Shown: positions 1 through 40,217 of the stretch, piece after piece
Layout: each line of letters starts with the position of its first letter
Position numbering within the stretch: the stretch's first letter is position 1
From: a bacterium
Lineage (GTDB): Bacteria; Patescibacteriota; Doudnabacteria; UBA920
Reading direction: 5' to 3'
Length of the DNA: 40,217 nucleotides
NCBI GenBank assembly: GCA_021847435.1
Contig: JAJZRC010000004.1
Location: forward strand, 1-40,217
Notes under the pieces: model-generated
The model's database searches: none
What the model was told of the DNA's origin: nothing
What the model saw: the letters and a program-made list of their open reading frames with translations, nothing else
Program-made: the position numbers and the translations under genes

Positions 1-2
1 TT

Positions 3-452
3 AAAGCGGCCGTCAGCGACCAGGAAGGGGAAGCGGTTTTGTATTCAGATTTCGATGGTTCCGGTTTGGGTTCTTTGGCAAACCGGGATTTAAGGCACGC
101 AGGAGTAGTAATGAGCAATTCGGAGCAGGTAAAAACAATTACTCTGGATAATTTTTATGAAAAGGAGCAAATATTAAGTATAGATTTTTTAAAGTTGGAC
201 ACTGAAGGGTTTGAGTTTGCGGCGTTAAAGGGGGCCCAAAAGATTATCAAGGCCGGAAAGGTAAAATTTATTCAGTTTGAATTTGGCGGTACCGACATAG
301 ATACCAGAATATTTTTTAGGGATTTTTACTTGCTGTTGAATGAGAAATATAAAATATACAGAATTTTAAAAAACGGCCTTAAAGAAATACCTAAGTACCA
401 TGAATTAGAAGAAATATTTTTAACCACTAATTATTTGGCTGAATTAAAATAA
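3..452 (+). CDS. FkbM family methyltransferase, C-terminal part (5' end lies outside the window)
   Basis: Frame is open from the window edge; LSIDFLKLDTEGFEFAALKGAQKII resembles the FkbM core (D-x-EG-E-x-L-G). Confidence 0.75.
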   Translation, partial: KAAVSDQEGEAVLYSDFDGSGLGSLANRDLRHAGVVMSNSEQVKTITLDNFYEKEQILSIDFLKLDTEGFEFAALKGAQKIIKAGKVKFIQFEFGGTDIDTRIFFRDFYLLLNEKYKIYRILKNGLKEIPKYHELEEIFLTTNYLAELK

Positions 453-456
453 GCAA

Positions 457-525
457 ATGCCTAAAGTTTCCGTAAACATCTTGACCAAAAACCGGGCGCC
501 GCTACTGCGGCAGGCGCTTTTGAAC
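457..525 (+). pseudogene. Truncated duplicate of the 5' end of the downstream GT2 gene (MPKVSVNILTKNRAPLLRQALLN...)
   Basis: Near-identical to 1493-1560 (atgcctaargtttccgtaaacatcttgaccaaaaaccgggcgccgct...), then diverges and hits a stop. Confidence 0.8.
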
Positions 526-539
526 CCAGGTTTTCATTT

Positions 540-569
540 TTGATAATTCAGCCATTTTTATGGTATAAT
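540..569 (+). promoter_or_regulatory. Sigma70-like promoter (TTGATA - 18 bp - TATAAT) only 6 bp before an ATG
   Basis: Consensus-like hexamers read directly; ATG at 576. Confidence 0.5.
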
Positions 570-575
570 TTATCT

Positions 576-854
576 ATGAGAAACGTGATTCCCGAATTCA
601 TCAAGCCCTACTTGTGGTCTTATGACACTGAAAAAATGGATCCGCAAGAGCATTGGCGGCTAATAATCACCAGCGTTCTAAACAGGGGCGACAGGCGGGC
701 TTTGGCTTGGATATTTTCAAATTACGCAAAAGAACAAATTAAACTTGCCGTGCGCGAGCCGCTTAAGGGCGCGTGGGATAAAAAATCTTTAAATTACTGG
801 GCGCTGATATTGGATGAAGCGTATAATCCCGGCGGGGTGGCGGCTTGGAGATAG
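576..854 (+). CDS. Small protein paired with a nucleotidyltransferase; possible antitoxin-like partner
   Basis: ORF 540-854 with ATG at 576 after a promoter; abuts the AbiEii-like gene. Confidence 0.55.
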   Translation: MRNVIPEFIKPYLWSYDTEKMDPQEHWRLIITSVLNRGDRRALAWIFSNYAKEQIKLAVREPLKGAWDKKSLNYWALILDEAYNPGGVAAWR

Positions 855-859
855 CCTGT

Positions 860-1492
860 ATGGTTTTGCATTATGAGATTTTAGATCAAGCCAGGAAAGA
901 GATATTGCCTTTATTCGCGTCCCTTAAGGGAGCTTTCTATTTGGCCGGCGGTACGGCGCTGGCCCTACAGCTCGGCCATCGCGACAGCGTTGATTTTGAT
1001 TTTTTTACACCGGAAGAATTTGAACCGCAAAAACTGCTGGGTGAACTGCGGCGCAATTTTTCAGGCCACGGCCTTGAAATAATTCAGGAAGACAAAAACA
1101 CCCTTTCCCTGCTGGTGGACGGAAATATTAATCTTAGCTTTTTTTTCTATCCTTACCCGCTCATTTCAAAAGCGCTGGGGACGGAATATATGAATATTGC
1201 TTCCGTTGAAGACATTGCGGCAATGAAGTTGGTGGCCATAGTTAACCGTTCGGCGCAAAAAGATTTCGTGGATTTGTACTATATTTTAAACCATTACACC
1301 CTGTCCGGCCTGTTTGATATTGCCCGTAAAAAATTGCCCATGTATTCGGAACAATTGGTTTTAAAAAGTTTGGTCTACTTTGAAGAAACAAAACCGGAGC
1401 CTATAAAATTTATGCCAGGTTTTGAAATTACCTGGCCTCAGCTGCAAAAATTTTTTGTAAAAACGGTAAAAGATTTTTCAGGGGGCCTGTAA
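860..1492 (+). CDS. Nucleotidyltransferase AbiEii/AbiGii-toxin-like family protein
   Basis: FYLAGGTALALQLGHRDSVDFDFFTPEEF (GGT-A...H-R-S-D-D-F) is the signature of this family; KDFVDLYYI follows. Confidence 0.8.
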   Translation: MVLHYEILDQARKEILPLFASLKGAFYLAGGTALALQLGHRDSVDFDFFTPEEFEPQKLLGELRRNFSGHGLEIIQEDKNTLSLLVDGNINLSFFFYPYPLISKALGTEYMNIASVEDIAAMKLVAIVNRSAQKDFVDLYYILNHYTLSGLFDIARKKLPMYSEQLVLKSLVYFEETKPEPIKFMPGFEITWPQLQKFFVKTVKDFSGGL

Positions 1493-2239
1493 ATGCCTAA
1501 GGTTTCCGTAAACATCTTGACCAAAAACCGGGCGCCGCTTTTAAAGCAGGCGCTTTTGAGCGTATCCGAGCAGAGCTTTAAGGACTATGAGGTGGTTGTG
1601 GTCAACGATGGCAGCACGGATAATACGGATGAGGTATTACAAGATTTCAAGATTTCAAGATCGAAAGATTTCAAAATTATTAAACACGAAATATCGCAAG
1701 GGATTATTAAAAGCAGGCAGGAGGCGCTTTTGGCTTCAAGCGGGGAGTATGTTGCAGTTTTGGATGACGATGACCGGTGGATTGACGCGGACAAATTGAA
1801 AAAGCAGGTTGAATTTTTAGACAAGCATCCGGAAACGGTATTATGCGGAGGAGGAATAGAAATTACAAAATTACAAGATTATAAGATTGAAAAATTTAGG
1901 CCCAAGACGGATAAGCAAATTAGGAACAGCATGCTGTTTCGGAATAATTTTTTTACTTCTACCGTCATGTTCCGGCGCGCCGCGGCGCTTCATGCCGGAG
2001 GTTTTATAAACGATGGGGATGATTTTGCCGAAGATTATGACTTGTGGTTGCGTTTGGGCAAACTAGGCAAGATGTATAATTTTCAGGAGCCCTTTACCGC
2101 ATACCGCGTTCCTGAGTATAATAAGGCAAGATTTAAGGCATTTTTGGCCAAGCAGTCAAGGCTTATTGCCAGGGAAAAAGGCAATTATCCCGCGTTTTGG
2201 CTTGGCGGCGCCATACTGAGATTAAGGCAAATTCTATGA
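1493..2239 (+). CDS. Glycosyltransferase family 2
   Basis: VSVNILTKNRAPLLKQALLSVSEQSFKDYEVVVVNDGSTDNT...AVLDDDDRW: GT-A nucleotide-binding and DDD motifs. Confidence 0.9.
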   Translation: MPKVSVNILTKNRAPLLKQALLSVSEQSFKDYEVVVVNDGSTDNTDEVLQDFKISRSKDFKIIKHEISQGIIKSRQEALLASSGEYVAVLDDDDRWIDADKLKKQVEFLDKHPETVLCGGGIEITKLQDYKIEKFRPKTDKQIRNSMLFRNNFFTSTVMFRRAAALHAGGFINDGDDFAEDYDLWLRLGKLGKMYNFQEPFTAYRVPEYNKARFKAFLAKQSRLIAREKGNYPAFWLGGAILRLRQIL

Positions 2240-3543
2240 CAACCGGAAGAAAAAGTTTGAATTTTTGGGCTATTCTGCTGCCGGACGCGCTGTTGTTTTA
2301 CGCCGGGCTCTGGGCGGCAATTTTAATCCGCTATCGCGGCGGCCTTATGCCGGACCAGATGCGTTCGCATTATGAGGCGTTTACGCCGATTTTTGCCATG
2401 TGGCTGGTGGTTTTTTTTATCCACGGGTTGTTTGAGTCCGCCTCTTTCAGGCGCTATTCCAGCCTGGTTTTCAACCTGGTTTCCGCCATGACGGTAAATG
2501 TCCTGCTGGCTATTTTGTACTTTTATTTCCAGCCAGGACTGATTTTAACGCCCAGGAGATTTTTGCTGATTTCGGCCGGCATCTCTTTTTTGCTGGTCCT
2601 GGCCTGGCACTTGCTGGTTAAATATTTTGTCAAAAACCGCCTGGTGGAAGGCGTGTATTTGTTTTCCTTCAACAACGAACTAAAAGAGCTGGAGCAGGCA
2701 ATTGCCGAACAGAGTTATTTGGGCTATAAGATTTTGGGGCATTTAAATGAACAGGCGCTGGAAACTGCGCGGTTTGAAAAAAGCGCAAATATCATTCTGC
2801 CCGACAATTTGCAGGCCAATTCCAAAGTCTCTGCTAAATTTTATGAATTGAGGAATTTGGGGGTAAAATTTTTCAACCACAAGGACTTTTACGAGCAGCT
2901 GCTTAGAAAGGTCTATCTGTCCCAACTGAGCGAACTGTGGTTTTTGGAAAATATCAACTATCAGGAAAAACGCTTTTATAATCTGATTAAAAGGCTTACC
3001 GATATGCTGCTGGGCCTGGCCGGGTTTGTAATTTTTGCGTTGAGTTTGCCATTCTGCGCTTTGCTGATTAAGCTGGCCAGCCCGGGATCCGTCTTCTTCG
3101 TGCAGGAGCGGGTCGGCAAAAAAGGCAGGCTGTTTAAAGTTTATAAGTACCGCACCATGAGCGGCGGGCCCACTAACACCTGGACCGGGGTCAACGATCC
3201 GCGCATAACCAAGGCGGGCAAGTTTTTGCGCAAAAGCCGCATTGACGAGCTGCCGCAGTTCATCAACCTGTTGGCCGGTACCATGAGCCTGGTCGGGCCG
3301 CGGCCGGAACAGCCCCACATTGTGGAGCAGCTAAAAACCCAAATCCCTTTCTATGATGAGCGCCATTTGGTGAAGCCGGGGATTACCGGCTGGGCGCAGC
3401 TGAACATCTACGCGGGCAGCCTGGAGGAAAGCCGGCTAAAGCTCCAATACGATTTGTATTACATCAAACACCGCGGTTTTCTTTTTGACTTGGAGATTAT
3501 CCTAAAAACTATTTATTACATCTTTACCTGGCAGGGGAGATAA
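2236..3543 (+). CDS. Undecaprenyl-phosphate sugar phosphotransferase (WbaP/WcaJ-type sugar transferase)
   Basis: N-terminal TM helices, then FVQERVGKKGRLFKVYKYRTM...KAGKFLRKSRIDELPQFINLLAGTMSLVGPRPE; ATG overlaps the upstream stop. Confidence 0.92.
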   Translation: MTTGRKSLNFWAILLPDALLFYAGLWAAILIRYRGGLMPDQMRSHYEAFTPIFAMWLVVFFIHGLFESASFRRYSSLVFNLVSAMTVNVLLAILYFYFQPGLILTPRRFLLISAGISFLLVLAWHLLVKYFVKNRLVEGVYLFSFNNELKELEQAIAEQSYLGYKILGHLNEQALETARFEKSANIILPDNLQANSKVSAKFYELRNLGVKFFNHKDFYEQLLRKVYLSQLSELWFLENINYQEKRFYNLIKRLTDMLLGLAGFVIFALSLPFCALLIKLASPGSVFFVQERVGKKGRLFKVYKYRTMSGGPTNTWTGVNDPRITKAGKFLRKSRIDELPQFINLLAGTMSLVGPRPEQPHIVEQLKTQIPFYDERHLVKPGITGWAQLNIYAGSLEESRLKLQYDLYYIKHRGFLFDLEIILKTIYYIFTWQGR

Positions 3544-3546
3544 AGG

Positions 3547-3762
3547 TAGGACTTACGCACCGCCGCTTTTTGGGCGGGCAGAGCCCACCCCATAAAAAGC
3601 GGCTCCGGCCAATTTCTTCGTTATTTTCCTGCGGTTTTTATCGGCGTAACCCGGCTACGCCTCCAAAAATCCCTGCCTGCCGGCAGGCAGGCTCGGAAAA
3701 TGCCCTCGCCTCGCTGAAGCTCCGGCGAAGCGGGTCGAACTTGGCTCAGTGCGAAAGTCCTA
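3547..3762. repeat. Family A MITE-like repeat, copy 1 (216 bp), TSD AAAGG
   Basis: TAGGACTTACGC...GCGAAAGTCCTA termini; aaagg on both sides; shares its body with six other copies. Confidence 0.9.
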
Positions 3763-3885
3763 AAAGGGTAAAAATTTTAAATTTTAAATTTCAAAATCCG
3801 AACCACTAAAAATTTGGAGTGTTATGCCAATGTGTGGTATAATGTTTTAGGAATTTTCGTTTTGAAATCAAAATTTTAAAGCAAA

Positions 3886-5640
3886 ATGGACAAACAGCAG
3901 TTAAACCAGTTGCTCAAAGACAACAAGATTATCAGCGCCGACAAATTGGAGGTTTTGGAAAAGGACCGGATGCAGCTGAAATCGCCTTCCCCATGGGAGG
4001 ATTTTTTGGTTGAGAAAAAGGTCATATCCGAGGCAAAACTTTTGGAAATCAAGTCCAAGGCGCTTGGGGTCCCCGTGGCAGACTTAACCAGCCAGCAAAT
4101 CGCCCAGGACGTATTGAACATGGTGCCTGAGCCCATTGCTCACCGCCACCAGGTAATCAGCTTTGCCAAGACCAAAGAGGAGCTCTCTTTAGCCATGACC
4201 GACCCGGAGGACATCCAGACCAAAGAGTTCATCCAGAAAAAAACCGGTCTTGCAATCAAGGCGTATTTAATTGGCAAAACCAGCCTGGAATTTGGCTTGT
4301 CCAAGTACCATTCTTCGTTGGAAAAAGAGATTAAGCACCTGTTTACGCCGGAAGTTAAGCCCGCGTCCCCAAACGCAGAGATCCAATCCAGCCTGGATGA
4401 CGCTTTAAAGAAAATGGCAGAGGAGGTTCCCGTCATTCGCGTGGTGGACACCTTTTTGGAGTACGCGGTATTTGAAAAAGCGTCCGACATCCACATTGAG
4501 CCGCAGGAGAGCTCGGTGGTGGTGCGCTACCGCATTGACGGGGTGCTTCATGATGTCATGACCCTGCCTAAAGTCATCCAGGCGGCCATTGTGGCGCGCA
4601 TTAAGGTGCTTTCCAACCTAAAAATAGACGAACATCGCCTGCCCCAGGACGGCCGGTTCAAAATAGATAAAGACGGTTATAAGTTTTCTTTGCGCGTTTC
4701 CACCATTCCCATTTTCGACGGGGAAAAGGTGGTTATCCGCCTTTTGGACGAATCGGCCAAGGCTTTGAGCCTGGAGGAACTGGGTTTTGAAAAGGATTCC
4801 TTGGACATTATCAGCCGCAACATAAAAAAACCCCATGGCATGCTTTTGGTAACCGGCCCTACGGGAAGCGGGAAGTCCACCACCTTGTATACCGTGCTGT
4901 CCATGCTCAACACCAAATCCGTGAATATTTCAACCATTGAAGACCCGGTGGAATACCGTATTGTCGGGGCAAACCAGATGCAGGTAAACCCTAAAATCGG
5001 CCTGACTTTTGACGTGGGGCTGCGCGCCTTGCTCCGCCAGGATCCGAACATCATTATGATCGGTGAAATCCGCGACCGGGAAACCGCGGAAGAAGCCGTG
5101 CACGCGGCCATGACCGGACACATTGTGTTTTCCACCCTGCACACCAACAGCGCGGCCGCGGCCCTCCCCCGGCTATTGGACATCGGCGTGGAGCCTTACC
5201 TCATTGCCTCAACCGTTAATGCCGTGCTGGCCCAGCGGTTGGTGCGCGGAGTATGCAAGGACTGCCAGGCGGCTTACAAGCTGGAGGAGGCCGCCCTGGA
5301 GAATTTGTCCAAACAATTCCACATGGAGAAACTGCTTCCGGTTTTGCTGAAACAGGGCGCGGTTCCGTCTAAAACCAAGACACTTCAGGATTTAAAATTC
5401 TATAAAGGCCAGGGCTGCGACAAGTGCGGCCATACCGGGTATAAGGGCCGCCTTGGCATCCATGAAATTCTGGAAGTTACGCCCCAGGTTTCGCAGATGA
5501 TTATGGAGCACAAAAGCGCCCAGGAAATCCAGGACCAGGCGGAAAAAGACGGTATGGTGCTAATGTGGCAGGATGGCTTCATTAAGGCGATAAAAGGGAT
5601 TACGACCATCGATGAAATCGTCCGGGTAAGCAAGGAGTAG
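3886..5640 (+). CDS. pilB: Type IV pilus assembly ATPase, GspE/PilB family
   Basis: Walker A GPTGSGKSTTLYTVL, Asp box IEDPVEYRI, Walker B RALLRQDPNIIMIGEIRD, HTNSAAAALPRLLDIG, tetracysteine zinc site CKDC...CDKCGHTGYKGR. Confidence 0.95.
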   Translation: MDKQQLNQLLKDNKIISADKLEVLEKDRMQLKSPSPWEDFLVEKKVISEAKLLEIKSKALGVPVADLTSQQIAQDVLNMVPEPIAHRHQVISFAKTKEELSLAMTDPEDIQTKEFIQKKTGLAIKAYLIGKTSLEFGLSKYHSSLEKEIKHLFTPEVKPASPNAEIQSSLDDALKKMAEEVPVIRVVDTFLEYAVFEKASDIHIEPQESSVVVRYRIDGVLHDVMTLPKVIQAAIVARIKVLSNLKIDEHRLPQDGRFKIDKDGYKFSLRVSTIPIFDGEKVVIRLLDESAKALSLEELGFEKDSLDIISRNIKKPHGMLLVTGPTGSGKSTTLYTVLSMLNTKSVNISTIEDPVEYRIVGANQMQVNPKIGLTFDVGLRALLRQDPNIIMIGEIRDRETAEEAVHAAMTGHIVFSTLHTNSAAAALPRLLDIGVEPYLIASTVNAVLAQRLVRGVCKDCQAAYKLEEAALENLSKQFHMEKLLPVLLKQGAVPSKTKTLQDLKFYKGQGCDKCGHTGYKGRLGIHEILEVTPQVSQMIMEHKSAQEIQDQAEKDGMVLMWQDGFIKAIKGITTIDEIVRVSKE

Positions 5641-5751
5641 AAAGTGAATTATTCTAATTTAACTAATTTCTAATTATTCTAAATGTTTTAAAAAAACCGG
5701 AAACGTAGACTTAGGTAATTAGTGCAATTAGGTCAATTAGGAATTTTCTAT

Positions 5752-6960
5752 ATGGATTTCGTCTATTCCGCCATCAATAAAGCCGGGCAAAAGGAAACTG
5801 CCACCATACAGGCGCCCAATGTCATTGCCGCCGGACACATGCTCAAGGAGCAGGGGCTGACCGTTACCCGCTTGCAGGAAAGCGGCAAGAAGTCTTTTTT
5901 TAAATCTTTGGAAAATTTTTCCACCATTTCCCTTGATGAAAAAATCAATTTCGTGGAAAATTTAAGCGTAATGCTTAAAGCGGGCATCTCAATCAGCCGC
6001 GGCCTGCAAATCCAGGTCAGGCAGACAAAAAACACGAAATTTAGGAATATTCTAACCGATGTTTATAATCAGGTACAGCAGGGCAAAGGTTTGTCCGAGG
6101 CCCTTGAGAAATACCCGGGTATTTTTTCCAACATTTTTTACAGCATGATCAAGGTCGGGGAAGTGTCCGGCAATTTGGACAAAAGCCTGGAATATTTGAG
6201 CATACAGCTGCACCGCGAGGCGGATCTTAAGAGCAAGACCAAAGGCGCCATGATCTATCCTTCGGTAATTGTGGCTGCCATGCTGATTGTGGGGGTGCTT
6301 ATGTCGATTTTCGTACTCCCCAAATTAACCTCGGTTTTCAAGGAGTTCGGCGGCACCTTGCCGCTGACTACGCGCATAGTCATCGCGTTTGCCGATTTTA
6401 TGAGCGCCCACGCGGTCATGGTCCTGCTGGCGCTTGCCGCTGCCGTGGCTGCCGCGGTATCTTTTTATAAAACCCGCGAGGGCCAAAAGCTTTTTGACAA
6501 CTTTATTCTGCGGTTCATGGTGGTAAATGCCATAGTCAAGAAAATTAATTTAGCCAGGTTTGCCCGCATCTTAAGTTCGCTGTTAAAAAGCGGCATCCCA
6601 ATAGTCCAGGCCCTGGAAGTGGCCAGCAATTCTCTGGACAATATTCCTTACCAAGAGCTGGTGAGGCAGGCAGCGGCAGACGTGAAATTAGGCAAGCCTT
6701 TGACCGAAACTTTAGGAAAAAATGAGAATTTATTTCCGGTTTTGGTCGTTCAAATGATCCAGGTGGGGGAGGAGAGCGGCACTGTGCAGGAAATTTTGGA
6801 GCAATTGGCCGTGCATTACGAGGAAGAGGTGGACAGTACTTTGCGCAACCTGTCTTCGGTTATTGAGCCGCTTCTGCTATTATTTATAGGTGGGGTGGTC
6901 GGCGTTTTAGCCATGGCTCTCATTGCCCCCATTTATAACATTAGTCAAACCATACAATAA
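5752..6960 (+). CDS. pilC: Type IV pilus inner-membrane platform protein (type II secretion F family)
   Basis: Two T2SF repeats (LSVMLKAGISISRGLQI..., LSSLLKSGIPIVQALEVAS...) and TM segments; follows pilB. Confidence 0.93.
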   Translation: MDFVYSAINKAGQKETATIQAPNVIAAGHMLKEQGLTVTRLQESGKKSFFKSLENFSTISLDEKINFVENLSVMLKAGISISRGLQIQVRQTKNTKFRNILTDVYNQVQQGKGLSEALEKYPGIFSNIFYSMIKVGEVSGNLDKSLEYLSIQLHREADLKSKTKGAMIYPSVIVAAMLIVGVLMSIFVLPKLTSVFKEFGGTLPLTTRIVIAFADFMSAHAVMVLLALAAAVAAAVSFYKTREGQKLFDNFILRFMVVNAIVKKINLARFARILSSLLKSGIPIVQALEVASNSLDNIPYQELVRQAAADVKLGKPLTETLGKNENLFPVLVVQMIQVGEESGTVQEILEQLAVHYEEEVDSTLRNLSSVIEPLLLLFIGGVVGVLAMALIAPIYNISQTIQ

Positions 6961-6974
6961 GCTTGCATCTATTT

Positions 6975-8039
6975 ATGAGCCTGCATTTCATGCCTGAAAA
7001 TTTACCTGCCTTCGGCCTTGATTTAAGCGGAAATTCGTTTAAGGTCATGCAGCTGCACAATAAAGGCAAAAAAATAGCCTTAAAGGGTTATGCAGAGGCG
7101 GTTCTGCCCAAAGGCATGATGGTTAATGATGCCGTTACCGATGCCAAGACTTTTCAGTTTATGCTCAAGCAGGCGCTGAATAAGCCGCAGTTCGGCAAAA
7201 TTGACACGAATTATGCGATTGTCAGCCTGCCGGAGTCCAAATCTTTTGTCCGCGTGGTACAGATACCGTTAATGAGCGAAGCGGAAGCGGAAAGCGCCGT
7301 GCCGTTTGAAGCCGAAAGCTTTATTCCTCTGCCAATTGATCAGGTTTACATGGATTGGCAAAAAATCGGCATAAGCGGGGACAAAATGGATATCTTGATG
7401 ATTGCTTCCCCCAAGGAGTTTGTGGACAAATATCTTGAAGTTCTGGAAAAGGCCGGCATTACTCCGGCGGCTCTGGAAGTGGAATCCCAGAGCTGCCATC
7501 GGGCTTTGATTCCATCTGAATCTCAAGAGACCGTACTTATCATAGATATGAATACCCATCGCACCAGCTTGATTATGGTAGAAAATGGAAGTTTGCAATT
7601 TACTTCCACCATTCCGATCGGCGGAGGCTCTTTTACCGAAAGCATTGCCAGATCGCTCGGGGTATCCAGCATTAAAGCCGAGGAAATCAAGGTAAAGGTA
7701 GGCTTGGCAAACACGGCGGAGTATCCGAACATCCGTACCCAGCTTTTGCCCGCATTGACCAATTTAAGCGCTGAAATCAGGAATATTTTAAAATTCCACA
7801 GCGAACATTCCGAGAAGCAGGTCAGCCGGATAGTTTTGGCCGGGGGGAGTTCCCGGCTTAAGAATTTGGCGGAATTTTTATCCGCCCAATTGCAGGACGC
7901 GGGCGTCCAAAGGGTTGGCTTGGCCGAACCTTGGCAGAATCTCGGCATGGCTCAGCCGCCCATGGACCCGGAAGAGAGTCTTGGCTATGTTACGGCAATC
8001 GGTTTGGCTATGCGCGGGGTTAATTATAAAGTATTTTAA
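6975..8039 (+). CDS. pilM: Type IV pilus assembly actin-like ATPase PilM
   Basis: FGLDLSGNSFKVMQL...VVQIPLMSEAEAESAVPFEAESFIPLPIDQVYMDW...IVLAGGSSRLKNLAEFL. Start codon chosen among 6963/6975/6990. Confidence 0.9.
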   Translation: MSLHFMPENLPAFGLDLSGNSFKVMQLHNKGKKIALKGYAEAVLPKGMMVNDAVTDAKTFQFMLKQALNKPQFGKIDTNYAIVSLPESKSFVRVVQIPLMSEAEAESAVPFEAESFIPLPIDQVYMDWQKIGISGDKMDILMIASPKEFVDKYLEVLEKAGITPAALEVESQSCHRALIPSESQETVLIIDMNTHRTSLIMVENGSLQFTSTIPIGGGSFTESIARSLGVSSIKAEEIKVKVGLANTAEYPNIRTQLLPALTNLSAEIRNILKFHSEHSEKQVSRIVLAGGSSRLKNLAEFLSAQLQDAGVQRVGLAEPWQNLGMAQPPMDPEESLGYVTAIGLAMRGVNYKVF

Positions 8040-8047
8040 CTAATGCA

Positions 8048-8602
8048 ATGAGAGTTATTAATTTGCTGCCTAAAAATAAACAGAAAGAGCTGCGGTATGA
8101 GGCCATGTTCCATAGCCTGTTGTCCTTTTTTACCTTGTCCCTTTTGAGTTTTGCCCTGGTATTCGCCGTCCAGTTAGGCGCCAAATTTATTTTAAAAGCC
8201 GAGGCGGAAAGCTATAAGGCCCAAATTGCCGAATTGCAGGGCCAGGTCAATAAAAAGGAAAATGCGGAGACCAAGTCCAAAATCAAGCAGATTAACGATA
8301 CGGTTAGCGATTTCAAGACTCTTGCTTTGAGTTCCCCCAAATATTCCCAAGTTTTAAAAGCTTTCGCCAAACTGCCACCCCCCGGAGTGTCAATCGACAG
8401 CGTGAGCATTGATTTTAACAAAAAAAGCATGATGGTTACCGGCCAGGGAGAAACCCGCGAAGCGATCATTCAAATGTATAACAACATCAAAGCCGACGGT
8501 GCAAATTTTTATAATGTGGATTACCCTTTGGAAAACGTGGTGCTTCCTTCCAAGCAGAGCTTCCACTACACTTTTTATATTCGCGACAGCTTGTTGAAAT
8601 AA
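8048..8602 (+). CDS. pilN: PilN-like type IV pilus assembly protein
   Basis: INLLPKNKQKELRYE N-terminus, one TM, coiled-coil, position after pilM. Confidence 0.85.
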   Translation: MRVINLLPKNKQKELRYEAMFHSLLSFFTLSLLSFALVFAVQLGAKFILKAEAESYKAQIAELQGQVNKKENAETKSKIKQINDTVSDFKTLALSSPKYSQVLKAFAKLPPPGVSIDSVSIDFNKKSMMVTGQGETREAIIQMYNNIKADGANFYNVDYPLENVVLPSKQSFHYTFYIRDSLLK

Positions 8603-8604
8603 TT

Positions 8605-9156
8605 ATGAAAAATTGGTCCGCAAAAAATAAAATCATTGTCTTGGCTCTGGTATGGATTGGGCTTATTTTCGGCATGTTTTGGCGGGCTTTTGAGGTGTTA
8701 GACAATCAGAACCAGACAACATTGGACTCCATGTCCCGGCAGCGCAGGGATCTGGCTGTGCTTAAAGCCGAAAAAGCCAGTTATGAAATGGCTAAACAAG
8801 ATTTGGACAAGCTCAGTCAGCAGCAAATCCAGCCAGGAGACCTGTTCAGCCAGGACGTAACGCTGGTCAGAGAAATCGCCACTTTGCAAAACTGGGCCGA
8901 TCGCCTGGGGGTTAAAGTGCAGCTGGGAGGGATCAGCGGAACCGCGGCCACTGCTTCTAAAGCAAAGACCGTTACCCCTTTGGGGGTGATCCCTTACAGC
9001 ATTAATATTTCAGGCGAGTTCAACCAGGTGTTGAGATATTTTGAGGTTTTGGAAAACTTGAGCTTTGTTTCCAATTTAGGCAGCATGGCAATGAACAAGG
9101 CCGAGAGCGGCTCGGTCAATGCGGGGTTAACCGCGAATTTTTACATAAAAAAATAG
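8605..9156 (+). CDS. pilO: PilO-like type IV pilus assembly protein
   Basis: Single N-terminal TM, coiled-coil, GVIPYSINISGEFNQVLRYFEVLENL; position after pilN. Confidence 0.82.
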   Translation: MKNWSAKNKIIVLALVWIGLIFGMFWRAFEVLDNQNQTTLDSMSRQRRDLAVLKAEKASYEMAKQDLDKLSQQQIQPGDLFSQDVTLVREIATLQNWADRLGVKVQLGGISGTAATASKAKTVTPLGVIPYSINISGEFNQVLRYFEVLENLSFVSNLGSMAMNKAESGSVNAGLTANFYIKK

Positions 9157-9160
9157 TTTT

Positions 9161-9454
9161 ATGCTGGAAAATTTTGCCAAACTAAATTTAATCGCCCTTA
9201 AGAATTATTTTGGCCGGCTGGGCCAGAATTTATCCTGGCTGTTTTTGATCGTATTTGTCGCGGTGTTAGCAATGGAATTTTTTACGCTGAAAAATTCGTG
9301 GAGAATCGTCAGCGAGTCGCGCATTGAACCGCCGTTTGTCGCCAAAGACAAAGGGGTGAGAATAAATTTTGAGAACTACAATTTTGCGGTAAAAAAGATC
9401 GAGGATGGCAGGATTTATGAACCGCCGGAAAGCGCCATACCCAGCCCGTTTTAA
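9161..9454 (+). CDS. Small membrane-anchored protein at the end of the pilus operon (PilP position)
   Basis: One TM, translationally close to pilO; no direct PilP motif recognised. Confidence 0.6.
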   Translation: MLENFAKLNLIALKNYFGRLGQNLSWLFLIVFVAVLAMEFFTLKNSWRIVSESRIEPPFVAKDKGVRINFENYNFAVKKIEDGRIYEPPESAIPSPF

Positions 9455-9460
9455 TTTTTA

Positions 9461-9495
9461 AAAACCGCCCTTCAACCAGCTTAGGGCGGTTTTAT
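9461..9495 (+). terminator. Intrinsic terminator of the pilus operon
   Basis: aaaaccgccctt-caaccagc-ttagggcggttttatt inverted repeat with T-tract. Confidence 0.85.
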
Positions 9496-9629
9496 TATGC
9501 AAGTCCGAATGCTCCGCAGCTCGCGGCGGCGATTAGGCCGTTATAAATTGGGCGGCGGAGCCGCATCTCCTCATAAAGCAGTTGCCCTGATACTCCGCAG
9601 CTTGAGCTGCGCAGTCAACTTCATTTCGG

Positions 9630-9658
9630 TTGGCATGAATGAGAATTTCAGTTATAAT
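9630..9658 (+). promoter_or_regulatory. Promoter of tRNA-Arg (TTGGCA - 17 bp - TATAAT)
   Basis: Consensus-like hexamers about 65 bp upstream of the tRNA. Confidence 0.6.
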
Positions 9659-9724
9659 TTACCAGATGCACGCTGCATACCAAGTTTGCAATCTGTCAGT
9701 GCATCGGCCGGGCTTGTCTGACCG

Positions 9725-9801
9725 GACCTCGTAGCTCATTTGGATAGAGCGCTTGGCTTCGAACCAAGAGGCAGCAGGTTCAAATCCTGCCGAGGTCACC
9801 A
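9725..9801 (+). tRNA. tRNA-Arg (anticodon TCG), CCA encoded
   Basis: Acceptor GACCTCG/CGAGGTC, anticodon arm CTTGG-CTTCGAA-CCAAG, T-arm GCAGG-TTCAAAT-CCTGC, 3' ACCA. Confidence 0.95.
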
Positions 9802-9821
9802 GACGAGCCCGGCCTTTTTAT

Positions 9822-9986
9822 TAGCGGCGTAGAGCGAGTAAAAGAGTCCTTAAGGACTCTTTTACGAGCCTGAGCCTGCCTGCCCCTGCCGGCAGGGAGC
9901 TGATACAGGTTCAATACCTCGGAGCTCTGCTCCGAAATGACAGATGTCTTTTGCGGTAATACCTCGTCAGCTTGCTGTGAGGAACC
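9822..9986. repeat. Family B repeat, copy 1
   Basis: TAGCGGCGTAGAGCGAG-TAAAAGAGTCCTTAAGGACTCTTTTA-CGAGCC...GAGGAACC, flanked by TTTAT. Confidence 0.88.
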
Positions 9987-9990
9987 TTTA

Positions 9991-10206
9991 TAGGACTTAC
10001 GCACCGCCGCTTTTTTAGACTGGCAAAGCCAGTTCCCAAAAAGCGGCTCCGGCCAATTTCTTCGTTATTTTCCTGCGGTTTTTATCGGCGTAACCCGGCT
10101 ACGCCTCCAAAAATCCCTGCCTGCCGGCAGGCAGGCTCGGAAAATGCCCTCGTCTCGCTGAAGCTCCGGCGAAGCGGGTTGAACTTGGCTCAGTGCGTAA
10201 GTCCTA
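9991..10206. repeat. Family A MITE-like repeat, copy 2 (216 bp), TSD CTTTA; inserted at the edge of family B copy 1
   Basis: TAGGACTTACGC...GCGTAAGTCCTA termini; cttta on both sides. Confidence 0.92.
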
Positions 10207-10208
10207 CT

Positions 10209-10847
10209 TTATTTAAATTTAGCATTTGCATTGAGTGCATTTATAACTTCCCGGTCATTCAGCTGGGGAAAATTTTGGTAGTATGCGCTAATTGAACCTA
10301 AAAAAGTTTTTGGGGAAATAACGGTAATCACGTTATTGGCTAGCCTTTGGATTTTTTTAACCGTTTCTAACGGGGCGATTGGCACAGCCGCAATGATGGC
10401 TTTTGGATTTTCGGCCGCCAGGTCCAGAATGGCGGCTTCCATGGTCATTCCCGTAGCCATGCCGTCATCAACAAGGATGCAAATACGGTTTTGTGCGGCT
10501 ATTCTTTTTTTGCCCCGAAGGTATAATTCTCTGCGCCTACGGCTTTCCGTCATTTCAGCTTGTACGACTTGTTCTAACCACGCGCTGTCTAATGTTGACT
10601 TTACTTCCTGTTTCAGTAAAATTTTTCCAGATTCGCTAATTGCTCCAATTGCATATTCGCTGTTTAAGGGGTGGGGGATTTTGCGGGGGATAATAAGGTC
10701 TAAAGGCGCTTTAAGCCTTTGTGAAATTGTTTTTCCCAAAATCACGCCGCCCCGGGGCAATGCAAAAACCACGAGATTATGCCCGCGGAATTTAAGCAGT
10801 TTTTTGCTAAGTTTTATTGCCGCATCTTCACGGTCTTGAAAATACAT
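10209..10847 (-). CDS. Phosphoribosyltransferase family protein
   Basis: ICILVDDGMATGMTMEAAI is the PRPP-binding loop; VFALPRGGVILG N-terminal motif. Confidence 0.85.
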   Translation of the reverse strand: MYFQDREDAAIKLSKKLLKFRGHNLVVFALPRGGVILGKTISQRLKAPLDLIIPRKIPHPLNSEYAIGAISESGKILLKQEVKSTLDSAWLEQVVQAEMTESRRRRELYLRGKKRIAAQNRICILVDDGMATGMTMEAAILDLAAENPKAIIAAVPIAPLETVKKIQRLANNVITVISPKTFLGSISAYYQNFPQLNDREVINALNANAKFK

Positions 10848-10873
10848 AGTTTTGGCATGTAAAGGTAAGTTCC

Positions 10874-11461
10874 CTAATTGCGGACGTAATTTGAAGGACC
10901 GCGGTGATTATGAATATTAGTTTTTGGAGGCCAGTTAAGCCCGGCCGGAGTCGGATGCATTTCGTGGATCATTGCCGCCACCGCGTAGGGGTCGGAAATA
11001 TCGCTTAGCCTAATTTCTTTGTGTACCCTGAAAGCGTAAACTTTCAAAGTGCCGGTCTTGAACATTTTTCCCCAAAAGCCCTGGTAAATGTCTATGCTTT
11101 TTACGTCTTCCATTTGAAAAACGTCTTCGTGGCTGAAAATTATTCCGCTGCGGACAATAATGGCATCGCTGCGGATAATATAGTATTCCAAAAACCAGCT
11201 GAGAACGACATATAAAATAATCCACCCGAAGATAAGATTTAAAATCAAGGCGGCAAAAAATTGGTAGTTATCCGCATTTGCCCACCTCAATACGGCCTGG
11301 CCGTTGAGGCCGGACACCCATTGGTAAACAGCGGGCACGCGGTTTAATACCAGGTCCGCAATTGTCATAATAAACCATGCAATTCCGCCTTTGAGCAGCA
11401 AAATAGGGATGCTTTTGTGGACCACATACTGCCCTACATTTTGATTCTCCAGTTCGTTCAT
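10874..11461 (-). CDS. Membrane protein with bacterial PH-like domain
   Basis: Two or more TM helices then YYIIRSDAIIVRSGIIFSHEDVFQMEDVKSIDIYQGFWGKMFKTGTLKVYAF. Confidence 0.7.
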   Translation of the reverse strand: MNELENQNVGQYVVHKSIPILLLKGGIAWFIMTIADLVLNRVPAVYQWVSGLNGQAVLRWANADNYQFFAALILNLIFGWIILYVVLSWFLEYYIIRSDAIIVRSGIIFSHEDVFQMEDVKSIDIYQGFWGKMFKTGTLKVYAFRVHKEIRLSDISDPYAVAAMIHEMHPTPAGLNWPPKTNIHNHRGPSNYVRN

Positions 11462-11478
11462 ATATTTGCCGTTTTTAT

Positions 11479-11641
11479 TAGCGGCGTAGAGCGAGCAAAA
11501 GAGTCCTTAAGGACTCTTTTACGAGCCTGAGCCTGCCTGCCTGCCGGCAGGGAGCTGATACAGGTTCAATACCTCGGAGCTCTGCTCCGAAATGACAGAT
11601 GTCTCTTGCGGTAATACCTCGCCAGCTTGCCGCGAGGAACC
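11479..11641. repeat. Family B repeat, copy 2
   Basis: Same body as 9822-9986; TTTAT on both sides. Confidence 0.88.
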
Positions 11642-11672
11642 TTTATTCAAAAAGCGCCGCGCCAATCCTTAA

Positions 11673-12050
11673 CTAAATTGCGTGGTGATGAGCGCCTCCA
11701 GGGTTTTGGATTTCGTATTCAAACCAAGGAGCCAGCAGGATGGCGGCATAACCTAGCCAATAGGACCAAATGCCAAAGATGCCGGAATTAAGCTGTCGGC
11801 TAAAAATTACGTCCAGGATTATGCCGATAGCAGCCCATAAAAACCCGTAGCCGAAAGCTTGGCCGGCACTGGTTGGTTTCGCGCCCACCGCAAAACTGAA
11901 AGCCAGTACGCCCGCAACCACTGCTAAAATCAAGACAGACCATGTCGAAAGCGGAATATTCAGGCCTACGAGCACCGCAGCTGCCACGAACATAATCAGC
12001 CACAAAAACACCCCAAATCCAAAGCCCTTTGCCCAAGAAAAGTTATTCAT
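11673..12050 (-). CDS. Four-TM hypothetical membrane protein with His-rich C-terminus
   Basis: Hydrophobic segments and GGAHHHAI tail; no family recognised. Confidence 0.6.
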   Translation of the reverse strand: MNNFSWAKGFGFGVFLWLIMFVAAAVLVGLNIPLSTWSVLILAVVAGVLAFSFAVGAKPTSAGQAFGYGFLWAAIGIILDVIFSRQLNSGIFGIWSYWLGYAAILLAPWFEYEIQNPGGAHHHAI

Positions 12051-12144
12051 AAGATTGTTCCTTTATAAGTTTTATTTGCCGACCTTTTATTTACAATGAG
12101 CCCAAATGCGCGGCGCTTTTACTCGCGCGGTTGTTTAGGTTTAT

Positions 12145-12307
12145 TAGCGGCGTAGAGCGAGCAAAAGAGTCCTTAAGGACTCTTTTGCGAGCCTGAGCAT
12201 CCCTGCCGGCAGGCAGGGAGCTAATACAGGTTCAACACCTCGGAGCTCTGTACCGAAATGACAGATGTCTCTTGCGGTAATACCTCGTCAGCTTGCTGCG
12301 AGGAACC
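12145..12307. repeat. Family B repeat, copy 3
   Basis: Same body; TTTAT on both sides. Confidence 0.88.
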
Positions 12308-12494
12308 TTTATTGCCCTTACTTTAAACAAAAAATATTCTATTGTACTTTATTTATATACCCGGGCGGAATTTTTACAATCATTTCGGCATCTTGCGCTT
12401 GTTTTGACAGATGGCGCATTTTTTCGCGCAAGGAATCAATAAGCTGTTTGTTTGACTGGAATTTATCATCAAAAACACGCCGCTGTTGAATGAA

Positions 12495-12522
12495 TAAAAA
12501 AAACGACGGCAAAACCGTCGTC
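12495..12522 (-). terminator. Intrinsic terminator of the TrmB-like gene
   Basis: Minus strand GACGACGG-TTTTG-CCGTCGT then T8. Confidence 0.8.
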
Positions 12523-12537
12523 AATTCCAATATGCGG

Positions 12538-13278
12538 CTATCTATGTGAACTCAATTGCCATAGAGAGTCGAAAAGCAGGGCTTGGGTTTGTGATAAATA
12601 CGGGTCAGCCATAATTGCTCCCGAAGGTACTTTACCGGCGAAAGCCATAAAAGCAATTTTATCGGAATAAATAAACTGGCATGCGGATTTTAAAGATAAA
12701 GTTTGAGGAATAAATCGGACGTGGCGCAGCGGACGAGGATATTTTCGCAGCATGGCAACCGCAATGGCGGTCTTAGGGCAAATAATACGGCACTCAAGGA
12801 AATATTCATCCAAATTGCCTAAAAAGTCAAAAATTGCCCGTTTGCCCAGACCTTCCAAAAAATCATCCCAGCAGACAATGGCGCTTAAGTGGTGTTTTGT
12901 TTCTATAATGTCTGCTAGGATGTTTTTTACTTCAGCGGGGCCAGTAAAGCAGCTGACTGTTGTAGCGGCAGATGTTTTGCGTTTAAGCTGATGCAAAATA
13001 GGCAGGGCGGGTTTCAACATCTCTTCCCGTTTTTTGAGCGAAGCCATTAGGCTGTCCGGGTTTTGCGCGACCCAGTATTTTTTCCCCCGCTTGAGATAAT
13101 AGTTCATTAGCCCTTGCCTGTGCATGGCTTGAAGCAGCTCTGTCGCCGTGGTCCGGGGGTAATCAACCCGTTCCGCGATTTCGGAGACTAAAGCTTCGCC
13201 CATTTTCAAAGACGCCAGGTAGATTTTAGCCTGGTTTTTAGGGTAACCGAGCTGTTCAATGATATTTTGGATGCGCAT
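12538..13278 (-). CDS. TrmB family transcriptional regulator
   Basis: IIEQLGYPKNQAKIYLASLKMGEALVSEIAERVDYPRTTATELLQAMHRQGLMNYYLKRGKKYWVAQNPDSL winged HTH. Confidence 0.82.
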   Translation of the reverse strand: MRIQNIIEQLGYPKNQAKIYLASLKMGEALVSEIAERVDYPRTTATELLQAMHRQGLMNYYLKRGKKYWVAQNPDSLMASLKKREEMLKPALPILHQLKRKTSAATTVSCFTGPAEVKNILADIIETKHHLSAIVCWDDFLEGLGKRAIFDFLGNLDEYFLECRIICPKTAIAVAMLRKYPRPLRHVRFIPQTLSLKSACQFIYSDKIAFMAFAGKVPSGAIMADPYLSQTQALLFDSLWQLSSHR

Positions 13279-13612
13279 AAATCCCTATTTAAATAATAGC
13301 ATAAAATACCGGCATGAGCTGTTTTTTAATTAAAGAGCTGATAGCCGACCCATATAAAATGCCAAAACAGTTTCCACCAGGCAAGCTGATGGAAACTGTT
13401 TTGGTGGGCTCCCGTGGGGCTTGTCGCCTCGGCTGCCTGCTGGCAGCCTCGTTGTCCGGGGTTGCGGCAATGCTGCGCCAGCTCGCCTTACCGATCGCTC
13501 GATTGCGGCTTTGGCTGCAGCAAAAGCCTGACCTCGCTTTAACCCGTTCGAGCCCCGCAAGCGCAATTTGCAAATAAAAAAACGCATTGCCAAGTAGGAC
13601 AATGTGTTTTTT

Positions 13613-13688
13613 TGGTGGGCTGGGTGGGGCTCGAACCCACGCGCTTTCGCTTAAGAGGCGACTGCTCTGCCAGCTGAGCTACCAGCCC
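13613..13688 (-). tRNA. tRNA-Lys (anticodon CTT), CCA encoded
   Basis: Minus strand GGGCTGGTAGCTCAGCTGGCAGAGCAGTCGCCTCTTAAGCGAAAGCGCGTGGGTTCGAGCCCCACCCAGCCCACCA; loop CTCTTAA. Confidence 0.9.
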
Positions 13689-13849
13689 GTTTTTCGCGAA
13701 CACTTCGCAAGGCAAGACTCCAAAAAATTGCATTCAGGCAAATTTCCCGTCTCGCCCTCCGCAGTTTTGGCAAAGGAGGGAGCCGCAGGCCCTATTGTTT
13801 AATCACTTGTGATATTTTATAATAAATTAGCATTTTATTCAAGCCCCCT

Positions 13850-14830
13850 ATGATTTTTCTTTATTTGGGTCCGGATGAATTTTCCAAAGCGCAAAAGGCG
13901 GAGAAGGCCGCGGCCGCATTGGGCAGCCGACCGGTTTTTTTTGGCGAAGGCGAGGAAATTCCCGAGCCGGCCGTTTTAGCAGGCCAGGACTTGTTCTCCC
14001 AAGACAAAGTTTTTGTGCTGAAAAACATGTTTGGAAAATTCCTGGCCGACAATGCCTGGCAGCGGCTCATGGGGACAAGAAACCTGATATTTTTTTTGGA
14101 AGAAAAATTGGATAAGCGGCTGGCCCAGGCCAAAGCCGTACTGAAAGACGAACGCATAGCCAAAGAGGAGTTCGCGTTGCCCCACGGCCAGGAATTGGAC
14201 AACTGGCTGATGGTCCGGGCAGGGGAGCTGGGAGCGAGTCTCGGCCGGGAGGCGGCCGCAGAGCTGGCCCGAAGGCTTGGCCGCGACCTGTCTCGCGAAA
14301 CAAAGGCGGGCGGCAAAATTGTGGCCGTGGATGAAGTTTATAACCTGTGGCAGGCTGGCGCCGAGATCCAAAAACTCGCGGCTTACGCCGCCGGAAAGGC
14401 CATTACCGCAGCCGATGTGGGGGAGTTAGTGCCGGAAAACGGCGAGGTAGACGTTTTTGATCTGACCAATGCCATAGCAGAAAATAAAAAGCAATTGGCG
14501 CTGTCGCTGCTGCATAAATTTTTGGCGCTTCAGACCGGGTCGGAGGAAAAAGCCGCAGCAATCCAGCTGAACGCTTTACTGGCTGAACAGTTTCGGAATG
14601 TTTTAATGGTCCAGGATTTTATGGATGCAAATAAGAGCGAAACTGAAATTTTGGAATTAACCGGATGGAAATCGGGGCGGGTATTCGTAATGAAGAAGAT
14701 TGCAGGCAGGTTTGCCGCTGAAAAGGTCAGGGATTTTTTAGGCAAATTAAAGGCGCTGGACGAGGAGCTGAAAACCGGCTCGGTCCCTCCCAAAGTCCTG
14801 CTGGATCTAATCACGGTACAGCTCTTGTGA
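13850..14830 (+). CDS. holA: DNA polymerase III subunit delta
   Basis: MIFLYLGPDEF...LFSQDKVFVLKN...GEVDVFDLTNAIAENKKQLALSLLHKFL...LLAEQFRNVLMV; typical length and domain order. Confidence 0.85.
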   Translation: MIFLYLGPDEFSKAQKAEKAAAALGSRPVFFGEGEEIPEPAVLAGQDLFSQDKVFVLKNMFGKFLADNAWQRLMGTRNLIFFLEEKLDKRLAQAKAVLKDERIAKEEFALPHGQELDNWLMVRAGELGASLGREAAAELARRLGRDLSRETKAGGKIVAVDEVYNLWQAGAEIQKLAAYAAGKAITAADVGELVPENGEVDVFDLTNAIAENKKQLALSLLHKFLALQTGSEEKAAAIQLNALLAEQFRNVLMVQDFMDANKSETEILELTGWKSGRVFVMKKIAGRFAAEKVRDFLGKLKALDEELKTGSVPPKVLLDLITVQLL

Positions 14831-14892
14831 CTTCGTGATATAATAAGGGCGTATTAATAAAAGCCCGTTCATGGGCCGCAGGAGAAAATAAA

Positions 14893-15693
14893 ATGAGCAA
14901 AAAATTAGCAGCGTCATTAATATCGCTGGTTATGGTGGTTTTAGCGGCACCGTCTTTGGCCGCAACCTCAAGCCAAACTTCCTTAACCGAGCGGCAGAAA
15001 CAGGAGATGGAGCAAAAACGGGAGGCTTTGAAGCAGAAGGCGGAAGCATTAAAGGCGCAGAAAGAACAGTACCGAGAAGCGTATAAGCAGTGCTTGGAAC
15101 AAAATACGAAGGCGCGCGAAGCCTATCGGGAAAGCTTGAAAGAAAATTATCAGGCTTATACTGAAACCGCAAAGCAGGCGCGCGAAGCCTATCGGGAAGG
15201 AGGTAAACAAAATCAGGAGACGTATCTAAAAGAGATTAAGGCTGCCAAGGAGGCGCGCAATGCCGCGGTTAAGGCTGCCCAAGAGAAATACAAGACCGAT
15301 ACCGCAGCCGCCAAAACCGCCCGTGACGGCGCGCTGCAAACAATAAAGGCCAGCATTGCTTCCACAACTCCGGCTACCACGACCTTAGCCCAGATCAGGG
15401 CCGTAAAAGATACATACAATACAGCGGTGAAAAAGTCCCAAAGCGACAGGCGGGCTGCTATAAAAAAAGCCAATGACGACTATAAAGCTGCGGTTAAGGC
15501 GGCTATAGAAAAGCGCAAGAGCGCCAACCAGACAGCGCTTGATACCCGCAATACCGCGCTGAAAAATTCCGCCGACGCGAGGAAGGCGGCTAATCAGACC
15601 GCATTGGCGGCGCGCGGCGGAAAAATCCAAAAATGCGCCCTTAAGCCAGCGGCTGCCGCAACGGGAACAGCAACGAATTCAGCGGGGCAATAA
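14893..15693 (+). CDS. Exported Ala/Lys-rich coiled-coil protein with internal repeats
   Basis: Signal peptide MSKKLAASLISLVMVVLAAPSLAA, then REAYRE..K / A.K.A repeats. Confidence 0.75.
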   Translation: MSKKLAASLISLVMVVLAAPSLAATSSQTSLTERQKQEMEQKREALKQKAEALKAQKEQYREAYKQCLEQNTKAREAYRESLKENYQAYTETAKQAREAYREGGKQNQETYLKEIKAAKEARNAAVKAAQEKYKTDTAAAKTARDGALQTIKASIASTTPATTTLAQIRAVKDTYNTAVKKSQSDRRAAIKKANDDYKAAVKAAIEKRKSANQTALDTRNTALKNSADARKAANQTALAARGGKIQKCALKPAAAATGTATNSAGQ

Positions 15694-15702
15694 AGTTTTT
15701 AT

Positions 15703-15866
15703 TAGGACTTATGCTCTTGCCGCTCTAGACCCGGCGGAGCCGGGTCCGCAAGCGGCTTTGGCCAATTTCTTCGTTATTTTCCTGCGGTTTTTATCGGCGT
15801 AACCCGGCTACGCCTCCAAAAATCCTCGGAAAATGCCTCAAATTTGGCTCAAAAGCGTAAGTCCTA
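15703..15866. repeat. Family A MITE-like repeat, copy 3 (164 bp), TSD TTTAT
   Basis: TAGGACTTATGC...GCGTAAGTCCTA; tttat on both sides. Confidence 0.92.
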
Positions 15867-15874
15867 TTTATGTT

Positions 15875-15910
15875 AAAAAGGCCATACCGGATTGCCGGCG
15901 CGGCCTTTTA
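15875..15910. terminator. Hairpin aaaaggcc...ggcctttt, possible terminator
   Basis: Inverted repeat with A/T tracts on both sides. Confidence 0.5.
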
Positions 15911-15943
15911 ATTGTGCAATTACATATTAAATTACGTAATTAA

Positions 15944-15980
15944 AAAAACCCCGCCCTGAGCTTGTCGAAGGGCGGGGTTT
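15944..15980 (-). terminator. Terminator of typA, built around the CCCTGAGCTTGTCGAAGGG palindrome
   Basis: aaaaaaaccccgccctgagcttgtcgaagggcggggtttt; T-tract on the minus strand just after the typA stop. Confidence 0.8.
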
Positions 15981-15989
15981 TGGGAGCAA

Positions 15990-17822
15990 TTATCTTTTTG
16001 CGCGTTTTCTTTCCACCGCGGATAAGATTTTTTTCCTGATGCGGATTGATTTTGGAGTGACTTCAACCAGCTCATCGCCGCCTATGTACTCCAGGGCAAA
16101 ATCCAATTCTACCGGTTTGGGCGGGGTCAGGATGATGGCATCGTCAGAACCCGAGGAGCGCATGTTGGTGAGTTTTTTGGTCTTGCAAACATTCAGTTCC
16201 AAATCAGTATCCAAGGCATTCTGTCCCACCACCATGCCTTCGTAGACTTCCACGGCCGGGCCGATGAAGAGCGTTCCTCTTTCCTGGGCATTATTCAGCC
16301 CGTAAGCGTTGGAAATCCCTGCTTCAGAGGCGATTAGGCTGCCATGATCATTGGCGTGCGCGTCAATTTCGTGCATCGGTTTGTAGGAGTCAAACAGGTT
16401 GTTCAGCACAGCGGTTCCGCGCGCGCGGGTCATGAGCAAATTTTTCAACCCAATCAGTCCGCGGGTAGGGATAAGGTATTCGGCATGCATTTCTCCCTGG
16501 GCGGACGTTTCCATGGTTTGGAGTTCGCCGCCGCGCTTGCCCAATTCCTCAATCATTACCCCTTGGTATTCGGAAGGGATGTCAATGGTGGCGATTTCAT
16601 AGGGCTCAAGTTTTTGGCCGTTTTCTTCATGATAAATTACTTCCGGCTGGCTGACTTGAAGTTCAAAGCCTTCGCGCCTCATTGTTTCTACCAGCACTGC
16701 CAAATGCAGTTCCCCGCGTCCTGAAACCAAAAAGCTGTCCGAGCCCTGTTCCAGCCCTTCGACTTGCAGCGCGACATTGGTTTCCAGCTCTTTTATCAGC
16801 CGTTCGCGCAACTGGCGCGAGGTGACGAATTTGCCTTCCTTTCCGGCAAATGGGGAAGTGTTTACCCCAAAGGTCATTTTGATGGTGGGCGGTTCAATAT
16901 CAACCGGAGGCAGCACTACGGGGTTTTGCGGGTCGGTGAGAGTGTCGCCAATATGGATTTCATCAAAGCCGGCCGCGGCCACGATGTCTCCGGCTTCAGC
17001 TTCTTCCACGTCAACCTGTTTTAATCCCTCGTACATCATCAGCGCGGTGATTTTGGAGGTTTTTTTTTGGCCGTCGGTTTTAACCAAAAGCGCGTTCTGC
17101 GCTTTGCTGATTTTTCCCGAGACTATTTTGCCTACGCCCATTCTGCCTTTGTAGTTGTCGTAAGCCAGAGCCAAAACCTGCATAGCGAAGGGCTTGTCGG
17201 ATTCCACCGCGGGCGAAGGAATATGTTCAATGACAGATTCAAAAAGGGGCGAGACATCGGGAGATTTATGATTCAGAATGGAAGACTTAAGGTTTTCCAA
17301 ATCGGTGTCGGCCAAACCTAAAACCCCGCTGGCGTAAATAATGGGGAAGTCCAGCTGCTGGTCTGTGGCATGCAGTTTTACGAACAAATCAAAAGTTTTA
17401 TTAATCGCGTGTTCCGGGTCAGCGCCTTCTTTGTCTACCTTGTTGATGACGACAATGGCTTTGTGGCCCAGTTCCAAAGCTTTTTTCAGCACGAATTTCG
17501 TCTGGGGCATGGGCCCTTCCTTGGCATCTACCAGCAATAAAACCCCATCGGCCATTTTTAAAGTGCGCTCAACTTCGCCGCCGAAATCCGCGTGCCCCGG
17601 AGTGTCCACAATATTAATTTTTGTTCCATTGTAAACCAGCGAAGCGTTTTTAGCCTTGATGGTAATGCCGCGTTCCCGTTCCAGATCCATGCTGTCCATG
17701 ATTAAATTTGCCCCTTCGTCCTTTACGGAATGGGTTTGTTTGAGCATGGCGTCTACTAAAGTGGTTTTGCCGTGGTCAACGTGGGCGATTATGGCGATGT
17801 TTCGGATATTTTCTCTCTGCAT
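15990..17822 (-). CDS. typA: Translational GTPase TypA/BipA
   Basis: IAHVDHGKTTLVDAML, DTPGHADFGGEVERTL, VINKVDKEGADP; full length. Confidence 0.96.
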   Translation of the reverse strand: MQRENIRNIAIIAHVDHGKTTLVDAMLKQTHSVKDEGANLIMDSMDLERERGITIKAKNASLVYNGTKINIVDTPGHADFGGEVERTLKMADGVLLLVDAKEGPMPQTKFVLKKALELGHKAIVVINKVDKEGADPEHAINKTFDLFVKLHATDQQLDFPIIYASGVLGLADTDLENLKSSILNHKSPDVSPLFESVIEHIPSPAVESDKPFAMQVLALAYDNYKGRMGVGKIVSGKISKAQNALLVKTDGQKKTSKITALMMYEGLKQVDVEEAEAGDIVAAAGFDEIHIGDTLTDPQNPVVLPPVDIEPPTIKMTFGVNTSPFAGKEGKFVTSRQLRERLIKELETNVALQVEGLEQGSDSFLVSGRGELHLAVLVETMRREGFELQVSQPEVIYHEENGQKLEPYEIATIDIPSEYQGVMIEELGKRGGELQTMETSAQGEMHAEYLIPTRGLIGLKNLLMTRARGTAVLNNLFDSYKPMHEIDAHANDHGSLIASEAGISNAYGLNNAQERGTLFIGPAVEVYEGMVVGQNALDTDLELNVCKTKKLTNMRSSGSDDAIILTPPKPVELDFALEYIGGDELVEVTPKSIRIRKKILSAVERKRAKR

Positions 17823-17832
17823 ATCATTTTTT

Positions 17833-17927
17833 TAGGACTTACGCACTGAGCCAAGTTCGAGGCATTTTCCGAGGATTTTTGGAGGCGTAGCTCTGCCCGC
17901 CCAAAAAGCGGCGGTGCGTAAGTCCTA
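17833..17927. repeat. Family A MITE-like repeat, copy 4 (95 bp, internally deleted), TSD TTTTT
   Basis: TAGGACTTACGCAC...GTGCGTAAGTCCTA; ttttt on both sides. Confidence 0.88.
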
Positions 17928-18051
17928 TTTTTAATAAAAAATGCCCGAAGCTATTTGGGCGCAACAGCATAATCTTACAGGAAATTACGATTTTTGTCAA
18001 TTTTCTGGTATAATGAAACAAAGGATTATTTTAAATCAAATATAGAAAAAT

Positions 18052-19080
18052 ATGACAAATCAAAGAATGCAGGTGGTAGGTTTCTTCGTTCTCTTTGCCA
18101 CGGTTCTGGCTGTCGTCTTAATCATGGTGCTGCCGTTTTTCAAGCTTTTGGCCCTGGCCGCAATTTTAGCCATAATGTTCTCTCCGATCCATCTCAGGGT
18201 ATTGCAACGTTTGGGCTCCAAATCGTTAAGTGCTTTAATTACGGTCCTGTTAATGTTCGCCATTTTGCTCGTTCCTTTATGGCTGTTCGGACAAGTGCTC
18301 TTCAGCGAATTGGTCAGCTTATACGGCAAATTCCGGCAAAACCAGGCGATTTTTGACCAGACCGCTTTAATTAGCAGCTTGCCTGCCGGCCTTCAGGGCT
18401 TGGTGCAGCAATTCAGCCAGGATTTAGCCTCGCGCCTGTCCGGTTTAACCGGCCAGCTGATCCAGAATGCCACAAGCTTGGTAGTGAACGTGTCCGGATT
18501 TTTACTGGCTTTCTTTTTTGTATTTTTCGTTTTTTATTATCTGCTTCGGGATGGGGACAGGATCAAGGCGTATTTTAATTCAGTGTTTCCTTTATCTCAG
18601 GCGCATGAAAGCTTGATTGTCAGCAAGCTGGAGAAGGCGGTTTCCGGGGTGATTAAAGGCTCGTTTTTGGTGGCTTTGTGCCAAGGCGGGGTGGGGCTTA
18701 TAGGCTACATCATTTTTGGCATGCCCCAGCCTGTGCTGTGGGCGGCGTTTACCGTGCTGGCGGCACTGGTTCCAAATGTGGGAACATCCGTGGCTTTGGT
18801 GCCGGCTATTTTGTACCTGTTTTTATCCGGCCATACGGGAGCGGCGGCGGGCCTGGCCATATGGGGGGCTTTTGCCGTGGGCACAATAGATAATTTTGTC
18901 AGTCCCAAGCTGATCGGGCGGAATGCCCAGCTGCATCCCGTGCTGGTATTTTTAGGCGTGATCGGCGGCTTGCAGCTGTTCGGGCTGCTGGGTTTTTTAT
19001 TGGGCCCCGTGATTATGGCAGTATTTATGGAGCTGTTGGATATTTACCGCAGCGATTTAAAAATGTATCTGGAGAAATAA
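18052..19080 (+). CDS. AI-2E family transporter (PerM/UPF0118)
   Basis: Multiple TM helices, LLRDGDRIKAYF, IDNFVSPKLIGRNAQLHPVLVFLGVIGGLQLFGLLGFLLGPV. Confidence 0.9.
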   Translation: MTNQRMQVVGFFVLFATVLAVVLIMVLPFFKLLALAAILAIMFSPIHLRVLQRLGSKSLSALITVLLMFAILLVPLWLFGQVLFSELVSLYGKFRQNQAIFDQTALISSLPAGLQGLVQQFSQDLASRLSGLTGQLIQNATSLVVNVSGFLLAFFFVFFVFYYLLRDGDRIKAYFNSVFPLSQAHESLIVSKLEKAVSGVIKGSFLVALCQGGVGLIGYIIFGMPQPVLWAAFTVLAALVPNVGTSVALVPAILYLFLSGHTGAAAGLAIWGAFAVGTIDNFVSPKLIGRNAQLHPVLVFLGVIGGLQLFGLLGFLLGPVIMAVFMELLDIYRSDLKMYLEK

Positions 19081-19139
19081 AATTTTTTTGGTTTGATAAA
19101 AAACATTTTTAGTTTTGAAGCTCGTTTGAGGATTAAACA

Positions 19140-21803
19140 ATGCATTGGTACCAATACACCAAAATTCAACTTGAGTCCGAGTTGAAAACAAATTTGCAAA
19201 CCGGACTGAAAAAGCCGGAAGTTCAAAAACGGCTGCTGGAACACGGTCCGAATTTGCTGCCGGAAGTGCCGCGCCCGGGGTGGCTTAAGATTTTTTTCCG
19301 GCAGTTCCAAAGCCCATTGATATATATTTTGCTTCTCTGCGCGGGGATTGTTTTTTATTTGGGTGAAACGGTTGACGCGATCATAATTTTCGCGGTGCTC
19401 CTTATTAACGCGCTGATCGGGGCGGTACAGGAAGGGCGGGCGGGCAATATGCTGGCCAGTTTGAAAAAGCTGTCATCGGCAGAAGCGGCGGTTTTGCGGG
19501 GCGGCGAGGAAGTTATTGTTTCTGAAGCCGAGGTGGTGCCGGGGGATGTGCTGGTGCTGAAAGAAGGGCAAAAAGTTGTCGCTGACGCAAGAATTATCGC
19601 CATGCATAATTTGAGCGTTGATGAGTCCATGCTGACCGGGGAATCCGCTGCCGTCCATAAAAAAGAAGGCGTTTTGGCGGAAGAGGGTTTGCCGGCCTCG
19701 GGACAGCACAATGTGGTTTTTAAGGGAACCGCCATTCTGTCCGGCGACGGCCAGGCCGTGGTGGTTGCAACCGGCGCCGATACAGAAATGGGCAAAATCA
19801 GCCGTTCGCTTTTGCTCCCCGAAGCGGAAATGCCCCTGCAGAAGAATATCAAAAGGCTGTCCCGGCTTATCATTTACGCGGTTGGCGTGATTTCCGTCCT
19901 GCTGTTTGGTTTGGGGACGCTGGCAGGACAGGAGCCGGGAGAAATGTTCGCATTGGTCGTTTCGCTCGGGGTGTCGATTATCCCCGAGGGCCTGCCATTG
20001 GTGCTGACCTTGATTCTGGCGCATGGCGTGTGGCGGATGAGCAGGAAGAACGCTTTGGTAAAAAAAATGCAGGCAGTGGAAGCTTTGGGCCAGGCCAATG
20101 TGATCGCGGTTGATAAAACAGGCACCATCACCGAAAACCAAATGGTAGTAAAGCGGCTGTACGCGGGCAAGCGAATCTACAGCGTAAGCGGCAACGGCTA
20201 TGAGCCTAAGGGCGGGGTATTTTTTGGGGAGGCGCCGCAGAATGGTTTGGCCGACGTACAGCAGAGCGCTTTGATAGCCGCGATATGCAATAAGGCCAGC
20301 GTGCAATTTTTTCAGGAAAGCGGGACATATAAGGTATCCGGAGATCCCACCGAGGCAGCCATGCTGGTATTTGGTGAGAAATTGGGCATCGCAAGGGAAA
20401 CGCTGCTTAAATCTTATACCGAAACCGCGGAAATTCCGTTTGAATATAAAAATAAATTCCGGGCGGTATTTTATGAACATGAAGACAAAATCTTCTGCGC
20501 CGTTGCAGGCGCCCCCGAAGTGGTTCTTAAACATTCATCGTTTTTTTTGGACAATGGCCTGCATAGGGAAAAGACCGAACAGCAGCAAAAACTGTTTGAA
20601 GAGGCGGTGGAGGAATTTTCCCAAAAAGGCCTGAGAGTGGTGGCTTTCGGTTTTAAAATTTTAGGCAAAAGCCACCCGCTGGATAATATTGATAATCTGG
20701 TGTTCGGCGGCTTGTGGGGGATAGAAGATGCGGTGCGCCCGGAAGCGGCCAAAAGCGTGAAAGCCGCCCAAGCGGCCGGGGTGAGAGTTGTTATGATCAC
20801 CGGCGATTTAAAGGCTACGGCTAAGGCTATTGCTAAAGAGGCCGGCATTTTTCAGGAAGGCGACGAGGTGTTAACCGGAGCAGAGTTAAGCGGGCTGTCC
20901 CAGCCGCAATTGTTGAAAGTCCTGCCTAAGGTTTCGGTTTTTGCCCGTTTTGCCCCGGAAAACAAAATGGCAATTATAAGCGCCTACAAGTCTTTGGGTT
21001 ACACGGTGGCTATGACCGGCGACGGGGTGAACGACGCGCCGTCTTTGGTTACAGCCGATCTCGGCGTGGCCATGGGGCGCGTTGGCACGGAAGTGGCCAA
21101 AGAAGCCGCGGATATTATCCTTTTGGACGATAATTTGGGCAGTATAGTTACGGCTATTAAAGAGGGCAGGGTTATGTACTCCAACATAAAAAAAGCCCTG
21201 CAGTTTTTGTTTTCCACCTCCCTGGGCGAACTTTTAACCGTAGTTTTTAGCCTTTTTTTGTCTTTACCGGTACCTGTGAGCGCAGTGCAGATTTTATGGC
21301 TCAATTTGATTACGGATCCGCTGTCCGGAGCCGCCTTGGCTCTTGAGAAAGAGGACGGCGATGTTTTTAAAAAAAACCAGGGCCGGTTTGCCAAATTCTT
21401 TGTGGACGCTGAAATGTTGGCGCACATGGCATTGATCGGCATGACTATGGCGGCGGGAGGGATTGCGATTTTTAAAATTTACGGTCCCTTAGGTTTTGTT
21501 AAAGCGCAGACCATGGCCTTGACGCTGCTTGCGGTTTTCCAGTGGTATAATTCCCTCAATTGCCGCTTTACCCACAAAAGCATCCTCAACCGCCGTATCT
21601 TCGGGAATAAGTATGTGTGGATGTCGCTGGGTCTGAATTTGGCTTTGCAGGTCTTGGCCGTTCATTCTGTTTGGTTTAACCGCGTGTTAAAGACCCAGCC
21701 TTTGGCTTTGGGCGAGTGGGTACTGGTGCTGGTTCTTGGTTTGTCCGTAATCGCAGTCGATGAAATACGAAAATTGTTTATTAGGCTGAGTCGGAAGTCC
21801 TAA
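19140..21803 (+). CDS. Cation-transporting P-type ATPase, P2 (Ca2+/PacL-like)
   Basis: LLTGESAAV-type loop, DKTGTIT, MITGD, MTGDGVNDAPSL, IPEGLPLVL. Confidence 0.93.
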   Translation: MHWYQYTKIQLESELKTNLQTGLKKPEVQKRLLEHGPNLLPEVPRPGWLKIFFRQFQSPLIYILLLCAGIVFYLGETVDAIIIFAVLLINALIGAVQEGRAGNMLASLKKLSSAEAAVLRGGEEVIVSEAEVVPGDVLVLKEGQKVVADARIIAMHNLSVDESMLTGESAAVHKKEGVLAEEGLPASGQHNVVFKGTAILSGDGQAVVVATGADTEMGKISRSLLLPEAEMPLQKNIKRLSRLIIYAVGVISVLLFGLGTLAGQEPGEMFALVVSLGVSIIPEGLPLVLTLILAHGVWRMSRKNALVKKMQAVEALGQANVIAVDKTGTITENQMVVKRLYAGKRIYSVSGNGYEPKGGVFFGEAPQNGLADVQQSALIAAICNKASVQFFQESGTYKVSGDPTEAAMLVFGEKLGIARETLLKSYTETAEIPFEYKNKFRAVFYEHEDKIFCAVAGAPEVVLKHSSFFLDNGLHREKTEQQQKLFEEAVEEFSQKGLRVVAFGFKILGKSHPLDNIDNLVFGGLWGIEDAVRPEAAKSVKAAQAAGVRVVMITGDLKATAKAIAKEAGIFQEGDEVLTGAELSGLSQPQLLKVLPKVSVFARFAPENKMAIISAYKSLGYTVAMTGDGVNDAPSLVTADLGVAMGRVGTEVAKEAADIILLDDNLGSIVTAIKEGRVMYSNIKKALQFLFSTSLGELLTVVFSLFLSLPVPVSAVQILWLNLITDPLSGAALALEKEDGDVFKKNQGRFAKFFVDAEMLAHMALIGMTMAAGGIAIFKIYGPLGFVKAQTMALTLLAVFQWYNSLNCRFTHKSILNRRIFGNKYVWMSLGLNLALQVLAVHSVWFNRVLKTQPLALGEWVLVLVLGLSVIAVDEIRKLFIRLSRKS

Positions 21804-21870
21804 TTGTTCTCGTATAAGCCGGAAAGTCTTAATTTTGGCTCTTTTCCGGGCTTTTTGATAATATATATCT

Positions 21871-23352
21871 ATGATTAAAAATCAAAGGAAAGATATCCAT
21901 CACCCCGCTCATATACGGAACTTGCCCCCGACAATACTTACAATCTTTGGGGCTACCGGCGATTTGGCGGCCGATTATTTATTGCCCGCGCTGCTGCATA
22001 TGGAAGAGCACCGGTTGCTTCCGGCAGATTTTAAGCTTGCGTGCGTGGGCAGGCGGGATCTTAATGCCAAAAGCTACTTTGATTTTGTAGTAAAGAAATC
22101 TTCCGTATTAAAAAAAATTCCGCAAGCCGTAAAGAATAGATTTTTCAGCCGGTTGATTTATTACCGCGCTGATTTTGACAGCCCGGCTTCTTTTGCCGGC
22201 CTTTCCCGGCTGCTGTCGCTTCATGACCGCCCGGAATCAGACCGGTGTTACAACCGGCTGTACTACTTTGCTACCAGTCCGCAGTACTTTGCCGGCATCG
22301 CGCGGATGTTGAAGGCGGAAGGGCTGCTGACGGGGTGCGCCGAGCATAAGCGGCAGGTGCGGATTTTGGTGGAAAAACCTTTTGGTTTTAATTTGGCTTC
22401 GGCCCGGGCTTTGAACAGCTTATTGCTGAAAAATTTTTCGGAAGAGCAAATATACCGCATTGACCATTATCAGGGCAAGGAAACGGTTCAGAATTTGATG
22501 GTGGTGCGTTTTGCCAACAGTATTTTTGAGCCGCTTTGGAACAAAGACCATATTGACCATGTGGAGATCAGCGTATTGGAAACCGATACGGCCAAGCTCA
22601 GGGCAGTTTATTATGACCAGACCGGGGCGATCAGGGATTTTGTCCAAAACCATGTTTTGCAGGTTTTGTCGTTGCTTACTATGGATGAGCCATACGAGCT
22701 GACCGCGGAAAATATCCGCAACGAAAAAAACAAAATCCTTAAAGTCCTGCGCCCTTTTACCGCAGGCAGCTTGAAGACAGGTCTGATTAAAGGGCAGTAT
22801 GTTGGTTATGCCCGTGAAGCGGGCGGGGAAAGCCGGACCGAAACTTTTGTGGCCTTAAAAGCTTTTGTGGACACGCCGCGCTGGCAAGGAGTGCCGTTTT
22901 ATTTGCGCACAGGAAAGGCTTTGCACAAAAAAGTCGCCGAAGTTTCGGTACATTTTAAAGAGCCTGCCCGCTGCATTTTTAAAAATTGCGCTGCCAACAT
23001 TTTGACTTTTCGTTTGCAGCCCGACGAGTCGGTGCATTTGCAGCTGAATAACAAGATTCCGGGATTTGGCATTGAGCTGCACCAGGGAGACTACGAGTTC
23101 GGCTATAAGCGCGCGTTTGCCTCGGAAATTCCCGGCGCCTACGAACGGCTGCTTTTAGACTTCATTGAAGGCGACCAGCGCCTGTTTATCCGCAGCGATG
23201 AAATTGAGTCATCCTGGAAGTTTATTGATTCAATTATTGAAAATCCGGAATTTCAAAAAACTCCAGTGCATATTTACAAGCCTAAAACCACCGGGCCGGC
23301 CGAAGCGGAGGCCTTTATTAAAAAAGACCTGCGGGAGTGGTGGACGCGCTAG
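21871..23352 (+). CDS. zwf: Glucose-6-phosphate 1-dehydrogenase
   Basis: FGATGDLAADYLLPAL, RILVEKPFGFNL, RIDHYQGKETVQNLMVVRFAN. Confidence 0.95.
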   Translation: MIKNQRKDIHHPAHIRNLPPTILTIFGATGDLAADYLLPALLHMEEHRLLPADFKLACVGRRDLNAKSYFDFVVKKSSVLKKIPQAVKNRFFSRLIYYRADFDSPASFAGLSRLLSLHDRPESDRCYNRLYYFATSPQYFAGIARMLKAEGLLTGCAEHKRQVRILVEKPFGFNLASARALNSLLLKNFSEEQIYRIDHYQGKETVQNLMVVRFANSIFEPLWNKDHIDHVEISVLETDTAKLRAVYYDQTGAIRDFVQNHVLQVLSLLTMDEPYELTAENIRNEKNKILKVLRPFTAGSLKTGLIKGQYVGYAREAGGESRTETFVALKAFVDTPRWQGVPFYLRTGKALHKKVAEVSVHFKEPARCIFKNCAANILTFRLQPDESVHLQLNNKIPGFGIELHQGDYEFGYKRAFASEIPGAYERLLLDFIEGDQRLFIRSDEIESSWKFIDSIIENPEFQKTPVHIYKPKTTGPAEAEAFIKKDLREWWTR

Positions 23353-23424
23353 CGGACACCCTGAGCGAGCGAAGCGAGTCGAACGGGCGGACCAAGTAAA
23401 TTTAGGATTTAAGATGTTGGGCAT

Positions 23425-23697
23425 ATGAATTGGGAACAGGAAATATTGGAAATCCAAAAACGTAATCGCCGCGTGGAAGCGGACAAGGCCTGGGAGACCA
23501 GCTGGGCCAGGAGGATTGCCATCGCGCTTTTTACCTATGCGGTAGCGGCAATCTGGCTGGCATTGATTCGCGAACCGAACATTTTATTAAAAGCCGTGGT
23601 GCCTGTCGCGGGATATGTGCTTTCCACTTTGTCTTTGCGCACCATCCGGAATGTCTGGGTCAAATTTTATGAAAATCAATCAGGAGAAAAAAAATAA
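23425..23697 (+). CDS. Small membrane protein of unknown function
   Basis: ORF with two predicted TM segments; overlaps the next small ORF. Confidence 0.55.
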   Translation: MNWEQEILEIQKRNRRVEADKAWETSWARRIAIALFTYAVAAIWLALIREPNILLKAVVPVAGYVLSTLSLRTIRNVWVKFYENQSGEKK

Positions 23698-23902
23698 AAT
23701 TAGAGCAGAGGATAAGCGCAAATATGTCCTGCCGGAACAAAGGGATTTGCAGATTCTGCGCATGATATATCGACTCGAAAAGGCCAGGCTGTCAGATGCT
23801 GATAAAAAATATATCCGGCTGATCAGGACGCAGCTAAAGGCAGATTGGCGCAAACCATTAATTAGGTTTTTGCAAAATCTATTAAAAAAATATGAACTAT
23901 AA
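23669..23902 (+). CDS. Small basic protein of unknown function
   Basis: ATG at 23669 (MKINQEKKNK...), ends directly against the next CDS. Confidence 0.5.
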   Translation: MKINQEKKNKIRAEDKRKYVLPEQRDLQILRMIYRLEKARLSDADKKYIRLIRTQLKADWRKPLIRFLQNLLKKYEL

Positions 23903-24666
23903 TGAAAAAGAGCACTTCCTGGGGCAAGGTGGCCGGCTGGTATAACGAACTTCTGGAGGAGGGCGAAGATACTTACCAGGAAAAAGTCATTAAGCCGAAC
24001 TTGCTGAGGGTTTTAAGCCCCAAGCCAGGGGAAGAAATTTTGGACGCGGGCTGCGGCCAGGGATATTTTTCCAGAATTCTCGGATCTTTCGGGGTAAAAG
24101 TAGTCGGTTTGGATGCGGGTGTGGAACTGGTTAAAATAGCCAAGCAAATGGCCGGCAAAAACGAAACCTATTTGGTAGGCAACGCGGAAAAAATGAGCCA
24201 GCTGGCAAATGCGCGGTTTGACGCGGTCATTTGCGTGCTGGCCTTGCAGAATATGAAGAATCTGCAGGCGGCGCTGGGGGAAATGGCCAGGGTTTTAAAA
24301 CCGGGCGGCCGCGCGGTATTCGTGTTGAACCATCCCGTTTTTAGGATTCCAACCGCTTCGTCATGGGGATTTGACGAATCCAAAAAGACGCAATACCGCA
24401 GAATAGATTCCTATATGTCGGAAATCACCCAGGCTGTGGATATGACTCAGGGAATAAAAGACCCCAGCCGGAAAAAATTTACTTATTCCTTTCATCATCC
24501 TTTGCAGGTTTATTTTAAGGCATTTTACAAGCACAACCTGGCGGTAACGCGTCTGGAAGAATGGAATTCTCATAAGGTTTCTGACAAGGGCCCGCGCAAG
24601 GCGGCCGAAGACCGCGCCCGGAAGGAAACTCCGCTATTTATGTGTTTGGAACTCAAAAAGAATTAA
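23902..24666 (+). CDS. Class I SAM-dependent methyltransferase
   Basis: EEILDAGCGQGYFSRILGSFGVKVVGLDAG...RVLKPGGRAVFVLNHP. Confidence 0.9.
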   Translation: MKKSTSWGKVAGWYNELLEEGEDTYQEKVIKPNLLRVLSPKPGEEILDAGCGQGYFSRILGSFGVKVVGLDAGVELVKIAKQMAGKNETYLVGNAEKMSQLANARFDAVICVLALQNMKNLQAALGEMARVLKPGGRAVFVLNHPVFRIPTASSWGFDESKKTQYRRIDSYMSEITQAVDMTQGIKDPSRKKFTYSFHHPLQVYFKAFYKHNLAVTRLEEWNSHKVSDKGPRKAAEDRARKETPLFMCLELKKN

Positions 24667-24678
24667 GAATCTAGAAAT

Positions 24679-25629
24679 ATGAATCAAGAAAAAAAACAAC
24701 AGTTGGCAATTTTTGGTTTAGGCAAGATGGGCATGCAGATTGCCAAAAGGCTGCACAAGAACGGTTTTGAAGTTTTGGCCTGGAACAGGTCGGGGGAGCC
24801 GAGAGAAAAACTGCAGGAGTTTTTCTCCGAGTCAGGAATTAAGAATCAGGAATCAAGAGTTTTTTCGGAAGCCGATGCGGTTTTAGGCGCAATGACAAAT
24901 CAGCCGCGGGTTTTTTGGCTGATGCTGCCTTCCGATGTGATTGGAGAGTTTTTGGAACAGAAGCTCATGCCTCACCTGAAAGCCGGAGACATCGTGATTG
25001 ACGGAGGTAATACGTTTTATAAGGAAACCGTTCAGCGCGGCCAGATGCTTTCTGAAAAAGGGGTGGTGTTTTACGATTGCGGGACCAGCGGGGGAGTTTG
25101 GGGGGAAGAGAACGGCTTTGCGTTGATGGTCGGCGGGCCCAAAGAACAGTGGAATATCGCGCAGCCGATTTTTAAGGTGTTATCCGGCGGGGAGAATTAC
25201 GGCCTGGTCGGCAAAAACGGGGCCGGACATTTTGTTAAAATGGTGCATAACGGCATTGAGTACGGCATGATGGAAGCGATCGGCGAAGGATATGGCGTAA
25301 TGAAAGCGTCCGATTTGGATTTGGATCTTTTGCAGGTAACCAAAATCTACCAGGAAGGTTCGGTAATCCGTTCCTGGCTGATTGATCTGGTGCGCAATAT
25401 TTTTGAAAAAGAAGACATTGCGGGCACAAAAGGGGAAATAAACATGATGGGCGAAGGGGAGTGGACAGTGCAGGCCGGCCATGAGCTGAATGTGGACGTG
25501 CGGGTTTTGGAAGATGCCGTGAACGTGCGCAAAGAGTCCAAATTGCCGGAAAACCGGAATAAGTTTTCCAATAAAATCGTGGCGCTTTTAAGAAAGCAGT
25601 TCGGCGGGCATAGTATCAGTAAAGAATAA
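24679..25629 (+). CDS. gnd: 6-phosphogluconate dehydrogenase (decarboxylating), short type
   Basis: FGLGKMGMQIAKRL, VIDGGNTFYKET, DCGTSGGVWG, GHFVKMVHNGIEYGMMEAIGEGY. Confidence 0.93.
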   Translation: MNQEKKQQLAIFGLGKMGMQIAKRLHKNGFEVLAWNRSGEPREKLQEFFSESGIKNQESRVFSEADAVLGAMTNQPRVFWLMLPSDVIGEFLEQKLMPHLKAGDIVIDGGNTFYKETVQRGQMLSEKGVVFYDCGTSGGVWGEENGFALMVGGPKEQWNIAQPIFKVLSGGENYGLVGKNGAGHFVKMVHNGIEYGMMEAIGEGYGVMKASDLDLDLLQVTKIYQEGSVIRSWLIDLVRNIFEKEDIAGTKGEINMMGEGEWTVQAGHELNVDVRVLEDAVNVRKESKLPENRNKFSNKIVALLRKQFGGHSISKE

Positions 25630-25631
25630 GC

Positions 25632-26792
25632 ATGATCAAAAAAATAGTTATTGGTACTACCGTGCTGTTGTTGATATTGCTGCTATTATCCTTAAAAAGT
25701 AAGGATAATGGCAAAAAATTAACCGGCGCTGAAAACGGCAATAAAGCCGCAGTTTCGGCTACTGACTCAAAGCGAACTTTTTTATTGGGTTTTACTCAAT
25801 GGCCTCCGAGTTTTGACGCAAAAGAAATTGAGTCCATGTACGGTTTTCAGAAACAAAATTCAGATTTATCCGTATATCATCAGGTGGAAGGGGTAGCATG
25901 GCCGGAAGCCTTGGCTGGAGGTAAATACCCTAAAAGACTTGTTGACAACTGGAATTTTGTAAAAAGCCATTTTCCCAAAGGCCGCCCGGTCTATTTGGCG
26001 CTGACCCCGCTAAACGATTCGCGCACGGGCCTGGCCAATTATGCCAACGAAAAAAGCGACCAGGAGGCCTTACCAGCGCCCTGGAGCGGGTATGCTTTAA
26101 ACCAACAGGAAGTCAAAAACGCTTACCTGAATTATGTCGAGGAGGCGGTAAATTTTTTCCAGCCAGAATTTCTAGCGATAGACATAGAAAGCAATGTTTT
26201 GCTTTCAAAAGACCCGAAAAAGTGGAATGAATTTCTGGACCTGCATGAATACATCTATAAAACACTTAAGAAAAAATACCCGGAGCTGGTAATTTTTTCC
26301 ACGGTGCAATATGAGCATCTAAATGCCACGCAGGCGGATGCTTTTGGCAAGGCAAAATTGCAGAAAGCGGAAGTGGAGAAATTGCTAAAAAATAGCGATC
26401 TTTTCGCACTGAGCACATATCCGTATATGAGCAAGATTAAGCCAGTTAGGGAAAGTTATTTTGACTTGGCATTAAGCTTAAATAAACCGATTGCCATTGC
26501 AGAGACGGGCTATGCTTCAAAAGATTTTTCTGTTTATGGCTACAAATTTGAACAGTCGCCCGAGGACCAGCGGCAATACTTTGATGTTCTGTTCAAGGCG
26601 GCGGCAGCGAATAATTTCAAGTTTATTGTCAATTTCGCGGCTTTTGATTACGTGAAATTGCTCCAAAGCCTGCCCAAGCCGGCCCGGGAATTGGCAGGAG
26701 TTTGGGTTTATACCGGCCTGAAAAATTCCGAAGGCGCAGATAAGCCGGCTTTTATGCTTTGGCAAAACGAGCTTGTTAAGCAGCTTGAATAA
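25632..26792 (+). CDS. Secreted/membrane-anchored glycoside hydrolase-like TIM-barrel protein
   Basis: N-terminal TM; EFLAIDIESNVLL and KPIAIAETGYAS resemble acid/base and nucleophile strands of clan A glycoside hydrolases. Confidence 0.55.
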   Translation: MIKKIVIGTTVLLLILLLLSLKSKDNGKKLTGAENGNKAAVSATDSKRTFLLGFTQWPPSFDAKEIESMYGFQKQNSDLSVYHQVEGVAWPEALAGGKYPKRLVDNWNFVKSHFPKGRPVYLALTPLNDSRTGLANYANEKSDQEALPAPWSGYALNQQEVKNAYLNYVEEAVNFFQPEFLAIDIESNVLLSKDPKKWNEFLDLHEYIYKTLKKKYPELVIFSTVQYEHLNATQADAFGKAKLQKAEVEKLLKNSDLFALSTYPYMSKIKPVRESYFDLALSLNKPIAIAETGYASKDFSVYGYKFEQSPEDQRQYFDVLFKAAAANNFKFIVNFAAFDYVKLLQSLPKPARELAGVWVYTGLKNSEGADKPAFMLWQNELVKQLE

Positions 26793-26793
26793 T

Positions 26794-27405
26794 ATGCCCT
26801 ATTCTTCGTCGGAAAGAAGGATTTTTTATAAATTAAATTCGCCAAGCAAAATCCAGGATTTTGCGAATTCCTTAGAGTTTAACTTTGAGAAAAACGGCGA
26901 AACCTGCCAGAGTCCGCGGCGCGTGTTGAAATCAAAAAAAGCCCACTGCATGGAAGGCGCGCTTTTGGCAGCCGCGATTTTAGAATTCCACGGCCACCCG
27001 CCTTTGGTGATGGATTTAAGGAGCGTTAAGCCCCACGACGATGACCACGTAGTGGCGGTTTTTAAGGCTTATGGCTGCTTTGGCGCCATAAGCAAGACCA
27101 ACCACGGGGTGCTGAGGTACCGCGAGCCGGTTTACCGCACCTTGCGGGAATTGGCCGTATCCTATTTCCACGAATATTTTTTGGACAACGGGCAGAAGAC
27201 TTTACGGGAATATTCAGACTTGTTTAATTTAAGATTTTTCGACAGCATTAATTGGCACACTTCAGATGAAGAGTTGTTTGCCATTCCGAAACATTTGGAC
27301 AAAATTAGACACCGCAAGATTTTAAGCGAGAAACAAATCAAAAATTTAAGAAAAGCGGATGGTGTAGAAATTTTGGCAGGAAAGATTACAGAATACAAAA
27401 AATAA
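26794..27405 (+). CDS. Transglutaminase-like/papain-fold protein (hypothetical)
   Basis: KKAHCMEGALLAAAIL (Cys) and DDDHVVAVF (His) order resembles transglutaminase-like domains. Confidence 0.5.
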   Translation: MPYSSSERRIFYKLNSPSKIQDFANSLEFNFEKNGETCQSPRRVLKSKKAHCMEGALLAAAILEFHGHPPLVMDLRSVKPHDDDHVVAVFKAYGCFGAISKTNHGVLRYREPVYRTLRELAVSYFHEYFLDNGQKTLREYSDLFNLRFFDSINWHTSDEELFAIPKHLDKIRHRKILSEKQIKNLRKADGVEILAGKITEYKK

Positions 27406-27406
27406 A

Positions 27407-28564
27407 TTAACTTTTCAGAATTTTTTCATAATATCCGAGATATTCGGATATTATTTTTTTATTGGAGAAATTAGCTTCAGCGCGCAAAAACCCGACCTCG
27501 CCCATTTTCCGGACAAGGGCGGGGGAGCTTGCCAGCTGCTTTATCTTTTTAGTGAAACCTTTTATGTCGCCAACCCGGACTAAAAATCCGGTTTTTTTGT
27601 TTTCCACGACTTCCGGCACGCCGCCTGTCCGGGAGGCGATTACCGGCTTTTTGTAGACCATTGTTTCTAAAATACCCATGCCAAATGATTCTTTTTCCGA
27701 AGTATACAAGCCAACATCAGCAGCGCTGATGTAATTTTGAATATCCTTTACGGCAGGCATGACTTTGATTCTATTTTGGATTTTCAGCTTTTTGGCCAGG
27801 GGAAGGAAGGGGGTGAAATCCGAGCCGGCGAGAATCAGCAGTTTAATGTTTGGTCCGGTTTTGGCAATAATTTTTAACAAGTCCGGAATTCTTTTTACCG
27901 GCCTTAAATTCGAAATATGAATTGCCAAAAAATCTTCGTTTTTTATTCTTAGGGACTTTCGCACGGCTTGCCGGGTTTTGGTAATAGATTTTGGGGAATA
28001 GGAGTTGTAAATTACCTCAATGGGCGTGGAAATTCTCAGGATTTTTTTAGTATCGTTTTTGAGGCTCTCAGAAACCGCAGTCACGCCGCAGGATCCCTCA
28101 ATGGAATATTTGATTATGGAATCCAAGTTAGGATCGCGGGCCAAAAGGGTAATGTCCGTGCCGTGCAAAGTAGTAATGACTTTTGGGAATCTCTGGCGCA
28201 AACTTTGGGCTACGTTTTTGGCAAGCAGGGCGGCGGTGGCGTGCGGCACCGCATAGTGCACGTGCAGGATATCCAGCCCGAAGTCGTGGTTGACCATGCC
28301 GATTTTTTCCGCCAGCGGCAGGGTATAGTCCGGATAGCGGAACACTTCGTACTCGTTTACTTTAACGCGGTGGTAATGGATATTTTTATTTTTCAGGCCA
28401 ATTCGAAAGGGGCGGTCGTAGGAAATAAAATGCACCTGGTGGCCGAGTCCGGCCAATTCATTGCCCAAATTGGTTGCCACAATGCCGCTCCCGCCGATGG
28501 AAGGATAGCAGACAATGCCAATTTTCAGATTTGGAATTTTAGATTTATGATTTAAAATTTTCAA
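27407..28564 (-). CDS. bshA: N-acetyl-alpha-D-glucosaminyl L-malate synthase (BshA-like GT4)
   Basis: IGIVCYPSIGGSGIVATNLGNELAGLGHQVHFISYDRPFR, LHVHYAVPHATAA, TTLHGTDITLL, HISNLRPVKRI, EKESFGMGILE: very BshA-like. Confidence 0.9.
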   Translation of the reverse strand: MKILNHKSKIPNLKIGIVCYPSIGGSGIVATNLGNELAGLGHQVHFISYDRPFRIGLKNKNIHYHRVKVNEYEVFRYPDYTLPLAEKIGMVNHDFGLDILHVHYAVPHATAALLAKNVAQSLRQRFPKVITTLHGTDITLLARDPNLDSIIKYSIEGSCGVTAVSESLKNDTKKILRISTPIEVIYNSYSPKSITKTRQAVRKSLRIKNEDFLAIHISNLRPVKRIPDLLKIIAKTGPNIKLLILAGSDFTPFLPLAKKLKIQNRIKVMPAVKDIQNYISAADVGLYTSEKESFGMGILETMVYKKPVIASRTGGVPEVVENKKTGFLVRVGDIKGFTKKIKQLASSPALVRKMGEVGFLRAEANFSNKKIISEYLGYYEKILKS

Positions 28565-28576
28565 TTTCAGAAAAAT

Positions 28577-29269
28577 TTAATAATTTCTTGATGATAGGCT
28601 AATATCTTGCAGCGTATTTATTCTTACAGGGTCGTTTGTCCAAAGGCCTTGGGCGCATTTGGCTCCAATAGCGGTTCCAAGGGCTTTGGCGCGGGCCGTA
28701 ACCAGGCTTTCGTAGTCTTTGCTGGCCAGCTGGGAAGCATGGCGGTTGATCATTTCCACCCAAGCTTCATAAGCCTCGGAAGTGTCGATAACCACATCAA
28801 CAGGCGCGGCAAAATCCTGGGTAACGGGGTAGTAGTACAGCGCGGTTATTTTATGTACCGCCATATCTTTCAGTTCGCTCAGGCCGCCGTAGCGCGCGAA
28901 GCGTGCTGCGTCTCTTGTAATTTTTCCGGCCTGGGCGTGGTCGGGGTGCTGATTTTCGTCCGTATGGGGCGCCAAAACCACGTCCGGTTTAAATTGCCGA
29001 ATATGCCTGGCAATTGCAAACGCGTTTTCCGGAGTGTTTTTTATATGGCAGTCACCGCCCATTTCCAAAAATTCAATTTCCGCGCCCATTAATTTTGCGG
29101 CTTCGCGGGATTCTTCAGCGCGGCTCTCCGGAGTGCCCGCAGTGCCGGCTTCTCCTTTAGACAATACCAATAGTTTGATTGTTGCGCCATTCTTTGACTC
29201 TTTGGCCAAAAGGCTGCCGCAGCCGAATTCCAAATCATCGGGGTGCGCGCCGATCGCAAGTATTTTCAT
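28577..29269 (-). CDS. bshB1: PIG-L family deacetylase, BshB1-like
   Basis: AIGAHPDDLEFGCG...SKGEAGTAGTPESRAEESREAAKLMGAE...DENQHPDHAQAG; adjacent to bshA. Confidence 0.87.
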   Translation of the reverse strand: MKILAIGAHPDDLEFGCGSLLAKESKNGATIKLLVLSKGEAGTAGTPESRAEESREAAKLMGAEIEFLEMGGDCHIKNTPENAFAIARHIRQFKPDVVLAPHTDENQHPDHAQAGKITRDAARFARYGGLSELKDMAVHKITALYYYPVTQDFAAPVDVVIDTSEAYEAWVEMINRHASQLASKDYESLVTARAKALGTAIGAKCAQGLWTNDPVRINTLQDISLSSRNY

Positions 29270-29283
29270 AGGTTATTAGGTTA

Positions 29284-30063
29284 TTAGGTTAATTCAATCC
29301 AGGCATGTCCCGGGTCGCTGATTTCTTCCCGGTCAACAAATTTTACCCCAGGGGCTGCCTGGGTGTCCATATAGTTTTGTTCGCCAGCCCCCCAAATATA
29401 GTGGGTGCAACCAATTACCGAATTCATCCAGGCAAACCGCTGGTCGCGGCCCGGATTTTTTTGCCATTTTTCGATTTTTTCCGGCAGGGGCATGGAAATA
29501 AATTTTCCACCGCCTTCGTGCAGGCTGGCAGAATTACCTTCGGAAATTTTTGCTCTGACCACTTCGCCCTGGTAGGGGATATCGGCATAGTATTCGCCGC
29601 TCAGCTCCAGGGCCTTTTCCCTAAAGGCCTTATCTGAGGATCTAACCACTTCAATGCCTTCCAGGATTCCGATTTTTTCGTACATATCCAGGCAAAAATC
29701 AGCGGCGGTTGCGGCATTAACCGTTCCAAAAATGTCCATCAGATTTTTATCCATGAAGCGGGGGAGCTGTTTTAATATTTCCGCTTTCCAAGCCTTGGGG
29801 ACGCGCTTTAAATACAAGGGCGAATATTTTTTTTGTACCTTGTTTTCCTGGGTGAAATTTAGCCTGGCTTCGGCTCCCGTGGCGCGATCCTGCATTAACG
29901 TGATGGTTTCCCGGTAGTCCGCATCGCTATCGTGGTAAAAAAAGACAATGCGGCCGCCCAGCTGATTTTGCAGGGCGCGGGCAGTTCGGATTTTAGCGAC
30001 CAGAAAACGTTTGGGAAAAAAACCGCATGGTTGCTGGCCGAAACAGATAACAGGCGTATTCAT
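29284..30063 (-). CDS. Short BshC-like protein (candidate bacillithiol cysteine-adding enzyme, 259 aa)
   Basis: FGQQPCGFFPKRFLVAKIRTARALQ.....VFFYHDSDADYRE resembles BshC GQQ-x-GL..K......FW...EDHD; YIWGAGEQNYM resembles BshC AGPGEINYW; third gene after bshA/bshB. Confidence 0.65.
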   Translation of the reverse strand: MNTPVICFGQQPCGFFPKRFLVAKIRTARALQNQLGGRIVFFYHDSDADYRETITLMQDRATGAEARLNFTQENKVQKKYSPLYLKRVPKAWKAEILKQLPRFMDKNLMDIFGTVNAATAADFCLDMYEKIGILEGIEVVRSSDKAFREKALELSGEYYADIPYQGEVVRAKISEGNSASLHEGGGKFISMPLPEKIEKWQKNPGRDQRFAWMNSVIGCTHYIWGAGEQNYMDTQAAPGVKFVDREEISDPGHAWIELT

Positions 30064-30154
30064 ATGGCTATTTTATCATAAGGATATTTTTCCGCCAGAG
30101 GCAAGCTCGCTTCCGACAAAAGCTCTAAAATGCAAAAATTAAAATTGTCAAACC

Positions 30155-30196
30155 AAAGTAGAAATGTCCTAGCGCGGCCAAAGTGAAAATGTCCTA
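30155..30196. repeat. Two 17-nt direct repeats AAAGTRRAAATGTCCTA spaced 25 nt
   Basis: AAAGTAGAAATGTCCTA (30155-30171) and AAAGTGAAAATGTCCTA (30180-30196). Confidence 0.7.
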
Positions 30197-30541
30197 CCTA
30201 CGCTAAAACCGAATTTAATGATAAAGCTTTTCGTTGTTAACTCAGAGGGTATCCGGATTTTTTTGTCCACCGGCCAAGCATCGCCTGATGGCTGACCCAA
30301 GAATGCCCGGCTGCCTTGTAACCATGAACTTTTGTCTAATGGACATCTTTAGATTCGAATATGTTGAAAGCGCCATTGCCGGGGTGCAGAAGGCTCAAGC
30401 CTTTGCTGGACCGATGAAGCCCCAAAGGCAAGCCGGAGTTTTTCTGCATCGGATTCGGGCTGACAGCGGAGTCCTGCCCGGAAGATGGATGTGCGGTGTG
30501 CCCAAGGTAGTGCTGCGCTAAACGGGACAACCGGACGCATG

Positions 30542-30580
30542 GCCGCCTCCCCGCGCGTGTTTTGCGGGGCGGCTTTCTTT
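30542..30580 (+). terminator. Intrinsic terminator upstream of csoR
   Basis: GCCGCC(T)CCCCGC-gcgtgtttt-GCGGGGCGGC followed by TTTCTTTGTTT. Confidence 0.75.
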
Positions 30581-30582
30581 GT

Positions 30583-30611
30583 TTGACAAATACCCCCAGG
30601 GGGTATACAAT
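30583..30611 (+). promoter_or_regulatory. csoR promoter with embedded CsoR-type operator
   Basis: TTGACA - 17 bp - TACAAT; perfect palindrome ATACCCCCAGGGGGTAT at 30590-30606. Confidence 0.9.
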
Positions 30612-30635
30612 AGAATTGCTAATTGCTAATTAAAT

Positions 30636-30902
30636 ATGCAAGAAAATTACAAAAAGAAGCTAATCCATCACCTTCACAGGATTAAAGGCCAAGTAGAGGG
30701 TATTGAAAGGATGGTGGAGGCCCGCAAATATTGCGTTGATATTATGACGCAAAGTTTGGCTGTGGAGAAATCCTTGGAGCGATTTAATGCCGACCTTTTA
30801 GAAAACCATTTAACCGAACACGTATTCCACCAGTTTATGCATGGCCAATCCGCCAAAGCGACAGACGAGATGCTGAAAATTTTTAAATTGAAAAATAAAT
30901 AG
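30636..30902 (+). CDS. csoR: CsoR/RcnR/FrmR family metal-sensing repressor
   Basis: LIHHLHRIKGQVEGIERMVEARKYCVDIMTQ...LLENHLTEHV. Confidence 0.9.
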   Translation: MQENYKKKLIHHLHRIKGQVEGIERMVEARKYCVDIMTQSLAVEKSLERFNADLLENHLTEHVFHQFMHGQSAKATDEMLKIFKLKNK

Positions 30903-30908
30903 CGTTTT

Positions 30909-31364
30909 ATGCAAGCGTCTTTCTCCAAAAAAATAATGTCTCAGGCTGGCCTGGTTATTTCCGCCGTTGTTTTGGCGATTGCTTTTTTTGGACCCGCCCA
31001 GGCGCACCATGGCGAGTTTATGGAAGCGCATAACCCAGCATCTTTTTGCCGCGCGCAAGGCTGCGGAGAGCCGATGGGAGACTTGTTTTGTTTCAGCCAG
31101 TGTTTGAGTGTTTTTGCAAGCAACCTGCAAACTTTGCCGGCGAAGACGCCAGTTTTTTTGCCGTATGTTTTGGTTTTTTGTTTGCTTATTTCCATCAATT
31201 ACCTCGCGGCCGGGGGCAGACCATTTTATTTCAAATCGTTTATTCGTAAAAAGCGAGAGGTGTTCGCTCGAAGTTTTTTTGTTCAAATCGGCAGATGGTT
31301 GATTTTGTTCGGCAAGCGGGATCCCGCCGAAGTTTTTGCGTTAATTCAGTTGCGCAACATTTAA
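30909..31364 (+). CDS. Cys/His-rich membrane protein of the metal operon (hypothetical)
   Basis: N-terminal TM/signal then HHGEFMEAHNPASFCRAQGCGEPMGDLFCFSQC, second TM; 7 bp after csoR. Confidence 0.65.
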   Translation: MQASFSKKIMSQAGLVISAVVLAIAFFGPAQAHHGEFMEAHNPASFCRAQGCGEPMGDLFCFSQCLSVFASNLQTLPAKTPVFLPYVLVFCLLISINYLAAGGRPFYFKSFIRKKREVFARSFFVQIGRWLILFGKRDPAEVFALIQLRNI

Positions 31365-31409
31365 CGATAAACGGCAGTATTCAATTGCGGTTTCAACACA
31401 ATAAAATTT

Positions 31410-32747
31410 ATGCATAAACTCATAATCCCTATAAAAGGGATGCATTGTAAATCTTGTGAACTTCTGATTGAAGACAACTTAAGAAAGCTCCCAGGCGTAA
31501 AAAGGGTCGAGGTGAGCCATATTTCCGGAAAAGCAAAAATATGGTGCGATGACGGCACCCCGCCTGCTAAAAGCATTGGCGCAGCGGTGGAAGACGCGGG
31601 TTATACTTTAGGACAGGAAGATAAAAAGCATTGGTTTTCCAGAAATTCCCAGGATTACCTGAATTTGGTGAATGCGGGTGGAATTTTGCTGGTCCTCTTT
31701 TTCCTAGCCCAAATTTTCGGTTTTTCCGACATGGCTGGAAATTTTCAGCAGAAAAGCATAGCCATGTCTTTGGTGGTGGGCTTGGTGGCAGGAGTTTCTT
31801 CCTGCATGGCTTTGATAGGCGGGTTGGTTCTGGCTTTGTCCGCCAGGCACTCGGAACTCCATCCGGAGGCCAGCCGAATGCAAAAATTTCGTCCCCATTT
31901 GTTTTTTAATCTAGGAAGGGTTCTGGGCTTCGCCGTACTGGGGGGGCTAATCGGCATGGCGGGAGGGGCGCTGCAGCCATCCGCAAAGTTTATGGGCCTG
32001 CTTACGTTGTTAGTCGGCGGCGCGATGCTTGTGATGGGATTGAAGCTTATTGAGATATTTCCCATTTTGCAGAAAGTAAATATAGCTTTGCCAAAATTTG
32101 TTTCCAAGCTTTTTGGGATAAAACGGGAGCAGAAAGAATACAGCCACAAAGGCGCGGTTTTGGGAGGGGCGCTGACTTTCTTTTTGCCTTGCGGTTTTAC
32201 GCAAGCCATGCAGCTTTACGCCGTAAGCACCGGCAGTTTTGTTTCCGGGGCTTTAATAATGTCTCTGTTTGCCTTAGGCACTTCCCCGGGGTTATTGGGC
32301 ATAGGCGGGCTTTCCAGTGCTTTTAAAGGTTCAAAGGCGAAAGTATTTTTTGCAGCGGCGGGATTGGCCGTGATAATTTTGGGGATATTTAATATCTTCA
32401 ACGCGAGCCAATTGGCGTTTTCTTCAGGGCCCGCCCGGAACCAAACAAATAAAACCATTTCTCCGAGCGCGCCTGCCGAAGGAGCGCAGGAAGTACGAAT
32501 GACGCAAGGGGCTTCGGGCTACTCGCCTAATAAGCTGACTGTTAAGAAAGGGATTCCGGTTAGGTGGATAATCAGCTCCACTAACCAGTATTCCTGCGCC
32601 GCCTTTCTCATAATGCCGAAATATGGCATCAACCAAGCGCTTAAAAGCGGAGAAAATATAATTGAATTTACGCCTGAAAAGTCAGGAGAGATTCCTTTTT
32701 CATGTTCAATGGGCATGTATAGAGGCAAGTTCATCGTAACCGATTAA
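31410..32747 (+). CDS. HMA - DsbD2/TauE-like membrane domain - cupredoxin fusion protein
   Basis: GMHCKSCE HMA motif; SSCMALIGGLVLALSAR and FFLPCGFTQAMQLYAVSTGS membrane motifs; SGYSPNKLTVKKGIPVRW...PFSCSMGMYRGKFIV cupredoxin. Confidence 0.88.
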   Translation: MHKLIIPIKGMHCKSCELLIEDNLRKLPGVKRVEVSHISGKAKIWCDDGTPPAKSIGAAVEDAGYTLGQEDKKHWFSRNSQDYLNLVNAGGILLVLFFLAQIFGFSDMAGNFQQKSIAMSLVVGLVAGVSSCMALIGGLVLALSARHSELHPEASRMQKFRPHLFFNLGRVLGFAVLGGLIGMAGGALQPSAKFMGLLTLLVGGAMLVMGLKLIEIFPILQKVNIALPKFVSKLFGIKREQKEYSHKGAVLGGALTFFLPCGFTQAMQLYAVSTGSFVSGALIMSLFALGTSPGLLGIGGLSSAFKGSKAKVFFAAAGLAVIILGIFNIFNASQLAFSSGPARNQTNKTISPSAPAEGAQEVRMTQGASGYSPNKLTVKKGIPVRWIISSTNQYSCAAFLIMPKYGINQALKSGENIIEFTPEKSGEIPFSCSMGMYRGKFIVTD

Positions 32748-32761
32748 TCAACTTCATATTT

Positions 32762-32977
32762 ATGGCTACAACAAAATTTCAACTCGCAAATTTGAACTGT
32801 TCCGCTTGCGGGAAAGTTTCGCAAATGAAAATTAGCAGAATAAAAGACGTAACCCAAGTCAGGATCGAGCAAAACGGCGGCTCCGCGCTGGGGGAATTGG
32901 AAGCCGGCCGGGAAATCCCGATTTTAGAGCTTGAGGAGGCTTTGGCAGGCACGGGCTATAAAGTGCGTTTAGTATAA
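32762..32977 (+). CDS. Small HMA-like metallochaperone
   Basis: ANLNCSACGKVSQMKISRIKDVTQVRIEQ...GYKVRLV. Confidence 0.7.
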   Translation: MATTKFQLANLNCSACGKVSQMKISRIKDVTQVRIEQNGGSALGELEAGREIPILELEEALAGTGYKVRLV

Positions 32978-33006
32978 CCGGTTGTAATTAAACATTAAAA
33001 AATTTT

Positions 33007-36000
33007 ATGGAAAATATATTTAAACTAAATGTCCAAGGCATGCATTGTGAATCTTGCGAAATCTTGATCAAAAGCGAGCTGAAGGAAATGCCCGGAATTA
33101 CAGAGGTTCGGATTTCCGCAAAAAACGGGCAAGGTTCGGTAAAAACAAATTTAAATTCAGTTACCGCATCTGATATACAGCAGGCTATCAAACGGGCTGG
33201 GTACGAAAGCGTCGTAACAGAAGATCATTCAATGCACGCGGGGAATAAGCAAATGGCAGAAGTGATGGACGGCGGGCAAAAAGCCGGGGTGCCTTTTTCA
33301 ATGAAACTGGAAAATAGAATTGAGGCCCAAGGCCGGGTATTGGAAAACTCGGAAAACGAGCCTTATTTTGAAGGCAAGCTCTCCAATTACAAGAATGCCG
33401 AAATTAATGTGCCGCCCGGTCAAGAGGCAACAAAAAATTATCTGGAACAATTGGTTAAAAGCGCCAACCTTTTTAGGGTTTTTGATCGTTTTGGCGGGGC
33501 GCAGGAAGAAGCTGTTTTGGCTAATTCCGGTTTGAACCGGCATCCGGCTAAAACCGCGGTTATGCCGGGAACCGGCAGCGGCGAGAACCGCAAAATAAAT
33601 TTGTCGCTTTCCGGCATGCATTGCGCCTCCTGCGCCGGGATTATTGAAAGATCTTTGCGGAAAGTGCCTGGCGTCATTCAGGCCAATGTAAATTTTGCCG
33701 CGGAAAAAGCCCAAGTTACTTTTGGCTCCGCGGCAAAAACCGGAGATTTAATTGATGCTGTAAAAAAAGCCGGATACGAAGCCGTTGAAATCGATGTCAA
33801 AGACACCGGGTTTGATGCCAGAAAAAGGCAGGCAGAGATTAGTTCGTATTCCAAAAAGCTTGTATTTAGCGTCATTTTAAGCCTGCCGATGCTATACTTC
33901 ATGTTTTTTGATTTTTTTGCCAGGGTTCCTGGCAAGGCATGGCTTTTGCCTTACGTCGGGATAGCGTCTTTAGTACTCGCTACTCCCGTTCAATTTATTA
34001 TCGGCAAGGGTTTCTATAAGGGCATGTGGTCATCGCTGCGCATGAAGACTTTTAACATGGATAGCCTTATTGCCATTGGCACTTCCACGGCTTATTTTTA
34101 CAGCCTCATAACTTTAATGCTCTATGCGATTGCCAATAAAAGCATCATCGGGTTAAATGGCGGAAAAATTCAAAACCTGTATTTTGAAACCGCCGCTTTT
34201 CTGATTACCTTTGTAATTTTAGGCAAATGGCTTGAAGTAAGGACAAAGGGAAAAACTTCGGACTCAATTAAAAAATTAATGGGGTTGCAGGCCAAAACAG
34301 CCCGAGTTATCCGCAACAGTGCCACTCAGGATATCCCAGTTGACCAAGTTGCGCTAAAAGATATTGTTATTGTGCGCCCGGGTGAAAAAATTCCGATTGA
34401 CGGCCGGATAACAAAAGGATCTTCCGCGGTGGATGAATCAATGCTGACCGGAGAAAGTCTGCCAGTTGAAAAGAAGGCCGGGGACAGCGTCGCCGGCGGG
34501 ACAATCAATAAAACCGGCAGCTTCGAATTTGAAGTAACCAAAATCGGGAATGATACCGTACTCTCCCAAATTATCAGGTTGGTTGAAGAAGCCCAGGGAT
34601 CCAAAGCGCCCATTCAAGATTTTGCGGACAAAGTCTCTTCCTGGTTTGTGCCGGCTGTTATTGGCATTGCGGTTGCCACGTTTCTGATTTGGTATTTTCT
34701 CCTGGGGGCAACCCTGGCTTTTGCCTTAATGGCCTTTACTTCCGTAATTGTAATTGCCTGCCCGTGCGCGCTGGGTCTTGCTACGCCGACTGCCATTATG
34801 GTCGGGACCGGCAAAGGCGCGGAAAACGGGATTTTAGTCAAAGGTGGGGAGCCTTTGGAGGCTGCTTGCAAGCTTGATGCTATCGTGTTTGATAAAACCG
34901 GGACTTTGACATACGGCAAGCCGGAAGTAACGGATGTGCTTGCTTTAACAGGCAAAGACGAAGAGGAAGTCCTGCAGATTGCCGCCAGTCTGGAAAAACT
35001 TTCAGAACACCCCCTTGCCGAGGCCATTTACAGCCATGCCCAGGATGAAGGCGTGAGTTTGTTGGAAGCTTCAAACTTTAAGGCAATCCCGGGGCACGGA
35101 GTGCAAGGCGAGATAGCCGGAACAACCTATTATTTCGGCAACCGAAAAATGATTTCAGATGTTGCGGGGGCGGCGGTGGAGAAGATTGGCAGAAAACAAG
35201 CTAAATTGGAAGAAGCTGGCAAGACAACAATGCTCTTGGCTACCAAAGAGGGCCTGGCCGGGTTGGTTGCGGTGGCGGATACGGTAAAATCGACCACGAA
35301 AACCGCAATCGAAAAACTTCAAAAAATGAAAATAGAAGTTTATATGATTACCGGTGACAATGAGCGTACCGCCCGGGCGATTGCTTCCCAGGTGGGGATC
35401 ACAAACGTGCTGGCGGAAGTGTTGCCGGAAGACAAGGCTAATGAAGTCAAAAAGCTCCAGGCGGAAAACAAGAAAGTGGCCATGGTCGGGGACGGGATTA
35501 ATGACGCTCCTGCTTTGGCCCAGGCGGATTTAGGCATTGCAATGGGCAGCGGAACAGACGTGGCCATGGAAACCGGCGGGGTAATAATTATGAAAAATGA
35601 TTTAAATGACGTGGCAAATGCCATTCAGCTCTCCAGGGAAACCATGGCTAAAATTAAACAGAATATGTTTTTTGCTTTGTTTTATAATGTAATTGGCATT
35701 CCTATTGCTGCCCGCGTTTTCGCGTCTTTCGGTCTTGTGTTGAAACCGGAACTGGCCGGTTTGGCTATGGCTTTAAGCTCCGTGTCAGTAGTTACCAATT
35801 CTTTAACCTTAAGATTCTTTAAGCCCGGTAAAAGAAATTGGGTTTCTTTATTGGCCCCCGCGCTGATGGTTTTGGTGTTTGGGTTTGCTTTCTTTGAATT
35901 CGCCAAATTCAGCAGCCGCATGGCCGAACCGGCGTCCGCGATGGCCGTTCAAGCCGCAAGTCCGGAAATTGCCGGCAAAGCGCGGCGGTTAGTTTCCGCT

Positions 36001-36369
36001 TCGCCGATAATAATCAACTTCGCGGCAGCCGGCCCGAAATTTTTTGTAATCAGCCCAGGCGATTTTATAGATCTGCCCATTCAGGCCGGGCAAAATCGCT
36101 TGGGGAAGGACGGGATGATTATTGGCGCGAGCGAGGCTGAAATGATGATCCGGGAAAAACTGTTTGAAAAACCGGGCGACAGTTTGTCTGATTTTTTCGG
36201 CGTCCCCAATATGAAAATAGTCGGCATATTAAAATCTACGGGAACCTTCCTGGACAATACCCATATTATTAAAGGCGAAACTCAAGTCGCGTCTGCGGCG
36301 GAAGGTTTCGCCAAAATGAACGGCGCAGAATTGAAATTATTAGGACTTACGCTTTTGAGCCAAGTTTGA
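33007..36369 (+). CDS. copA: Copper-type P1B ATPase with two HMA domains and an atypical C-terminal extension; current stop lies inside a family A element
   Basis: GMHCESCE and [11 protein letters not shown] motifs, [71 protein letters not shown]; last residues (GLTLLSQV) encoded by the repeat. Confidence 0.93.
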
Positions 36370-36504
36370 GGCATTTTCCGAGGATTTTTGGAGGCGTAGC
36401 CAGGCTACGCCAATAAAAACCGCAGGAAAATAACGAAAAAATTGGCCAAAGCCGCTTGCTGACCCGGCTTTGCCGGGTCTAAAGCGGCAAGAGCGTAAGT
36501 CCTA
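36341..36504. mobile_element. Family A MITE-like repeat, copy 5 (164 bp), TSD ATTAT, inserted in the copA ORF
   Basis: TAGGACTTACGCTTTTG...GCAAGAGCGTAAGTCCTA; attat on both sides. Confidence 0.93.
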
Positions 36505-36829
36505 ATTATTCTATGTTATTTCTGCAAACAATATTCCCCAGGTGTTTGCTGGCAATGTCGGGAAAGACAGCTTGTTGCCGGTTGTGCTGGGTTCCAAGAA
36601 GCTTTCTCCTGTATTTGTCGGGGAAAGCGAGGCCGAGGCGATGCGGAAGGAAAAACTGTTCGTAAAAGAAGGAGATACGCTGTCCGGATTCTTTGGCAAT
36701 GATGCGATTATTTCTTCTATTTTGCCGAAAACCAAAACCGAGTTGGACAATTTTCATTTTGTAACGCAGGATTTTATTAGCGGCGTAGAGCGAGTAAAAG
36801 AGTCCTTAAGGACTCTTTTACGAGCCTGA
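36505..36829 (+). pseudogene. Detached 3' part of the copA ORF (second copy of the C-terminal domain), ending in family B copy 4
   Basis: FYVISANNIPQVFAGNVGKDSLLP...ESEAEAMRKEKLFVKEGDTLSGFFG is homologous to FFVISPGDF...[25 protein letters not shown] in the copA tail. Confidence 0.82.
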
Positions 36830-36939
36830 GCCTGCCTGCCAGGCAGGGAGCTGATACAGGTTCGAATATCTCGCAGCTCTGCTGCGAAATGCAGTCAACT
36901 CCTTGGGTTCAATGCCTCGGAGTTCTACCCCGAGGCGCC
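36778..36939. repeat. Family B repeat, copy 4 (variant 3' half)
   Basis: Same 5' body; TTTAT on both sides. Confidence 0.85.
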
Positions 36940-37079
36940 TTTATTCGGGAAAATTATGGAAATTAAAAAAACTTTGATATAATAAATATCCAAGAACATA
37001 AGAAATTAAAAATGGAAATGCCTCGCTCATTGCCGTTTAACAAGCCCGACCAATGGAAGAGCCTGAGAATGGATAATTA

Positions 37080-37273
37080 TAGGACTTACGCATTTGGCCA
37101 AGTTCGAGGCATTCTGCGAGCCTGCCTGCCGGCAGGCAGGGATGTTTCGAGCCGTGGTGAAACTACGGCGAGAAAGACCGCAGTAAAATAACGAAGAAAT
37201 AGGCCAAACTTAAGCGCAGCTGCCCTAAAATTCGGGCTTTGCCCGATTTTGGACAGCAAGTGCGTAAGTCCTA
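37080..37273. repeat. Family A MITE-like repeat, copy 6 (194 bp), TSD AATTA
   Basis: TAGGACTTACGC...GCGTAAGTCCTA; aatta on both sides. Confidence 0.92.
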
Positions 37274-37289
37274 AATTAATCAGAAAAAT

Positions 37290-37772
37290 ATGAAAATAAC
37301 AAACAAAGGTTTAGGGAGCGTGCTTTTGTCGGCATTGTTTTTTCTGTCGGCTGGCAGTGCGTTAGCCGCGACCCTCCAGCCAGGTTATGGCATGATGGGT
37401 ACGGCCACAATTTCAAATGGTAATGCGGTATACCAAACCCAGTCCGCCAGCGGACAAAAAATTCAGGGTTACATGTACAAATTGCAGCAGGGGCAGTTAA
37501 CGGCTGAAGAGCAAAAGGATATGTATGGCTTTATGGCTGCGCCCGCCGGCGTTTCCGGTTCGTTTGCGTTCCCTCCCATGATGGGTTATGCGGCAGCATC
37601 TTCAGCGGGCCAAGGCCAATTTTTTTACCGCTCCGGCTCTATGATGTCCGGCTGGGGAAATAAGGGCGCCTGGTATGCGCTGATGCATATTTTAACCGTA
37701 GTTTTAGTTTGGACAGCGCTGCTGTTGTGCATTGCAGCGCTGTTTAAATACATAAAACACAAACAACATTAA
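37290..37772 (+). CDS. Exported Met-rich protein with C-terminal TM; putative copper-related
   Basis: Signal peptide ending ALAAT; GYGMMG, FPPMMGYA, SGSMMSGWG motifs; adjacent to cupredoxin fusion gene. Confidence 0.65.
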   Translation: MKITNKGLGSVLLSALFFLSAGSALAATLQPGYGMMGTATISNGNAVYQTQSASGQKIQGYMYKLQQGQLTAEEQKDMYGFMAAPAGVSGSFAFPPMMGYAAASSAGQGQFFYRSGSMMSGWGNKGAWYALMHILTVVLVWTALLLCIAALFKYIKHKQH

Positions 37773-37783
37773 AACCAGTTTGC

Positions 37784-38818
37784 ATGCAAAATGCTTCGTT
37801 TGTCGCCATATTTTTAACCGGATTATTGACCGGCGGACTGACTTGCCTGGCCGTTCAGGGAGGGCTGCTTGCCGCCACCATTGCCCAGCGCGAGGAAGAG
37901 CGTTTAAAGCAGCAGGCCGGCCGCAGCGGGGCGGCTTTGCCGATTGTATGGTTTTTGGCGGCGAAGCTTGCGGCATATATTTTGTTGGGCGTGCTGTTGG
38001 GATGGTTTGGGTCCCTGTTTGATTTGTCCTTGGGCGTGAAATTGGCCATGCAGTTTGCGGTCGTGATTTTTATGATTGGCACAGCCGGCGCGCTTTTGGA
38101 CTTGCATCCTTTTTTCCGCTATTTTGTCATCCAACCCCCAAAGTTTTTAATGCGCATGGTCCGGAATAAGTCCAAGAGCCGGGATGCGTTTGCGCCGGCC
38201 ATTTTGGGCGCGTTTACCGTTTTTATTCCTTGCGGTACCACCCAGGCCATGATGGCTCTGGCCATTGCCAGCGGCAGCCCTTTTCGGGGAGCTGGAATAA
38301 TGTTCTCTTTTGTGCTAGGCACCACCCCGCTGTTTTTCCTGTTAGGCTATTTTGCCGCGCGCCTGGGAGATGCCCGGAGCAGGAAATTTCTTCGCGTTGC
38401 AGCCCTGGCTGTGGCAGTGCTGGCTTTGTTCAACCTTAACAATGCTTTGGCTTTAACGGGCAAGCCTATAACTTTCGGCCAGCTGGCCAAGTCCGCTGCG
38501 TGCATGGTGGCGTACTGCGGTCCTGATGAAGGAACCGCGGCACCGGCCGCAGGTGTTCGGGCCGAAATCACAATCGGGACATACGGTTACTCGCCTAACA
38601 GCATCAGTCTAAAAAAAGACAGCGACGTGACAATAAAATTGTTTAATAAAGACGGCACAAGCTGCGCCCAGGCTTTTACTATCCCGTCCTTGCGGATACA
38701 GAAGCTGGTACCCGTAGGGCAAACCGAGGAAATAACTTTCCATACCCCCTCCGAACCGACCCGGATTGCATTCATGTGCAGCATGGGCATGTATAGGGGA
38801 ATAATTAACGTAAATTAA
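37784..38818 (+). CDS. DsbD2/TauE-like membrane domain - cupredoxin fusion (paralog of 31410-32747 without HMA)
   Basis: GGLTCLAVQGGLLAATIAQR, FIPCGTTQAMMALAIASGSPF, YGYSPNSISLKKDSDVTIKL...FMCSMGMYRGIINV. Confidence 0.87.
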   Translation: MQNASFVAIFLTGLLTGGLTCLAVQGGLLAATIAQREEERLKQQAGRSGAALPIVWFLAAKLAAYILLGVLLGWFGSLFDLSLGVKLAMQFAVVIFMIGTAGALLDLHPFFRYFVIQPPKFLMRMVRNKSKSRDAFAPAILGAFTVFIPCGTTQAMMALAIASGSPFRGAGIMFSFVLGTTPLFFLLGYFAARLGDARSRKFLRVAALAVAVLALFNLNNALALTGKPITFGQLAKSAACMVAYCGPDEGTAAPAAGVRAEITIGTYGYSPNSISLKKDSDVTIKLFNKDGTSCAQAFTIPSLRIQKLVPVGQTEEITFHTPSEPTRIAFMCSMGMYRGIINVN

Positions 38819-38830
38819 TTTTTTAACCGC

Positions 38831-39043
38831 ATGTCGGAAACCATTCAGTTAAAAATTTCGGGTTTGCACTGCACTTCCTGCGCCATGAACATTGACGGTG
38901 ATTTGGAAGACGCCGAAGGCGTGTTTTCGGCGCAAACCAGCTACGCCAAGTCCCAAACTTTGGTGGAGTACGATCCGCAAAAAATTTCGCAGGAAAAAAT
39001 ACGGGAAATAATCAAGAAAGCGGGTTACGAAGCCGAAAATTAA
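38831..39043 (+). CDS. copZ: Copper chaperone CopZ-like HMA protein
   Basis: LKISGLHCTSCAMNIDGDLEDAEGVFSAQTSYAKSQTLVEYDP...KKAGYEAE. Confidence 0.87.
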   Translation: MSETIQLKISGLHCTSCAMNIDGDLEDAEGVFSAQTSYAKSQTLVEYDPQKISQEKIREIIKKAGYEAEN

Positions 39044-39056
39044 AGAAGGGGTTTTT

Positions 39057-39085
39057 ACCCCTGTATACGCAGGGGTTTTTATTTT
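39057..39085 (+). terminator. Terminator of the copZ transcript
   Basis: ACCCCTG-TATACG-CAGGGGTTTTTATTTT. Confidence 0.85.
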
Positions 39086-39143
39086 GGCCTGGACAAAAAT
39101 ATAGACTTGTCGCATAATCCGCTCAGATAGGCAAGGAGGTTTG

Positions 39144-39695
39144 ATGGGAAAGAGGAATTTTTGTCTTACCCCGCCGCCGGTTCGCCCCAAAAAGGCAGCG
39201 GCCAAGCGGAAACCTTCCGGCAAACCATGCTACGGCGTGTCCTTTAAGGGCAAGCCGTTTGGCATAACCTACACGCACCAGGGCGAAAACAGGGCCGTTT
39301 CCAACGTCCTGTACCGAAACCGCATGCTGTTTGAAAAACAGGGCCTGGCCTTGTCCGAGGCTAAAAAGCAGATGGCTGCCGTCCGGCTCAATAACCCCGA
39401 CGAATGGAAAGGCAAACTCAAGCCGGCTAAGCCGAAGTTGCTCTGGCAGCCGCTGAGAAACGGCCGCCCCATTGCAGACAGACCCGCTACCCGCGCGGTT
39501 TCCGCTGCCCAGGCTGCGGACAATGCCTGGTTCGCAATGTGCAGGCCGGATCTGCGCGAGGCCACGGAGGAGGACAAGAGGATATACCGCGAGGAGATGG
39601 CCGCGCGTCCGGTATTCGGCCAGGAGCGCCAGCGCCGCCATGGGGCATTGCGCAAACTCAGTCATGTTCAGCAGTCCAGCCTCTTTCCGCACTGA
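39144..39695 (+). CDS. Basic hypothetical protein
   Basis: ATG at 39144 after GGAGG; followed by a strong terminator. No family recognised. Confidence 0.55.
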   Translation: MGKRNFCLTPPPVRPKKAAAKRKPSGKPCYGVSFKGKPFGITYTHQGENRAVSNVLYRNRMLFEKQGLALSEAKKQMAAVRLNNPDEWKGKLKPAKPKLLWQPLRNGRPIADRPATRAVSAAQAADNAWFAMCRPDLREATEEDKRIYREEMAARPVFGQERQRRHGALRKLSHVQQSSLFPH

Positions 39696-39701
39696 TTGCG
39701 G

Positions 39702-39741
39702 GGGCCGCGAATTTCCATGATCGGAAATTCGCGGCCCTTTT
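39702..39741 (+). terminator. Strong intrinsic terminator
   Basis: GGGCCGCGAATTTCC-atgatc-GGAAATTCGCGGCCC-TTTT. Confidence 0.88.
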
Positions 39742-39790
39742 GCTTTTTATCGCGCCGCATTTGGGTTATAATTATATCAAGGAGCAATTA

Positions 39791-40087
39791 ATGGCAATAA
39801 TATCAAGTTCAATAATCTATCAGCTTGCTGTTATACTTGGCCTGATCAATCTGGCAACTTTTATGATGGTTGGCTGGGATAAGCGCAGAAGCCTTAAGCA
39901 GGCAGATCGCCTGCCCGAAGCCTTGTTGTTTTTTGCCGCAACAGCTTTCGGGTCTTTGGGAGTTTTTTTGGGCATGTTTGCGTTCCGCCACAAGACCCGC
40001 AAAATTTATTTTCCTTTGGGGATAGGCCTGTTGCTCGGCCAGCAGGCTTGGCTGCTTTACCTGTCTTATTCAAATATAAAATTTTAA
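39791..40087 (+). CDS. DUF1294 family membrane protein
   Basis: FMMVGWDKRRSLKQADRLPEALLFFAATAFGSLGVFLGMFAFRHKTRKIYF is typical of DUF1294. Confidence 0.85.
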   Translation: MAIISSSIIYQLAVILGLINLATFMMVGWDKRRSLKQADRLPEALLFFAATAFGSLGVFLGMFAFRHKTRKIYFPLGIGLLLGQQAWLLYLSYSNIKF

Positions 40088-40090
40088 TAC

Positions 40091-40217
40091 TAGGACTTAC
40101 GCTCTTGCCGCTTTAGACCCGGCAAAGCCGGGTCAGCAAGCGGCTTTGGCCAATTTTTTCGTTATTTTCCTGCGGTTTTTATCGGCGTAGCCTGGCTACG
40201 CCTCCAAAAATCCTCGG
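40091..40217. repeat. Family A MITE-like repeat, copy 7 (runs off the window)
   Basis: TAGGACTTACGCTCTTGCCGC... same body as copy 3. Confidence 0.9.

Follow-up and report, generated by a model that had tools for sequence, protein, structure and literature searches.

The window analysed here, a stretch of 40,217 nucleotides from a 1.0 Mb, 97% complete genome of Candidatus Doudnabacteria (Patescibacteria, CPR), carries a copper operon in the gene order csoR, small membrane protein, fusion, copZ-like gene and copA, all on the + strand. The operon is preceded by a promoter at 30583..30611 (TTGACA-17 bp-TACAAT), the spacer of which is filled by a CsoR-type operator, AATACCCCCAGGGGGTA, with an exact match of the palindrome at 30591-30605. 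Across 132 related loci, this GC-rich palindrome was always located ahead of csoR and was ~139-fold denser upstream of operon genes than elsewhere (0.47 vs 0.0034 per kb). The csoR gene (30636..30902; PF02583, E 6.5e-24) encodes a putative copper-sensing repressor, for which the best NCBIfam model was RicR, at a score under that model's cut-off. Instead of the C-H-C Cu(I) ligand set of CsoR, its sequence gives C-H-H (C33-H58-H62), a set known from Thermus CsoR, so that the case for copper sensing rests on the gene context and the operator. The next gene (30909..31364) encodes a small two-TM protein with a Cys/His/Met segment that belongs to no Pfam family; 20 homologues were found in related loci, mostly directly upstream of the fusion gene, i.e. 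between csoR and the fusion.

Downstream of the fusion gene (31410..32747), a diverged copZ-like HMA gene (NCSAC; 32762..32977) was missed by Pfam but found with an HMM built from the family; its place is conserved in relatives, and the fusion gene thus also has a free HMA-like gene of its own. It is followed by copA (33007..36369), which encodes a P1B Cu-ATPase with two HMA domains (TIGR01511, 638 bits against a cut-off of 397). The C-terminal tandem domain of this CopA is truncated by a MITE-like insertion (36340-36510): the open reading frame ends within the element, and what remains of the last domain lies at 36511-36829, whereas relatives reach 1201-1208 aa. The element (165 bp, ends TTAGGACTTACGC) has ~40 matches in the genome and is also present at 37072-37281 and 40091-40217. 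Long CopA proteins of this type show an apparent ninth TM helix and a domain present twice (~residues 985-1120, and the remnant at 36511-36829), which has no Pfam match, is common to about a dozen CPR CopAs and, judged by topology, should lie outside the cell.

A second set of genes starts with a Met-rich small membrane protein (37290..37772), which gave no Pfam or NCBIfam match but nine matches (itself included) in copper loci; its relatives include mini-proteins of 48-53 aa, e.g. MMYYYNYMMGGYGGGMM, in CPR copper loci. It is followed by a DsbD_2-cupredoxin protein of 344 aa that lacks an HMA domain (37784..38818) and by a copZ-like HMA gene (LHCTSC; 38831..39043; PF00403, E 1.2e-12). In close relatives, one module (A) reads csoR-orf-fusion-copZ1-long copA and another (B) csoR-short copA-(Met-rich protein)-split-copZ2; in the window, module A precedes a module B that lacks a csoR and a copA of its own. 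The genome has module A once more on another, short contig (C22), where copA is uninterrupted and encodes 1201 aa.

The sequence-only reading had described 31410-32747 as a fusion of HMA, DsbD2 and cupredoxin domains, and Pfam bore this out, with coordinates and motifs correct. The open reading frame is exact and encodes 445 aa, and all three domains scored above their Pfam cut-offs. Specifically, the HMA domain (31425..31607; residues 6-66; PF00403, E 1.4e-8) carries MHCKSC with C13 and C16, and GMHCKSC fits the GMxCxxC motif of CopZ and HMA domains with their ferredoxin-like fold. The DsbD_2 membrane domain (31770..32387; residues 121-326; PF13386, E 2.8e-33, 115.9 bits vs a cut-off of 24.9) contains C132, M206, C261, Q265 and M267, with PCGFTQAMQLYA at residues 260-271. 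The cupredoxin (32457..32738; Cupredoxin_1, residues 350-443, E 7.2e-11) includes FSCSMGMYRGKFIV at residues 430-443. The same fusion was seen in 79 aligned homologues across many CPR phyla, and because of this recurrence the architecture is not due to chance. Both HMA cysteines were present in 78/78 aligned homologues, C132, C261 and M206 in 79/79, and M267 in 78/79.

The cupredoxin proved to resemble CupA of Streptococcus pneumoniae (PDB 4f2e, 2mry). PDB CupA matched the domain with a phmmer E of 4e-15, and the modelled domain aligned with the solved structures 4f2e (TMt 0.88) and 4f2f (TMt 0.90) in Foldseek. The Cu(I) ligands of pneumococcal CupA, C74, C111, M113 and M115 (PMC5646241), align with C396, C432, M434 and M436 of the fusion, which are kept in 79, 79, 79 and 78 of the 79 aligned sequences; CupA-type ligands were likewise present in all 20 DsbD_2-cupredoxin (D-CUP) proteins examined. 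A cupredoxin devoid of copper ligands, which would have spoken against the copper relay proposed by the sequence-only reading, is thus not what we found: the full set of two Cys and two Met is in CupA register and, on their sequence, the cupredoxins of the window are CupA-type Cu(I) domains. We also considered a blue-copper electron carrier and rejected it, as the best solved structures are the Cu(I)-binding CupA and a pneumococcal CopA domain, and the ligands are two Cys and two Met. The fold, the four ligands and the CopA export operon are shared with CupA. However, CupA is held in the membrane by one N-terminal anchor and was modelled as facing the cytosol (PMC5646241), whereas the domain described here ends a polytopic protein fused to HMA and DsbD_2 and is predicted to lie outside. 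For this reason we call the domain CupA-type and do not regard the protein as an orthologue of CupA.

To place the domains relative to the membrane, a topology prediction, proposed with the sequence-only reading, was carried out. An AlphaFold2 model from 79 sequences (pLDDT 84.4, pTM 0.77) showed, in this order, a ferredoxin-like HMA, one TM helix (residues 80-103, between HMA and DsbD_2), six further membrane helices and a beta-barrel. The best PDB fold matches were CopZ for the HMA (6ff2, TMt 0.90), and pneumococcal CupA and the CopA metal-binding domain for the cupredoxin. In both lineages, Lys/Arg counts assigned the HMA and loops 1-2, 3-4 and 5-6 to the inner side of the membrane and the cupredoxin to the outer side; on this positive-inside bias and the helix count of the model, the HMA is predicted to be cytosolic and the cupredoxin extracytoplasmic. 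In the model, TM1 is broken at C132 (helices 117-130/132-149) and TM4 at P260-C261 (helices 246-258/262-274), so that the Cys132/Cys261 pair is predicted to sit at helix breaks within the membrane. The membrane domain alone, for which the model is weak (pLDDT 73.4), matched no PDB fold in Foldseek at E 0.001, CcdA and DsbD included.

The protein encoded at 37784-38818 had been described as repeating the last two domains of the fusion, with an independent copZ-like gene downstream, and both statements hold. Pfam placed DsbD_2 at residues 8-215 (E 6.4e-30) and Cupredoxin_1 at residues 254-341 (E 3.7e-11), and the two proteins are clearly related (31% identity over 322 alignment columns, E 2e-33). 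The term HMA-less paralog, in contrast, was right as to kinship but not as to origin. In a tree of the DsbD_2 domains of 134 proteins, a split with 100/100 support separated two groups: the first comprises 14 split CPR proteins, that of the window included, together with Deinococcus, Chloroflexi and actinobacterial proteins; the other comprises all HMA-fused proteins, the one of Acetoanaerobium and six HMA-less D-CUP members. A recent duplication of the fusion followed by HMA loss is rejected by this split, and by their sequences the two proteins of the window are members of two deep, long-separated lineages, neither of them a recent HMA loss. Being unrooted, the tree leaves gain and loss of the HMA at its base unordered, and the long branches (Acetoanaerobium and two HMA-less rows) are placed with less certainty. 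In five of the six HMA-less members of the fused lineage, the extra TM helix is preceded by a short N-terminal tail that has 2-4 Cys (SCGSCECG, CECAAGTC, PSCC, CENC); in the loci concerned (L135, L138, L139, L140 and L141), these cytosolic tails take the place of the HMA.

A genome-collection scan returned 525 relatives, and the best 80 loci were from CPR of many phyla, some in records titled only 'bacterium'. In an even sample of the phylum Patescibacteria, 161/380 genomes carried a relative at E 1e-20; by hand count among the matches listed, ~100 span all three domains, 35 end after or near the end of DsbD_2 and 17 begin after the HMA. The fused and split forms noted in the window are indeed interchangeable, but two architectures are too few: Patescibacteria have HMA-D-CUP, D-CUP plus an HMA gene, and HMA-D plus a CUP gene, the cupredoxin of this third layout being a separate single-TM protein, as well as forms with a second cupredoxin. 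A separate CUP gene was found near 21/22 HMA-D genes and a separate HMA gene near 13/20 D-CUP genes, and copA was ≤ 1.5 kb from 118/134 loci; as some loci were chosen manually and others for their similarity to the fusion, the ratios hold for this set, not for the phylum. Outside CPR, the fused form adjoins CopA in Acetoanaerobium noterae (Clostridia), while the split form occurs in Deinococcus, Chloroflexi and Mycolicibacterium, where it is annotated as 'sulfite exporter TauE/SafE'. Viral contigs yielded no relative.

What does the fusion do? With about equal weight for and against, we propose that it is a detoxification component of a CsoR-controlled operon that relays Cu(I) from the inside to the outside. 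Excess cytosolic Cu(I) would release CsoR, and free CopZ-like proteins would bring Cu(I) both to CopA and to the fusion HMA. The DsbD_2 domain would then pass Cu(I) on via Cys132/Cys261, with Met206 and Met267 as further ligands within the membrane, and the two-site CupA-type cupredoxin outside would receive and hold it until it is released or sequestered. A separate CopZ would take the place of the fused HMA in the split lineage. The sequence-only reading had likewise claimed a membrane copper relay, and its copper context, topology and ligands stand. That copper rather than electrons crosses DsbD_2, and does so outward, we infer; most of these data would also suit an electron (thiol) relay. 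An outward Cu(I) relay is favoured by the ordered series of cytosolic site, Cys pair and external site, and by the cytosolic cysteines kept upon HMA loss, which are explained by a metal entry site but not needed by a pure electron relay. The conserved CupA-type ligands, the recurrence of the three domains in fused and split layouts and the CsoR operator also speak for this reading. The more specific proposal, that DsbD_2 serves in these proteins as a Cu(I) conduit independent of ATP, leading from cytosolic HMA, Cys tail or CopZ through the Cys-Cys/Met site to the external CupA-type domain, is tentative and falls short of an even chance. A passive Cu(I) path, if ungated, could leak copper inward against CopA, and the cupredoxin could instead be loaded by CopA.

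A further argument against the Cu(I) relay is also an argument for its strongest rival. A Cys pair within the membrane at broken TM1/TM4 helices is a trait of the redox proteins DsbD and CcdA, and by this analogy DsbD_2 would move reducing equivalents via Cys132-Cys261 to the external Cys396/Cys432; the cupredoxin would reduce Cu(II) or await Cu(I) from CopA, and the HMA would be regulatory or serve in docking. Besides the invariant Cys pair, it is consistent with this that thiols would be oxidized outside, where the cupredoxin is predicted, and that the DsbD_TM profile also matches 4/79 members. Moreover, the Cys pair of CupA serves to reduce Cu(II), and an unknown reductant must then reset it (PMC5646241). 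Like DsbD/CcdA thiol-disulfide electron transporters, the window proteins match the DsbD_2 profile; in contrast to them, neither has a fused thioredoxin-like domain in Pfam, and copper-binding domains are predicted on both sides. The weak model gave no structural match to CcdA or DsbD. The constant cytosolic partner, an HMA or a Cys tail, would not be needed by a relay fed by thioredoxin (the search for a thioredoxin-like domain covered the two proteins themselves, and that of neighbouring genes in the relatives covered copper-related domains). We consider the electron relay rather unlikely on this evidence.

Alternatively, CopA might pump all the copper, the cupredoxin accepting Cu(I), the HMA feeding CopA and the membrane domain acting as a scaffold. 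The proximity of CopA in the 118 loci would agree with this, as would the cupredoxin that occurs as a separate anchored protein and the transfer of Cu(I) from pneumococcal CupA to CopA (PMC5646241, PMC7558416). However, invariant C132, C261 and M206 in 79 sequences are unexpected for a mere scaffold, and no CopA is near 16/134 loci, some of them at contig ends, which makes this reading clearly improbable.

Membrane copper relays are used in proteobacterial oxidase assembly, and the system could thus supply copper to extracytoplasmic cuproenzymes, in the maturation of oxidase, NirK or multicopper oxidase. Some CPR do have nirK (PMC5581439), and five genomes (G208, G232, G265, G324 and G351) encode a multicopper oxidase no more than ~6 kb from the fusion gene. 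In the source genome, no COX1 and no Cu-oxidase domains (multicopper oxidase) were detected at the Pfam thresholds used. Among the 380 CPR genomes, the system was depleted in those with COX1 (3/29 vs 158/351 others, p 1.5e-4) and independent of multicopper oxidase/NirK (12/25 vs 149/355, p 0.68), p-values that are inflated by shared ancestry, with COX1 genomes clustering in few families. Given in addition that genes under CsoR control are induced when copper is in excess, supply of cuproenzymes is highly improbable. Instead, CsoR control, the adjoining CopA and the absence of heme-copper and multicopper oxidases make copper detoxification the likely role of the system, as far as gene content can tell. 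Uptake, with the external cupredoxin capturing copper and the membrane domain importing it to HMA/CopZ, could use the same ligand chain inward, and DsbD_2 relatives are counted among metal-uptake proteins, but this is equally remote given a copper-derepressed operon shared with an export ATPase and a genome with no main cuproenzyme to feed.

None of the individual parts of this system is new, and gut Firmicutes were previously reported to have HMA-DsbD_2 fusions under CsoR. There, proteins with HMA, DsbD_2 and DUF2318 (COG2836) were inferred as CsoR-regulon members (PMC4938975); they share with the window protein the HMA-DsbD_2 fusion, inferred CsoR control and, in some operons, linkage to CopA, but they have DUF2318 where the window protein has a CupA-type cupredoxin, and they are known from regulon inference only. 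The layout of the split protein of the window is found in a cluster of the Chloroflexi SURF MAG 71 (CopZ, DsbD_2-cupredoxin, CopA and CsoR), listed in an appendix table (PMC8756737), and in Deinococcus, Chlorohelix and Mycolicibacterium plasmid loci, which belong to the same tree lineage. The SURF MAG 71 and plasmid loci differ in that they are known from a table or automatic annotation only, come from other hosts and in some cases have no CopA nearby. Our literature search on DsbD_2 function in copper handling returned this annotation table and the regulon inference but no experiment on such a protein, and a search on copper handling in Patescibacteria returned no functional work. With 161/380 sampled genomes positive, the fusion family is apparently one of the main components of copper handling in Patescibacteria.

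The fusion places a copper carrier in the cytosol, a Cys pair in the membrane and a CupA-type site outside in a single chain, so that one purified protein could show which of the two, copper or electrons, is moved by DsbD_2 domains. The answer would bear on the 'sulfite exporter TauE/SafE' genes in copper loci and on the source of reductant for CupA. If the Cu(I) conduit is real, it would define a class of bacterial Cu(I) transporters that has so far gone uncharacterized; ~40% of Patescibacteria genomes would encode one, and its range would include Clostridia, Chloroflexi, Deinococcus and Actinobacteria.

Finally, in forty members of the family that have the HMA, a further cupredoxin is attached through a linker, which mostly has 2-4 Cys in a Gly-rich context; in this second cupredoxin, the last Met is mostly missing (CAMGV). 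In L048, L071, L108 and other long members, the second cupredoxin is accompanied by a Cys/Gly-rich linker of the GGGCGCGGG type, and one genome (G036, locus L038) has a single cupredoxin that resembles the second type.
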